Shown in pieces: positions 1 through 64,000 of a stretch of 64,000 nucleotides of DNA. Below the pieces are notes generated by a model, which saw nothing but the letters and a program-made list of their open reading frames with translations, was not told the DNA's origin and did no database searches. The DNA is from Ascaphus truei (lineage: Eukaryota > Chordata > Amphibia > Anura > Ascaphidae): NCBI GenBank assembly GCA_036426205.1, contig CM071573.1, forward strand, positions 72,762,580 to 72,826,579, in the 5' to 3' direction. How positions within the stretch are numbered: position 1 is the stretch's first letter; the number at the start of each line of letters is the position of its first letter. The translations under genes and the position numbers were made by a program.

Positions 1-1263
1 CGCTAGGGTTCCCTGCTTCAGCATAGCCCAGATAGGTAAATGGGGCAAAGGGATGAAAAGTGTCCCTGTAACTGATGGAGTTAAGGGGGATACATTTTTA
101 ATGCCCATGTCGTCCAGAAACTGTATTGGGTTCATGGGTGCTCCAACCATAGATAAGGTTGTGAGGGGACTCTCAGAGTCCGAGTTAAGTCCCAAAGATA
201 GTGTGTGGGGAATAAGGGCAGATAGAAATAAAAGTGCATCTTTTTATTTTATTCCCCATACCCAAAGACTTAAGAAGGTATTAAAGTATATTTGTATTAA
301 TACTGTGATAGTGCAGTAATGTATTGTTGTGCACTGTAAATGAGATGGGACTTTCAGAACCGATGCCCACACAGACTGTCAGGGCTACCCATAGGTGACA
401 GTAAGTCTGGTGGACAGCGGAGTTAAAAGTACCCAAAGGATGCAAGAGGTGTGAAAGCCATTTGGGTAACAGGGAAAGGCTCAAGTACCCAAGTCTGGGG
501 CACAACAGCAGTCGTCCGGGCTGCCATTTGTTCTGCCAGAATTAGGGGAGCCTGACCCAGTGGGCGGCATTGAATAGCCAGGGACGGAGGTGGCAAACTT
601 GCGAATGTCCCTTGGCAGATTCAGATTCCCAGCTAAACCGGCTTTCTGTACTGGCTTCGCTCTGATTGGTAGTTGAGAAAGATCCCACGCGATGATTGGC
701 TGCTGAGTTTCATGAATGAAACTCAGAATACTATAAGGAACGTCTGAGCGAATTAGAAATGAGTTTTCTAGCGGTAGAAGTGGGGACGGGCTTTTCAAAA
801 ATGCTCGTGTGAATAGCAGAGCAACCCACTATGATTTCAAGCCGAAAAGTCTGCCCGCCAGAGACTAAGTCTCGTCTTTTTGTGGCCAAGTTCTCAGAAT
901 TGAACGTAGCGGTTGCGGTTGGGATGTGATGCCGATTTCGGTTCCAGGGAATCAGTGGTAGCTCGCGGTCAAGAAAAAGTCCAAGTTCTCAGAAGAGAAG
1001 GGGGCGGTGGTGTTTGGAACTTCATGCCGATTTGGGAATCAGGAGATTCCGGGCTAAGTCCCGGTCAGGGTAAAACTCTAATTTGGAGTTCCCTGCACCT
1101 AGAACAGTCTAGTTTTTGACCCCCAGTAAGTGTTCGTCTGTATTTTGTGTTTCACTATGTGTATGCGGCTTTATGCGAATAAATTTCAATTTATTTCATT
1201 ATCTTGTTTTGCTCAATGAATGATCCTGGTAAAAAGGTGTAAACTGCCTGGTCTCCCATGACA
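1..1263 (+). mobile_element. LTR of a long-LTR retrotransposon (3' part, cut by window edge)
   Basis: This stretch aligns base for base, with scattered differences, to 25971-27773, so it is a second copy of the same LTR with its 5' part outside the window. It ends in CTCCCATGACA at 1263, the usual CA end. No primer-binding-site-like sequence follows, so it is a solo LTR or the 3' LTR of an element lying to the left. Two inverted CCAAT boxes (ATTGG at 665 and 694) precede a TATA-like CTATAAGG at 731, and an AATAAA lies near 1179; together these suggest plus orientation. There is no coding content: the short ORFs here are chance frames. Confidence 0.75.
661..738 (+). promoter_or_regulatory. putative LTR promoter (two CCAAT boxes and TATA-like box)
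   Basis: ATTGG occurs at 665 and 694, and CTATAAGG at 731. The same order is kept in the other LTR copy (ATTGG at 26654 and 26684, TATAAG at 26720) despite divergence around it. This is the expected arrangement of a U3 promoter; activity is not shown. Confidence 0.5.
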
Positions 1264-1477
1264 ATAGGTTCTAAGTAAGCTATCTTATACCAGAAAAAGG
1301 GGCAGGCATACATCATTTTGCAATCAAAAACAGAAAGACCAGCACAACATACAAAATGACACAACATATAGTGCAATATAATTTTGCAATGTCCACCCAT
1401 ATGACTTCATCAGGCGTCATACTTTTATTGGTTATACATTTTGTAATATATTTTCGCAGATTAAGCAAAAAGAAAAG

Positions 1478-1510
<33 letters not shown>

Positions 1511-1578
1511 ACATCACACCACACCCACACACCACACACAACACACACACACACACACCAAACACACACACACCACCA

Positions 1579-1611
<33 letters not shown>

Positions 1612-2557
1612 ATAATAGCTATGGAAAACAAAAACCTGATTATAGCTATGCATACGCATAATGTAAAAAATATTATTACTCCACACTTGCCTCATTCTCT
1701 GCTGAAAGGCTGTCCGTGCATTTACTACTCATTCAGTAAACATTTTTGGGGTTTCAAAACATATTCCTTAGCCTGGGAGGTCTTTTTCTCTGAACAATTA
1801 TTTGTACTTGTACCTAATTCTATATTTGAAATATTTTTCTATCATGTCTTCTCTTTCCTTCCGGGATATAAATGCTAAAGGTAACCCCCACTGCTTTCCA
1901 GATGTACAATAAATTAAACAATATATTAATAAGGGATTGGGATTTGCTCACATAATTCAGTCTCAGTATCCTATTGACGAAAATGGATTTCATGATGGTG
2001 AGATCGACATATCTCTGCATGTAAGAGCATTGTTGTGGGAACATAGCAGTCACTGCTGAACTGCAGTTTTCTGAAGATATCTTTAAGATCTCCTCAGGCC
2101 AAGCCAATATACCACAAATAACATTGCATGCTGAGAGTGTGTACCATGTATTCAGCTAACAGCAAGGAACCACAGTTATTACAATAAACGTGCAAGTATA
2201 TTTAATGAGGAAGTAGTCACAGACATGTATTATAGATTGTCTCCTGGCCTCGTGAGATAACTTTCCAATGCACACAATCAATGATTTTCAAAGGCAGATG
2301 TCCTGGACCTTAGGTTGGTATATAAAAGAGGACATATTTGACTATTATCTGGATGCTTTGTAGCAGAATCTATTGTAACTGCCAGAAGCAAGATGCATTC
2401 TCTGTGTAGAAAACAGCAGCAGCTAAGATGAAGATTTGGTGCCAGGTAATCGGTACAGTATCATCTCTGTCCCATTTTCATGTTGACTTTATTAAGAGAC
2501 AAGTTTCAGCTCCTACTGTATCTCTGCACCAAAAGCTAGCAGCATCTGGCCCATCTA
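1264..2557. other. AT-rich non-coding DNA
   Basis: Apart from the CA array at 1479-1611, I see no recognisable gene or element. The short open frames, including one spanning 1820-2107 on the minus strand, resemble no family I know. Confidence 0.6.
1479..1611. repeat. (CA)n microsatellite, interrupted
   Basis: About 130 bp of CA dinucleotides interrupted by CCA and CCAA variants. The histidine/threonine- and valine/cysteine-rich frames across it are artefacts of the repeat. Confidence 0.97.
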
Positions 2558-3132
2558 GGACATTTGGTCGCACCCATTTTGCTGCTACATAATCTCCACT
2601 GGGGTTTCACCGCTTCTGTACTCAACTCGCCACGAGATCTCTCTCTGCCGGCTGCTTCGCTGCCAAGGTAAGTCCCTAACCTTACCCTTTACCTTAAAAA
2701 AAATCCCTAATTTAGCCCATAATACTAACGCTACACCCTACCCTGAAAACCTTCACCCCTTATCCTTATCCCCACTAAAAACTTTACTTTTTACCATAAT
2801 CCCCTACACTAAAAACCTTACCCCTTACCCCAATCCCCTAGCCTAAAAACTTTACCCTAATCCAATACCCTAAAAACCTTGCCCCATACCCTAATCCCCT
2901 ACACTAAAAACATTAATTGTTTACCCTAAAATCCCTAACCCCTCACCCTAAAACTCATATCCTTAACCCCCTACCATAACCACTAAATTAACCCTTAAAT
3001 TAACACCTTTTTGAAGTGGGCAGTGGCTGAGTGTCCTGCGGCCGGAGCGGCGATGGTGGAGGATCCCTCTCCAGCCGAACGCCGGGGAGATTTGAGACTT
3101 GGTTGTGGCGAGACGGCCTCGACGAATTGTCC
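2558..3132. mobile_element. non-autonomous DNA-transposon-like element with internal CCCTAA-like array
   Basis: The left end begins GGACATTTGGTCG (2558) and the right end, reverse-complemented from 3132, begins GGACAATTCGTCG. These are imperfect terminal inverted repeats 575 bp apart. The interior is C-rich on this strand and filled from about 2668 to 2990 with degenerate CCCTAA/CCCCTA units. No clear target-site duplication was found, so the superfamily is unassigned. Confidence 0.5.
2668..2990 (+). repeat. degenerate telomere-like (CCCTAA/CCCTAAAAAC) array
   Basis: Repeated words such as CCCTAA, CCCCTAC and CCCTAAAAACCTT recur every 10-35 bp, with a strong C-versus-G bias on the plus strand. 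The units are too diverged to be a recent telomeric insertion, and the array sits inside a terminal-inverted-repeat element. Confidence 0.65.
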
Positions 3133-3781
3133 TTTTCCGGCATCTGATCAACTTTTTTCATCGGTAAAAGACTCAACTACCTATTCTCACAGCAGCACAT
3201 GTGCAGTACTTTGTAATCTGTTACAATAACCTGTGGTCCTCATTAGTACATTGGGTAATTATTTATATTGGTACATTGGGTAATTATTTGTATTGTACAA
3301 TGGGGTGTATTGAAGCATCAGGTCATGCTTTATAATGCGTATTGCAAATGTACAATTATAATAAAGGAACACCAGAAATTGTTTTTCTCTTGAAATAAGC
3401 GAGTGCATACACAAATTACCCATATGACCCATCTTTCATTTCACAACTGTAGAAGATTTATACTTGTTTAGCTCAAGCTGTGCTTCTGTTCTAATCTCTA
3501 ATTTATTACATACATCAATGGCTTTGTCTCTCCTAAAGAATTCATTTTGAAGCTTCTTATGACTATTGAACATCAACATTTATTGGAAAATGTCATAGGT
3601 ACCACTGAGTATTTGAAACTTGGGCTATACTAATATTTGGCTTTACACTGCCAATATATGAATGGGCTTAGGTAGCCTTTGATCCAGTTGGGTACATACA
3701 ATATTCTCCACTGCCTCTTTCAGATTGATTGAAAGAAGTAGTTTGCCAAGTTACAAGCACAGTAACTTCACTTTTCTAGAC
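3133..3781. other. unannotated AT-rich DNA
   Basis: A short direct duplication of GGTACATTGGGTAATTATTT-like sequence lies near 3248-3292. Nothing else is recognisable. Confidence 0.5.
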
Positions 3782-3935
3782 CAGGGGTGCTCTACCCCAG
3801 TCCTCAAGCCTCCCCCCCCCCCCTTCCCCAACAGGTCAGATTTTCAGGATACCCCTGATTCAGCACACCCCTGCTTCAGCACAGGTGGCTCAATCAGCCC
3901 CTTCTTCAGTACAGGTGGCTCAATCAGAGGCTTAG
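3782..3935 (+). mobile_element. hAT-type MITE fragment (CAGGGGTGCTC family)
   Basis: It starts CAGGGGTGCTCTACC and carries the family words CAGTCCTCAAG, AACAGGTCAG and CAGGTGGCTCAATCAG also found at 15699, 25097 and 25417. The right terminal repeat is missing, so this copy is truncated. A C11 run and an internal duplication of the CAGGTGGCTCAATCAG word are present. Confidence 0.7.
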
Positions 3936-4239
3936 GGGCCGATGCTAGTAGCCTTCATAAAAAAATTGCCGGACCCTTTAAGCCACCAGTTTTTTGAGTG
4001 TTGCTATCACGGTATTCAGAAAGCCTCGATTACCTGTGATAGCAAAATTCCCAAAATGTGGGAGTAGCCGGCAATGTGATGATTGCCTCTCTCAAAAGGC
4101 CTCACCAAGCGATTTGTTTTGGATGGCAGAGAGAGTTGCACAGAGAGAGAGTAGCCTCTCCCTGCGTATATCTCGACAGCAATCAAAAGTTTTTAATATA
4201 AGTGGTTAAACTTCTATAGCCTGTTTCTTTGGGCAGAGG

Positions 4240-4800
4240 GGGTGAAAAAAGGAGTTAGTAGTCCCAGGGTGGTTGCTTAGGCCTGCCTGGAAGATTGCAG
4301 GATAAGATAACCACTTCACTACAATAGTGATGGGATCACTATGGTAATGAAGGGGTTAACCAGTTCCACTACCCCCCTGAAGGCTTAAACATCCATCATT
4401 GGGGCTACTACCCCCTTTACTCAATCCCTCTACCCCCAAGTAAAAAAATATACACAACAACCATACTACCCACCTCCTCTACCCCCAACTACCCCTCCAA
4501 ACACATACAGTACAGTATGGATACCACATATGGATAATAGTGCATTTGCTTATAAAAATCAAAAATTAGCCAGCCAGCATTAATAAAGTAAATAAAATGT
4601 TCAACTTACCCCTGCAATGAAGGGCATCCTCGTCAGCATACTCCATGTCCATGTCCTCCGATACAGTAAGAAGACAAGACAAAATACAATCTAATGGCCC
4701 CCTAACCCCTTAATCACCTTAGCAGTTAATAACCACTATAATAATCAAGCTGCTCACCCTGGAGGCCTAACCACCCATCCTGGCCCCACTATACCCACCC
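4240..4800. repeat. palindromic TAATGAAGGGGTTAA repeat family
   Basis: It contains GGTAATGAAGGGGTTAAC followed by CTACCCCC...GGGGCTACTACCCC. The same words occur at 6740-6860 and 48180-48420, so this is a dispersed foldback repeat. The boundaries are approximate. Confidence 0.5.
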
Positions 4801-4933
4801 TGTTACCCATTGATTGGCACAGTGGTATATCATACCCATATAATATGGGCATGAGAAGCCAATATATCACTCAATGGTCAACCTAATAAAAATAATTAAG
4901 GCCAAAAATTGACAATAATCAAAGAAATACATG

Positions 4934-5754
4934 TGTTATGCCGGTGCTGCCCGCAGACCAGACCCATCCCTGTGCTGAAGGGGTTAGCAAGGATACACGC
5001 ACCCACAGCAAAGGGAGTGCATCCGGAGTGTGGAGTAAAGCGTTGCCAGGCCTGAGATAGGTAACGTAGACAATACTTGCCGGTACCGGGTATTGGAGTA
5101 GAATCGTCGAAGCCTTGCCGAGGTCAGGGAGCGGAGAGAGGAGAAGAGTCCGGGTCCAAGCAGTGATCGAGGGGTGCCAGAGAATTCGAAGTCCGAGGAG
5201 TACTGAGGTCAAGAGCCAAAGAGGGTAGTCGTACAAACCGTGTCTGAATCTGTGGAATCACTGAGAGAATAGCACATTAACTCCATGCAGAGAGTGTGTC
5301 GAGCGATGAGTGAGGGAACAGGGATGACTGATAAGGTATGAGAGACCAATCAGGTGTGGGGGGTGGAACAGGAGGACTGCAGGAAGCTCCTCAGGATAGG
5401 TGCAGCTGAAGGTGCACAGGTGAGCCCAATAGAACTCAGGAAGTGTCCGTGCGGTGTAGGGAGGCAGAGCCTTACAGCAAGAGTGGAGGATAAGAGATGG
5501 GTGTAGGCGCGTGCATTGTAAGCAGGGCGCGCACGCGGCCCTTGCCAGAAGGCGCACGCGCGTGCATGGGACGGAGCGACTGCTTCTCCCGCCAAGAAGG
5601 AGGAGGAGCAGCAGAGCGGCCGAGGGAAGCGGGACCGCGGCGACGGCCGAGTTGAAGGCCCGTGGGAGAGGCAGCAGGTAGGGGGAAGTTCCACTGTGTG
5701 CCCTGGGTAGTCCGAGGGTTGCGCAGACGGCGCAAAGGCACCGGTATCCTAACA
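4934..5754. mobile_element. solo LTR, 821 bp
   Basis: The left end is TGTTATGCCGGTGC and the right end, reverse-complemented, is TGTTAGGATACCGGTGC, giving TG...CA termini with matching inverted ends. It is flanked by ACATG (4929-4933) and ACAAG (5755-5759), a 5-bp target-site duplication with one mismatch. The right half (5480-5700) is CpG-rich, so transcription from right to left (minus strand) is likely. The overlapping minus-strand frames of 96-182 aa here reflect GC-rich LTR sequence, not genes. Confidence 0.65.
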
Positions 5755-6739
5755 ACAAGCACCTAAATACCCCAACAACAAAAATACTAAAAAGCCTCAT
5801 CTCCACATCAATTACATTAATCTATCAGTAAAATAGCAAAATAATTACAATGATTTTATTCCAAAACATAAGAATTCAAATAAATAAACATCTATCCAAC
5901 CAATCAATTAAATACATAAAACCAGTAGCCAACAAAACAAATAATTTAAAACCAGTAGCCAACAAAACAAATAATTAATTTAAAACACCAACTAATCCTA
6001 AAAAGTACTAAAAACAAGACAACCAAATTCAAAACAATTTAATCCAAACAATAACAGAAACCGAACAAAATAATCAATAGAAAACAAGCATTAAAAAAAA
6101 TGCTTGGCGTCACTGTATTTATTGTACCCTAAAGGCACAGATTAATATATATCAGTCAAATGTCATCACAACTATAAAAATAATAAATACAATTAAAAAG
6201 CTGAAAAAAAGACATTACATACATTCAATATTTTACTACCTTTAGAGTCTTCACCCCTCCGAATTCCGGCGTATCTGGAAGCTCTTTTAACCGCGAACGT
6301 CTCACACGAAATTCACCACCATCCACCATGAAGACCAGCATCAGGTAAAAAAAATCTTCTTCTATCTTTTTTTTCTATCAACGTCATTTTTATTTATCGT
6401 CATTATTTTTTCTTATCTTAACTTTCTTCTTCATCTGTCATCCACCACAGGTTATTTCTTCTTCGGCATCTTGAGGTTAAAATAGACGATCATGCTTTAT
6501 TTAGGGCCTGCGATGTCACAATTGGTCATATGGTACAGCTCCAATCCAATTGGACATTGTATCATGTGCCCGCCTCTTTTTTGTTTTGTTTAAGATGTGA
6601 TTGTATCTCCAAGAGAGGTATTCACATCTTGAAAACCCCATGGCTATATCACATGGTATTTAATCCAATGGATTGAAGACAATCCCATTGGTTGCTGACC
6701 ATGTGATAGGTTACATTAGTTCAAAAGAATGTGACTCAC
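5755..6739. other. AT-rich DNA with a 31-bp tandem duplication
   Basis: AAAACCAGTAGCCAACAAAA occurs twice in tandem at about 5919-5979. Otherwise there is nothing recognisable. Confidence 0.5.
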
Positions 6740-6870
6740 TTTTAGGGTGTTTTAAAAATATTATTGTGTTAGCAAGGATGGTTGAAGTTAGCATTTGGCC
6801 CATGGTGGTTGTTTATACCTTCGTGGGTAGCGGGGGGGGGTTGACCCTTCATTACTCATGATATACTTGA
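6740..6870. repeat. fragment of the TAATGAAGGGG palindromic repeat
   Basis: The words GGCCCATGGTGGTTGTTTATACC and CCCTTCATTAC match the copy at 48200-48300, which reads GGCACATGGTGGGTGTTTAGGCC. This copy is truncated and has a G10 tract. Confidence 0.45.
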
Positions 6871-8060
6871 GGGTTGTACATAACCTTACTCTCAGGAATA
6901 GTAAAAATTATTAGAGAAAGAGATGTTTGGTATGGTTTGTATATGTATATGGATATCTATATGTATATACAACCATGTATATATGGTGTGTATTATTATG
7001 TTGTAAGGTGAATGTCTGTATTTCTTTTTTGGACTGTGTGCCTTTGGTTCCAGCACAGCATCTAATACAACTGGAATAGGAAAATGGGATATGAACCCCG
7101 AACTAGTGCCAAGTACTACTGGCACAATTAAATCCTTGATTCCTTGAAAAATCATTGATAAAGGGACCAGAAGAGCTGTATATTCCATAAATAACCAAGT
7201 CTCAAATGTTGGGGCGGACATCATACAGGCTGGGGGAGGGGTCTAAAATGAAGGAGTGAACGCTACTGAAGTGCCCACCGTAACCCTCCCTACAATCCCA
7301 CAGCCCACTATACCTTGGTGTCACGCAGAGACTGGAAAGCTGTGCACCATTGTAATCACTCGTGAATTAGGTGCCGACAGAAAGAAACAGCTGTGGGTAG
7401 TCCGTCCGTGGTGTAAGAGTGCTCCAGCCGAGGTAGTAATGCCGAAAAAAATGGTCGGAAGGCTGCACTGCTATTCAAACTACCAAACGCAACTGGATGA
7501 CAAGAAAATTAATAAGAAAAACTGAGATATACATGAACAACGCTACTCTCTGACGCATTTGTTCCTGTGGGAACCTTGTCAAAGAGTATTGTGGCTATGT
7601 GCCCAGCCAATCCTCTAAATAGCACCACCTATGCTCTGATAGAGCACACACCGATGAGATTTGGTCCTACCAACAAACACCTGATGCTTAAAGATATTAC
7701 TACCTCCTAAGAGCTAAGAAATGGGGGGGGGCGGGTGTAATACCCAGAGTCGTACAGAGCACAACAAACATAGATAAAAACAAACACAAACAAGAACTAT
7801 TGTGTCAGACTACAAAACATAGTGATACCAAACTATGCTAAATAATAACAATAACATTGATACATAGTAAAAATATAAACAAAAAACCTTGATATGTAAA
7901 GAAAGCCATAATTGACTATAACCACATGTATACTATCAGAAATAATTATATAAATAACTGTACTAAAAACATAAAAACATATCAAATGAATAAATGTCGG
8001 AATAAAAAATAAGAGTATAGCCGCAATTTTTTTTATATATTTATTATATATATAGATATT
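6871..8060. other. AT-rich DNA without recognised genes
   Basis: Two open frames (6892-7224 minus, 7256-7525 plus) resemble no protein family I know. TA-rich stretches lie at 6940-6990 and 8030-8058. Confidence 0.5.
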
Positions 8061-8302
8061 ATGCAAATACAACTGTATGCTCATCTGCATGTCTTAGGCA
8101 GGTCTGCAACCCAGCCTTTTCTCCATTATCACCCAGCATACAGCCTTCCACTGCAGCAAGGATTCTGGGAAATGACATGCAAATGACGCACACGTGTCAC
8201 TTTTTGCCTCAAAAAACATTTTTAAAACATGGTTCCCTATAGGCTTAACGTTGCTGCATGGTCACAGCTTGGAGCACAGCCAGGGTGTAGGTGCATACCC
8301 AG

Positions 8303-8365
8303 AAAAAACACCCACAGACAGCTGTTTCGACCTTGATGGGTCTCATCAGTGTGGGGTGATTTTTA
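8303..8365 (-). ncRNA. type I hammerhead ribozyme, copy 1
   Basis: Read on the minus strand, the parts come in this order: helix I strand CCCACA; core CTGATGA (8343-8349); helix II GACC/GGTC closing a six-base loop CATCAA; core GAA plus A15.1 (8325-8328); a two-base-pair helix III (A-U, C-G) with loop AGCT; cleavage triplet GTC (8317-8319); and helix I partner TGTGGG. Helix I extends outward with bulges (ATCAC with GTG, then A-run with T-run). All invariant core bases are present. A two-base-pair helix III is typical of Penelope/retrozyme hammerheads, which are thought to work best as dimers. Predicted cleavage is between plus-strand bases 8316 and 8317. Confidence 0.85.
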
Positions 8366-8695
8366 ACTGGGTCCAAGAGGCTATGGGATAGGCTATACAC
8401 TAATACGAGTTAATTATGGTAGTAAAAAAAGTGACAAAAAACCCTCCACAGGAACAGCAAATATGCAAATACAACTGATGCTCATCTGCATGTCTTGACA
8501 GGTCTGCAACCCCCCTTTCCCCATTATCACCCGCATACGCACTTCCACTGCAGCAAGGGATTCTGGGAAATGACATGCAAATGAGCACACAGTGTCACTT
8601 TTTGCCTCAAAAACCATTTTTAACATGGTTTCCCTAAAGGCTTAAGCTGCGTCATGGTCACAGCTTTGAGCACAGCCAGGGTTAAGGTGCATACC

Positions 8696-8758
8696 CAAAA
8701 ACCACCCACAGACAGCTGTTTCGACCTTGATGGGTCTCATCAGTGTGGGGTTGTTTTA
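8696..8758 (-). ncRNA. type I hammerhead ribozyme, copy 2
   Basis: The core and helices II and III are identical to copy 1: CTGATGA at 8737-8743, helix II GACC/GGTC, GAAAC, loop AGCT, and GTC at 8711-8713. Helix I is CCCACA/TGTGGG with an outer extension (AACAACC against GGTGGTTTT). The core stayed intact while the rest of the monomer carries many indels relative to copy 1, which fits selection or recent copying. Predicted cleavage is between 8710 and 8711. Confidence 0.85.
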
Positions 8759-8994
8759 ACTGGGTATGCAAAGAGGCTATGGGATGGCTATACCATAAAT
8801 ACTGAGTTAATTTATGGGAGTGAGTAAAAAAAGTGACAACCCTCCACAGGAAGCAAATATGCAAATACAACTGTAGCTCATCTGCCATGTCTTAGAGGTC
8901 GCAACCCACCTTTCCCATTATCACCCAGCATTTAGCACTTCCACTGCAGCAAGGGATTTGGAAAATAACATGCAAAATGAGCACACATATATAT

Positions 8995-9364
8995 AATAAC
9001 TAAACTAATCAACCAACATCATAAAGGCATACAATAGATACCAAAAAATTATAATAAAATAAAATTATACAACACCATATCTATAATCTAGATAATATAC
9101 CATGATAATAGACTATTGTGTAATATGAATACCCTATACTAGGTGCACAATATAAGTGCATAAATCTAACATATCTACACATGGTATTGGATATATATAG
9201 GAAAATGGTGTTCGTATATAGGAACATGAGTAGACAATCATTAATTGAAAATATTATTTGTTAAAGATATATCATCTAATAATTGAATCATCATATATAA
9301 CAAAACGTGCAATATATATAAAAAACACACACTATAAGAAATGTATGGAAATTATCACATCTTT
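8995..9364. other. AT-rich spacer between the Penelope-like relic and the hammerhead array
   Basis: No coding or repeat signal is recognised. On the minus strand it would be the 3' flank of the Penelope-like ORF. Confidence 0.4.
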
Positions 9365-10440
9365 AAAACCCTTATATGAGGAAATCAATCGTTAGAAAAT
9401 GCTTGAGTCCCATCATGTATAATTTCCAAAAGGGCTAAGAGCTCATATATACATCCATACACTCTCTTTTTTGTTTAAACTGTTTCTCTATCTTCACCTC
9501 ACGGATGAGGTGGAATATGTTCGATCCCAATAAATTAAAAATTTCAATGTCACCTGAGGACAAGATGATGAGAGACATGATGGCGGTTGTCTTCTTTTGA
9601 TAAGGCATATCGTGTTCAATAATATATGACCGTAAGATCTTCTAGTACGTCCATATACTTCATGTCACAACACACTCTAAAAGGAATATCACAAAGCTAG
9701 TATGACATTAATGAAACTATTAACGCGGTTCACTGAACTTGCAAATTTAATAATAGTAGATCTTGAGTATTGGCACATGGATCATCTACCATAGACAAAG
9801 AGGCCACTGAATCCTATTGAAAGTACCTCTAGAAACAAGCAAACTAGGGGATATAATGGGTAGCTAATGTTTTAGCTTTCCTAAAAACAAAATGTAGGGC
9901 CCTCTTGTATAACCGAAGAAAAATCTTTAGTCCAATGACAAAGTGTTCCAATGTTATGTATAATGGCTCTGATTTCGGAGCCTGACGATCAAATGTAGTT
10001 ATAAACTAGGACAATTGGCATCATCCTTCCCATATTAATGGTATTCTATTTCTGTGTTTAGAACGTCTCTGTGACTTATGTATAAGATCCATCCTGTTCA
10101 AAAATTTGCATACAAAAGTGATTCTCGACATCTGAAGCCATCACCTCTTTCAATAAAGCGTCGAGGTATTCCTGGGATTGTAGATCAAACACTTTCCTGT
10201 CTGAACAAACCTTTCAGTCTGATGAATTGTGCCCTGGGGATGCCCTTGATCAGAGACTTGGTAACCGCTCTGAGCACACAAGATTTTCTGAATGTGTTTT
10301 TCTATAAATATCAATTGAATTGATCTGTCATATCGATATACAGAATCATGTCCAAATAATTAACGTGGTACATATTGCTCAAAAGTGAAACGTAATTAAG
10401 ATCATTAGTGTTTAAATTATTAATTAATGAAAATAGTGAA
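9365..10440 (-). pseudogene. Penelope-like element: 3' part of RT/GIY-YIG ORF, decayed
   Basis: Translating the minus strand in shifting frames gives, in order, fragments that match the C-terminal half of Penelope-like retroelement proteins. They are a segment like YLDMILY...IDIYRK near 10390-10290; IPRAQFIRL near 10240-10209 (family: IPxGQFxRLRRNC); an RGDGF-like word for the family's RGY; SEIRAIIHNIGTL near 9990-9950 (the linker before the endonuclease); and FIGIEHIPPHP followed by GEDRET and IYELLAL near 9540-9430, which is the C-terminal part of the GIY-YIG region. Many stops and frameshifts make it non-functional, and the RT catalytic part is missing. In Penelope-like elements this protein reverse-transcribes the element and nicks the target. 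The hammerhead array lies downstream on the same strand. Confidence 0.7.
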
Positions 10441-11890
10441 TCAAGTTGCGTTTGGTAGTTTGATTAGTGGCGTTGAGAACCCCCGACAGACAATTGCATG
10501 GAAGGCGCGTTCCAGTGCATACTGTGATTGTTTATGGACATATCCCTTCACCACGAGTGGTAACCTATGTGGACACTTAGAACCAGCTTTCCCTGCCACA
10601 GACGCGACGGAACTACGGTGACGTCATCAGAGGTCTGCCGGGAGCTCGATACACAGACCCAGTGAGGAACCGGTGTCGCTACAGTTTGGAGTAACCATCA
10701 TCTCCCTGTTTGACGGCACATGCAATAGCTGAGGTTCTGGAGATGGCCATCGGGGAGATCAAGATTTCTGCCTCTATCGGCTTGACCGTCGCTACCTGGT
10801 GCAGTTGCTGATGTGGTAACATGTCCATAACATGCCATGCTTTTAACATTCTAATTTGATTTACGTGTGATACTCATCGGTGGTCATATCTCAATATATA
10901 TTTTTAATACTACACTATGAGGCTTTGCGCTGTTTCTCTTTTTGTTTTTTGAATTAGGTGCTGGAAGCAGGAAATTATATGGCCTTGTCCAGGGTGCTGT
11001 AGTAGGACACTTTGGCTTCCTACAGTTCATTGCTAAGGCAATAGGAAGCCAAATTGAATACCCTAGACTAGGCCAAATAATTTGGCAATGACCTGTATAT
11101 TAACCTCTTGGAAGCCATAGTGGCCATTATACATGGTGTCAGGGCCAATTTGGCTTCCAGGGGCTTAATACACTTTTTTTTTAATCTTATCTTATATTCC
11201 ATGTTACCTATTTCACTAAGCTGTGGAACATTTAGTACAGACCTGGAGATGAGAAAAACTATTTAGCTGACAAAGATCTAAAAAGGATGGCTGACTATTT
11301 AGGCACATGGTGCGTTAAGTGCAGAAAAAGTAGCTTTTGCTACAAAACAAAGCTTTACTGCTGTTAATATACGATGGTTATGTTATTTATGACTTCTTGA
11401 CATTTACAGAACCCTGTGACTTTTATAGATGGTACGTGAGCTGTAAATAATAATTAAATGTGTTCTGACTGGGTTAAGAAGGACACAGCATGCAGTGTAC
11501 ATTTTTTTGCACTTGTCTCCTAAAATTCCCCTAAACTGGTTTTACAGTGAAATGTTTATGTAACCCTCCTTGTTCAGTTCTAACGGAGTTACATTGCGTT
11601 AGATATATACATGGCAATGCTCAGTCTGTCATACCTGTTCAGGGTGCTGGATCCATACAGTCGGGTTGTGTATATGCAGATAGAAAAATGATTTGTTCCA
11701 TGAATATTTATAGTACAAAAGAACTTTATTCACATGATAATGCTCGCCAAATAAAAACGGACCACTTCAGACATTAACTGATGACAAATAATATGGTTAC
11801 TCCCCTGGTAGCTCTCACTCCTATGCTGATATCAGGATGTATGGAACTCTCGGATGTAGCATGGAACCCCACAAAAGTCAAGAGACCGAT
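10441..11890. other. unclassified repeat-like DNA, possibly a plus-strand Penelope-type 3' end
   Basis: The stretch 10600-10960 is relatively CpG-rich at first and ends in TTTGCGCTGTTTCTC followed by T-rich sequence. This resembles, in the opposite orientation, the end of the element at 11897. There are no coding signals. A duplicated theme (GGAAGCCAAATT, TTGGCTTCC) at 11025-11160 forms inverted repeats. Confidence 0.35.
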
Positions 11891-11896
11891 ATACAG

Positions 11897-12305
11897 TATA
11901 TATATATATTGGAGAAACAAGAGAAAAAGCGCCCGATCCATGTGTAAAATCTGGTAATAAAATTTTAATAAAAAATCACAAGACAAATGCACACTCACAA
12001 TTTGTCAATGCAAATTAAGCATTGTATGGGTAAACCCATGCACCAACAAGTAGCTGCTCGCTGAATGTTTAGTTCAGTACATCAGACCTCACTGCTACCG
12101 GTGCATCACAGTCAGATGTCCCTCTGGAAATTCAGGTATACAGTCTGTTGTTCCAGCATTAGATGCTGTGTGTGGCTCGGGGAACGTTCTCCCTCTCCTG
12201 GCAGCAGACGCACAAGCTATTCCACCAAACGTAGCTCCTTGAAACCACGTGCCCTACGTGTACGCGTTTCTTCCGATTGACGGATTTCATCAGGGGAACC
12301 TGTCA
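11897..12305 (-). mobile_element. hammerhead-core-bearing Penelope/retrozyme-type repeat
   Basis: On the minus strand it runs from a hammerhead-like core at 12245-12301 to a 3' end reading GGGCGCTTTTTCTCTTG followed by a TA microsatellite tail (11900-11915). A GCGC motif followed by a T/CT-rich terminus also occurs at the ends of the repeats at 13420, 10927 and 27085. There is no protein-coding content. Boundaries are approximate because no target-site duplication was resolved. Confidence 0.5.
12245..12301 (-). ncRNA. hammerhead-like motif (probably degenerate)
   Basis: On the minus strand CTGATGA (12287-12293) is followed by TCCG/CGGA pairing around a short loop, then GAAAC, a two-base loop GC and GTA as possible cleavage triplet. 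Helix II has unpaired A bases next to the core and helix I is weak (GTTCCC against a displaced GGGCAC). It has the right order of conserved parts but is less convincing than the copies at 8303 and 8696. Confidence 0.45.
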
Positions 12306-12620
12306 GTCAGTGTGTATGTGCGTCAGTCAGTCAGTGTGTGTGTCAGTCAGTGTGTGTGTGCGTCAGTCAGTATGTGTGCCTCAGGCACTCTGTGTGTGTT
12401 TGTGCGTCAGTCACTCTGTGTATGTGTGTGCGTGCGTCAGTCAGGGTGTGTGTGCGCGCGTCAGCCGGTGTGTGTGTGCGCATCAGTCGGTGTGTGTGTG
12501 TGCGCGTCAGTGTGTGTGTTTGTCAGTCAGCCTGTGTTTGTGTGTCAGTCAGTCTGTGTGTGTGTGTTTCAGACAGGCAGTTCGTGTTGCAGTTCGTGTG
12601 TCAGTCAGGTTGTTGTTGTT
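12302..12620 (+). repeat. TG-rich minisatellite (GTGTGTGCGTCAGTCAG units)
   Basis: Imperfect 16-30 bp units combine TGTGTG with CGTCAGTCAG. The three long plus-strand frames rich in Cys/Val/Ser are repeat artefacts. Confidence 0.9.
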
Positions 12621-12639
12621 GTGTACCCCCCCCCCCTCT

Positions 12640-13370
12640 GCTTTTTCCTCTGCCCTGCCGTGAAGGGTGGTGGGGGGGTGGTGGTGATACCTGCTCGCGC
12701 TCCTGGCTTCCCGGCCCGTCCGCTGGTCCAGGGCAGGGAGAGGTGGTCGATACCTGCTGGCGCCCCCCAGTGCTCCCAGATTTCCGGCCTATCCGTGGGA
12801 GGTGTTTGTGGGGTGGTGGTGATACCTGCTGGCGCCACCCGGCGCTCCTGGCTTCCCGGCTCGGCTGCGGGCGGAGGGGTGGTACTGCCCACTGGCGCTC
12901 CTGGCGGTAATACGGGGCCTGAGAAGAAGAGCCGAGTGGGCAGGCTGTGGCGTGTGAGAGGCGGCAGCGGCATGTGAGAGACGGCAGCATCAGTTACTCG
13001 GCGGCATAAGTTTGGCTGGCGGGAGGCGGCATGTTGAGAGGTGAGGTGGAGGAGGCTTGCTTTTGGTGTGCTGGGGGGTGTTTGAGGTGAGGCGGTGGCG
13101 CCGAGGAGCAGGCGCCGCAGCCCATGGGTAGCGGTGCTGGCAGCACCGGGGAGGCTGGGATTTGCGGTGAGGGTGGGTGGGGGGAGAGGTGAGGTGGTGG
13201 CGGCACCGAGGAGCGGGCGCCGCTGGCCGTGGGTAGCGGTGCAGAGGCTGGGGTTTGCTGTGGGTTTGGGGGGAGTGTGGAGGGGGGTGTGGGGAGAGGT
13301 GAGGTGGCGGCACCGAGGAACGGGCAGCTTGGGTAGCTGTGTCGCGGCGGGTGAGTGTGACCAATGAGGC
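12640..13370. repeat. GC-rich minisatellite block
   Basis: Two tandem families adjoin. About three ~90-bp units contain GATACCTGCTGGCGCC and CTCCTGGCTTCCCGG (12690-12910), and about three ~100-bp units contain GAGGTGAGGTGG, GGCACCGAGGA and GGGTAGC (13070-13335). CpG density is far above the neighbourhood. Long frames on both strands (up to 242 aa) follow from the low stop frequency in GC-rich repeats; no domain is recognisable. Confidence 0.75.
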
Positions 13371-13399
13371 GTGCGGGGCAGGACTATTTTATAGTCAAA

Positions 13400-14112
13400 T
13401 TAGGAGAGCAAGTATTATATAAAAAAAAACCTGGCGCTAGTGATAAAGGGTTAAATATAGAATATATAAATAGCAGCTCTAAACCCAAATAGAAGTCACC
13501 TCTAAATTCACAGCAAATATACAACAAGAATGAGGGGAAGCTATTTAGTTGTGCAAATAAGTGCAACTATAAGCGCTAGTAAAGTGCAATTTATAGTGCA
13601 AAATACATTCAGTGCAAAAAAGTGTACCATTTAAAGTGGCAAAATAAAAGTGGCAGAATGAAGTGTATTGCATTTGGTCTTCTTTTTTGTCTTCAGAAAA
13701 AAAATGTTTTCGACCTCCAGTAATTATATGAAAGAAAGAAGAAGGGTCCAATAGTATAGATTGCCTAGTTTATAGTGGATCATAAAATAGAACAACTGGT
13801 TGCACACACATTTAACACGCAACACAGGCATTGTATAGGTGATGTCTCCTTGGTGGTCTCGTAGGTGCTCAGCTGTTTTCAATGCCTTTATCCCCGTCTG
13901 GAAGACACAGGGAGTTTCGGCTCACTCTCCTGGTGTTTAGTTCCTGATCGTGATGTCAGCAAATCTCATCTCGCGATCTTTGGGGCTCTGGTGCTCTCAG
14001 CTGTTCTGCAGACCTGCGGACCTCTGATCACCTTTTCCTCCTCTTCCAAGGTAACTGGCTCTCCAACTCTATACGTTTCACCTGATGGCTTCATCAGCTG
14101 AGCGCGTACTAC
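13400..14112 (-). mobile_element. hammerhead-core-bearing Penelope/retrozyme-type repeat
   Basis: On the minus strand it starts near a hammerhead-like core at 14065-14110 and ends in TAGCGCCAGG followed by a T-run and TATATAAT at about 13440-13410, the same kind of end as the element at 11897. The interior holds short near-direct repeats (AGTGCAA words, 13550-13650). There is no credible ORF. Confidence 0.45.
14060..14110 (-). ncRNA. hammerhead-like motif (degenerate)
   Basis: On the minus strand CTGATGA (14091-14097) is followed by an AGCC...GGT helix II with one mismatch, then GAAAC and a possible GTT cleavage triplet. Helix I pairing is poor. It is probably a decayed copy. Confidence 0.35.
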
Positions 14113-15034
14113 AGATCTAGGAAGAGATCTGCAGGAGGAAATCAAAACAGCTGAGGAGGTACTTATTCTTGTTTTCTTTATATTAGTTAGATTTGCAATC
14201 TCCTAAATAGTATCAATAGTGCCCCATTTCAAGTGGCCTATAGAGGCAATACACCCTATCCTCCTGGAACAGTATCCCGTCACTGTGTTCTGCCTGCCTC
14301 GTCCATGCATACTGGATAGAGCATTTACTTAGGACCATATGGTGGTGCTGATTTGATTATGCTCCTGAGCTACTACTCTGAGAACTCCCTACTGAGCACA
14401 TGCTTTCTCCTCTTCCCGAATGAGAACAATCTTGCACCATTACTATATGCGCTAACTATATAGGGCACGTTCCTTAACTGAAAATAATAAATGGTGACAG
14501 GACATCGTTAATACTCATAAGTATACACACAACCTATTTACAGGACTCACAGTGAGGCTTCAATCTGAAATCTGAGAAACCTGTTTCTAGAACATTGTGT
14601 GGCTCTATATATGCCCTAATATTTCCCTATACTGACATCACTGGTCACAGGACATACTAGGGAGTGGCTATCCTTTCTGCATAGTGTTCCGGCATCACAC
14701 GATGGGGAGAGGAGAAACCTGAGTGATTCCAAACAATTAACCCATTAAGGCTGTTAACCCCTAATACTAACTAGTAGTCCCCAAAGGGGGCTGGGGGGGA
14801 TGGTACACGTATATTTAATGCTTCCAACAGTACAAAAACATTGAAACCAAGGTTGAAGTTCACAAAACAAAGTTAATCGGTACCCCAAAAAATAAAGTAA
14901 TTTCCAGATATAATAGAAATAATAACACAATAGTGAATATTAAATTGAATGCATTGATGCTCCATTGTGTAATAAACCCGTTGGTTGCATTTCACCACCT
15001 ACTAATAGTGAAGGTGATAATTGTAGCATATATA
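14113..15034. other. unannotated DNA
   Basis: No gene or element is recognised. It is AT-rich with short C-rich and G-rich tracts. Confidence 0.5.
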
Positions 15035-15427
15035 TGTAGCCCCCTTTCCCCCGTGTCTTGGGAAACTACTTGTGGTGTGTTACCTGAGAGAGGCCTGATC
15101 CTCCGCTGCAGGGAGCCTGGGGTGTACCTGATTCTATCTGGTGACAGCGCCTCCACCTGAGAAGGATCCCAATACAATAGGATAGCATCTCCCAAGACAA
15201 TACACTAGTAAATACACACACAAGTATGATAAGAGTATTTACTGAATATGCAACTTATAGAATAATTAAACAACACAGTACTGTACAGTGGCGACAGGAT
15301 CGCCAGCCCGCCTACCGCAGCACTCCCTACAACTGTGCTGGGTCCGCCGGCCACTCCGGTGGCACCCGGCATCTCCATGCACGCGCCCCAGCTACAGCTA
15401 AGGGGACCAGAGGGGGACCTGGCTACA
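15035..15427 (-). mobile_element. internally deleted solo LTR of the TGTAGCCCCC family
   Basis: It starts TGTAGCCCCCTTT and ends GGCTACA, with flanks TATA (15031-15034) and AATA (15428-15431). The start is the reverse complement of the 3' end of the LTR at 28604-29709 (AAAGGGGGCTACA), and GACAGCGCCTCCACCT matches that copy's GGTGGAGGCACTGC on the other strand. At 393 bp it is much shorter than its relative, so it is a deleted or rearranged copy. Confidence 0.45.
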
Positions 15428-15698
15428 AATAAAGTTCATGATAAGCCTTTAATAATTAATAACATAATTCAAATAATTTTTATTCACAGATAGTGCTGAT
15501 CACTGAATGACATTTGAAATTGGATCTCTGGTATAGTTTATTTTTTTTAAATCAAAACAAATTGAGTTTTAGTCCTAGTTACTCTTCAAAGCTTTCACTT
15601 CTCTTTTACAAAACAAAGAAAAGAAACACTACCAATGTTTAACATGTATTAATACCTGAAATACAGTATGTACCACAAACCAAACTAGTCCAGTAATA

Positions 15699-15881
15699 CA
15701 GGGGTTCTCAATTCCAGTCCCCAAGACCCCCCAGCAGGCCAAGTTTTTAAGATATCCCTGATTCAGACCAGGCGGCTCAATTAGTGGTTCAGTCTAAGAT
15801 TGAGTCACCTGTGCTGAAGCAGGGATATCTTGAAAACCTTGCATGTTGGGCAGTTTTGAGGACTGCAGTTGAGAACCTCTG
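15699..15881. mobile_element. hAT-type palindromic MITE, complete copy
   Basis: It is 183 bp, starting CAGGGGTTCTCAATTCC and ending with the inverted counterpart GTTGAGAACCTCTG. It is flanked by CAGTAATA (15691-15698) and CAGTAAAA (15882-15889), an 8-bp target-site duplication with one mismatch, which is the hAT signature. It has no coding capacity. Confidence 0.85.
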
Positions 15882-16440
15882 CAGTAAAACAATTATTATA
15901 TCAGATTTCTTATGTTCCTTGCTTAATCTCAGATATGTTCTATTCTATGTTGCATTTCACAGCTTTTCATCGTTTTTTTAAAAAAAAACTACTGTAGGTA
16001 CTTAAAGTGGTAAGTACTATTCTTTTTTTTTTTTTTTTTAGACTTTCTTTTTATTGGCTTTTGCATACATACATAGGAAAAAATAATATCAACCTCCATT
16101 TTAGGTAAACCAAAACAAAAAAAAGCTGTCTGGCACATACAACACAAAACTGGACACATGATGGGGAGACGACAAGACAACACGACAACACAACCAGGAC
16201 TACACAGGGAAGTGGGGGAGGGAAAGGTTGGGGTGAGAAGGGTCAGGCGATGATTGTCAATCTGTTCATCTTCTGTCTGCGTCCACCGGTCCAATGCCAC
16301 TGCTGCTGTACGGCTCGCCAACATCCGCTTAGGCGATACTGCTTCTGATTTACTAATTCTATCTAAGGGATCCCTCCATCTGGTCAGCCCATCCCGTCCT
16401 GCTCCACAGCCTCCATCAAAGGAGAACTCACTTACTTCAA

Positions 16441-19400
16441 TCACAGCCAAATTGTGTTGTCATTCACCCCTTGAATATCTGTCTGGGCCAGCCAGGGCGG
16501 CCAGACCTTTTGGAATTTATCGCCGGAGTCATTAACTAGGCTCGTTAATTTCTCCATCCGGCATATGAACCAAATTCTGTTCCTGATCTTTGCTATTGAT
16601 GGAATTGCATTCTGATTCCACAGTGCTGCGGTCTTGCACCTCATAGCTGTTGCAAAATGTGCTATTAATTTGTTCCCCGTGCGCGAAACATCCTTTGTGG
16701 GTTTGCTTAACAGAAACAGCCACGGGTCCAGCTGAATTTGGAGGCCCAAAAAAATCCTCTGTAGCCAATCTTGAATCTGGATCCAAACAGGTACTATTTT
16801 CGGGCAAGTCCAAAGCATGTGTACCAGGTCCCCCCGTTCCCCGCACCGCCTGGGGCAGAGCGGGGAAAAGCCCGGGACGAATTTAGCTAATCTAACTGGG
16901 GTGAGATACCATCGTAACATTACCTTATATGAGTTCTCCTTTAATGTCGTGCAAATGGAGCTACTAGCTGCAGCCTTAAATATCGCTGTCCAGTCCTCTA
17001 GTGTGCACTGTAAGTCTGATTCCCATTGGTCCATAAATCTGGGCTTGTTCGTACCGTCCTTGTCAGCACCGACCACGTCTCTGTACAAAGCAGAGATCAG
17101 TCCCCGCAGGTCTGTACCTCTCCCGCAGAGCCTTTCGAAATTTGTTAACTGTGGTCTCACTGGGTGTGCGTTGTAAAATGCCCGGACTTGGAGGTACCTA
17201 ATAAATTCTGTGTTGGGAATGTCCGTTTCTGACTTTAATAGCTCAAATGATTTAATTGTGTTACTACCCTCCAGGTCCTTCAACCTCCTAATCCCAAATT
17301 TGCGCCACAGTGGGAAACTCTTGCCTGCTAGTCCAGGAGCAAAATCCAGATTGCCATATAAGGGAGCCATACGTGTGTGTTTGGAGGTTAGCAAGTGGTT
17401 ACCTTTAGACGCCTCCCAGACCGAGAGCGAGTTGAGCACAGAGGTCAGTGGTTCATTTATGTCCTTTACCCGTATCCTCGGGTAACAGATTAGGTCACTA
17501 AGCTCTAGAGTGGCACACCTCTCCTTCTCCAGTGCCACCCACCTCCTGAGCTCGGGGTCCCCATGCCATTGCGTGATTTGGCACAATTGCGCCGCTTTGT
17601 AGTAGGACATAATGCTCAGGACAGCTAGACCCCCCCCCCCCTCCTTAGACTTCTGCATCATTTTGGCATTTATCCTTGGATTTTTACACTTCCATATAAA
17701 TTTTGATATCGATTTTTGAAGACCTGTGATATCCGCCCTTGTCACGGGTACTGGGAGAGTTTGAAACAGGTATAAAATCCGGGGGAGGATGTTCATCTTG
17801 ACACTATAGATCCTACCTAACCATGAGATACCATATGCTGCCCAGTCTTGTAATTCCTTTTTTAGAGTCTTCAATAGACTAGGGTAGTTTGCTTGATATA
17901 GGGCGCCTATCTTTTTTGTGATATGCACCCCTAGGTACCTTATGGATGAGGGTCGCCACTTAAACTGGAAGTTGAGTTCTATCAGCTTCTCCATCTCCCG
18001 GGGGTTGTTAAGGCTTAGTGCCTCTGATTTTGTTTGATTTATTTTAAACCCCGAGATCTGGGCAAATCGCTCTAGAAGCTCGAACAGGTTAGGTAACGAG
18101 ATGAGCGGCTTGGTCAGGGTCAGAATAATATCGTCTGCGTACAAAGCCTCTTTGTGTTCTTGCGAGTGTATTTGTACCCCAGAGATATCAGAGTTGCTGC
18201 GAATTTGGGCTGCAAGTGGTTCGATGCATAGGGCAAACAGCAAGGGCGATAACAGGCATCCTTGTCTCGTACCATTTTTAATTGGAAACAGCTCTGAGGG
18301 GAACCCCTGGTGGACCACCCGCGCTGCTGGCGCATTGTAAAGCGCTTTTATTGCCCTCTGGAATCTGCCTCCAAACCGAAATGCCCCAAGCGTGGACTCC
18401 AAGTACGGCCAGTCAATCCTGTCAAAGGCCTTCTCCGCGTCTAAGCTTAAAACCACACTCTGGACCCCGTTGGCTTCCACAAAATCAATTATATCTACAA
18501 TCCGTCTGGTGTTGTCGGCCGCCTGTCTATTTGTAACAAAGCCAACTTGGTCCGGATGGATAAGCCTCAGCAGGATGACGCTTAAACGGTTGGCCAATAA
18601 TTTGGAGTAGATTTTGACATCCGTGTTAATCAATGATATTGGTCGGTAACTTTGGCAATTTGTAGGGTCTTTATCCTCTATATGAATCAAGGAAATCGAC
18701 GCCTGGAGCATCTGTTCAGAAAAGGGCGCTCCCGCTAGCACTCCGTTATATAACCGGAGCAAATGTGGAGCAAGAACTCCTATAAATTTTTTATAGTATA
18801 GGTTTGAGAACCCATCTTGGCCTGGGGCTTTAGAGGGCTTCAAACCCTTGACCACCGCTGCCAATTCTTCCTCTGTGAAGTCGCCCTGGAGTGACTCTCG
18901 CTCCAAGCTGTCCAATTGTGGCAATGCTGCGTCTGCTAGGAATTTCCACAGTTTACTGCTTGTCTTAGCATTGTGAACCACCTTCTCCCCATTATATAGC
19001 TGTGTATAGAACTTTTTGAACTCTTCCACAATAACTTTGGGATTAGATGAGACCCTCCCCCCTGCCGTCTTAATAGAATGTATATTGAAATTTGGCTTTC
19101 TATTGCAGAGTCTGGTGCCTAGCATAGTGTCCGGCTTATTAGCCTTCTCAAAAAACTTCCTCTGTGTCCAGCTCAGATCCTTCTCAGCCCGGGATGTGAG
19201 GAGGAGGTTAAGCTCAATCCTTACATCCTTCAACTCCTGTAAAGTATCTGCTCTACCTGATCGGTTATGTAGTGTAGAGAGCTCGTGTAACCTCTGGTAT
19301 AGCAGGGTCAATTTGGCCTCCCTTTTTTTTTTTTCCTGGCTGCTATGCCTATAAGTGCTCCCCGCATCGTGGCTTTGTGAGCCTCCCACAGCGTTGTGTG

Positions 19401-20240
19401 GGATTCCACACTGTCGAGATTAGTCTGGAAATACTGCGAGATTTCCTCTTTAACGAGCTTTGCAATATCAGGTATTTTGATCAACGATTCATTGAGTCTC
19501 CAATTTGCTCCAGAACTAGCCGGACCAATTTGCACGCATCTCAGCTCCATAGACGCGTGATCCGACCATGTGATGTCATGTATGTTAGTGTCGTAAATCT
19601 GTGGGACCATTCTGCTAGAGACAAAGAAGTGGTCAATCCTGCTGTAGCTGTCGTGGGGATGGGAATAAAATGTGTAACAACGTTCTCCCTGGTGTTGTTC
19701 TCTCCATATGTCTACTAGGCCCAACTGTCTAAGTCCTTTCAGCATCGGCCCATTACCCTCTCTCCTCTGGTTCTGCTGGAGTGGGGAACGATCTGCCCTT
19801 GGGTCCATAACCTTATTGAAGTCCCCTGCCAGTACTACATATCCTTCCGCCCAGCGCTGGAGCGTCCGAAAAAATTCTTCAAAGAACCGAGATTCAATAG
19901 TGCTGGGCGCATATACGCACGCCAATGTCAATCTGCTTTGCTTCATGGGGCCCACCAGAATGATGTACCTCCCTTTGGGATCTCGCTTCACTTTCTCAAC
20001 TTGAAAGGGGGGTTTATTATGGAATAATATGGCTACTCCTCTTTTCATTTCCTCTGCAGAGGACAGATATACCTGTCTAAAATGCTTGTCTAAAAACTTT
20101 GGCCTGTTTTGGGTGCTAAAGTGAGTCTCCTGCAGGAAGACAACGTCGGCCCGTCTACGCCGAAATTCGGAGAAGGCAACCTTTCTCTTATTCGGGCTAT
20201 TAAATCCCTTGACGTTCTGGGAAAGGAATGTTACCGCCAT
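16441..20240 (-). pseudogene. L1/Tx1-like ORF2: endonuclease, reverse transcriptase, CCHC
   Basis: The 3800-nt span is about 1266 codons plus two extra bases. The first ~300 residues are an APE-type endonuclease with SQNVKG, QETHF, VYAPS, AGDFN, SRIDHFFVS and WSDHA. The reverse transcriptase follows, with KAPGQDGFS, YRPISLINTD, VLSLDAEKAFDRIDW (motif A), GTRQGCLLSPLLF (motif B), YADDIILT (motif C, catalytic YADD) and GFKINQTKS. Near the C terminus CPRRCGERGDLVHMLWTC is a C-x3-C-x7-H-x4-C zinc-knuckle-like motif. The frame breaks at a T12 tract (19323-19334): the second element has T10 at the same place (43301-43310) and stays open. Downstream of that slip the frame is open for over 950 codons with all catalytic residues kept. 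The start ATG at 20240 lies just before the endonuclease, as in the other copy. Confidence 0.9.
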
Positions 20241-21449
20241 GTACGTGTGTGGTTTGGGTGTATATGTATATAGCAGATCTCTTGCCTACCTAAATATAGC
20301 AAAGGTTGGTTTCCTGTTCGTCGATGTTGGTGGCTGCTGCAGATCTTCTTTCTTTCGCCGAGGGGGTCTGGGGTAGGGAAGGGGAAGAACACAAGGGAAA
20401 AACAGAGAAAACATATATTAACAAACAGGACCGTGTTGGTCCCTCCGGACCTCGGGTTCACCGCCCGGGAAGGACTCCCTCTCTCTGGACCCCCCTCCCT
20501 CCAGGTCCAGTACCATGGCCCCTGACTCCGGCCACGTGTTCCCGGGACTTTGACGGGAATGTAGGCTAGGCCCCCATCCCCGCCCATGCAGCGTATGCCT
20601 ACAGGTAGGATTGGCAACATGCCCCCCCCCCCCCGCCGGCAGCAGTAACCGTTGGCGCCAAACTCGCACTTCGAACTTAACTCAACTTTGTCAGTAACTA
20701 CCCCCCCCTCCCTCCCCCCCCCTCCAACTGTTAAACCAACCACCCTCCCCTTGGGCCTTGTAGCCCCAGACCGCAGAGCTCTTCGCGCCTCTATCTCTAT
20801 CCTAAATTGTCGCTCTTCGTCCCTGCAATGTGCCGGTAGCCTCCAATGCTATAAGCCCCTTGGGCTGCTGCGGACCTTTCGGGTCCTTTCCTTCTCCGTC
20901 TCCACCCCCCTCCGTGTGTAGGGACCACTGCAGTTGCCCCCCCTCCACCCAAGTCCGCCCCACGTTCCCCTGGCGGCAAAGTTCGTGCTCCCCCGCCAGG
21001 GAGTACTGCGTCACCACCAGCGACAGATGGTACTCGGGCTTCCGTCTTCGCTCCCGCGAGCCCGGAAGAGCATCCAGATACCGCGAGACCAAGCCGGGTG
21101 ATGTCATCAGGATGGGCGCGGGGAGCGCATTCGAGGGCTAACCATCGGGAGGAGAGGGTGGATCCGGAGGCGGGCCAAGGCAGCGGAGCAGTCTTTCACG
21201 CCGAAATCCACGCCGCCATGGGATTTTCGCGCCTCTGCCCCAGGTAAGCCCGCGCGGCCATTTTAGGGGTCTGGATTCAGAGTTAGTGTACAAGGGATAT
21301 CAATCACCCCCGGCTGTCTGAAGATTCTGAGAAGGTCACGAACAGTTTGAGCTGTGGGGTTAGTCTAGGCAATAACTGGAACAAAACCAAAATATATTTA
21401 TACATCCGCTTTGGCATCGCTTTGCTGCGACTGCGGCACCCTTGATGAT
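20241..21449 (-). other. long inter-ORF segment of element A
   Basis: There are about 1.2 kb between ORF1 and ORF2, GC-rich and full of C-runs (20620-20632, 20701-20722). It shares scattered words with the corresponding segment of element B (GATCTTCTT...CTGGG near 20342 and 44288; GGCAACAT near 20612 and 44584). No conserved protein is visible in it. Confidence 0.55.
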
Positions 21450-22423
21450 TTAGGAGCCCCTATTGAAGCCCACCGCCTTCTCCGATCTTTTGTCCCTCTG
21501 AGAGGAGGACACCGCCACCCAGGGCTCCGCTCGCGGTGAAACCGTCTCCTGTCTCTCCATGTGAGTAGCGTCGGTATTCGTGGGAGTATTGGAAGCACCC
21601 TTGATCCCCAGTTTCTAAAGAAAGGCAGTGCCTTCAGAGGGTTGTCTCAGCACGTGGCAACGGCCATTTTTAAGCACAACCAGTGCAAAAGGGAAGGCCC
21701 ACCTGTATCTTATATCCCTGTCCCTTAGTTCCTTTGTGACGTGCAGAACTGCCCGTCTGCGGGACAGGGTGAGGGGGGAGATGTCTTGAAAGACGGCCAG
21801 GGTGATCCCTTCAAATGTAATATGCGGGGTAGCCCTCGTGATCCTGCACACGTCTTCCTTTTTTTTTTAAAGTGGTGCAGCCGGTGGATGACATCGCGTG
21901 GGGGGTTAGATGGCAGGGGCCGCGACCGCAGGGCTCAGTGGCAACGGTCCATTGAAAGTTCGGCCTCGGTCTTACCCGGTAGAATTGACGTCATCCACCG
22001 GCTTAGCAGGGCCTCTGGGTCCAAGATCTCCTCAGGGATCCCCCGTACGCGTAGGTTGTTGCGCCGGTCCCGGTTTTCAGAATCTTCCTGCCTGGCCTCC
22101 AACTCTGCAATTCTGGTCCCTAGAGCCCCCTGTCGCGTGTCCGTCTCCATGCGGTCCTCCAATTCGCTTGTGCGGGTTCCAATTTGGATGATATCCTTTC
22201 TGAGGCTCTCCACTTCCCCTTTAAAAAAAGTTTTTAGGTCCACGAGGAGCCTCGCTATCTCCTGCTTTATTATTTTGGACTTGCCGGCGGATGCTCCCTC
22301 TGCCTCTTGGGCCGAGTCAGAGTCTGAGACCGCAGAGTGCTCTGCCGCTCCGGCCTTGCTCGGGCCCGTGAAATATGAGCGGACATCTGTTTTGCGCCGG
22401 GCCTTCAGTCTTGTTGCCGCCAT
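21450..22423 (-). pseudogene. L1/Tx1-like ORF1 (RNA-binding/chaperone type), disrupted
   Basis: The 974-nt span is about 323 residues once a frame slip is ignored. The N-terminal 80 residues are basic and low-complexity; a heptad-like coiled coil follows (FFKGEVESLRKDIIQIGTRT and after). RRNNLRVRGIPEE is the hallmark start of the RNA-recognition-like domain of L1 ORF1 proteins, and the C-terminal domain contains YRWAFPFALVV. Breaks: TGA at the codon after SMDRCH, where the other copy has AGA (consistent with CGA to TGA); an A10 tract (21859-21868) where the other copy has eight bases; and TAG at about 21612. The family role is to trimerise, coat element RNA and chaperone target-primed reverse transcription. 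Confidence 0.8.
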
Positions 22424-22608
22424 CTCTCCTCCAGTGGATGCGTTAGGTTCCTTGGGCTATCAGGAGTCTATGGGGAGTATTTTTAATCCCTCGAGTTTGG
22501 GTTGAAAGTGTTTTAATTACATAAATCTGCCGGCGGGTGATGGAGCCGTTAGTCTACACCACCATCTCCAACCCGTCGCGCATGCGCATTCCGTATTATT
22601 CTTTTTTT

Positions 22609-23137
22609 AAAGTATTGCCTACATGCAAAAGATAAAGGCAACATAAGTTAATGTAAATGTCATTCACGCATCAGCTTTCAGTAGTTGAGTTAGTTTTATA
22701 CTAAAGGCAGCAACTCGCTCTACTCAACATAAAAAATAATGGTCTCCGTTGTTGAAAATGTGTCTCTCTGGGGTTTTATCATTGTAACAGCTGATTCCAG
22801 GGAAATAATACATAGGTGACAAGATTTTGAAGGAAAAAATAAACTGTTAGAAATTGATCAGCACGGCACACACTACCTTGTTATATGACTTCATTCTTGT
22901 TTTATGAGGAAATTGCTGCTTTAAAACCTAAGGCCTGTAATATAGTGGCGCGCTTGCTCCGCCGTGCGCACGCACAGCACTTATAGTTGGCTGTTGATAG
23001 CCAGCAGTCCTATACTAGGGCCGCGCGAGCACGGCAGTGAGCGTGGAGCCGGCCGATCGGGGGGGAGACTCAGAAAATAATGTTTTCGCACCGCTACCGC
23101 CGCAATGTACTGTATGTGTGTGTATGTGTGTATGTGT

Positions 23138-23140
<3 letters not shown>
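22609..23140. other. unannotated DNA with a CpG-rich patch
   Basis: 22925-23060 is CpG-rich and starts CTAAGGCCTGTAATATAG, resembling the terminal repeat of the MITE at 38276; the far end is lost. Otherwise there is nothing. Confidence 0.4.

Positions 23141-23182
<42 letters not shown>
23141..23182. repeat. (TA)n microsatellite
   Basis: About 40 bp of uninterrupted TA. Confidence 0.95.
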
Positions 23183-23183
<1 letters not shown>

Positions 23184-23284
23184 CAAAGTTGCACAATGTA
23201 ATAAATAATTTATTCTTACATGTTTTTTTAATTTTAAAAATATTACTGTATTACTGTATATAATAAATTATTAACTTTCACACA

Positions 23285-23382
23285 ATCTATACACACACAC
23301 ACACACACACAACACACCACACACACACACACACACACACACACACCACACACACACACACCACCACACACACACACACACA

Positions 23383-23420
<38 letters not shown>

Positions 23421-23462
23421 ACACACGACCCGCACCACCACACACACACACACACACACACC
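23285..23462. repeat. (AC)n microsatellite, interrupted
   Basis: About 180 bp of AC with CCAC interruptions. The Cys/Val minus-strand frames are artefacts. Confidence 0.97.
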
Positions 23463-25088
23463 ATGCAGCTACACCCCAGTGACACTCAAACACCCAGACC
23501 ACTTCAAGCCTGTCGCTCACAGCAGCACGGACCCGTACACACAGGCACGGCCGCCAACTATAAATGGGCCTAAGGCAATCAGTAGCCCTGCTGTCTGCTT
23601 CCTAATGTCCCCTGATGCACTCTTGAGAGTAGGATAATGCAGCCACTCATCCAGAAGGTGAAAAAGATACAATCTGCTGGTGCTTTCCAGTGGTAACTGC
23701 CATTCAAGTTACTACCAGATCCCCACAGCTACTGCTAGATGGGGGTGCGATACTATGGGGGTGCGATACTATGATGGCACTGCCAAGCATCCATTGAGCA
23801 TAGAACCCACGTACCCGCTGAGCAGGCAAAGTCAGTTTCTAGACACTCATCTTTTTGTAACAGCTACATATGTAGTGTCCTCAAGAAATCCTTGGGCATT
23901 CTGTTATTCACATTGCGACACAACGGAGATTAAAACAAGTGTTTTCAGTTATTAATTGCTTTAACCCATGCACTACTGAACATGTCTAAAGGGCATGGTA
24001 AATTAATGGCTGTTTTGTGGATGGCTGGACAGTAAATTTGCCCTAATGACTAATTGGAAACAAAAACTACATGAACATTTGTAGAAAGCAGATGCACGCC
24101 TGGTATTTCTGAGCCATTGGAAGCATAGTTAATTTAGGGAAACAATTTTTAATGTCACTAAAAGTCTAATTTTGGGCATTTGGCCAAACATTTCAGAAAG
24201 TTACATTTTCATAAATTCCTTTTTATTTCAATTTGTAATAATATACTCTTGGACAGGAATCAAATAATTTCTATTTTTGAAGGCACTAGAGAAGGGCAAT
24301 TTTTGGGGGTGGATTTGGATCCACAGCGGATCGGTCGGTTCCTTGTTTCCATGGATTTCAGCGGATCAATCTCAAAAGGGCGATTTGTGGATTTTGTATT
24401 ATTATGATTACAAATACACTCTGTGGAATCCACAATCAATTGACGGATTTGTAGAATCCAATAACAATACACAGCTAGGTTGTGTTTTCAACCAGTGGTT
24501 TAGCTACCAATATATGGAGCTGAGGAATGAAGCTTAATTGGACTATCCTGGTTACTTAACCCCTTTATTAAATTACCGGGGGTATGTTATTTATGTGTGG
24601 TTGGCCATATTATTTCTTATGGTTTGTAGGCTAAATCTGTGTGAGTAGTAATAATGGCAGAGTTTTGCAAGACATAATTAGTCTAATTAGAGTATACATA
24701 ATCCCTTTTGCAATATAAAGAGAATCAGAGCACAATTTAGGAAGTTTGTTTTTAATTTTTTATGAAAAAAAGATAAACTATACATTATCTAAGTATGCTA
24801 TAATCGTCTCATCATTGCTTCAAAATGTGTTGTGTTTAATTACAGCAATTGTTTCTTCCTCTAAGTCGTTTTTTTCTTACACTGCTGAGATGTGGAAGGA
24901 AATGAAGCCACACAGTAATAGCTTGTAAGTTGATGAAATCTTGCTGTAGAATCAATCTTGTGAATTTGATGGACTGCAATCATCTTTGTGCAAGCTTTAC
25001 AAAGCTTTGAAAACACATCGATTTTCAAGGAGAACAGCTTTATGTAGAGCAAAAGCGTCAGACCTGATAGGAGTAATTTGGAGTCATG
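23463..25088. other. unannotated DNA
   Basis: A short tandem duplication of GGGTGCGATACTATG lies at 23744-23773, and an internal repeat of GGATTT/GGATCC-type words at 24305-24460. No gene is recognised. Confidence 0.5.
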
Positions 25089-25096
25089 GTCTAACT

Positions 25097-25280
25097 CAGG
25101 GGTGCTCAACTCCAGTCCTCAAGACCCCCCAACAGGTCAGGTTTTAAGGATAGTCAAGCTGCTTCAGGACAGGTGGCTCAGTCTGACTGAGCCACAGATT
25201 GAGTCACCTGTGCTGAAGCAGGGCTATCTTGAACACCTGACCTGTTGGGGGGGCTTGAGGACTGGAGTTGAGCCCCCCTG
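25097..25280. mobile_element. hAT-type palindromic MITE, complete copy
   Basis: It is 184 bp with long inverted arms. It starts CAGGGGTGCTCAACTCCAG and ends CTGGAGTTGAGCCCCCCTG. The flanks GTCTAACT (25089-25096) and GTTTAGCA (25281-25288) agree at 5 of 8 positions, consistent with an aged hAT target-site duplication. Confidence 0.85.
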
Positions 25281-25604
25281 GTTTAGCACACCTTTATTCC
25301 TATGTAACTTATTTAATGGCAGATCATAGCTATGTACTAACATCATTATTTAGTCTGCAGGCATTGCAATCAGAGAACACAGCTTTGGCTTGAGGTGCCA
25401 CCTCCTTTATATAACCCAGGGGTGCCCAACTCCAGTCCTCAAACAGGTCAGGCTTCAAGAATATCCCAGCTGCAGTAAAGGTGGCTCATTCAGTGACTCG
25501 ATTGAAGACTGAGCCATCTGTACTGAAGCTGGGATATCCATCAAACCTGACCTGTTGGGGAAGGGGGGGAGGGGTTGAGGGCCTTGAGGACTGGAGTTGA
25601 TCAT

Positions 25605-27773
25605 TGTGATGGTGAGGGGGTAACCAGGCTCACAAATAAAGGTTAAGCCCGTTTGGTTACCTCTGATCCATGTTTTGGGGTTCAAGAGTGTCAGCTCTTG
25701 AGCCTAACTGTTATATAAGCATGCTATGTATTTATGCGACAAATAATTTTTGTGTTTTTACCTTTCCAGGATGCCAACAAGCAGAGATGCTAGGGTATGA
25801 GATTCAAGGGGGGGTTGCGGAGAAAGTGTTGTCATAATGTGTCTAGGTAGTCGGGGTCCAGATTTGCTGGATACGCCAAAAATGTACCCGAGAATCATGC
25901 TTGATTCCCGGATACCTATAGGCACATTGTACCGGCAATATCTTCCCCTGAAAATGCTTGCGCGACTCACCGCTTGGGTTCCCTGCTTCAACACAGCCCA
26001 GAAAGGTAAATGGGGCATAGGGATGCAAAGTGTCCCTCTAACTATGAGGAGTCCCTAGGTTAAGGGAGATACCCAGTTAATGCCCAGGTCACTCAGAACC
26101 AGTATAGAAGTTCTGGGATGCTCCAAACATATATAAGGTTGTGAAGGGATTTTTAAAGTCCTGTCTTAGTCTATTGTATAGTGTGTGGGGAATATAGGCT
26201 AATAGAAAATAAAGTGCAGCTTTTTATTCTATTCCCCATACCAGAGACTTAGGACATGTAACAGTATATTTTATTAATAGTTGTTCAATATGGTATGTAC
26301 TGTTGTGCACGGTATTATCTAGTCCCTCTATCTGGGACTTTCAGAATCAATGTTCTGAGTGAGCCACTGGGCTACCAACTTGGTGCCAGTGAGTCTACTC
26401 AGACATCGGACATGAAAGCAACAGAGGATGCCAGAGTTGTGAAGAACATTTGAGCAGAAGGGAATGGCTCAAGTACCCACGTCCTGAGATGAATGGATGT
26501 CCTCCAGACTACCATTTGCCCCACCAGATTCTGAGGACCCTAACCCAGCGGATGACTTCTGAATAGCAAGTGGCTAAGGTGGCAAACTTGCGCATGCCCT
26601 TTGCTGATTCAGAATCCCCTCTTGCCCGGCTTCAGAAGACTGTCATCGCTCTGATTGGCTGGTAAGAAAGTTCCCACGCTGTGATTGGTTGTAGTATTTT
26701 GTGAATGAACTCCAAAATGCTATAAGAATCCTCTCAGCCAATCACCTGAGAGATTCTTAAGTGCCAAAACAGCGGAGGGGTTTTTGAATGTGGAAAAAGA
26801 TGCCTCTGCGCGAATAGCAGAGCACGGCTTCAGACAAACCAACCCCAAATATTTTCTAGGTCCAGATTTTTGGGACCAGTTCTCAAAAACGTCCGTAGCT
26901 GTCGCGGCTGGGATTTAAAGCCAATTTTAGTTCCAGGACGTTTGGAGCCAAGTCCTCGTCAACGAAAAGCAAGTCCTCTGGAGAGAAGGGAGCGGTGACG
27001 TCTGGAACTTAATGCCAATTTGGGTTCCAGGACCTTTCAGGCAAAGTCCCAGTCAACTAAAGACTCTAAACAAAAAGAACGATTCCTGCGCTCCTACCAA
27101 TTAGGCTAAAATAAAATAATAATCTCATGAAAAAGGGTTATTTTGTTAAACCCTTTGGCCAAAGCATTTATAACCTGCGCGCCACGACAAGGCATAACCG
27201 TATGCAGGTACCTATACTGAATATATGTAATAATTGTCCCATGGACTGGTGAAAAAATGTGTGGAAGCAATGAAGGGGTTAAATAACGCATACGCTTATG
27301 TGAGTAGTGCAATTAAAATCTGGCCAAAGCCAGTATCATAGTTACCTTAATGTAGAGGTAAACTGTGGGTGCACAAATCCCTGGTGTGAATATGATAACA
27401 TTTACACATATTTCTTTCTGTCAGCCTTATACATTCACCTACTCTTCAAAATGGGTGATGTGCAGACTGACACTGGGGTGTATTATACCTGCACTAATAG
27501 GAAAATTGGTAGGGGCTCTGTAACTGCTATGTAAAGCAGATGAGCCAATAAACCTACTCCTATGACTAAAGACTCTTGTTTAATGTGTAACTCAGCTATT
27601 AAAGTCTAGTTTTTACCACAGTTCCCAAGTAAGTGTGTCTCTTCTTATGTAGTTTGTGTTCCATTGTGTGTATGCCTTTTTCTGCGAATACATTTACAAT
27701 TTATTTCACTTTACTTGTTTTGCTCAATGTATGATCCTGGTGAAAAGGTATACATGCCTGGTCTCCCATGACA
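25605..27773 (+). mobile_element. solo LTR inserted in a hAT MITE
   Basis: Termini are TGTGATGGTGAGGG and CTCCCATGACA, flanked by ATCAT (25600-25604) and ATCAC (27774-27778), a 5-bp target-site duplication with one mismatch. Without its secondary insertion it is about 1660 bp. Its 3' 1.3 kb is homologous to 1-1263. The two CCAAT boxes and TATA-like box are kept at 26654, 26684 and 26720. No internal coding region is present, so it is a solo LTR left by recombination. A 5-bp duplication and a very long LTR suit a Gypsy or ERV-type element; which one cannot be told. Confidence 0.8.
27056..27576 (-). mobile_element. 497-bp retroposon-like insertion with 12-bp target-site duplication
   Basis: ACTAAAGACTCT occurs at 27056-27067 and again at 27565-27576. 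The sequence between is absent from the homologous place in the LTR copy at 1-1263. The left end reads AAACAAAAAGAACG then TGCGCTCC, that is GCGC followed by a T-rich terminus on the minus strand, like the repeats ending at 11897 and 13410. No hammerhead core or ORF is visible. Confidence 0.7.
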
Positions 27774-27783
27774 ATCACCCCTG

Positions 27784-28603
27784 CTCTAGCTCATGGTTCT
27801 AGCCCCTCTTCTCATCGATCCAGCTACTTACCTGCCCACTTATTTTTATAATCTTTTCAATGTGTGTGTGGACAAAACAAAATCTTTTAGCCAAGCGATG
27901 GATACAGAATGGTAAAGATCGGACCTTTCATGAAATATACTTGGTGTCAGAAAAAGACATCAGCATCCTTGAGACAAATAGACTAAACCGTATGACCTAT
28001 TTATCCTATCTGCAAAACAAATGGTGCCATTTGGTGCAGAAAACAGAAAATAATCCCAGCACCTTAGTTCTTCTAAAGATGGCACAAACAAATGACCACT
28101 CAAAACCCAGCCTATCTGACAGGCTTCTGCTGCATATTCCATTTACATGATGAATTTATCTTTGCCTATCTATACATTTAAACGACACAGTACACCCTTT
28201 CTAAAAGCACACATGTTTACTTCTTTCACTCCCACCAAGGTAACCCTCATTTATTCCTACTTGATTGCTGTGTTTCCATTCATTCCATTGTCACACTGAG
28301 ACTATACATTACAGGATTGTCCTTTCTATCGTCTTGATGCCTGCTGTTTTATTTCCTTTTAGACATATCATTTCCCCTTTCTAGTTATGATCTTGGAGCT
28401 GCACAGATGATAAAATTATCATCATCACAGATCATCTTGAGCGATTGACTGTGCCAAAATAGTTTGGGTATCTGACCCTGCCAATTACCTTAGCAGTGTG
28501 AAAATCTGCTCAGCAAACAAATAAGAGAGAATACAGTATATAACATATACTGTAGGCTTTTTCACACCAGTTTTACCGTTTTTTGTGATCTTGGAAATAT
28601 ATA
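27784..28603. other. unannotated DNA
   Basis: An open frame at 27860-28150 (+, 96 codons) matches no family I recognise; treat it as chance unless a homology search says otherwise. Confidence 0.45.
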
Positions 28604-29709
28604 TGCAGTAGAGTCCCCCTCCTTACCTCCGGTGAGGGGGAACTGCTGGGTTGCCCACCGGAGCACCGCGTGAGTGGAGAGAGGTGGCGGGGCCGTTTCG
28701 GACAGCCGCTCATGCACAGTTGCGATCGGAGCTGTCGTCAATTTGGAATGGCTTCAAAAGCCCATAAGAGACTACAGTTCCCAGAGTACTTTGCAGGACT
28801 AGCGCAGCGGCCATCTTGGACTTGCTCTGCATAGCCTGAAGCGGGACTACGAGTCTCAGAATCCTCAGGGGGAGGGAGATCAGGTGGGCTGCCCTAGCCA
28901 ATGGAATTGAAGCAGCATGAAAGAGACAGGATATATTTTGGGACAAGGAGCCAGCGTGCTCAGTCAAGACGGAGGCAGCAACCTGGAAGGTAGCATCCAG
29001 GGAGCAGGGAAGGCCCCAGATAGGGACACTTCCCCTTTAGTACTATAGTAGTACTGCTGCACTGGTGACCGGACGCCACACAGTGCACTGCTGCTTGGGA
29101 CCAGGCCACCGCACCCTGAGACTTTGTGTGAGACCCTCCGGTTAGAGCTCACACTGCGAGGATGATCAGGACCCTTAGGAGATAGGGGATTTGTGTTTGA
29201 GACCCCACTACGTGGGATCTGCTCCAACTCACCACTCCAAGCAGCACCTGGGTACTGGAGTACCCAGGCAGGTACCCAATATGCACCTACATCTACAGGG
29301 GGGAGCGCTACCTCACATTTAGGTGGGATTGCTGGGACAGAAAACATGGGGTTATTGGTGCCACGACACCCTCAGTACTTTGGGGGAACCACCACCTGTT
29401 GGGTCACTGTGTTATATTGTCGTTATCGTTTATTGTGTCATCTGTGTTTAGAGTGTGTACAGTAAAGCTTAGTTACACGTGTAAAGTAAAGCTTACACGT
29501 GTGGTGCATTACTTATTACTATGTATTGGTTCCTGTGAGGGTTAGCCCGCCAACGCTGGGATCCCTCATAGGTGGAGGCACTGCACACAAGGAGAAAGAG
29601 CTCACAGCAGGCTCCCAGAGGCGGAGGCTTAGGCCTCCTGTGACAACAGGTACAGCAGCATGCATAGTTTCCCGCGTAGTTCCCTTAGACATAGTGAAAG
29701 GGGGCTACA
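28604..29709 (+). mobile_element. solo LTR, 1.1 kb, 4-bp target-site duplication
   Basis: It starts TGCAGTAGAGTCCCCC and ends AAAGGGGGCTACA, with TATA on both sides (28600-28603, 29710-29713). The segment GGGTTAGCCCGCC...GGTGGAGGCACTGCAC near the end resembles the LTR at 59400 (GATGGAGGCGCTGCAC) and, inverted, 15035 and 39212. The frames of 60-127 aa here have no recognisable product. Confidence 0.6.
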
Positions 29710-29929
29710 TATACAATGCTATACATTTTAAAGATCATTATAATAGACACATCATTTAAAGTTGGTATCCATGGTATAATCTGAGATCACATAACATATC
29801 ATTGTAATGAAATGTGTCTGCAGTGTGAATCTGTGATTGCTTGTTTATACAGTAATGTAGGTGGTCTTGCGAGCCCCCCATTTCACACCTCGCAAACCCC
29901 GTCCTCTATATCTCCCTCTCTTCCCATGT

Positions 29930-30062
29930 ATTTCTCTCCCCGCGTCTCATACTTACCCACTCTCTTCATCTCTCACTTTCTCCCTTCTCACCCCCTCTCT
30001 TACAACCCCTCACTGCTCTCACTCTCCACCCCCTCAATTACCCCCTCTCCCTCAAACCCCCT
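29930..30062. repeat. pyrimidine-rich tract (CTC/CCCTCTC)
   Basis: Low-complexity C/T-rich sequence leading into the CA array. Confidence 0.8.
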
Positions 30063-30065
30063 ACA

Positions 30066-30140
<75 letters not shown>

Positions 30141-30196
30141 ACACACACACTCACACTCACACTCACACACACACACACTCACACACACACACACAA
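30063..30196. repeat. (CA)n microsatellite
   Basis: About 130 bp of CA with TCA interruptions from 30135. The long His/Thr frames (122 and 207 codons) are artefacts. Confidence 0.97.
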
Positions 30197-30778
30197 TATC
30201 CCCCCTCAATAATTACCCCCAGAATATAAAAAAACCAACGCCCCAAATACATACAAAAAAACCTCCACCCCCCAAATACATACAACCTAGGGAATGGTTT
30301 CAGGTCTCTGGTGCCCCAGCTCTCCCCCAGCTGCTGTGGGCCTCCTGCTGGACTTCTCTCTCTCCCTCATATTGGCCTCTCTCTCATGCCAGTGCACATG
30401 CCGACATCAGAGAGAGGTCCTGCACAGGACAGTGAGGGAGGCTCGCAGCTGGGAAGAGCTGGGGCCCGGCGGTCGAGCAAAGTACTTGGGCTGGGAGAGC
30501 GCTGTTACCATTCCTCGTATCCAAGACAGGGCCAGGACAAACCCTCACCACGCACTGTGAGGAACCCTGGGTACAAGTTGCAATTTCAGGGACTCCAGGC
30601 AATGCTGAAGCCCCCTATGTCCGGAGGCGCTGACACCACAAAGATCAGTACCAGAGGGATCCCAAAAGGTTTGTCCTGTACCCCCACATCATAGCGAGAA
30701 ACTCATCTATCCTGTACCCAGCAGGTAACCAGCACTACACCAGGCCGCCGCATAGCCATAATCTCCCAAAGGGGAGAT
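30197..30778. other. unannotated moderately GC-rich DNA
   Basis: Overlapping frames at 30294-30694 show no domain. It probably belongs to an unidentified repeat. Confidence 0.4.
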
Positions 30779-30802
30779 GGGGGGGGGGGGGGGGGGGGGG
30801 GG
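30779..30802 (+). repeat. G24 homopolymer
   Basis: Twenty-four consecutive G residues, a strong potential G-quadruplex or slippage site. The exact length should be distrusted in an assembly. Confidence 0.9.
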
Positions 30803-33800
30803 AGGTTGACATGTGCTACATCTTTAAGGATCTTCTTTACCAACATAACAAAGTAAAACTCTAAACATATAGTATTTCAGTTTGGCTAGTAGAAACACAA
30901 GGTTAGAAAAAAAAATACACATAAGAAAAATAAGTGGCAGTTATGATTGCTCCATATAATTTATATATACAATGTTTAGGTAGTATATTTTTAATCTTGG
31001 TTCAAATTTATTTTAACCTATCTCATTAAAATACAACTCATTGATTAACAGCTATAGTAATATAAAAATGCAATTTCGGTGGGAAAAAATAGGCAGTGAG
31101 GACAAAGCTACCCATGTGTTATTTATTTTATTATCATTTTTATATCTACCTGTAGTTTTAATGCTAGTGGAATAGAAGTTCATGGTGAATCGTGGGTCTA
31201 ATGAACCATCAGCTGAATCACCCTGGCTGAATGACATTGGTCTCTAGGGGGAACGTTTCGGTAATTTGACTATTCAAAAATTCAAGTTCTTCTGATCAGT
31301 TTGGAGAAGAGAATATAGCAACATTAAATACCAACTGCGCAAATTCCTGAGATTTCATCACAGAGTTTATTCTAATTGATAGATATAATGGTTAATAAAT
31401 CTTCTAGCAAGAGCGAGAGGGAATAATGATTGAGCTACGTGGAATAAATTAGCTGTCATGGGAGCTGCTTTTCTATCAGCAGGTTTCTTTAACATTATCT
31501 CATCCTTATTATCTAGGTTATGTCTCTCACAGTGGCACACACTACAGGATAGAATGATAAAGATCCTCCAATTATGTTTCTGGCTTAAAAAGCAAAAGCG
31601 ATGTTAGGGATGCTTTGTTCTGCATGTTTATTGGATACATGTATTATTTCTCACATTAGTTCAAAGCGTTTATCTTTTTTTTTTTTTTTTTAAACAGCAG
31701 CAAAGTTATTAAGGGAAAAATGACACCAGGATAGAAACAGTTTGCATAATAAAAACCTTTTCATAACAAACTTGTCATCAAGATGCTGCTCACTGCTGGT
31801 TACTTTAGGACGATATTTAAATAACCTTGCAGGATACACTGTAGTTCGTCTTTTTTTTTTTTTTCATCACTGAAGGATTAGATATGCAATTATATATTCA
31901 CATAACAACCAATGCCACACAGAATAATTCATTCACTGCTGAATGGTCTCGCTCCACATTGCATCCTAACCAATGAATTGCTGATATTTCATGCTTTATT
32001 TCACATGGACTGTTACCAAATCAATGAAGAGGATCAAAACATATTTGTATGTGTATTGACATGAAGTAGGATAACTAAGCCCGACAATGGATTTTTAAAT
32101 GTCTCTGTAAATTCAAACGTTTGTGTGTGTCGCTATAACAACCCACACATTGACAACGTCATGATAATATAGCAGCAGACTACCATATATGTAGAATGCC
32201 TGTGTGATACACTGCAGCATATGATTTCAAGGGTTCAACACTTGGGGGTTTATTTATAAGGCAATTTTGGAGTAGAAATTGCATTGTACCATTTTTTGGA
32301 GCACAGTTGCACCCAAGATAAATAGTTTCTTACACCTGGTGCAGATTGCAGAAGACAGAAGGTATGCCCCCTTAAATTTGGCAAATTTAGAGACTCAGCT
32401 TAGAGGGGAAAAAATTGACACCAGGGCAGCGCTGTACTATTAATCCTAATTGCGTGCTAAACTATTAAGCAAAATCTACTTTAAGAACTACTTATCAGAC
32501 TCACCTTCCTTCACCCTCCCAGCTTGATTTTACATTGGAATTCACCAAGAAGCTCCCCTTCAAGCCATTCTGAACTCTGGAGAACAAGTACTGTTTTATA
32601 ATGGACTTCAGACAGGGCCAGCTTGATGGAGGTTCCATCGGAGTCAGACGCTTACAGAGACCCCTGCTCTCTTCCCCACAACAATTAAACTGATTGTTGG
32701 GGGAGAGTGCTGGGCCTTTGTTTGCAAGTGCCTCTTACCTTGTCCAGCAGCATCTACTCCTGTGACGTCTCATTGTTATGGAGCCGTGATGTCACATGGC
32801 GTCACGTTGTCATGCAAATGTGATGCGACAAAGCTCCGCATTGCCATGACAACGTGGCGCCACGTGACATTGCCACATCAGATGACACCATGATGTCATC
32901 ACACTGCGTTGTTGGAAGAGGTGATGATGCACCGGGCAAGGTAAGAGGCCCAGCCAAAATCCCACGCACCGAGCCCTGCAAATTCCAAGACGGCCATGGC
33001 TTCAGATACTGTACATACAAAGAATCCTTTTCCATAGGTTGTGAAGCTGCATCACCCCTGTGCTAGAAAAGGGCTCAGCTTTCTTGCAATGAATGAAATA
33101 AAATCTTCCCCAGCAAGGACAGCTTCACATTATATTGAATAGGGGCAAAGAGACTGGAATTTTCTATTATATTAGTACATACCATTTATCTCATCAACAA
33201 TCGTTCGCACAAAAAAATGATTAAATCATGAAATATTGCTAGAGAATAAAATATTTTCCTCCCTTCTGTTTGCCATTCTTTCTTTTTTTTCACATTATGC
33301 TTAAACATATTACCGGGTGCCTACTTACAACCTGTTTTAGCACTTTCAACAACATTAGCATACTGATAGTTCAAAGGTTAACATAGAATGATAATAGCTT
33401 TCTATGTTAACAAAGAATTGAGTCCAATTTAAGCCATATCTAGCATGATCATAATAACTTTGTCAGCAGCAGTTCTTTCATTTTCAAATTTGAGGTGTTA
33501 CTTTACATGTAGGGGAGTTAAGAAAATGAACCCCAAAAAGACAGATGTTAAATTATTCAGACAATTTGTCTTTCCCTTCAGCACACAAACGTTTTACAGA
33601 CAGACTAATAACTTGCTAGGCATATGCGAATATCCTCTGCTGATTAGTTGCATTGTCTCTACAATGCTTTGTAAAGATTTTGGTTAAGAAGCTAAAATGA
33701 CAATACAAAATGACAGAAAAATGCAGCAAGTTCCTTAAGTGACTTTGAAGAAAACGAGTTTTAATGTATCGATGAAATGTTTGATAAATCTCCTTTTAAA

Positions 33801-35076
33801 ATGTACTTTCATGTACTACATGCCACCTGAGAAACAATGTGACGCAAATTTTGTGAAAGATATTTTTCATTATACATCTTGATCTCTTAGCAGCTCCAGT
33901 AGATAAATACTTGTGGTGACCTTGTTAGGCTGTACAGTATGCCTGCATTGGGCCATATAAAGCATTTAAAACATAGAAATTACTGTCAGGCAAGGACTAT
34001 TGCCCCAACTTCCCAAGTAGTTTGGAATACCTTCACTGTATTCACCTCATCTGTACAACTTCTGCTAAAATGCCATTTCAGGCATCCACCACCATCTATC
34101 CATAGCCACCATCATCAAGACATGGCACTTACTCTATAATTCCATGTTCTCTTGTCTGTACATACTGTATGTCTTGTCATGTACTTTATTGACAGCCTTG
34201 TGGTATATGGAAGCTTCTATTACACCCCTCTCTCTTGTATTACTCCCACAGTGTACATGGGGAGATGTAAGACAATTGGCATTGTTTAGGTACTACACAA
34301 TTCTATTAACACAGTGGGAGTTCCATTCAGAAGTAGACTTCATTAATCCTTCAGAGAAATTCCCCTGCACTTGGACCTTGGTCCACCCACACCAAGCGAC
34401 ATGTAGGGGGAACTTGCATCGTGTATATATTTGTATATAAGAGCTCCATATCCTGTCATTAATACACAAAAAAAATATTAGCATTATTATTAATTAATGA
34501 AGAGGGTTTTAGCCCAGTCTGAGTTAAGATGGAATAATGAAGAGCAAGATGAACTAGTGAGACAATGCGAGTTTGCAAGAACTCATATTTTGGTCTTGTC
34601 TTGTCTGTATGAGTACAGTTTTCTGAGGACTCTTCAATAGAGTACAACTGCACAACTGCCTATAAATATCTCTGGTGCCCACTATAAATAGTGCATGGTT
34701 TCCCCCCTACTAGATAAGCACCCTACCTAAACGAGATAAAAGCTTATGTGTTCATGACTTGTTCAGCATATATTTTTTCTAAGATTATGTTTGCTGATTG
34801 TGGAGCATTGATCATTCCCACTTCTATAGTCTGCCATGTTTACGTTGGGCAACGTGGTATTAGAAGTTCCTGTTGTGTTGATGGGACAGGTTGTGTGTCT
34901 GTGCTGTGCTCCTCTTACTTCTGTCCTTCCTGTTTTGGTTACAGGTTCAGGATGACCATCTCTTGGAAGTTTCCTAGTCAGATTCCACTAGTGTTGTTTC
35001 TGCAAATAGACAGAGAAAAATATATGCCGATAATGTTAATATTGTTATATTTTATTGTATATTAGTATTGCTGATG
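30803..35076. other. long AT-rich non-coding stretch
   Basis: No transposon ORF or exon is recognised. T-runs lie at 31677-31692 and 31852-31864. The segment 32600-32960 is more GC-rich and holds a cluster of TGACGT/TGATGTCA/CACGTG-type words. Short open frames show no family resemblance. Confidence 0.5.
32761..32920. promoter_or_regulatory. cluster of CRE-like and E-box-like palindromes
   Basis: Within 160 bp occur TGTGACGTC, GTGATGTCAC, GCGTCACGTTGTCATG, CATGACAACGTGGCG, CCACGTGAC and ATGATGTCATCAC. Several pair with each other as inverted repeats, so this may be the core of a palindromic mobile element rather than a host regulatory module. Confidence 0.4.
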
Positions 35077-35078
35077 TA

Positions 35079-35364
35079 CTGCACCGACACACTTTATTCG
35101 AGCAAATACCCGGTATGTACCTGGCAGATACCTGGAATGCGCCGCTCCTCACCTCTGACAAGCCCCGTTGCGTTTGCCTTCCCAGCCTGGGTTCATGCCT
35201 GGCTGATGGGCGGCTGATCTGTTAAATGATAATGATTAGGATTTAATAGGCTGCAATGCTTCGCGTGTCTACCAGATGGCATAAATTCATGAATTGTAAT
35301 GCAGTATATATATATATACTGTGCAGTATTGCAGCCAGCGGGAATAAAATGCTTCAATCCCTGC
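35079..35364. mobile_element. TA-flanked MITE fragment (CTGCACCGACACACTTTATT family)
   Basis: It is nearly identical, in inverted orientation, to about 285 bp of the MITE nested in element B (46736-47128). It begins after TA at 35077-35078 and stops at CAATCCCTGC, where the GA-rich array starts, so the far terminal repeat is missing. Confidence 0.75.
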
Positions 35365-35365
35365 G

Positions 35366-36395
35366 AGGGAGGAGAGAGAGAATGAGGGAGTGGGGCAGAG
35401 AATGAGCGATGGGGGAGAGAGAATTTGGGAAGAGGGGAGAGAGAGAATGATGGGGGTGGAGAGAATGAGGGACATGGGAGAGAGAGAAAATGAGGGAGGG
35501 GAGAGAGAGTGAGGGAGGGGTCAAGAGAGAATGAGGGAGCCGGAGAAAGAGAATGAGGGAGCGGAAGAGAGAATGAGGGACGGCACAGAGAGAGAATAAG
35601 GGCGGGGGGAAAGAGAGAATGGATGAGAGAGAAAGGAGAGAGAGAAGGAGGGATGGGAGAGAGAGAATGAGAGGGAAGAGAGAGAATGAGGAATGAGAAA
35701 GAATGAAGGAGAGGGAGTGAGAATGAGGGAGGAGGATAGAGAATGTGGGAGGCGAGTGAGAATGAGGGAGGGGGAAGAGAGCGAGGAAGGGGACAGAGAA
35801 TGAGGGAGGAGAGAGAGAATGAGGGAGTGGGGCAGAGAATGAGCGATGTTGGAGAGAGAATTTTGGAGGAGGGGAGAGAGAGAATGAGGGGGAGAGAGAA
35901 TGAGGGACATGGGAGAGAGAAAATAGGGAGGGGAGAGAGAGAATGAGGGAGCGGGAGAAAGAGAATGAGGGAGCGGAAGAGAGAGAATGAGGGAGGGGGG
36001 AAAGGGAGAATGGGGGAGAGAGAATAAAGGGGGATAAAGAGATTGAGAGAGTAGGGAGAGAGAGAATGGGGGATGGAGAGAGAGAATGAGAGGAGAGAGA
36101 GAGAATGAGGGAGGGGTGGGAGAGAGAAAGAGGGAAGAGAGAGAATGAGGGAGTAAGGGAAAAAGAGAATGAGGGGGAGAGAGAGAATGAGAGAGGAGGG
36201 AGAGATAGAATGGGGGATGGGGGAGAGAATGAGGGAAGGGTGGGAGAGAGAATAGGGGGGATAGAGAATGAGTGCAAGTGTGTGTGTGGGGGGGAGAGAG
36301 AATGAGGGAAGGGTGGGAGAGAGAATGAGGGATGGGGGAAAGAAAGAATAGGGGGGATAGAGAGTGAGTGCAAGTGTGTGTGTGTGGGGGGGAGA
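35366..36395. repeat. 1-kb purine-rich minisatellite (GAGAGAATGAGGGAG units)
   Basis: Imperfect units of roughly 14-30 bp (GAGAGAGAATGAGGGAG and variants) with almost all purines on the plus strand. On the minus strand this creates Ser/Leu/Pro frames of up to 465 codons that are not genes. Embedded GTGTGTGTGGGGGG spacers appear at the right end. Confidence 0.95.
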
Positions 36396-36399
36396 CAGG

Positions 36400-37985
36400 C
36401 TGAAGGGTCGGTAATTTTCTGGTGAGATGTGTGGAAATTCTGATGAAATTTGTGACATTTTATGGCATCTGGTGAAAATGTTGCAAATAAATGTATTTTT
36501 GTGAATTTCCAAGTAATGCAAACTTTCACAAACACATTTGTGAAAAAGCGAAATATTTGAGAAAAGGTGAACAGTTCTCCCAAAGCACATTTAATGACAT
36601 TTTCATATCTCTCGTCACCACTGTTCTGGGCAAAAAAAAATATCTTTTAGCTATAGGCTGAATTAAACTATGCTATCACTTGGCCAATTGTTCCTCTACA
36701 CCCCTACACAGTGCTCACAGCAAATTAATTGCCAGCTACTGTAATGTGAGATTTCTTTTTCTGCGGAACAGACTTTTTTTCTAACCAGCTGAAAATTCTA
36801 TTTCAAATGACCAAGCTTGAGCCAGTAGGTAAAAACGATATGGTTTCAGCAAATGTTTTCAATTGCATATATTGTCTTGACTTCTCTCAATGCAGCAGTC
36901 AGTAATATACAGACCACTCTGACAGTACAGTATATCACTGAAATAAGTGAGAAATGAGGCATGTCAAATGTGAATCAAATGTTCAAACCATTAAACACCT
37001 ACAGTATTTTTTAGTTGATCATACTGTATAAACCTTTTTTGATTGGGAATATGAAATTCTTCTTTTTTATGTAACCTTTTTAAGACTGTAATATTAATGG
37101 TAAATATTAAATTTAAATATTAAATTTGAGCATAAAATTGTCCTTAATTTCTAAATATGGTAGATAAAGAAAATACATCACTTTAAAAGCATAATGAATT
37201 GCTTCATGAAAGAACCTTACAATGTTGGAAAGAAAACTTAAATCATTAAATTCTTAACTTAAATAATAAATATATTGAATGTGTATCTATTCAACTAACA
37301 AATGCTTGCCTATTTTAACACTATAGCTTCCTAACTATACAAAGTTATTTTTATATGTTTAGTGCAAGTCCAACACTACTATACATAACAGAAAAAGAAA
37401 ACTATTTAAATATAATTGTATTAATTCAGTTTATTCCCAAACAGTGACTAGCTGTTTCCAGCCTTCATAATACCATTAATTTTGACTTGCAGTTATACTG
37501 CTTATATTTATAAAGAAAATGTTTCTTGCGATTGCTGTATGAGTGGATGTGACTATGTTTAAAAAAAAAAAAATTTGGTGCAACTATTGGATGTAAATAA
37601 TTTTTAGGTGACATGAATTATGATTTCACATTGTAGAACTAAATGCAGCAAGAGGGTTTACATTCTTAGGCTTAGATTCACCAAGGTGTGATAAATCTGT
37701 TCAAATAATGTGATATTACCTACAACAGGAGTGGTTGTTACGTTCCCTGAGTTAACACCTTATTCACTGAGCAAAATGTATGCAAAAACAACTGCAGTTA
37801 TTGGCCTCATTGAAGGAAGGAGGGGAGATACCTATGAGCCCACCTGAGATACCTGGGAAATATGCAAACTCATTGGAATATATTTTAAATAATACATTTG
37901 CATATTCCCCAGGTGTGCTCACAGGTATCTCTGCCATGAATATCAGTGACTCTATTTGGAGGTATATAAGTCAATGTGCCCTCTA
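36400..37985. other. AT-rich unannotated DNA
   Basis: No recognised element; A13 lies near 37560. Confidence 0.5.
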
Positions 37986-37994
37986 TTATATAGG

Positions 37995-38222
37995 ACTCTC
38001 TCCCTCCCCCCCCCACCTTTCCCCCCTCCTCTCCTCCTCCACCCCCACTCCCCCCCTTATCTCCCTCCCCCTCTCTCTTCCTAACTCTCTCTGGCATTTA
38101 TTTGTCTCTACGTTCCCCCCACTCTCCCCTCCCTCACTCTTTCCCTCCTTCCCTCTTTCTCTCCGTCTCTTGTCTGCACTCTCTCCCTCCCACCCTATCT
38201 CTCTACCACTCCTCACCATCCT
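37995..38222. repeat. pyrimidine-rich low-complexity tract
   Basis: CCCTCTCTCC-type sequence. The Ser/Pro/Leu frame reading through it is an artefact. Confidence 0.85.
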
Positions 38223-38275
38223 GCCTCCTGGTTCTCATTTACCAGAATCCCTGGCTTCAGTGGAAGCACTGTATG

Positions 38276-38657
38276 CTAAGGCTTTGTCCCCGTTGCCCGT
38301 GGCTGAGCGCTTGACGATATGTGTGGCGCACACACAGTACAGCCCACAATGGGGCCGACCCCAGTAAGTACCTGCGCGCTCCTGCAGGAAGCGTGATGCG
38401 CGACCGCCTTTGCCAAAAGACATGAAATTCATCTTTTGGTGCGGCGCTCGAGCGCTGGCTAGGTCACGGCAGCGGTTCATCCAATGAGGGCGAACCAGAC
38501 GCTTGACATCGCGCCCCCATCATGCCCCCACCAAAAATCTTCTGTACACGTGTCCCATCACGACCCTAGGACCGCAGATTGAGGCTTAAACTGGTGAATG
38601 TGCCACAAGGCGCTCAGACTCACGCATGCACACAGTGACTGGGGCCTTTAGCCTAAG
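38276..38657. mobile_element. MITE with CTAAGGC termini (hAT-like)
   Basis: It starts CTAAGGCTTTGTCCCC and ends GGGGCCTTTAGCCTAAG. The flanks ACTGTATG and CGTGGATG agree at 5 of 8 positions, compatible with an old hAT 8-bp duplication. The interior is CpG-rich and non-coding. Confidence 0.55.
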
Positions 38658-39211
38658 CGTGGATGGTGAAAGATAGTGTTGCACACCTGTCTGAACATGT
38701 GAATGTGCTCACAAGTGATATTTTTATTAGTTGTACATTGTACAGTGGAAGGTTTTTGTCACTTTTTTTACCCAGTATAACTTATTTAATGTGTGGATGT
38801 TAACTTAGAAGCATAGTGCATCCTCCCTTCCCCCACACAAGTGTACGCCGTTTTTATTCCCTGTCTGACGAACCACCAATAAAGTCATTGCCTAGTAAGT
38901 GCAAGATGCCTATGGCTATGCAGTAGAAATATCTACACAGATGTTTTTACATTCAGAAATCTCACTTATGTAAATCTCATGTAAGCCTCGATGTTACATT
39001 TGTATTGTTTCAAATGATGTAGCCCCCCCAGGCATTAGCTATGTTTATCTTAAAACATAGAAAACTGGGCATTTAAGGGGTTCATTAATTTTACAGTCAC
39101 AGGGACAAGCTCAGCATCTCATGTATAAATACACCTTCTTCCATGCACTAAATATCTGTAATTCATTTACATTAATTATTAGAATTTATCCTATCTCTTA
39201 AGTGTAACACA
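38658..39211. other. unannotated DNA
   Basis: Nothing recognised. Confidence 0.5.
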
Positions 39212-39580
39212 TGTAACGCCCCCCCCACCCCCATCCATCTGGGAGATACACTGCTATTACTATCTCTGTGTGGTGCTGAGGCATACCTGCTGGTTCAGGA
39301 GAGATGAGTAGCTGCGATGGTAAGGGGCAACAAGACAGGTTTTTGGTGATCTCTGGGTTATTTTGATCAGGGCTTCAGCGCCTCCAGCTGCGACGGGCTC
39401 CTGGGATGCAGGACATCAGTTCCCACCACAACACTCCTTACCCCTCCTGCCCAGGAACTGACACCCAGGCAGAGGTATATTGAACAGGAATCTTTATGGT
39501 ACATTGTTGCAGCTCTTCTTACAGCATAGATGATCTCTGAAGTCCCAGGACTTCTGGAGGGTGCACACACTGGTAGCATG
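39212..39580 (-). mobile_element. partial LTR of the TGTAGCCCCC family
   Basis: It starts TGTAACGCCCCCC with CACA before it (39208-39211). CAGCGCCTCCAGCTG at about 39373 corresponds to the TGGAGGCGCTG word of the LTRs at 28604 and 59400. The other end is not resolved. Confidence 0.35.
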
Positions 39581-39805
39581 GGGTATTAAGTCTTGATGGC
39601 CCCCATGCCTTCACCACCCCTCCCCCCCTCATCTTTTATTTTCTCCATTTCCCCCCCCCCCACCCCCGAAAAATTAATAAAAATTGAGTTTAAAAATAAA
39701 TAAATAAAAAAATCTGCTATTACTGAGTTACAATCACAGCAATTGTATTTATCCATCAGAAAGCTATTGTTTGCATGCATTTGAGTAGCAGTTAACAGCT
39801 TTTCT

Positions 39806-39845
39806 TTTTTATAACTTGTAGATTTTATTGTTTGTTTTTTTTTTT
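39806..39845 (-). other. double poly(A) tail of element B
   Basis: On the minus strand the 3' UTR ends in A11 (39845-39835), then about 24 bases containing AATAAA, then A6, then the target-site duplication. This is what a short 3' readthrough (transduction) past a first weak poly(A) site produces. Confidence 0.55.
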
Positions 39846-40179
39846 GAAAGCACCGCATTAATACATCTTTTCGCCATTTCTACGACATGCAATGTCAATC
39901 TCTCATGTGTATCTTGGCTGTACATAAACATTAGTCAATAATTAAGAAGATATAATAAACATAAGAATAAATAATATATAACTGGGAAAGGAAGGGGGGA
40001 AGGGGAGAAGGGGGAGGGGTGGGAAGCCACGACACCACTCAGCGCCTCTGGACCTGCTGGTTATCTACCAGTTTTGGAGGGTAACTGTAACATTTAATCT
40101 GTTTTGTTGCTGGGCATCCCCTGGTATCTCTTCCTAGCCTAGTGAGCTACCATATCATAGGAGAACGCATTTACAAATA

Positions 40180-43100
40180 TTAGAGCAAAATCGTGGTTCT
40201 CTCTACCCCTGGGATGTCCGTCTGTGCCAGCCAAGGCGTCCAGACTTTTAGGAAATTTTCGCCAGTGTCATTAACTAAACTCGTTAATTTTTCCATCTGG
40301 CATACGTACCAAATTCTATTCCGAATCTTGGGGATCGAAGGAATTTCACTTTGTTTCCATAATGCTGCGATCTCACACCTAACAGCTGTTGCAAAATGCG
40401 CAATTAGTTTGAGATCTACTTTTGCGATTCCCTGGCGGGCTCTACTGAGTAAGAACAGTCCGGGGTCGAATGGAATTTCGAGGCCCAAAATCCTCTGCAG
40501 CCAATCTTGAATCTTACGCCATTGCGGAACTAGCCGAGGGCAAGACCACAGCATGTGTAACAAATCGGCGGATTCTCCGCATTGCCTTGGGCATAACGAG
40601 GAGCTTCCGTTTACAAATTTTGAAAGTTTAAGCGGGGTAAGATACCACCTCATTAGGACTTTATGTTTTCTCCTTTAATGTTGTACAAATTGAGCTCTTG
40701 GCAGCTGCTGTTGCTATTTGAGTCCACTAATCTAGCTCTAGGGTCTCTCCCAGATCGGTTTCCCATTTGAGCATATATCCTAATTTGTGAGTAACTTTGG
40801 AGCTAGAACCAACCACTTCTCTATACATCTGCGATGTAAGTCCCTTTGTGTTTGTCTCTCTCAGACAGAACTTTTCAAATATCGTCAATGAGGGGTGTGG
40901 GTTAGAGTTGTTGTAGAAGGCTCTGATCTGGAAGTATCTATAAAATTCTGCGTGTGGGATGTTTTTATCCGCTCTAATTTGTTCAAACGTTATAATTTTG
41001 TTTCTGTCCTCCAGATCTTTTAATCTCGCTATATTATTGTGTTTCCAAATCTGGAAGTTTGCGCTATTCATACCTGGAGCAAAGTCCGGATTGCCCCACA
41101 GGGGTGTCATCAGGGTGTTTTTGGATGTAAGTCCACATTTAAATTTGACAGCATCCCAAATTGCTAATGAATTGGTCATTGAGGATAGCGGCGGTTGTAT
41201 AGCTTTTTTCCTTGCTATTTTTGGGGTCCATAATATATTGCTTAGCTCCAATGGGGAACAAACCGAGCTCTCCAATGCAACCCATCTTTTCAATTCAGGG
41301 CATGTCTGCCATTGGGAAAGTTGACATAATTGGGCCGCTCAATAGTATGATACCAAGCAAGGTACTGCCAAGCCCCCCTCTGTTGGTTGTCTCAACAGTG
41401 TCTGCTTTTTGATTCGTGCCTTTTTACCTCCCCAAATAAATGTGAGGCTTGTAGCTCGCCTATTTCTTTCAGACTCAAAGGCACTGGGAGCGTTTGAAAC
41501 AAATATAAGATGCGCGGCAGAAGATTCAATTTACGCTATATATTTTGCCTATCCATGAGATATTGAACTTCGACCAGCGCTTTATATCGTCCTTCAGTGC
41601 TCGGATTAACTTCGGGTAATTTGCTTTATAAATTGATTTGAAATTGCTAGTGATAAATACCCCTAGGTATTTGATCGCCGTATGCTGCCAACGAAAATTA
41701 AAGTTTAGGGATATTAGTTTTTCCTCTGCTTTTGGGATAGTAACGTTTAGAGCCTCCGATTTTGATTGGTTAATTTTGAACCCTGAAATTTTATTAAACC
41801 TATCTAACACGCTGTAGAGGTTGGGGAGAGAGGTGAGCGGCTGTGTTAACACCATGAGGACATCGTCCGCGTAGAGAGCTATTTTGTGGGATTGGTCCTC
41901 TATTTTCAGTCCTGAAATATCTGGATTATCTCTAACTTGAGCCGCTAGCGGCTCCATACACATGGCAAAGAGAAGAGGCGAGAGGGGGCAACCCTGTCTC
42001 GTGCCGCTCTGGATCTTAAAAAGATCTGAGGGGAAGCCTTGGTGTAAGACTTTGGCTGTTGGACCTGAGTAAAGGGCCATAATAGCTGATATTAATTTGC
42101 TATCGAAACCAAATGCTCCAAGCGTATCTTTGAGGTATGCCCAGTCAATCCGATCAAAAGCTTTTTCTGCATCTAGACTTAACACCATAGTTTTAACTTT
42201 TTGTGTATTGGCTATTTCTAGCAGATCAATGATTCGTCGGATGTTGTCTCCCGCTTGTCTATCTTTAATGAAGCCGACTTGATCTGGGTGTATCAGTCTA
42301 GGTAGGATTTGACTTAATCTGTTGGCAATCAATTTGGAATAAATTTTGATGTCTGTATTGATAAGCGAGATAGGCCTGTAACTTTTACAATCAAGAGGGT
42401 CTTTGCCAGATTTATGAATTATAGAGATCGACGCCTGGAGCATGTTTTCGGGGAAGGGGTCTCCTGCTAAAACTGCATTGAACATTTTGAGCAGGTATGG
42501 GGCCAGGGATTCACTATATTTTTTATAATAAAGACCTGAGAAGCCATCTGGTCCCGGGGCTTTCGAGGTCTTTAGATTCTCAATAACATGGGAAACCTCT
42601 TCTAGGGTAAAATCACAACTCAGTCTCTCTCTCTCCTCATCCGTCAGCTTTGGCAGCTTTGCGCTTGTAAGAAATGACTCACGCGCCCTATCTGTGTTCT
42701 GATTATGTCCTATTTTATCCCCGTTATATAGTTTCTTGTAATATAATTTAAATTCTTCAACAATTGCTTTCGGATTACCGGAAATGGAGCCTGATGATTG
42801 TCTAATGGCCTGTATACTATAGTTTGGGGGTCTATTCCTCAATTTGTTTGCGAGCATAGTATCTGGCTTGTTGGCTTTATCGAAAAATTTCCTCTTTGAC
42901 CAATTCAGCGATATATCAGCCTGGGATGTTAGTACAGCAGCGGCAGCTTTTATTCGAGTAAAAGCCGCCGGCTGCATGCGTCTGGGAAGCGGGGGTGCGG
43001 GGAAGCAGAGGGGCAGAGCAGGAGCCGGGTTCGGGGTCGGGAAGGGGGGGTGAATTGCGCGCGAAGTGGAGGGGGGGTGCGTGGGGGAAACGCGGCGGCG

Positions 43101-44219
43101 CGCGGTTATTACTGGCGGCAGCTGGGGTAGATCCCGGCATGCCGCCGGCATTTAGTGCAATAAAAGATGTCGCTACTGTAGTAGGTTTAGTTCTATTTTG
43201 GCATCTTTAATTTGTTTGAGTAGGTTGGGGTGATTGGTCTGCTTATGCTTGTCCGAGAGGTCTTTTAGCTTGGATTGTAGCAACTCTATTTTTGCCTCCC
43301 TTTTTTTTTTCCTTCTCGAGGCAATGCTAATTAATATACCCCTCAACGTTGCCTTATGGGCCTCCCAGAGGGATAGATAAGATTTCACTGTGCCTTCGTT
43401 CAGCTTAAAATATTGATCTATTTCTTCGGCTACTAACTGAGTAGTTTCTGGGTTTTTCAGAAGGGATTCATTTAGCTTCCAGTTTGCTCCAGGTCTGTCT
43501 AGAATTAATTGGGAGCACCTTAGCTCTATAGGCGCATGATCTGACCATGAAATATCATGTATCCCTGTATGGGAGATCTTTGGGACCAGTCTGCTGGAGA
43601 TAAAGAAGTAGTCGATTCTGCTATAGGATGAGTGAGGGTGCGAGAAGAATGTGTAGTCTCTCTCGTGGGGGTGTTGTTCCCTCAAGATATCAAGGAGATT
43701 GTTTTCTTTCAGGCCTGAACATAATGTATGGGAGGCGTTTTTAGCATATCGTAGTTGGGAGCCTGACCTGTCAAGCTTAGGGTTGAGAGTTGTATTAAAG
43801 TCTCCCGCTACTATTATTGGGCCTTGTGCAACTTTATTCAGCTTATTAAAGACTAGCGTAAAAAAGCAAGGGTCGTGATCGCCCGGGGCGTATATAGAAG
43901 CTAATGTTAGGATTTGTCCATTGATTGAGCCGGTTAAGATTAGGTATCTCCCCTCTTTATCTCTGATTGTTTTTTCTACTTTGAATGGGCATTTATTATG
44001 AAATATAATTGCTACTCCTTTTGTTTTCTTAGTGGAGGATGAGAGGTAGAATTGCCTGAATCGTTTATCTAAATATTTTGGGGCGCTGCTTGTGCTAAAA
44101 TGCGTCTCTTGCATTAATATAATATCCGCATGTTTCCTCTGGTAGTCAGCGAATGCCACTCTACGTTTACCCGGACTATTCATCCCTTTTACGTTATGAG
44201 ATAAGATTATTAACCCCAT
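40180..44219 (-). pseudogene. L1/Tx1-like ORF2 of element B, interrupted and frameshifted
   Basis: Start ATG at 44219. The endonuclease segment has LSHNVKG, MQETHFS, SIYAPG, AGDFN, SRIDYFFIS and WSDHAPIEL. The reading frame is continuous through the SRRKKKREAK linker until the MITE at 42935-43178. It resumes with the reverse transcriptase: KAPGPDGFS, YRPISLINTD, LSLDAEKAFDRIDW, GTRQGCPLSPLLF and YADDVLMVL. A frameshift near 41526 and further breaks between 41526 and 40653 follow. The last frame keeps CPRQCGESADLLHMLWSC, the C-terminal zinc-knuckle-like motif, and ends at 40180. All catalytic motifs survive but not in one frame. Confidence 0.88.
42935..43178. mobile_element. 244-bp TA-flanked MITE nested in ORF2 of element B
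   Basis: It begins CAGCAGCGGCAGCTTTTATT and ends, reverse-complemented, CAGTAGCGACATCTTTTATT. TA is duplicated at 42933-42934 and 43179-43180. Removing the insert plus one TA restores an alignment without gap to element A's ORF2. TA duplication and CAG termini suit the Tc1/mariner/pogo group. The body is GC-rich and non-coding. Confidence 0.85.
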
Positions 44220-46016
44220 TTTAAAGTAGTTAACCGATTTATCCTAACCATAGAGATTATTGTGGGGTGTGAGTGTTTGCGTTGTACCTGATCTTCTTCT
44301 GTCCGGGTCTGGGATGGATTTGAGGTCTGTCCTTCAGCGCTTCGCGAGTCTCGTGGCCAACTGGGGAGAGGGAGGGTAGGGAGAGAAAACAAGGAAGGTA
44401 ACATAAAATAAAGTAACATAGGAGATACTTGTGGGGTCCATGACCCCAAAGGATCTCTTGCCTTTGGAGGAAAGTTTGTATCCCATGCACCGCTACCTGG
44501 TGCATGCCTAACCGAACTAAGTCGGTCCCTTCCTTCCCAAAGGTCTTGAGTGGATGCCCTGTGGCTAGCCAGGGCATTCCTGTCGGCAACATAGCGAGGG
44601 CTGGGAACGGGAGGCTCCCCCCCTCGGCTCTGCTTAACATAAAAAGCTACTAAACACTACTAGGTAAATAACAACCGTAACTTAAGATATGCTTGAATCC
44701 AACTTGCAAAACCAAGGAAAAAGGTGTGACATCATATTTGGACAATACCCTATTGCAGACTGACATGACATAGGGCTGACCCCCCTGAATTCTGCGGTTT
44801 TCTTTAACATTTTTATTGGCACCCCTGCTATTGTACTCTCCTTTAGCCCTCCTGATCCCCCGGTATCACCCCACCTCCGAGAAGCTTATTCCCCCTGTCT
44901 CTAGCTAAACCTGTTCAGGTGTGTCTCCACCCTGATGCTTCGCCACTTATCTCTTAGCCGGGCCATTTCCTATTGTGTGAGTGTGTTAGGTACCTATTTG
45001 GATTGTGCTTATGTCCTGTCCCCAATCCTCCTGGGGGATTGTTAAGGTGCCAGATGTAGGTGTATGGGTAGGTAGGAGCGTACTATTGTTCCTGTTCTGG
45101 GATCTGTGTGTTAATGAGTCTTTATATGTTTGTGTTTATGATCAGACCTTTGTGGTACCGTGTTTATCTAAGGACTCGCATATATTCTTTACTGCCTCCT
45201 TTTCATGGGAGATAATGTATTTCTACGACATCCCCATTCAGGGGCCATAGGTGTCTCGCATACGGTATAAATCTCCTGCACATGCGAGTCCTCGTTCGCC
45301 TCTGGTATATCCCTACATGCATACTACATTCATCCGCAGTCCGCTGCTCATGTTCCTGGCTAGAAAACGCGATATGTGGTGCATAGCTAGACCTATTATA
45401 CCTCTATTATACAGACCCTGTTATTATGTCCCTTCTGAGAATATATCTATTTATACTTATTTATTTATTTGTTTATAATCCCATGTATTCCGCCACCCTC
45501 TATCCCCTTTATTATATTTAGTCGGATTATTATACCCCCACTACTGTTTGAGCTCAAGCGCACTAATAATTTATATCCCTTTCAGATTGCATTCACTCTG
45601 TCCCATGTCAAGCATAGCCCATACATATGTACAGTATATCCCAGCTCACAAACCGTGCAGACAGTAGTCAATAATATAGAGTCCAGGGGCTAGGGGGCAG
45701 CATGGCCTTCTGAGGTTGGGCACTGTCTCCGTTGGTCCATGTTGTTACTCCACTTCTTCTTTAGGTATGCGTCCCTCTGGTGCAGGGGAGGGGGGGGTGC
45801 CTTGTGACCTTGGTGAAGGCCAACAATCCGTTTTGTGTCCACGGGTGCTGTGTCCTCGCCGAGTCCGCTTTCCAGAATCATGTCCGGGTGTACCAAGATG
45901 GCCGCCGAAACTGGATGCACTTTTGAATAAATAAAACTTTACTCCGGCCTTTTGCGAAGCAAATGAACAGTCTGCTGGTATTGCCCTTTTAAGGCTTAAT
46001 TGATCCATTATTGGTA
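44220..46016 (-). other. long inter-ORF segment of element B
   Basis: About 1.8 kb separate ORF1 from ORF2. The part next to ORF2 shares words with element A's inter-ORF segment. The remainder (about 44650-45700) is AT-rich with no recognised content and could include an unrecognised insertion. Confidence 0.5.
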
Positions 46017-47346
46017 TCAATTAAGGGTCTTTTCTTGGGATTTTCGCGCCGTTTGAATCACTCTGCTCCAGCCTGGCTCCGGAGAGGATGTTCCAGCACC
46101 ATCCAGGTCAGTGTCGTCCCCTTGCAGGCCCAGCTTGTGCAGAAATTGGCCCCTTTCTTCCAGGGTACGCAGAGTATGGGCAGCTCCATTCTTTAGGACC
46201 ATCAGCCCGAAGGGAAAAACCCATCGGTACCGCACTCCCTTAGCTCTTAACTGCCTGGTTATGGGGAGGAGGGCCCTCCGTTTGGCGAGAGTAGTAGGAG
46301 CGAGATCCTGAAATATCAGGAGCTTGACCCCCTCGAACTCAACTGAACCCGATGATATTTGGCATACCGCCTCCTTTATTTTAAAATAATGTAGGCGTAC
46401 GATAATGTCCCTTGGAGGGTCATTTGGCTGCGGTTTAGAGCGGAGGGCTCTATGGCATCTGTCCAAGTGTAAGTCGGCCATTTTGTAATGAACTCCTCTG
46501 GGTCTGCATATTCTTCAGGGACGCCACGCACCCTAATGTTGTTCCGACGGTCCCGATTTTCTGCATCCTCCTGTTTGCTGGATAAGTCATTTATTTGTGC
46601 CTGGAGATGAGCTGTAGTTTTGTCTTGTTTGCGGACCGCTTTGATCGTGGAGTCCAGTTTGGTTTCCAGCTCGTCTGTTCTGGCGCCAATACTGTTAATA
46701 TCACGCCTCAAGTCCGTGATTTCCTTATGCATATACACTGGCGACACACTTTATTCGAGCTCGGCTAGTCCCACGAATTCGGGTATACCCGGGTGTATTG
46801 AGGTTTGTGACTGTTTTCTGCCCGAGTGCATTGAGGTATTTTCCAGGCAGGGATTGAAGCATTTTATTCCCGCTGGCTGCAATACTGCACAGTATATATA
46901 TATATATACTGCATTACAATTCATGAATTATGCCATCTGGTAGACACGCGAAGCATTGCAGCCTATTAAATCCTAATCATTCTATTTAACAGATCAGCGC
47001 CCGTCAGCCAGGCATGAACCCAGGCTGGGAAGGCAAACGCAACGGGCGTCAGAGGTGAGGAGCGGCGCATTCCAGGTATCTGCCAGGTACATACTGGGTA
47101 TTTGCTCGAATAAAGTGTGTCGGTGCAGTAGTCCTTAATTTCGTTGCAAAATTCCCGCATTACTTTCCGTGTAATTGACTCTGTGTCTCCCGGGTCAATG
47201 TGATCCTCTGTTAGCTGCTCATCTTCTGAATTCGACCCTGCGGGTGGTGTCGGGGTTCCTGTGCCATTTTTGCACGCCGGATCAGTTTTATTAAAGTACT
47301 TGGTAAGTACTGTGGATGTGCGGGCCGGTTTGGGTCATGTCTGCAT
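46017..47346 (-). pseudogene. L1/Tx1-like ORF1 of element B, interrupted by a MITE
   Basis: The ATG at 47346 is followed after two codons by TGA. The frame then runs through SNSEDEQLTEDHID to REFCNEIKD, where the MITE (46736-47128) is inserted. After it come a coiled-coil-like HKEITDLRRDINSIGART segment, RRNNIRVRGVPEE (the conserved start of the RNA-binding domain), VEFEGVKLLIFQDL and YRWVFPFGLMVL, ending near 46017. One frame change lies near 46490. Without the insert the length is about 311 codons, normal for this family. Confidence 0.8.
46736..47128. mobile_element. 393-bp TA-flanked MITE nested in ORF1 of element B
   Basis: Left terminus CACTGGCGACACACTTTATT; right terminus reverse-complemented CTGCACCGACACACTTTATT. 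TA is duplicated at 46734-46735 and 47129-47130. The empty site rebuilt from the flanks reads straight through in frame. A (TA)n palindrome and CTGCAGT/ACTGCAC words lie in the middle. A partial copy lies at 35079-35364. Confidence 0.85.
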
Positions 47347-47689
47347 CTTGAGTTCTTTCCCGATTTTTATATGTGTGGTGGGAGAGGTTTTTCTCCGTTT
47401 TTCAAGCTTTTGTGTGTCTTTTATTTGCCGAGGGGTGCGGAGCTCACACTCTAGGCTTCCATTCACCTAGACCTCGCGCATGCGCCGTCCAGTTAACAGC
47501 TTTTCTAATGTTATATGGTAATAAAGAGGATAGATACGTGTATAACTGCCCTCTAATTAGTAGTGTTTTATCTTTTGCAAAGAATCAAATAGGGATGGTA
47601 GCAGGACAGAAATGGTACACAAATAGATCATACCCACCATGCAGCAACTTTTCTTAGCAGATACTGACAGCTTCTTTTCTCACTTAGGG

Positions 47690-48480
47690 CCTCATGCAGT
47701 AAGCAGCGATAAGCCACTTATCGTCATCTTATCGCCAAAAAAGCCTACAGCGATTCAGTAAACCCCGATAAGCCGGCGATAAGAGCAAAAATCGCTGTTT
47801 TGTTTTTTACTGAGAATTTTTTTTTGCCAAGCGTGCAGCGATAAGCCACTTATCGCCAGTTTCTCAAACTCGCTCAATTCTAGCTTATCGAGGCTGATCG
47901 CTACTCCAGAATTGAGATTTCCTCTCCAAATCGTCCCGCCAGAAAAAGTTGTCAAGAAGGTGGTGAGAAGCTGCTGATAAGAGGTGAGACGGCACATAGA
48001 AAACATTTTATTTTTCCTGGATGCCGGGAGACTCCAGAGCTGATATCCATTTAATTCCACCACCTATCCATTAATACCACCACCGGAGACCCCCGGTATG
48101 AATGCCATGCAATAAAAATGCATTTACAGGCAATGAAAGGGTAAACCACCAGTGCCATGCTTATTCTGGGTAGCGGCGGTGGGGGAAGGTGTTATTTGGC
48201 ACATGGTGGGTGTTTAGGCCTTGCGGGGGGGGGGGGGGGGTTGCAGGTGGACTTAACCCCTTCATTACCCTAGCCGTTAATACAGCTAAGGTAATGAAGG
48301 GGTTAACCCCTCCCGCTACCCACCCAGTTGGCCAAAACACCCATCCTTGGGGCTACTACCCCTTTCACCCACCCCACTACCCACAATAAACAAAAATACA
48401 CACAATTGCCCTACTACCACCTCCTAAGCCACCAGTAACCATTACATTATGTAATAAACACCAATATACAACCCACCCCC
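47690..48480. repeat. palindromic repeat region (CGATAAG and TAATGAAGGGG families)
   Basis: 47700-47900 repeats GCGATAAGC/CTTATCGC words in both orientations. 48245-48310 is a hairpin of CCCCTTCATTACC...GGTAATGAAGGGG. This looks like one or two foldback elements. G13-14 lies at 48226-48240. Confidence 0.5.
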
Positions 48481-49439
48481 TGTGCTCCCACATAAAACCA
48501 TCATTTATTTTTTTATACATAGGCTTAATAGCACAGGCCGGCGGGGTCCCCACGGGTGCCTGGGGGCCCTCGGGTGGTCCCTGCTGGCCTGAGGTACCAT
48601 TTGTGTTGTAAAAAATATAAAAATGGCCTACATTTCAATAAATACACCTCCACCCCAAACACATACAGTGCAGCTCACACGTCGTGATCTCCACGTGGAA
48701 GGCTGTCCTCTGAGGTGATCCCACCTGGGTAGTCTCTTTGGATTGAGGGGGCCAGTCCCAGACCCCTCTCCTGGATATGCAGCGTCCGCTGCATCCTTTA
48801 CTTTCTATGCAGCTCTAATGGAGGCAGGTTCCCTATCCTAGGGCCTGTCCCTACTGCAGCCACAAACTGAAAGGTGTATCAGGGTCCTAACTGGGGCCTA
48901 GAGGGATTCTGGCCTAGTGCAGAGGATCAATGACGCATGCACACTCACCACCTACCCCATGCCTCTCCTGTCACCGACTGACTCAACAAGGTTCCCTGCC
49001 AGCCCTTTCCTCACTCTCCTAGAGGAATCCTCACACCCTATTGGCTCCCTGGCATCAGGTGTCGTCCCTGGCACTCATGGGACTTGTAGTCCCCTGCTAT
49101 AGCCTCGCCCTGATTGGCTGCCCTTCGCGCGCTTACCCCTGCGCATGCACGAGCTCCCAGAGGCTTCCTCTACTCCTAAACTCACTGCGCGTGCGTGCAC
49201 AATCCAAGATGGCGCCCCCCACTAACCGGGTGCGCCGCGAGCTCCTGCAACCGGCTCGCCCCACCAGCCGCCTCTGTCACGCAGCTCCAGCACCCGCACG
49301 CCTCCGCGCTCACGCCCCCACCATTGCGGCCAGCCGGCGGGTCCGTCACTTATTCCGGCGGCACCCGCGACTGCTGCCAATGTAAGGGGGGTGAATGTGA
49401 GCCCAATGACACCGGGACTACACAAGGAAGAGTCAAAAA
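48481..49439. other. GC-rich repeat-like segment, possibly a Gypsy LTR
   Basis: Its right end TAAGGGGGGTGAATG...GGGACTACA (to 49422) gives TGTAGTCCCGG on the minus strand. It lies immediately 3' of the Gypsy pol relic in that orientation, so a 3' LTR is possible. The left end is unresolved. The CpG-rich frames at 49041-49527 show no domain. Confidence 0.35.
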
Positions 49440-50900
49440 TCTTTTTCTGCATTTGTTGTGCAGTAAGTCCTCAAATAGGTCTCAGGTGAGATGTCCCATA
49501 AGCAACTTCGCAATTGAATGGTGGTGATTGTTGCTGCAGTCCACTTTACGCATTAGTCAATGACTATTAGGAAGTTTTTTCTTGAAACTGACCAACAAAG
49601 TCAAAGTCTGGACCAAGGCTTTTTAGTAACTTCCCATAGAAATGTGTTGGTGGGTTCAGTCAAGTAACTTGGCGTGCACTGCAATTATGTACAACTCTTT
49701 ATTTCTGCATCAATTCAGGGCCACCACACAACTTCTGACTTGTGCATATTTCCTGGATGAACTGTATGTGACAAATCTCTTTCTCATAACATGCATCTTT
49801 TATGAGCAGACAGTTCATTCTGATGATTTTAATATGGCCTAAACTTCTCAGACAGCTCCCCAGCTGGACATCCTCTCAACACACAGCTGACAACATGAGC
49901 CATTGTAGGGTCCTTGGCAGTCCTTTTGCAGCCTGGTCAGCTTAAAGAAGTGGGTCAGGATTCAGGAAGGTTTTCCATCTTCAAAACTTCAATTGGGGAT
50001 TGAATGGTAGCATGTGTAAAGGCAGGTGGCTCAGGGCATCGACACTTGGAATCAACTTTCACGTCTTGCAGGAATGTAGTTAGCATGACACCCCATTGTT
50101 ATACTTGAGGTGACATAACTGGAGGTGTTGGTGTGTTCTTATAGATTATACCTAAAATTGACTTGTGGTCAGTATGAATTTCAAACACGTCCATAGATAT
50201 AATTGTGATATTTGCTTTACTTCAGCTATGAGAGGGACTTTAGCAATCTACTGTACATTATGCATTGTTCTGTTCTGTTGGATGTCAAGTTTCTTGAGTA
50301 ATATGAGACATGTGTTTCCATCCGACCTGGCAAAATAGGAATGAGAACAGCTCCAACACCACAGGATGATGCATCACAGGTAAGTTTCATTGACCTTCCC
50401 TTGTCATAATGGATGAGCAGAGATTCATGCTGGTAAGGGTATTTCCATGAAACCCCATTATCAATAAAGGTGGTGGAGAGTCCAGAAACTGTTGACTTGC
50501 GTGCAAGAAAACAGGTAGAGATTGGGCAGGTGCAGAAACGATTTTGTTTCCTGTTCAGATTTTGATTTATGATCAAAATGTATTGCTTTTGCTTCGTCTA
50601 CTATTGGGTGAACTCCAGATGCATCAATGTGATAGCCCACAAAAGTAACACTTGTAGCTCCCATCTCCCATTGTTCCTTATTAACTTGTATACCGGATTG
50701 CTCAAAGCAAAACAGAACGTCTTCAAGTCGCCCAATGGATTATAATAGTCTGTGCATCTGCAGCACCCTCATCATCAATCAATTGTTGATAAGACTGGGC
50801 AAAGTCAAGTTTACATAAACTTTACCTCCAGGAAGAGCAGCAAGTAGTTGGTTGACACCAACTAAATAAGTCAATGCAGAGGCTAACGGAGCCACAAATA
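49440..50900 (-). pseudogene. Ty3/Gypsy pol relic (RT, RNase H, integrase)
   Basis: Minus-strand fragments in changing frames follow Gypsy pol order. They are NQLLAALPGGK near 50860-50830 (RT); LEDVLFCFEQSG then MGATSVTFVGYHIDASGVHP near 50735-50600 (RT end); KLTCDASSCGVGAVL near 50390-50345 (RNase H start, with the catalytic Asp of the CDAS word); HTDHKS near 50190; and ending in integrase-like HxxH/WWP-type remnants toward 49600. Stops and frameshifts are numerous. It is an old dead copy. Confidence 0.7.
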
Positions 50901-50968
50901 GAAAGTTACCTAGAGAAGTGTTGTTGGCAGATCTAACTCCATACAATGTAGCTCTGAAAACAATTTAT

Positions 50969-51200
50969 ACCATGCTTCCACTGCAACAAACTATTCTGGG
51001 AAATGGCATACATACTGTATGAGCACTCGCAGTGTGACACTTTTTGCTTCTTATCCACTTTAATACAGATCCCTATAAACTTATGCCTGGTGTTACACAT
51101 CTTTTAAAGCATAGTCTGGGTTAAAAAAAAAAGGGCATAACCAGTAAACCTAATCACAGACCGCTGTTTCAACTTTTGGGGTATCCTCAGCGTGAAGATG
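50969..51200 (-). mobile_element. dispersed, degenerate copy of the hammerhead (retrozyme-like) unit
   Basis: CCACTGCAACA..ATTCTGGGAAATGGCAT, AGTGTGACACTTTTTGC and GACCGCTGTTTC match in order the unit at 8061-8994 (CCACTGCAGCAAGG, ATTCTGGGAAATGACAT, GTGTCACTTTTTGCC, GACAGCTGTTTC). About 230 of ~400 bp are kept. It ends against an L2-type 3' end. Confidence 0.7.
51148..51200 (-). ncRNA. hammerhead ribozyme relic
   Basis: On the minus strand: CTGAGGA (51184-51190; the changed base is the variable position 7), a decayed helix II, GAAAC, loop AGCG and GTC. The core is nearly intact, but helices I and II no longer pair well, so activity is unlikely. Confidence 0.5.
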
Positions 51201-51201
51201 G

Positions 51202-51372
51202 TTAGATTGTAAACACTTCAGGGCAGGGACTCCTTTTCCTAAATGTTACTTTTATGTCTGAAACACTTCTTGCCATTATGTGTTATTTGTATTATTTGTT
51301 ATTTATATGGTTGTTAAGTGTATTACTGCTGTGCAGATTAATGGCGCTATATAAATAAAGATATACATACAT
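51202..51372 (+). mobile_element. L2-type LINE 3' end with ATAC tail
   Basis: TTAGATTGTAAACACTTCAGG, GCAGGGACTCCTTTTCC and GGCGCTATATAAATAAAG, followed by an ATAC tandem tail, form the well-known 3' UTR pattern of vertebrate L2-type LINEs. It is 5'-truncated. Confidence 0.6.
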
Positions 51373-52061
51373 ATACATACAGGCTTTACATTATGAAGCT
51401 TGTGGTTGCTATATGAATAACAAATTCAATAGAACAAATGCTTAAAGATCCCTAATCTGCGATTTCCATATGATTTAATTCTTACCAGCTCTTTCACACG
51501 TTTAAGCTTTAGTCCTCATAAAAGCATCTTTTTTAATGGATTGTTTAGTCCAGTCAACCATGTGAGAAAGGGGAGGGAAGTAGACCATTAATTAGAGAAA
51601 AAAAGTGATTTACAGCTGGCATCATTTACACAGGGCCAGAGGTTGTAGTTACATGCTGATAATTAACTGGTCTCTTTAAAATCAGAGGCAAATTAACAGA
51701 ATATAGAGACTAAAAGTAATTGGAAAATTGTTATGTGGATCACATATTCTCATTAGATGCAAACTAATTTGTTTGGCACAGGGCAATTTTCTTATCTGTT
51801 TTTCCCTTTGTTAAAAATGTTTTAGAAGCCTTTAATGGATTTTCTTGTCCATGAAAGTTTAAGAAACCGAACAAGATATAATATTGCACTAGACAAAGGA
51901 TTATTGGCATGACCAGTCTGTTTGCACTGTATTGTGCATAATATGTACAATAAATCCCTTGTTGTAAGAGATCATTTCTTAGGTAAGTATAAATACAGTA
52001 ATGCAAAAAGATGTGCCTCTCACATACAGTATACATATATATTTTTTAGCATGTTCTTGTA
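51373..52061. other. unannotated AT-rich DNA
   Basis: Nothing recognised. Confidence 0.5.
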
Positions 52062-52285
52062 TAGTGCTGTTTTATGTAGCGCTTTTACAGAGACATTTGT
52101 ATGCACAGGTCAATGCCCCGTGGAACTTACAATCTATTTTTTGGTGCCTTAGGCAAAGGGCGATGAAATGACTTGCCCAAGGTCACAAGGAGCCGACACA
52201 GAGAATTGAAGCAGGTTCCCCTGCATCAAACTCAGGGCCAGTCAGTGTTGTTACTCACTGAGCCACTCCTTCTCCCTACAGTATT
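52062..52285 (+). mobile_element. MIR/L2-core-like retroposon fragment
   Basis: GACTTGCCCAAGGTCACAAGG followed by GAATTGAAGCAGGTTCCCC is the typical CORE-like segment shared by MIR-type SINEs and L2 3' ends. It is preceded by TAGCGCTTTTACAG and CTTACAATCTA. It is old and diverged. Confidence 0.55.
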
Positions 52286-55200
52286 CCTGTGCTTTGGTGT
52301 GATGGGTAAGGTTGCCAGGTGGCTTCTTCAAAAATACTCGACACAATGGTGAAAGGTGCGATGCACTCGAGACACACACACACCCTTCACCTCTCAATGC
52401 TGATTCCTCCTCCCTGTGGCCCCACCCCAAACTGACACCTCCTCGTGATTGGCTGCATTACCCAGCAGCAGCCAATCAGGATGGAGGAAGTTGCCCAGAC
52501 CCCTGTTCTCTCCCTGCTCGGGGAAATCCCGTTCCAAACCCCCCTCCCACAAACCATTCAGATCTCTATATCCAGAGAGGTAACAGCGGAAACATACATG
52601 TCCAGTATTACCTCATTTTTTACTGTATAGAGTGTACAAATACAGGACAGTCCGGTTCAACACTGGACACCTGGCAACCCTAGATGACACAAAGTCTGTG
52701 TCTCCGAAATCGCTCTGTGCTATTGTGTTTGTTTGTTGTGTTCAGGATTGTACTGAATACAACGAAAATATTGTTTTGTCTAATATGACATTTATTTGTT
52801 TGTAAGACATAATGTTATTGTGTTTTTTTTTTACCTCCAGGACAATTAGGTGAAAGTAAATCGGAGGTAGTTGGGAGGTGACAGCTTTGTTACCTTCTGG
52901 TATTTCTATTGTCTGCTAGTCTTTGGTAGAAGGGGAATAATTGGGTTTATTTATCCTTCAGGAAATAAGATTGAGACAGGATATGATAACAGTCAGAAGA
53001 CATGTAAGAAAAAAGACAAAACACACTGGGTTTAAACTGTAGCAAGGGAAATCAAGGTTAGGCATTAGGAATAATTTCCTGCCCTCAAAAGTACTTTGCC
53101 TGCTTCTGAAATGTGGGCTGGGCTGGAGGTTCTTTAGAGACCTACTATTCCATTCCAGGTACAAAACAATTGCTCCAGATTGATCAAAGACAAACTTTGA
53201 TACATTTAATGCATATATGTTGCCCCAGAACAGCACACCTTTTGCTTTGATGCTTAGACCCCGATATTTGCTATCACCATACAGACAAAACAAGTATAAC
53301 AAATTATTAAAACTGATACCATGTTAGCTACTTCTGAATGTTATTGACCAGTGTTGAATATTGCACATTAGTTTACAATGAATAACAGCAATATATTCTT
53401 TATGTGGAGACTAAAGATGCAACAACAGACAAAGAAGCCCTAATGCTACATCCAACATGACAATTATGACAAACAACATTATAGCCCAGAGCATGGGATA
53501 TGTGACATGTATGTAGTGAGTAAGGGGTTAAAACAGCAGTCCAAGCTGCCATTTGTTTCCCTTTAATGTGTGCATCAATATAATCCAGTCTTCCGTGATT
53601 GATTGGCGAAGATTCGGCGCATAGTTCACTAAATGGCTGTCAGTGCAGCAGAAGAGGACCAAAGGTCTGTGGTGGAGATCATGTGACCAGGCAGTTACTA
53701 GATACAATTGGTGCACTGCTAGAGAAAGAACAGGGCTCAAAAAGGGGTGTGCCTATTTCAGAAGAGGAAGGGGATGTGACTTTTTAAAGGGTTGCTTTAG
53801 AAACAAAACATGCCTGTTACATTATAATACATTAACATTTTAATATCAGAGTTCTTTCAAAAAAATGTTATAAGTATTTTCTCATCATACAGAACTGATT
53901 TATTACAAAAAACACACATAGGATAATGCTTGGTCTGCAGCTTTAAAACACTTCCGTTTTTTAACTAGTTGTCACTGCACTGTAGCACGTACATACTGTA
54001 GCACATACAGTGCTGCTTAATGTTAACCACTTAGTCACCGCTTACATGGCCCATGCTGTTGTTTTATTTCCTCTTCTCTCTACACAGTGGAAGAAATACA
54101 CAAGACTGTATGAAATTGGCAGGGTTGGGCCTGCTGCTGATAGGGTTGCACCGTGACATGGTCGCAGGCTTGAAATGCTTTGGTCAAATGATTGAACTAA
54201 ATGACTCAAAAGTATGAGAAGAACAAACAGAGAATACAGATAGTAATAAACTAAATAATTTGCCATGTTGGATGCAGCTTTGGGGCGTCTTGTTTATTGT
54301 TGTATACATTAAGTCATTATCCCAGTAGCACTCCAATTGACACAAACAAATATATACTGTAGTGCAGTGGGTTTGGGTTTTGAGCATACTAGGACCGTGA
54401 GAGACTAAAGAGACTGTCCATTTGATATGATTTATATACATCCCACCAGAATCAAGTGTTGCAAAGTAGTTATTCACCAATGTTTTGGTCCATAATAGTG
54501 TGTGTTTTTTTCTTCACATGTTACATAACATAAAAGGAGTATTTTTTGTAATAGCATTACCCAATGTGTGCACTTGAGGGCCACAGACTCTAACATTTCC
54601 CATATACAGACCCGTCTGCAATGTGTATTTCAAACTTTGCATTTGTCCGTTTTATATTTTGCAAGTAGTGGTATATCGGAGTAATCCAACAAACACTGAT
54701 ATTTTTAGGTAATCTAGAACAGAAAAGTAGAATCTGAAAACCATCCAGATATGTGATACTCTTATTTTTCACATACATACAGTAAAATATAATTAAGCAA
54801 GTATGTGTGTTTTCAGTCAATGCAAACGTTTGCTTGTTTTTATTCTATGTCTAAATAAGTACATTCACATTTTATTTAGGGTCATTTGGAAATATTTTAC
54901 CCAATGGTGTCACAATATTAATGCAATCCCCTTAAATATGATGTCAACTGTTTTTGTATGTAGGCGCAAAGAAAGAAAATGATGCTACTTGCTAATTTGG
55001 AACTTTGAGTAAGCAGCAGAATTGTAGAAATAACAACCATGGTTTCCTCTCCTCCTTTGTATCTGAGAATGTGTTGACGTGATGGCTTAGAAAGAAATAA
55101 TATTTTATTCAGACTTGGCTGCAGAGATACAAATAATCAAGCATCTAACATTGGATCGTGTTCTGTACATTATTCTGGCCAGAGCTACCAGTCTCTATTA

Positions 55201-56190
55201 CTATATAGCTGCAATGTACAAGACATATGTTCTCAATGTTGTCTTAATGGACAGGCTTATTCCTAGAAATTCAGAGCAATACACAGTAGTTTGTCACAAT
55301 ACCCAGCCATGCGAAAGCAGGGAACCGACTAAAATATCCATGGTATCATGCATCTGATCTTTAAGCAATGGCCATCAAAGGTCACTGCTCTTTCATATAC
55401 AATCAATGACATTTGTACTTCAATGATCTTAGAGAGAGAAATGTAGAACTGGCTCTGTCAACATATCTTACAGCATATAATGGTGATTTATCTATGTCTG
55501 CAAGAATCGTTAGGATTGAGGCATTAACCTTTCATAGTAATTAATGGCTAGAGGAAGGGTCTCAAGCTCCGAAAACATAATTGCTAACAAATAGTTCATA
55601 TATTGTCTGCAGTATGTCTGGACGTAGTAGGTACCGATTTGACACCAGTTCCTTAGTCTTCAAGTTGTGTTACTGAGCAGCTGTTCCCTGACTACAGTTA
55701 CAATAATACCTTACTAATAAATTGACCTTGGCTCCTTTTCTTTGGCATTTGGTTCCCAATAGGGAATCTTCCTCTAAGAGCTCTAAAAATATGCAAGGTG
55801 GAGATATGCTCTACTCCTTCTGCTGCCCATATGTGACCATCTGATTCATTTTCTGAATGAAGATTATTCAGTTGTTTAGGCTCTATTGAATAGCACGATA
55901 GAAGACTGCACTGGAAATAAGTAGCGCATTATAAGAAATAGCTCTTTTAATAAAGAGCACCATCAGCCCTACACAAAGGGCATAATTACTAAGTGTTGCT
56001 ACTAGCAAAAGCCCAATATTATTCTGACAATCTTCATCAAAGTACATGAAATTCAGCAAATTTCTGGAAGATCATCAACAATATATCCCAGCCTTCTCGC
56101 CATTAACAACCATTTAATATCAAAAGGTTGATACTATTCTGACAAATCCCACTGACATAGCAAAGACATTCAATGAGTACTTTGTGGGCT
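52286..56190. other. long AT-rich non-coding stretch
   Basis: No gene or element recognised with confidence. Short frames (for example 53599-53843) show no domain. Confidence 0.5.
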
Positions 56191-56231
56191 GTGTTACTTC
56201 CCTAATATAAAAAGCACAACCCTATCTACAA

Positions 56232-56808
56232 CCATGGAGCCAAAGAAAGTGTCCTCTGGTGCATGGACTGGAGAGAAGAACCCCTCCCCCCCCAATAAAC
56301 AGAAAAGAGAAACAATGGTGTGATATTGTTTAGGAATTCTTGTCCACAGATGTGAGATATACAATAGGCACTCACATGCGTTCATGCTAGAAGGACATCT
56401 CCTATACTGTATCCAGATTTTTCTAGGGATAATAATAACCTGGGGCAAACAGTTTTAGAAGGTTCTTAGCTCCTGTGGTATGCTTTTTTTTATAAAAGAT
56501 ATAAGATAGAAAATGTCATAGTATAATAAAGTTTTATTAAAAAAAGAGGGAGGGGGGGATGAGGTAAAAGGTAATTACACCGTCTTGAGCTTTAAGCATG
56601 TAGAATATTAAGCTTTCCAACATAATCAGCATTCCATGTGGTCTTCCTCTGATTCCTCTGATTTCTTTGCATTGTCCTGTCCAACCTGTGTGGACAAGCT
56701 GCCCAGGCTGCACTGCTCTTCTCCGCCAACCCCAGTTTGGAGGTTGCGTGCACTTATTTTCTTCTCTTCAGTCCATGCACCAGAGGACCCTTTCTTCTTC
56801 TGCATTGT
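56232..56808. repeat. inverted duplication containing GTCCTCTGGTGCATGGACTG
   Basis: The segment 56234-56278 on the plus strand and 56761-56808 on the minus strand share an ATG followed by AAGAAAG, GTCCTCTGGTGCATGGACTG and AGAGAAG. Both could encode a start KK...SSGAWT-EK. It resembles remains of two head-to-head copies of one coding repeat; the family is not identified. Confidence 0.45.
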
Positions 56809-57059
56809 ATCTCTAAGGGACTTGGAGCCACCCTTTTGTTCTATCTTGGCAGCAGGATTGAGAGAATTTTGTGACTTTGCTCTTAAAGAAGTAACTATTA
56901 TCTGGAGATATTCCAATTTAAGAACATCTAAACTTATAGACTTCTGCTATTCCAGCATTGTGCTATAGGATTTATATCCTTTATTATTGACTTTTATAAT
57001 TTTTTCTGTTTCAAGAAGGAATTGTGTGTTACCGCTTTCTTTCTCTTTTTTTTTCTCTT

Positions 57060-57600
57060 CACGTCTAACTACAATCATGAAGCACAACATGTGACAAGTT
57101 CTATATCCCCACCCTCTCCAAACAGTGCATACAATTTTCAATTTGTCCCAATATCTGAAGAGGAGATTACACAGGCGCTCCTAACATTAAAACTAAACAG
57201 CCAATGTTGACCTGACCTACTGCAATCAAAGTTTCAACGTGCCCAGCCATTGCCAAACTGATTGCCTCCCTAATCAACCCTCCAACTACAGGCCAATCTC
57301 TCTTCTCCCAATACTATCCAAACACATGGAAAAAGTGCCCACTCCCAATTAAGCGATTACTATACCAAGACAAATGTAACTACCCTCTGAAAAGTTTGCA
57401 ATGAGATCCAGTGCGGAATGGAACTCGGACAACTTACTTGCGCAATATTCCAAGATCTTGCAAATGGTTTTGATACTGTTAAACGTGTTATATTATTAAA
57501 CAAGCTCCAGTGCACTGAAATAAGAGAACACACCTTAAATGGGTTTCACTCCTACCTATCGAGTAGATCCCAACATTTTCAATATTTTCAATATTTTATG
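57060..57600 (+). pseudogene. L2-clade LINE reverse transcriptase relic
   Basis: Plus-strand fragments appear in RT order: VPISEEEITQALLTLK, SNYRPISLLPILSK (the NYRPIS motif), then CNEIQCGME, CAIFQDLANGFDTV (motif A, catalytic Asp kept) and FHSYLSSRSQ. Stops and frame changes separate them, and the YADD part is missing. The spacing and words suit the L2/Maui clade rather than the L1-like elements elsewhere in the window. Confidence 0.7.
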
Positions 57601-59395
57601 GAATATTTTTTTCAATGGAGAATTATTAATATATTATTGCTTTGAGATTGTAGTTGAATAAACTTAATTAAGAAAAGGTACGATCGTGTCCAATAGTTAG
57701 TTGGGTGCAATGTTTTTACTTACATTATGTGTTAATACAGATTTTTAATCCCATTTGGAAGTTTTAGTTTGAGTACACTGGGCCAGTGCAGATTTCTCTT
57801 TCAAACCAACTACTGCTGAAACTGTCAGATCTACTGTATGTAAAGACATGGTTAATTTCACACACAGAAGATGTAATTTAACTTAAAATATGTGTAACAC
57901 AAGGGCATTGAAGGCTAACACACAAGGGAGTAATATAACACAAGAATTATAACATGATTTATAGTAAGTCAATTGCAAAGAGACTGTCATTTAACACAAG
58001 GAGAGTTCAAAGCAATGCAAATAAATGGTTACTTAATGGTTTGTGACTAATTATGCAAGTAGAGTACAATATGATGCAATGAAACTATAATTATAGAATT
58101 AAAGAATGTTTAATCCAAAATAGTACAGTTAAGGATGGGCAGGTTCGCCGATTTAAAATCCTCACCAAATTCTTTTTTTTTTTGTTCTTTTTTCTTTTGG
58201 AAGAAACTAATGATCTTTTGTGGTTGGGGAAAAAGGAACTCTGCCAAATGTTGCTAAAAGCTTGACTTTTAAAGCACTTAGTTCAATTTTCAAAAAGTTA
58301 AGTTTGAGTTTTTTTCCATACTGTTTTTAAAAAAAAATAAATCCAAAACTAATCAAGTTTGAACAAAACCAAAACCACGCTTTTTTGGGGGGAGCCAAAA
58401 ACACCAATAATTACAGTGCATTCTAATGGAAGGAGAAAGGAGTTTAACATGAGGGAATGAATGATAATTCAGTTATTAGAATAGAAAAAGATTGGATGGC
58501 TAAAGTACTGTAGACTAAGCCCAACCAAACAACATTTTTACCCAATTCTACGTCTTCCTATATATCTTACCTACTTACTTTTGCTCATCTTTAGACTGGA
58601 ATAAGAAAGTAGTTCCCAATGCTATTTCTTATGTACCATGAAAATGGCATACCAATTCTTAGTTGAATAAGGAAACAGCTATATAATAGCTAGTCCACGT
58701 AGAGCATATTGTATTAAAATAAACAGTTCATATCATAATGGTATTTTTTTTAAATACTGACACTAAAAAAGGTCATATTGTAATTGTGCATATTTATAAA
58801 GCTACATTGCATCAGATCAACAAATAGCAGATTGAAACAGGATCATGTACAATTTGAAAATGTCAAACAGAATTGACATCTTGATTACATTTCATGTTTC
58901 ATACTACTCAGCTTAATTAGTTTTCTTCCTATTAAAATTCTAAATATTTTAATGAGAAGGTCCAGTTATTAATAAACATAGGTCTAATTAAACAGTATGT
59001 GAAAGTAATACATTCATTTTGCCTCAGTTGTCATCTTTTATTTTCCTTGTTGGTAAAGCATATAGCTGTGAGAATGTGTTAAGTAGTTTACCTATCAATT
59101 TAGGCAGAAAATAGTTCAATCTATGACCCTGTTATATCTTTCCCTGAATAGGTGTACATTTCATAGTACTTGGTCAGATAATAAATAACATCACATAATT
59201 ACATACATGTATCTGTTACCTGTAGAATCTGCGGTTTATGAGTTGTGTTCAATAGCAATTTAAAAGCACAGATTACTTCTCCTTCCAAAACTGCCATAAG
59301 TTAAGATATGTCCATTGTCTTTCTAGTCCCTGCATTTACAGTACTGTACGTAATTTTTTAGCTTGAATGTTAGGAGAGAAGCCAGCCACAGATTA
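57601..59395. other. unannotated AT-rich DNA
   Basis: Nothing recognised. Confidence 0.5.
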
Positions 59396-59399
59396 CACA

Positions 59400-60163
59400 T
59401 GTATCGGGGTACAACCTGGCTACTATTGTACCCAATGGGCTGGCAGTAAACCCTGGTATTTACAGGCTTGCCAGTAGTTGGTATGGGGTTTTCACCTTTG
59501 GTACTGCACTTGAGTGACAGCAGGGGGTGGTACATCCTGTTGTAGCTGGGACAACGGAGTGCCCGCCTTCTGGTTGTACTTAAGGGCAGGACAGCCCTAA
59601 ATTTGGAGGTTGTTCCTTCCCTCTGAGGAAGGCAGGTCACACGTCGGGGAGCCTGAGATTGGGGCCTACCCTTGTGCTCTTCCCTACGGGGAAGATTGAG
59701 TGTGATTATACATCTGCCTCCACTAGGGAGGTGGGGAAGAGCTAGGACGGCTGCGGGTGCCCTCGGCCTGTAGTGACGGTCCAGGGACCATCTCCAGTGA
59801 GAGCTGATCTAAGGAGACCGTATCCGGCAGATGACTGCTGTGTAGCTGTAGTGTTACTGCAAAGTGTGTAGTAATAAACCGTTCCTGTTTTCAATATACC
59901 TCTGGCCTGGTGTGTGAGCTAACTAGGGGGAGAGGTACAAGTTCTACCGTGGGAGATCATCTCCATTTCTCTGGAGCCTACGGCAGATGGAGGCGCTGCA
60001 CTGCTAAGTACTATGTGGGGTGTGAACCCTAGACGCCTGTTTCTGTGTACCAAAGTAATCGGGGACGACTCAGTCCTCTTGTTATCAGCAGGTATGCACC
60101 ACACACACTCTGTAATGGGCCCTATATGCAATTGAGGGGGGGGGGAGGGAGGACAACATTACA
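59400..60163 (+). mobile_element. solo LTR, 764 bp, 4-bp target-site duplication
   Basis: Termini TGTATCGGGGTACAACC and GGACAACATTACA, flanked by CACA on both sides (59396-59399, 60164-60167). AATAAA at about 59873 would be the poly(A) signal. GATGGAGGCGCTGCAC at 59984 links it to the LTR at 28604. No ORF of note. Confidence 0.65.
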
Positions 60164-60289
60164 CACATATTACCAAGTAAGTCAGGCATTATTTAGTGCT
60201 GTGGAATAGAAGGTTTGTGCTGGTACAGGGCACATGGAGAATACGTTTCTTTGGTGTTGCCTCAAAGTAATTGATGGTGCTCTGTAGTT
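60164..60289. other. short unannotated flank
   Basis: Nothing recognised. Confidence 0.4.
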
Positions 60290-60425
60290 TGTACATATGG
60301 TGCCCTTCTCCTCAGAAAAGTCTTTTGTTTTTTAAATGAGTGCACATTGAATATAACTTGACTGATTATATTCAATGTGCACACATTTAAAAACAAAAGA
60401 CAATTTTGTGGACACCATATGTACA
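60290..60425. repeat. long near-perfect hairpin (palindromic MITE or hairpin RNA locus)
   Basis: The inner arms 60320-60356 and 60366-60401 pair over about 36 bp with one mismatch and one extra T, around a loop of about nine bases. Outer arms GTACATATGGTGCC (60291-60304) and GGACACCATATGTAC (60411-60425) pair as well, separated from the inner stem by a small asymmetric loop. Confidence 0.8.
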
Positions 60426-63300
60426 GTCAAGTAATTGTAGGAAAATGTTGGCTCTAGCTTTATACACAGATGGCAAACACTTTGCAGCAGACATCCAATT
60501 CAGAGCCTTGTACTGTAGCTCTATAAGACTCTCAAGGTTAACGCTATAAAAGGCAGAAACACTTAACAATAACCCTGCATTCCATTAGTCTGTCTGATAT
60601 TTGCTATATACTCAGATGTTGCTCTCCATGCTATTTATTCCAACCTTAGCTTGATTTGTTTCCATAAAAAGGAGTGGCTTTTAGCATTAGGCATTTTATA
60701 TTGTCTTCCTTCTTGAAGTAGCATAACCTTACTCTGAAGGTGCAGGCCTAAAGATTATTTCCATTCTTCAGATTTAGTGTGCCTCACTAAAAACATCAAG
60801 CCCCCGTTAGAATGGAAGGTCCATATATAACCTAAATATTGCCCCTTTATTGAGGTGATGCAGCGTGACAAAGGTCCTAACTGGTCCTAACTGATATCAA
60901 AGTCCCACAGCTGCAAAACTGGGGCAGCAAAACAGCACCAAATGTATCAAGAAAAATGTTTTCCTACAGAAACCAGGGGACTGCTTTTATTTAGTTAAAT
61001 CTATTGTAGTATGTTTGCATCAATGTTGTGCCCCAGTTTTGCAGAGGGGAGACATTGATAAATTACAGCGTGTTTTTTGACATGCCACCAGATTTCAGAC
61101 TAACATACTCTGTTGTATTCTTGATAAACAAATGTTGATTTCAATATTGTACTAAAAGTGTTATTTATTGAGGATATCTTGGTTACAACACTGGGACAAA
61201 GCCAGGATTTAACATTTTATTAATTTATATATTTATTTATAAAAATGTTTTACCAGTGTAACCCTTATTCCCCCCCACACCCCAATCTCACATAGGGTCT
61301 CATAGGGAATATACTGCTTTGGCTGCATGTCTTAGTGTGGTGCATGGGAACCTTTGCCAAGCCTTTGGGGCAACGCAGATGTGCACTGGGCGTGGTTGAT
61401 TTTCAATGCAGCTGTGATCAAAACGTTCTTTGTGTCCTCTTGGCTCATTAACATTCCAGTGGGTGGGGTTGACGTTCCACAAAGTACAAGCAAATATTAA
61501 CCCTTAGCACACTGGTCCTGTGCAGAGGGGAGCAGCTCTTAGAGAGCACCATCAGTCTGTCTGCCTTTGGGGCAACACAGATGTACACTTAGGGGGTTGA
61601 TTTTCACAATATTAATCGAAAGAAAATCTCTTCTTTTCTTTGATAAATATAGTGCTGTTTTTGTTGCACACGGTTTGCCCTGGTTTTAATAAATTTTAGG
61701 TTAAAGTGTTGTTATTTTTCTTAATTATGCAATAAAATGTTTACTTTTTGTAGCCCCGACTTGAATGACTACTAATTTCTGTAAAGGGCTACTGACCTTA
61801 AGAGGTTAACTGTGTGGGCTCACTAAGTCTACTCCCCTCCCCACCATGTGATGTATGATGTAGATTTAAGGGTATATATAGCTGCCCTTTATGTTCTAGA
61901 AGCATGTTCTTCAGAGTTCTGACTAGGGTTCTCATTGTGAGTCCTGTATATAGGTTTGTGTTTAGATATATGTACTAAGATATGTCCTGTCATCTTTTAT
62001 TGTTTTCCAGTTAGTAATGTGCCTTTTCTAAGTTAGCACCTATTAAAGGAAGGAAAACCCAAGCTTGTGGGAGAGAGATGCCAATTGTCCAGGTCTCATA
62101 GGTTGCCCCTACTGCAGCTTGACCACCAGAAAACATTTTATTTGAGGTTGAAAGGATTTATGAGCCCAGGTGCTGTTTCTACAAGCTCCTAAAAGAATAG
62201 TTTAGAAACACCAATGTCATGTACGGTAGCTGTGCTAATAATAATCATTTTATTTTCTCCTAGTTACCTTGGTAAACATGTTGCATAACTGACAACTTCT
62301 TTAGCTTTAATGCATTGTTGTGGCAACTAATTCTATATTCATAATTTACTATAGTTAGTGAAATTAATATTTCAGAAGCAAGAAATCAGACAAATGAAAT
62401 ACAAATACATAAGAGTTTCCACTCACAAACAAATGTCACTATTTGCAATGACATTTCATTGTGTGTTTCCTGTGTTAGAGACCCCTCACAGTAAGGGGCT
62501 TTTGATACATATGACACAGGAATTACAATTAAATCCATTGTTTTATTGTTGTAGTTTCTATTGTTTGCTTAAAGGTGCAATCCCAGGTAGTCAGTCAGTT
62601 AAAAATCTGAATGGGGGAGTATTTGTAAATTGTGTTTTCTTGGCCCTTATCCCATCCTGTACTCATCAGAGAGCCAATAAAGATAAGGGGGGGGGGGGGC
62701 TGGGAGGGGCTGTAAAGCGCTGGCTGAACAGGCAGACACAAAAGGGAGCAGGCAAAGGACATCACACCCCTCCCAAGTCTGACTTTAAAAATAAATGAAC
62801 AATACTTATAGGTGTCAGATTTGGGTGAAAATATATATAAATAAATATGTACTGTACACATCATTCTGAGGATTTCCCCTTTAATCAATAATTATAAATA
62901 ATACCTATAGTGTGAAGGTCGGCCCCTGGTTTGCCTATTAACATTCCATTATCTGGGTGTAAAACTATTATATCTTTAGTACACGTATGTATTTTGTGTG
63001 CAAGGAAAAATAACTATGCACAGCCACATTGCAGACTATGTGCTATATTGAATGGGTTAAGCTGAATATTAATTTGTTGAAAGATTCTTATTTTGTTCCT
63101 ATGCAAGATGCGCAAACTGGATTCTTTTCTTTGGCTGGTACAGTTTATTGCTACTCTAAATCTTCATACAGGTGGTTAAGTGCGTGATTTCTCTTCTGCT
63201 ACTAAATAATTTATCAGCTGCCACTTCAGGCTAGGATTGTGCATAGATCTTGAAGCTTTACTTCTTCAGTTTAGAGAAAAGCACTTTTGTATTCTGTATT
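60426..63300. other. unannotated AT-rich DNA
   Basis: A ~45-bp direct repeat, GCCTTTGGGGCAAC..CAGATGT.CACT, occurs at 61361-61405 and 61563-61606. A G13 run lies near 62687. The 146-codon frame at 62358 has no recognisable domain. Confidence 0.5.
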
Positions 63301-63308
63301 TTGTTGAG

Positions 63309-63402
63309 GTTATATATATATATATATATAATATATATATTAGTATATATAGACTATATATATAATATATATATATATTATATATATGTATATGTGTATA
63401 TA

Positions 63403-63444
<42 letters not shown>
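63309..63444. repeat. (TA)n microsatellite, interrupted
   Basis: About 135 bp of TA with TGTA interruptions. Tyr/Ile frames on both strands are artefacts. Confidence 0.97.
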
Positions 63445-63447
<3 letters not shown>

Positions 63448-64000
63448 AACACACAAAAAAAGACAAAGACAAATCCCCTTCTAGCACTCTAAATTACACC
63501 AACAAAAATAAAAAAGAAAGATATAGCTCAAGGAATCAAATGCCTTGCCGGAATTGGAAATGAACAAGTTTTTATTTGTAAATACAGCAAGACACACTAA
63601 CTTAAAAACATAGACATACTGAAGACAGCCAACAATTTAATCTGTGAAAAGTGAATATATATCAAGGAATACTGTATACCAAACAAAAACTAAAGTGTAT
63701 CTAAATAATAATAAATATGTATCTATATTATATCTATCCAATGATACCACTAAAGTTCAATGAAACAAAAGTTAAAGAAAAATATATATATATACATATA
63801 TATTACCCACTAATATAAATGCCTGACTCAAGTTGTAAAATACAAATCACAGCATGGGAATAAATATATAATCAAAAAGCAACTATGGAAGGAAAAAATG
63901 GGGAGAGGAAAACATACAGGGGAGATAAAAAGTAAATCTCACACCCTGAACAGTATTACCCAAAAAAAGGGGGATTTAAACACTGATTACTGATGCAGCA
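63445..64000. other. unannotated AT-rich DNA to window end
   Basis: Nothing recognised. Confidence 0.5.

What the first reader, a model, noticed from the sequence alone, without database searches (positions are those of the whole stretch)
8061..8994. Tandem ~400-bp repeat with intact-looking hammerhead ribozymes: a candidate amphibian retrozyme
Seen directly: two full monomers and a partial third, each full monomer with CTGATGA, a 4-bp helix II (GACC/GGTC), GAAAC, a two-bp helix III with loop AGCT, GTC, and pairing flanks CCCACA/TGTGGG on the minus strand. The predicted cleavage sites are 394 nt apart, so a self-cleaving transcript would release a ~394-nt linear RNA that could circularise. 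Known: type I hammerheads with minimal helix III occur in animal retrozymes and Penelope-like elements. The core is identical in both copies although the rest has many indels.
Basis: partly seen in the sequence, partly recalled or inferred. Interest (0 to 1): 0.9.

Follow-up and report, generated by a model that had tools for sequence, protein, structure and literature searches.

The report
Amphibian-type retrozyme with enhancer-like module
A short tandem repeat in what is likely an amphibian genome carries two identical hammerhead-ribozyme sequences 394 bases apart, which are predicted to pair with each other, cut the repeat's RNA and release a small piece that would be closed into a circle: a likely new example of a known kind of mobile element, the retrozyme.

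Summary
On the minus strand, 8994-8061 carries 2.3 copies of a ~396-bp unit. Rfam's type I hammerhead model finds both ribozymes above its gathering score (35.9 bits, E 2.7e-5); the predicted cuts are 394 nt apart. The 45-nt ribozyme holds none of the 39 difference events between copies (p 0.009 for that pre-named stretch; 0.12 for such a run anywhere). The lowest-energy fold of the array pairs the two ribozymes as a double hammerhead, the dimeric form in which axolotl retrozymes cleave best (PMC7229834). Two decayed relatives in the window show a dispersed family. It fits animal non-LTR retrozymes; no Pfam domain lies in 27 of 27 nearby open frames. Unexpected: the unit carries an octamer beside a 17-of-18 ZNF143 site, the distal-enhancer layout of snRNA genes, seen in 0 of 1500 shuffles; no proximal element is supported, and the first copy's module is mutated. 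Species, copy number and insertion ends are unresolved: the genome search did not complete (18 tries). Transcription, cleavage, circles and mobility are untested. A new member of a known kind, moderately interesting.

The parts
8061..8994 (-). Tandem array, 2.3 copies of a ~396-bp unit (outer ends approximate)
   Evidence: TRF; self-alignment
8317..8710 (-). The one complete cut-to-cut unit, 394 nt, G+C 0.452; predicted released RNA
   Evidence: circular-fold energy z -5.4 against 60 shuffles
8705..8749 (-). Hammerhead ribozyme copy 1 (type I); predicted cut between 8711 and 8710
   Evidence: Rfam RF00163 35.9 bits, E 2.7e-5
8311..8355 (-). Hammerhead ribozyme copy 2 (type I); predicted cut between 8317 and 8316
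   Evidence: Rfam RF00163 35.9 bits; RF02275 HH9 model 36.7 bits over 8367-8294, below its gathering score of 52
8712..8719 (-). Palindrome ACAGCTGT, helix III and loop of copy 1; predicted to pair with copy 2 in the double hammerhead
   Evidence: position checked; cross pairing 8 of 8 in the minimum-energy fold
8318..8325 (-). Palindrome ACAGCTGT, helix III and loop of copy 2
   Evidence: cross-pair probabilities 0.43-0.50
8744..8767 (-). 5' arm of extended helix I, copy 1
   Evidence: duplex with its own 3' arm (8710-8687) -20.5 kcal/mol at arm length 24
8350..8373 (-). 5' arm of extended helix I, copy 2
   Evidence: duplex with its own 3' arm (8316-8293) -22.3 kcal/mol at arm length 24
8575..8582 (-). 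Octamer ATTTGCAT of the predicted distal enhancer (DSE)
   Evidence: exact; 265 nt upstream of the second cut
8552..8569 (-). ZNF143/Staf site TTCCCAGAATCCCTTGCT, 17 of 18 positions of the printed consensus
   Evidence: consensus as printed in PMC5006282
8463..8470 (-). Second exact octamer of the unit
8061..8193 (-). Partial third copy, DSE region only, no ribozyme; its ZNF143 site has one base fewer than the middle copy
   Evidence: alignment
50967..51203 (-). Decayed relative: degenerate hammerhead (CTGAGGA, GAAAC, GTC retained) through to the ZNF143-site region
   Evidence: blastn 68% over 227 nt, E 3.6e-10; alignment 167 matches, 46 substitutions, 15 gaps
38235..38276 (+). Decayed relative, ZNF143-site region
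   Evidence: 36 matches, 5 substitutions, 1 gap; blastn E 6e-7
38678..38792 (+). Likely the same relative, continuing downstream (region between the ZNF143 site and the ribozyme; no ribozyme)
   Evidence: 84 matches, 23 substitutions, 7 gaps; a blastn piece at 38745-38771, E 1e-4

Best explanation
The array is likely a non-autonomous non-LTR retrozyme whose RNA is predicted to cut itself at two hammerheads 394 nt apart and to be closed into a small circle that would be copied back into DNA by another element's enzyme. Steps. (1) Transcription of the minus strand: inferred; the complete unit carries an octamer plus ZNF143 site, so it may start just upstream of a ribozyme, or it may be read-through. 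(2) Two neighbouring ribozymes pair crosswise (helix III through the 8-nt palindrome ACAGCUGU, helix I between copies), forming the double hammerhead: predicted by folding, not shown. (3) Both cut after GUC, releasing 394 nt with a 5'-OH and a cyclic phosphate: predicted. (4) A host tRNA ligase closes the circle: inferred from published axolotl and mussel work. (5) Reverse transcription of the circle yields head-to-tail copies that insert at a new site: inferred from the model in print; a tandem array is what it expects. The enzyme donor is unknown: LINE-type reverse transcriptases are in the window, and no Penelope-type domain was found in the open frames scanned.
For: Two Rfam hammerheads above threshold. 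Tandem unit and 394-nt spacing. Ribozyme free of all 39 difference events, p 0.009. The minimum-energy fold of the 934-nt array is the double hammerhead: cross helix III 8/8, both cross helices I 6/6, both helices II 4/4; pair probabilities 0.43-0.50 for cross helix III against 0.0 for the local 2-bp helix III; array energy z -8.3 against 20 shuffles. Cofold of copies 1 and 2 is -53.8 against -37.0 kcal/mol for two monomers, same structure at 5 of 5 flank lengths. Unit circle z -5.4. No frame over 75 codons within the array. Two decayed relatives in the same 64 kb. Octamer/ZNF143 module: 0 of 1500 shuffles of the unit, 0 of 40 Markov windows. Published animal retrozymes share the tandem, noncoding, low-G+C, type I design (PMC7229834, parts 1-4 of 6 read).
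Against: No transcript, cleavage or circle data. Each single copy folds better into a non-ribozyme hairpin (-17.9 and -19.1 against -12.6 and -13.1 kcal/mol). Like-with-like cofolds (1&1, 2&2) do not give the double hammerhead, and the order 2&1 keeps only 3 of 6 pairs in one helix I. In the array ensemble the two cross helices I have probabilities of only 0.38-0.50 and 0.12-0.46, and the single best fold is a vanishing share of the ensemble. The paired fraction of the circle, 0.63, equals that of shuffles, 0.64, below the 'above 70%' stated for metazoan retrozyme RNAs in PMC4918200. A target-site duplication is not established: a 9-nt TATATATAT near both ends has a chance rate of 0.073 in AT-rich DNA. 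The first copy's octamer and ZNF143 site, the ones placed to drive the complete unit, are mutated. A proximal element is not supported. Copy number in the genome is unknown (18 unanswered searches).
Confidence: 0.82

Rival explanations
1. It is a piece of a Penelope-like element: two tandem pseudo-LTR ends with the short hammerheads of that family, left by a full element that has since been lost.
For: Penelope-like elements carry tandem minimal type I hammerheads, in some cases mapped to their pseudo-LTRs (PMC7761336 passages), and such elements co-occur with retrozymes in axolotl (PMC7229834).
Against: Those hammerheads are described as minimal, lacking helix III or the loop contacts; this one has a 2-bp helix III and a long, internally looped helix I. 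27 of 27 open frames of at least 75 codons in 3-14 kb have no Pfam match (frames listed; scans), and 8 chosen frames elsewhere in the window gave LINE-type endonuclease and reverse transcriptase and an RNase H fragment, no GIY-YIG domain.
Confidence: 0.07
2. A dead fossil: a real retrozyme copy that is no longer transcribed or able to spread; the identical ribozymes are chance.
For: First-copy octamer and ZNF143 site mutated, third copy's ZNF143 site short of a base; about 13% divergence between copies including gaps (87% matches); p 0.12 for a run this long anywhere.
Against: Ribozymes intact in both copies (p 0.009 when named beforehand), unlike the relative at 51 kb, which no Rfam model matched even at E up to 5.
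Confidence: 0.35
3. A domesticated regulatory ribozyme like the intronic HH9/HH10 of amniotes.
For: Copy 2 scores 36.7 bits with the HH9 model; similarity of amniote intronic hammerheads to amphibian repeat hammerheads is in print (PMC3088659; PMC6155905; passages).
Against: The HH9 score is below that family's gathering score of 52; the motif is tandem, whereas the mammalian motifs are described as isolated, not tandem (PMC7229834). Host exons around the array were not searched for beyond Pfam scans of open frames.
Confidence: 0.03
4. A simple satellite or tandem duplication in which the hammerhead is a chance resemblance.
For: Hammerhead cores are short; a loose regular expression finds 8 further CTGANGA...GAAA strings in the window, one of them the relative at 51 kb.
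Against: E 2.7e-5 across the whole Rfam library for both copies, and no other hammerhead reached threshold in 64 kb; the arms and folds fit.
Confidence: 0.02

Closest known systems
Axolotl retrozymes Rtz_331 and Rtz_353 (HHR_Amex1, HHR_Amex2), Cervera and de la Pena 2020 (PMC7229834, parts 1-4 of 6 read)
   Same: Type I hammerhead with a weak helix III (Amex2: two base pairs and a tetraloop; Amex1: palindromic tetraloop), tandem noncoding units, better cleavage as dimers.
   Different: Unit 394 rather than 331 or 353 nt; helix II here has no U-U mismatch; sequence relationship not tested (no axolotl sequence at hand).
Newt satellite 2 (Epstein and Gall 1987; extended hammerhead of Pabon-Pena and colleagues 1991; both seen only as references and passages in PMC6155905)
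   Same: ~330-bp amphibian tandem repeat, extended looped helix I, double-hammerhead cleavage; an snRNA-type promoter has been reported for it (recalled, Coats and colleagues 1994; paper not held).
   Different: Satellite DNA against a 2.3-unit array with dispersed relatives; letters not compared.
Hammerheads in interspersed repeats of Xenopus tropicalis (Perreault and colleagues 2011, PMC3088659, passages)
   Same: Amphibian, repeat-associated hammerheads.
   Different: Not compared letter by letter; no sequence available here.
Penelope-like elements with hammerheads (Cervera and de la Pena 2014, as cited in PMC7761336)
   Same: Tandem type I hammerheads in a retroelement.
   Different: Autonomous and coding; minimal hammerheads without helix III or loop contacts.
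Plant LTR retrozymes, such as NbRZ1 of Nicotiana benthamiana (PMC9695139, PMC12029980; search listings only)
   Same: Retrozyme reported to carry its own promoter.
   Different: LTR type, promoter in the LTR; type III hammerheads are stated for plant LTR retrozymes in general (PMC7229834).
Amniote intronic ribozyme HH9 (Rfam RF02275)
   Same: Hammerhead core and looped helix I align over 74 nt.
   Different: Score below the family threshold; here tandem and repeat-borne.

Membership tests
Metazoan non-LTR retrozyme | Type I hammerhead ribozymes | tested here: met
   2 of 2 copies above the RF00163 gathering score
Metazoan non-LTR retrozyme | Short tandem units, ~150-450 bp, dimers upwards | tested here: met
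   396-bp period, 2.3 copies; 394-nt cut spacing
Metazoan non-LTR retrozyme | No coding capacity, low G+C (<50%) | tested here: met
   G+C 0.445; longest frame inside the array 75 codons, without a Pfam match
Metazoan non-LTR retrozyme | No LTR, PBS or PPT | tested here: inconclusive
   The repeat structure is head-to-tail; PBS and PPT were not searched for
Metazoan non-LTR retrozyme | Dispersed multicopy family | tested here: met
   Two decayed relatives in the window; the genome-wide count could not be obtained
Metazoan non-LTR retrozyme | Loop 1-loop 2 tertiary contacts in the hammerhead | not testable with these tools
   Helix I has an internal loop and helix II a 6-nt loop; contacts not modelled
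Metazoan non-LTR retrozyme | Highly self-paired monomer RNA | tested here: inconclusive
   Circle energy z -5.4, but paired fraction 0.63, no higher than shuffles
Metazoan non-LTR retrozyme | Target-site duplications longer than 4 bp, when present | tested here: inconclusive
   9-nt TATATATAT near both ends, chance 0.073
Metazoan non-LTR retrozyme | Expressed as linear and circular RNA | not testable with these tools
   No RNA data
Amphibian retrozyme (dimeric hammerhead type) | Weak helix III, activity as a dimer | tested here: inconclusive
   2-bp helix III with palindromic loop; double hammerhead is the minimum-energy fold of the array; activity not testable
Penelope-like element | Reverse transcriptase with GIY-YIG endonuclease | tested here: not met
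   No such domain in 27 of 27 frames of at least 75 codons in 3-14 kb nor in 8 chosen frames elsewhere. A lone pseudo-LTR would also lack it
Penelope-like element | Minimal hammerhead lacking helix III or the loop contacts | tested here: not met
   Helix III has 2 bp plus loop, as read from the sequence and the Rfam alignment
HH9 intronic ribozyme | Rfam RF02275 gathering score | tested here: not met
   36.7 against 52 bits
snRNA-type promoter (SNAPc-dependent) | DSE: octamer next to ZNF143 site | tested here: met
   In the middle copy: 0 of 1500 unit shuffles; the only such module in the window, 0 of 40 Markov windows. Mutated in the first copy, ZNF143 site altered in the third
snRNA-type promoter (SNAPc-dependent) | PSE | tested here: inconclusive
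   Best match to two human PSE descriptions no better than shuffles: 1345 and 1150 of 1500 as good. No amphibian PSE model was available, so a complete snRNA-type promoter is not claimed

The most novel reading that the evidence does not exclude
The unit, and therefore the RNA circle made from it, carries its own snRNA-type enhancer about 250-265 nt before the cut. An insertion of two or more units would then be a self-starting transcription unit that begins at a ribozyme and ends by releasing one circle: an animal retrozyme that brings its promoter along, against the printed view that plant and metazoan retrozymes seem to lack promoters and rely on read-through (PMC7761336).
Probability: 0.33. 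Interest if true: 0.58.

Novelty: new member of a known kind. Interest (0 to 1): 0.42.

Why it matters
Retrozymes are a natural route to small circular RNAs in animals; how they start transcription and which enzyme copies them are open. This unit makes the first question testable: it has a compact octamer/ZNF143 module that can be mutated, at a distance from the ribozyme that would place a start site at the ribozyme's edge. The fold also gives a clear, checkable case for cleavage by ribozyme pairs rather than single ribozymes.

Tried and rejected
PSE search: two printed human PSE descriptions, no signal above shuffles; a 7-nt ACCATAA match upstream of copy 2 is therefore not claimed. Pol III boxes: 0 B-box and 2 A-box strings in the array, rejected as a type 2 promoter. 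snRNA 3' box: two of the four possible spacings tried (1 and 3 nt), no match with fewer than 3 mismatches, not claimed. Part's output (within the PSE list) was cut from view.

Indel-rich divergence as a sign of error-prone reverse transcription: copies 1 and 2 differ by 25 gap events and 18 substitutions (28 and 29 in the blastn alignment), against gap/substitution ratios of 0.01-0.26 in 16 other repeat pairs of the window (some of these overlap one another). But the one other young pair (46847-47130 with 35077-35364) shows the same excess, 6 gaps and 3 substitutions (5 and 4), so it may be a property of young repeats here or of the assembly; not claimed.

Within-unit matching of helix I arms as a footprint of circle replication: the same-unit pairing is best at arm lengths 14, 16 and 18 but not at 20 and 24, so not claimed.

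Fold of the 51-kb relative's ribozyme as a contrast: dropped, because intact single copies do not fold as hammerheads either.

Relatives elsewhere: 0 matches to a hammerhead pattern in viral contigs and 0 to the exact ribozyme in prokaryote genomes. nhmmer printed nothing and was not repeated. The first dimer script printed nothing and failed; searches did its work.

Papers: PMC7229834 parts 1-4 of 6 read; PMC3088659, PMC6155905, PMC7761336, PMC3499247, PMC9652321, PMC7949045, PMC3282657, PMC7154149, PMC5006282, PMC7936874, PMC4918200 passages only; others as search listings. No held paper on an animal retrozyme with an snRNA-type promoter was seen in the listings (one search showed 15 of 1,660; openly licensed papers only), so absence from print is not claimed.

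Full report
What is there. On the minus strand, window 8994-8061 is a head-to-tail array of a ~396-bp unit, 2.3 copies, 87% matches with 7% indels. A scan of all 64 kb with the whole Rfam library at its curated thresholds gives exactly two matches, both the type I hammerhead ribozyme on the minus strand, at 8749-8705 and 8355-8311, 35.9 bits (threshold 34), E 2.7e-5 each. The predicted cleavage sites lie after bases 8711 and 8317, 394 nt apart. Only one complete cut-to-cut unit lies between two ribozymes.

Is the ribozyme kept? The two aligned copies have 360 matches, 18 substitutions and 25 gap events, 39 events when neighbouring differences are merged; the longest identical run, 49 columns, is the ribozyme. 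By permutation a run this long somewhere has p 0.12; the ribozyme stretch named beforehand being free of all 39 events has p 0.009. In the relative at 51 kb the core letters CTGAGGA, GAAAC and GTC remain, but by reading the letters only 2 of 4 helix II pairs are left, and no Rfam model matched it at E up to 5.

How it would work. A single ribozyme has a helix III of only two base pairs, closed by the palindrome AGCU. Folded alone, each copy prefers a non-ribozyme hairpin (-17.9 and -19.1 kcal/mol against -12.6 and -13.1 for the ribozyme form). Folded together, copies 1 and 2 give the double hammerhead without any constraint: -53.8 against -37.0 kcal/mol for two monomers, the same structure at 5 of 5 flank lengths. 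The minimum-energy fold of the whole 934-nt array does the same, with cross helix III 8 of 8, both cross helices I 6 of 6 and both helices II 4 of 4 (energy -341.1, z -8.3 against 20 shuffles). Pair probabilities are 0.43-0.50 for the cross helix III and 0.0 for the local one; 0.38-0.50 and 0.12-0.46 for the two cross helices I; 0.05-0.22 for the local helices I; 0.85-0.86 for helix II. Against this, two copies of copy 1, or two of copy 2, do not choose the double hammerhead in the same program, the reversed order 2&1 keeps only 3 of 6 pairs in one helix I, and such energies ignore the loop contacts that real hammerheads use. Helix I continues outwards through internal loops (arm duplexes of -20.5 and -22.3 kcal/mol at 24 nt), like the looped helix I extensions of newt hammerheads described in PMC6155905 (passages). 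Published work on axolotl shows that such weak-helix-III ribozymes cleave poorly as single motifs (6% and 22% in an hour) and much better as dimers, and that RtcB tRNA ligase circularises the product in vitro (PMC7229834).

Family. Two decayed relatives lie in the same window: 51203-50967 on the minus strand (68% over 227 nt, E 3.6e-10), running from a degenerate hammerhead to the ZNF143-site region, and 38235-38276 with 38678-38792 on the plus strand, two stretches of the part upstream of the ribozyme, about 380 bp further apart than in the unit. So the unit belongs to a dispersed, ageing family. The array has no frame longer than 75 codons inside it and its G+C is 0.445. All 27 open frames of at least 75 codons in 3-14 kb were scanned with Pfam and none matched; of 8 chosen frames elsewhere, 4 carry LINE-type endonuclease or reverse transcriptase and 1 an RNase H fragment, none a GIY-YIG endonuclease. 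The best named relatives of one LINE reverse transcriptase are from Xenopus tropicalis and Leptobrachium leishanense, with fish further down (120 of 534 hits listed), which supports an amphibian host without proving it. The species and the number of copies in its genome remain unknown because the genome search did not complete (18 tries).

Promoter-like module. The complete unit carries an exact octamer ATTTGCAT (8582-8575) and, starting 13 nt further on, TTCCCAGAATCCCTTGCT (8569-8552), which fits 17 of 18 positions of the ZNF143/Staf consensus as printed in PMC5006282. In human snRNA genes the distal enhancer is often an octamer with a ZNF143 motif (PMC3499247, passages), normally at -250 to -170 (PMC9652321, passages). 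Here it lies 250-265 nt before the cut, so a start site at the ribozyme's outer edge would fit. None of 1500 shuffles of the unit has such a module and none has two octamers; 1 of 1500 has as good a ZNF143 core. Five of the 10 exact octamers of the window lie in this 934-bp array. The module is the only one in the window, and 0 of 40 random windows have one; the window's one other near-match to the ZNF143 consensus, at 2791, has no octamer beside it. A proximal element could not be supported: matches to printed human descriptions are no better than in shuffles. The module is intact only in the middle copy; it is mutated in the first copy, which is the one placed to drive the complete unit, and the third copy's ZNF143 site has one base fewer. 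A review states that plant and metazoan retrozymes seem to have no promoters (PMC7761336, passage), while later plant work reports one in an LTR (PMC9695139 and PMC12029980, listings). I recall a report of an snRNA-type promoter in newt satellite 2, not held here; if that is right, the module may be a trait shared with the newt family rather than new.

Verdict. What is worth following is the built-in enhancer module and the clean double-hammerhead prediction. Transcription, cleavage, circles and mobility are all untested.

Noticed in passing
window 46847-47130 (+) and 35077-35364 (-): A ~290-bp young repeat pair (96% alike) that differs by 6 gap events and 3 substitutions (5 and 4): the same indel excess as between the retrozyme copies, unlike 16 other repeat pairs in the window. 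Either young repeats here gather indels first or the assembly has local indel errors.
   Followed up: partly
window 16441-20285 and 40180-44243 (-): Two LINE-type copies with endonuclease and reverse-transcriptase domains, each split over more than one reading frame; best named relatives of the first are from frogs.
   Followed up: partly
window 51204-51359 (-): Directly upstream of the 51-kb relative lies a different, repeat-like stretch (TTTATTTATATAGCGCC at 51359-51343 to CAATCTAA) abutting the degenerate ribozyme; it may be another mobile element joined to it.
   Followed up: no
window 37825-37931 (+): Two near-perfect inverted repeats, one largely inside the other (22 and 18 nt), with an exact ATTTGCAT at 37896.
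   Followed up: no
window 38277-38677 (+): About 400 bp between the two matching stretches of the 38-kb decayed relative, where the unit has about 20; likely an insertion.
   Followed up: no
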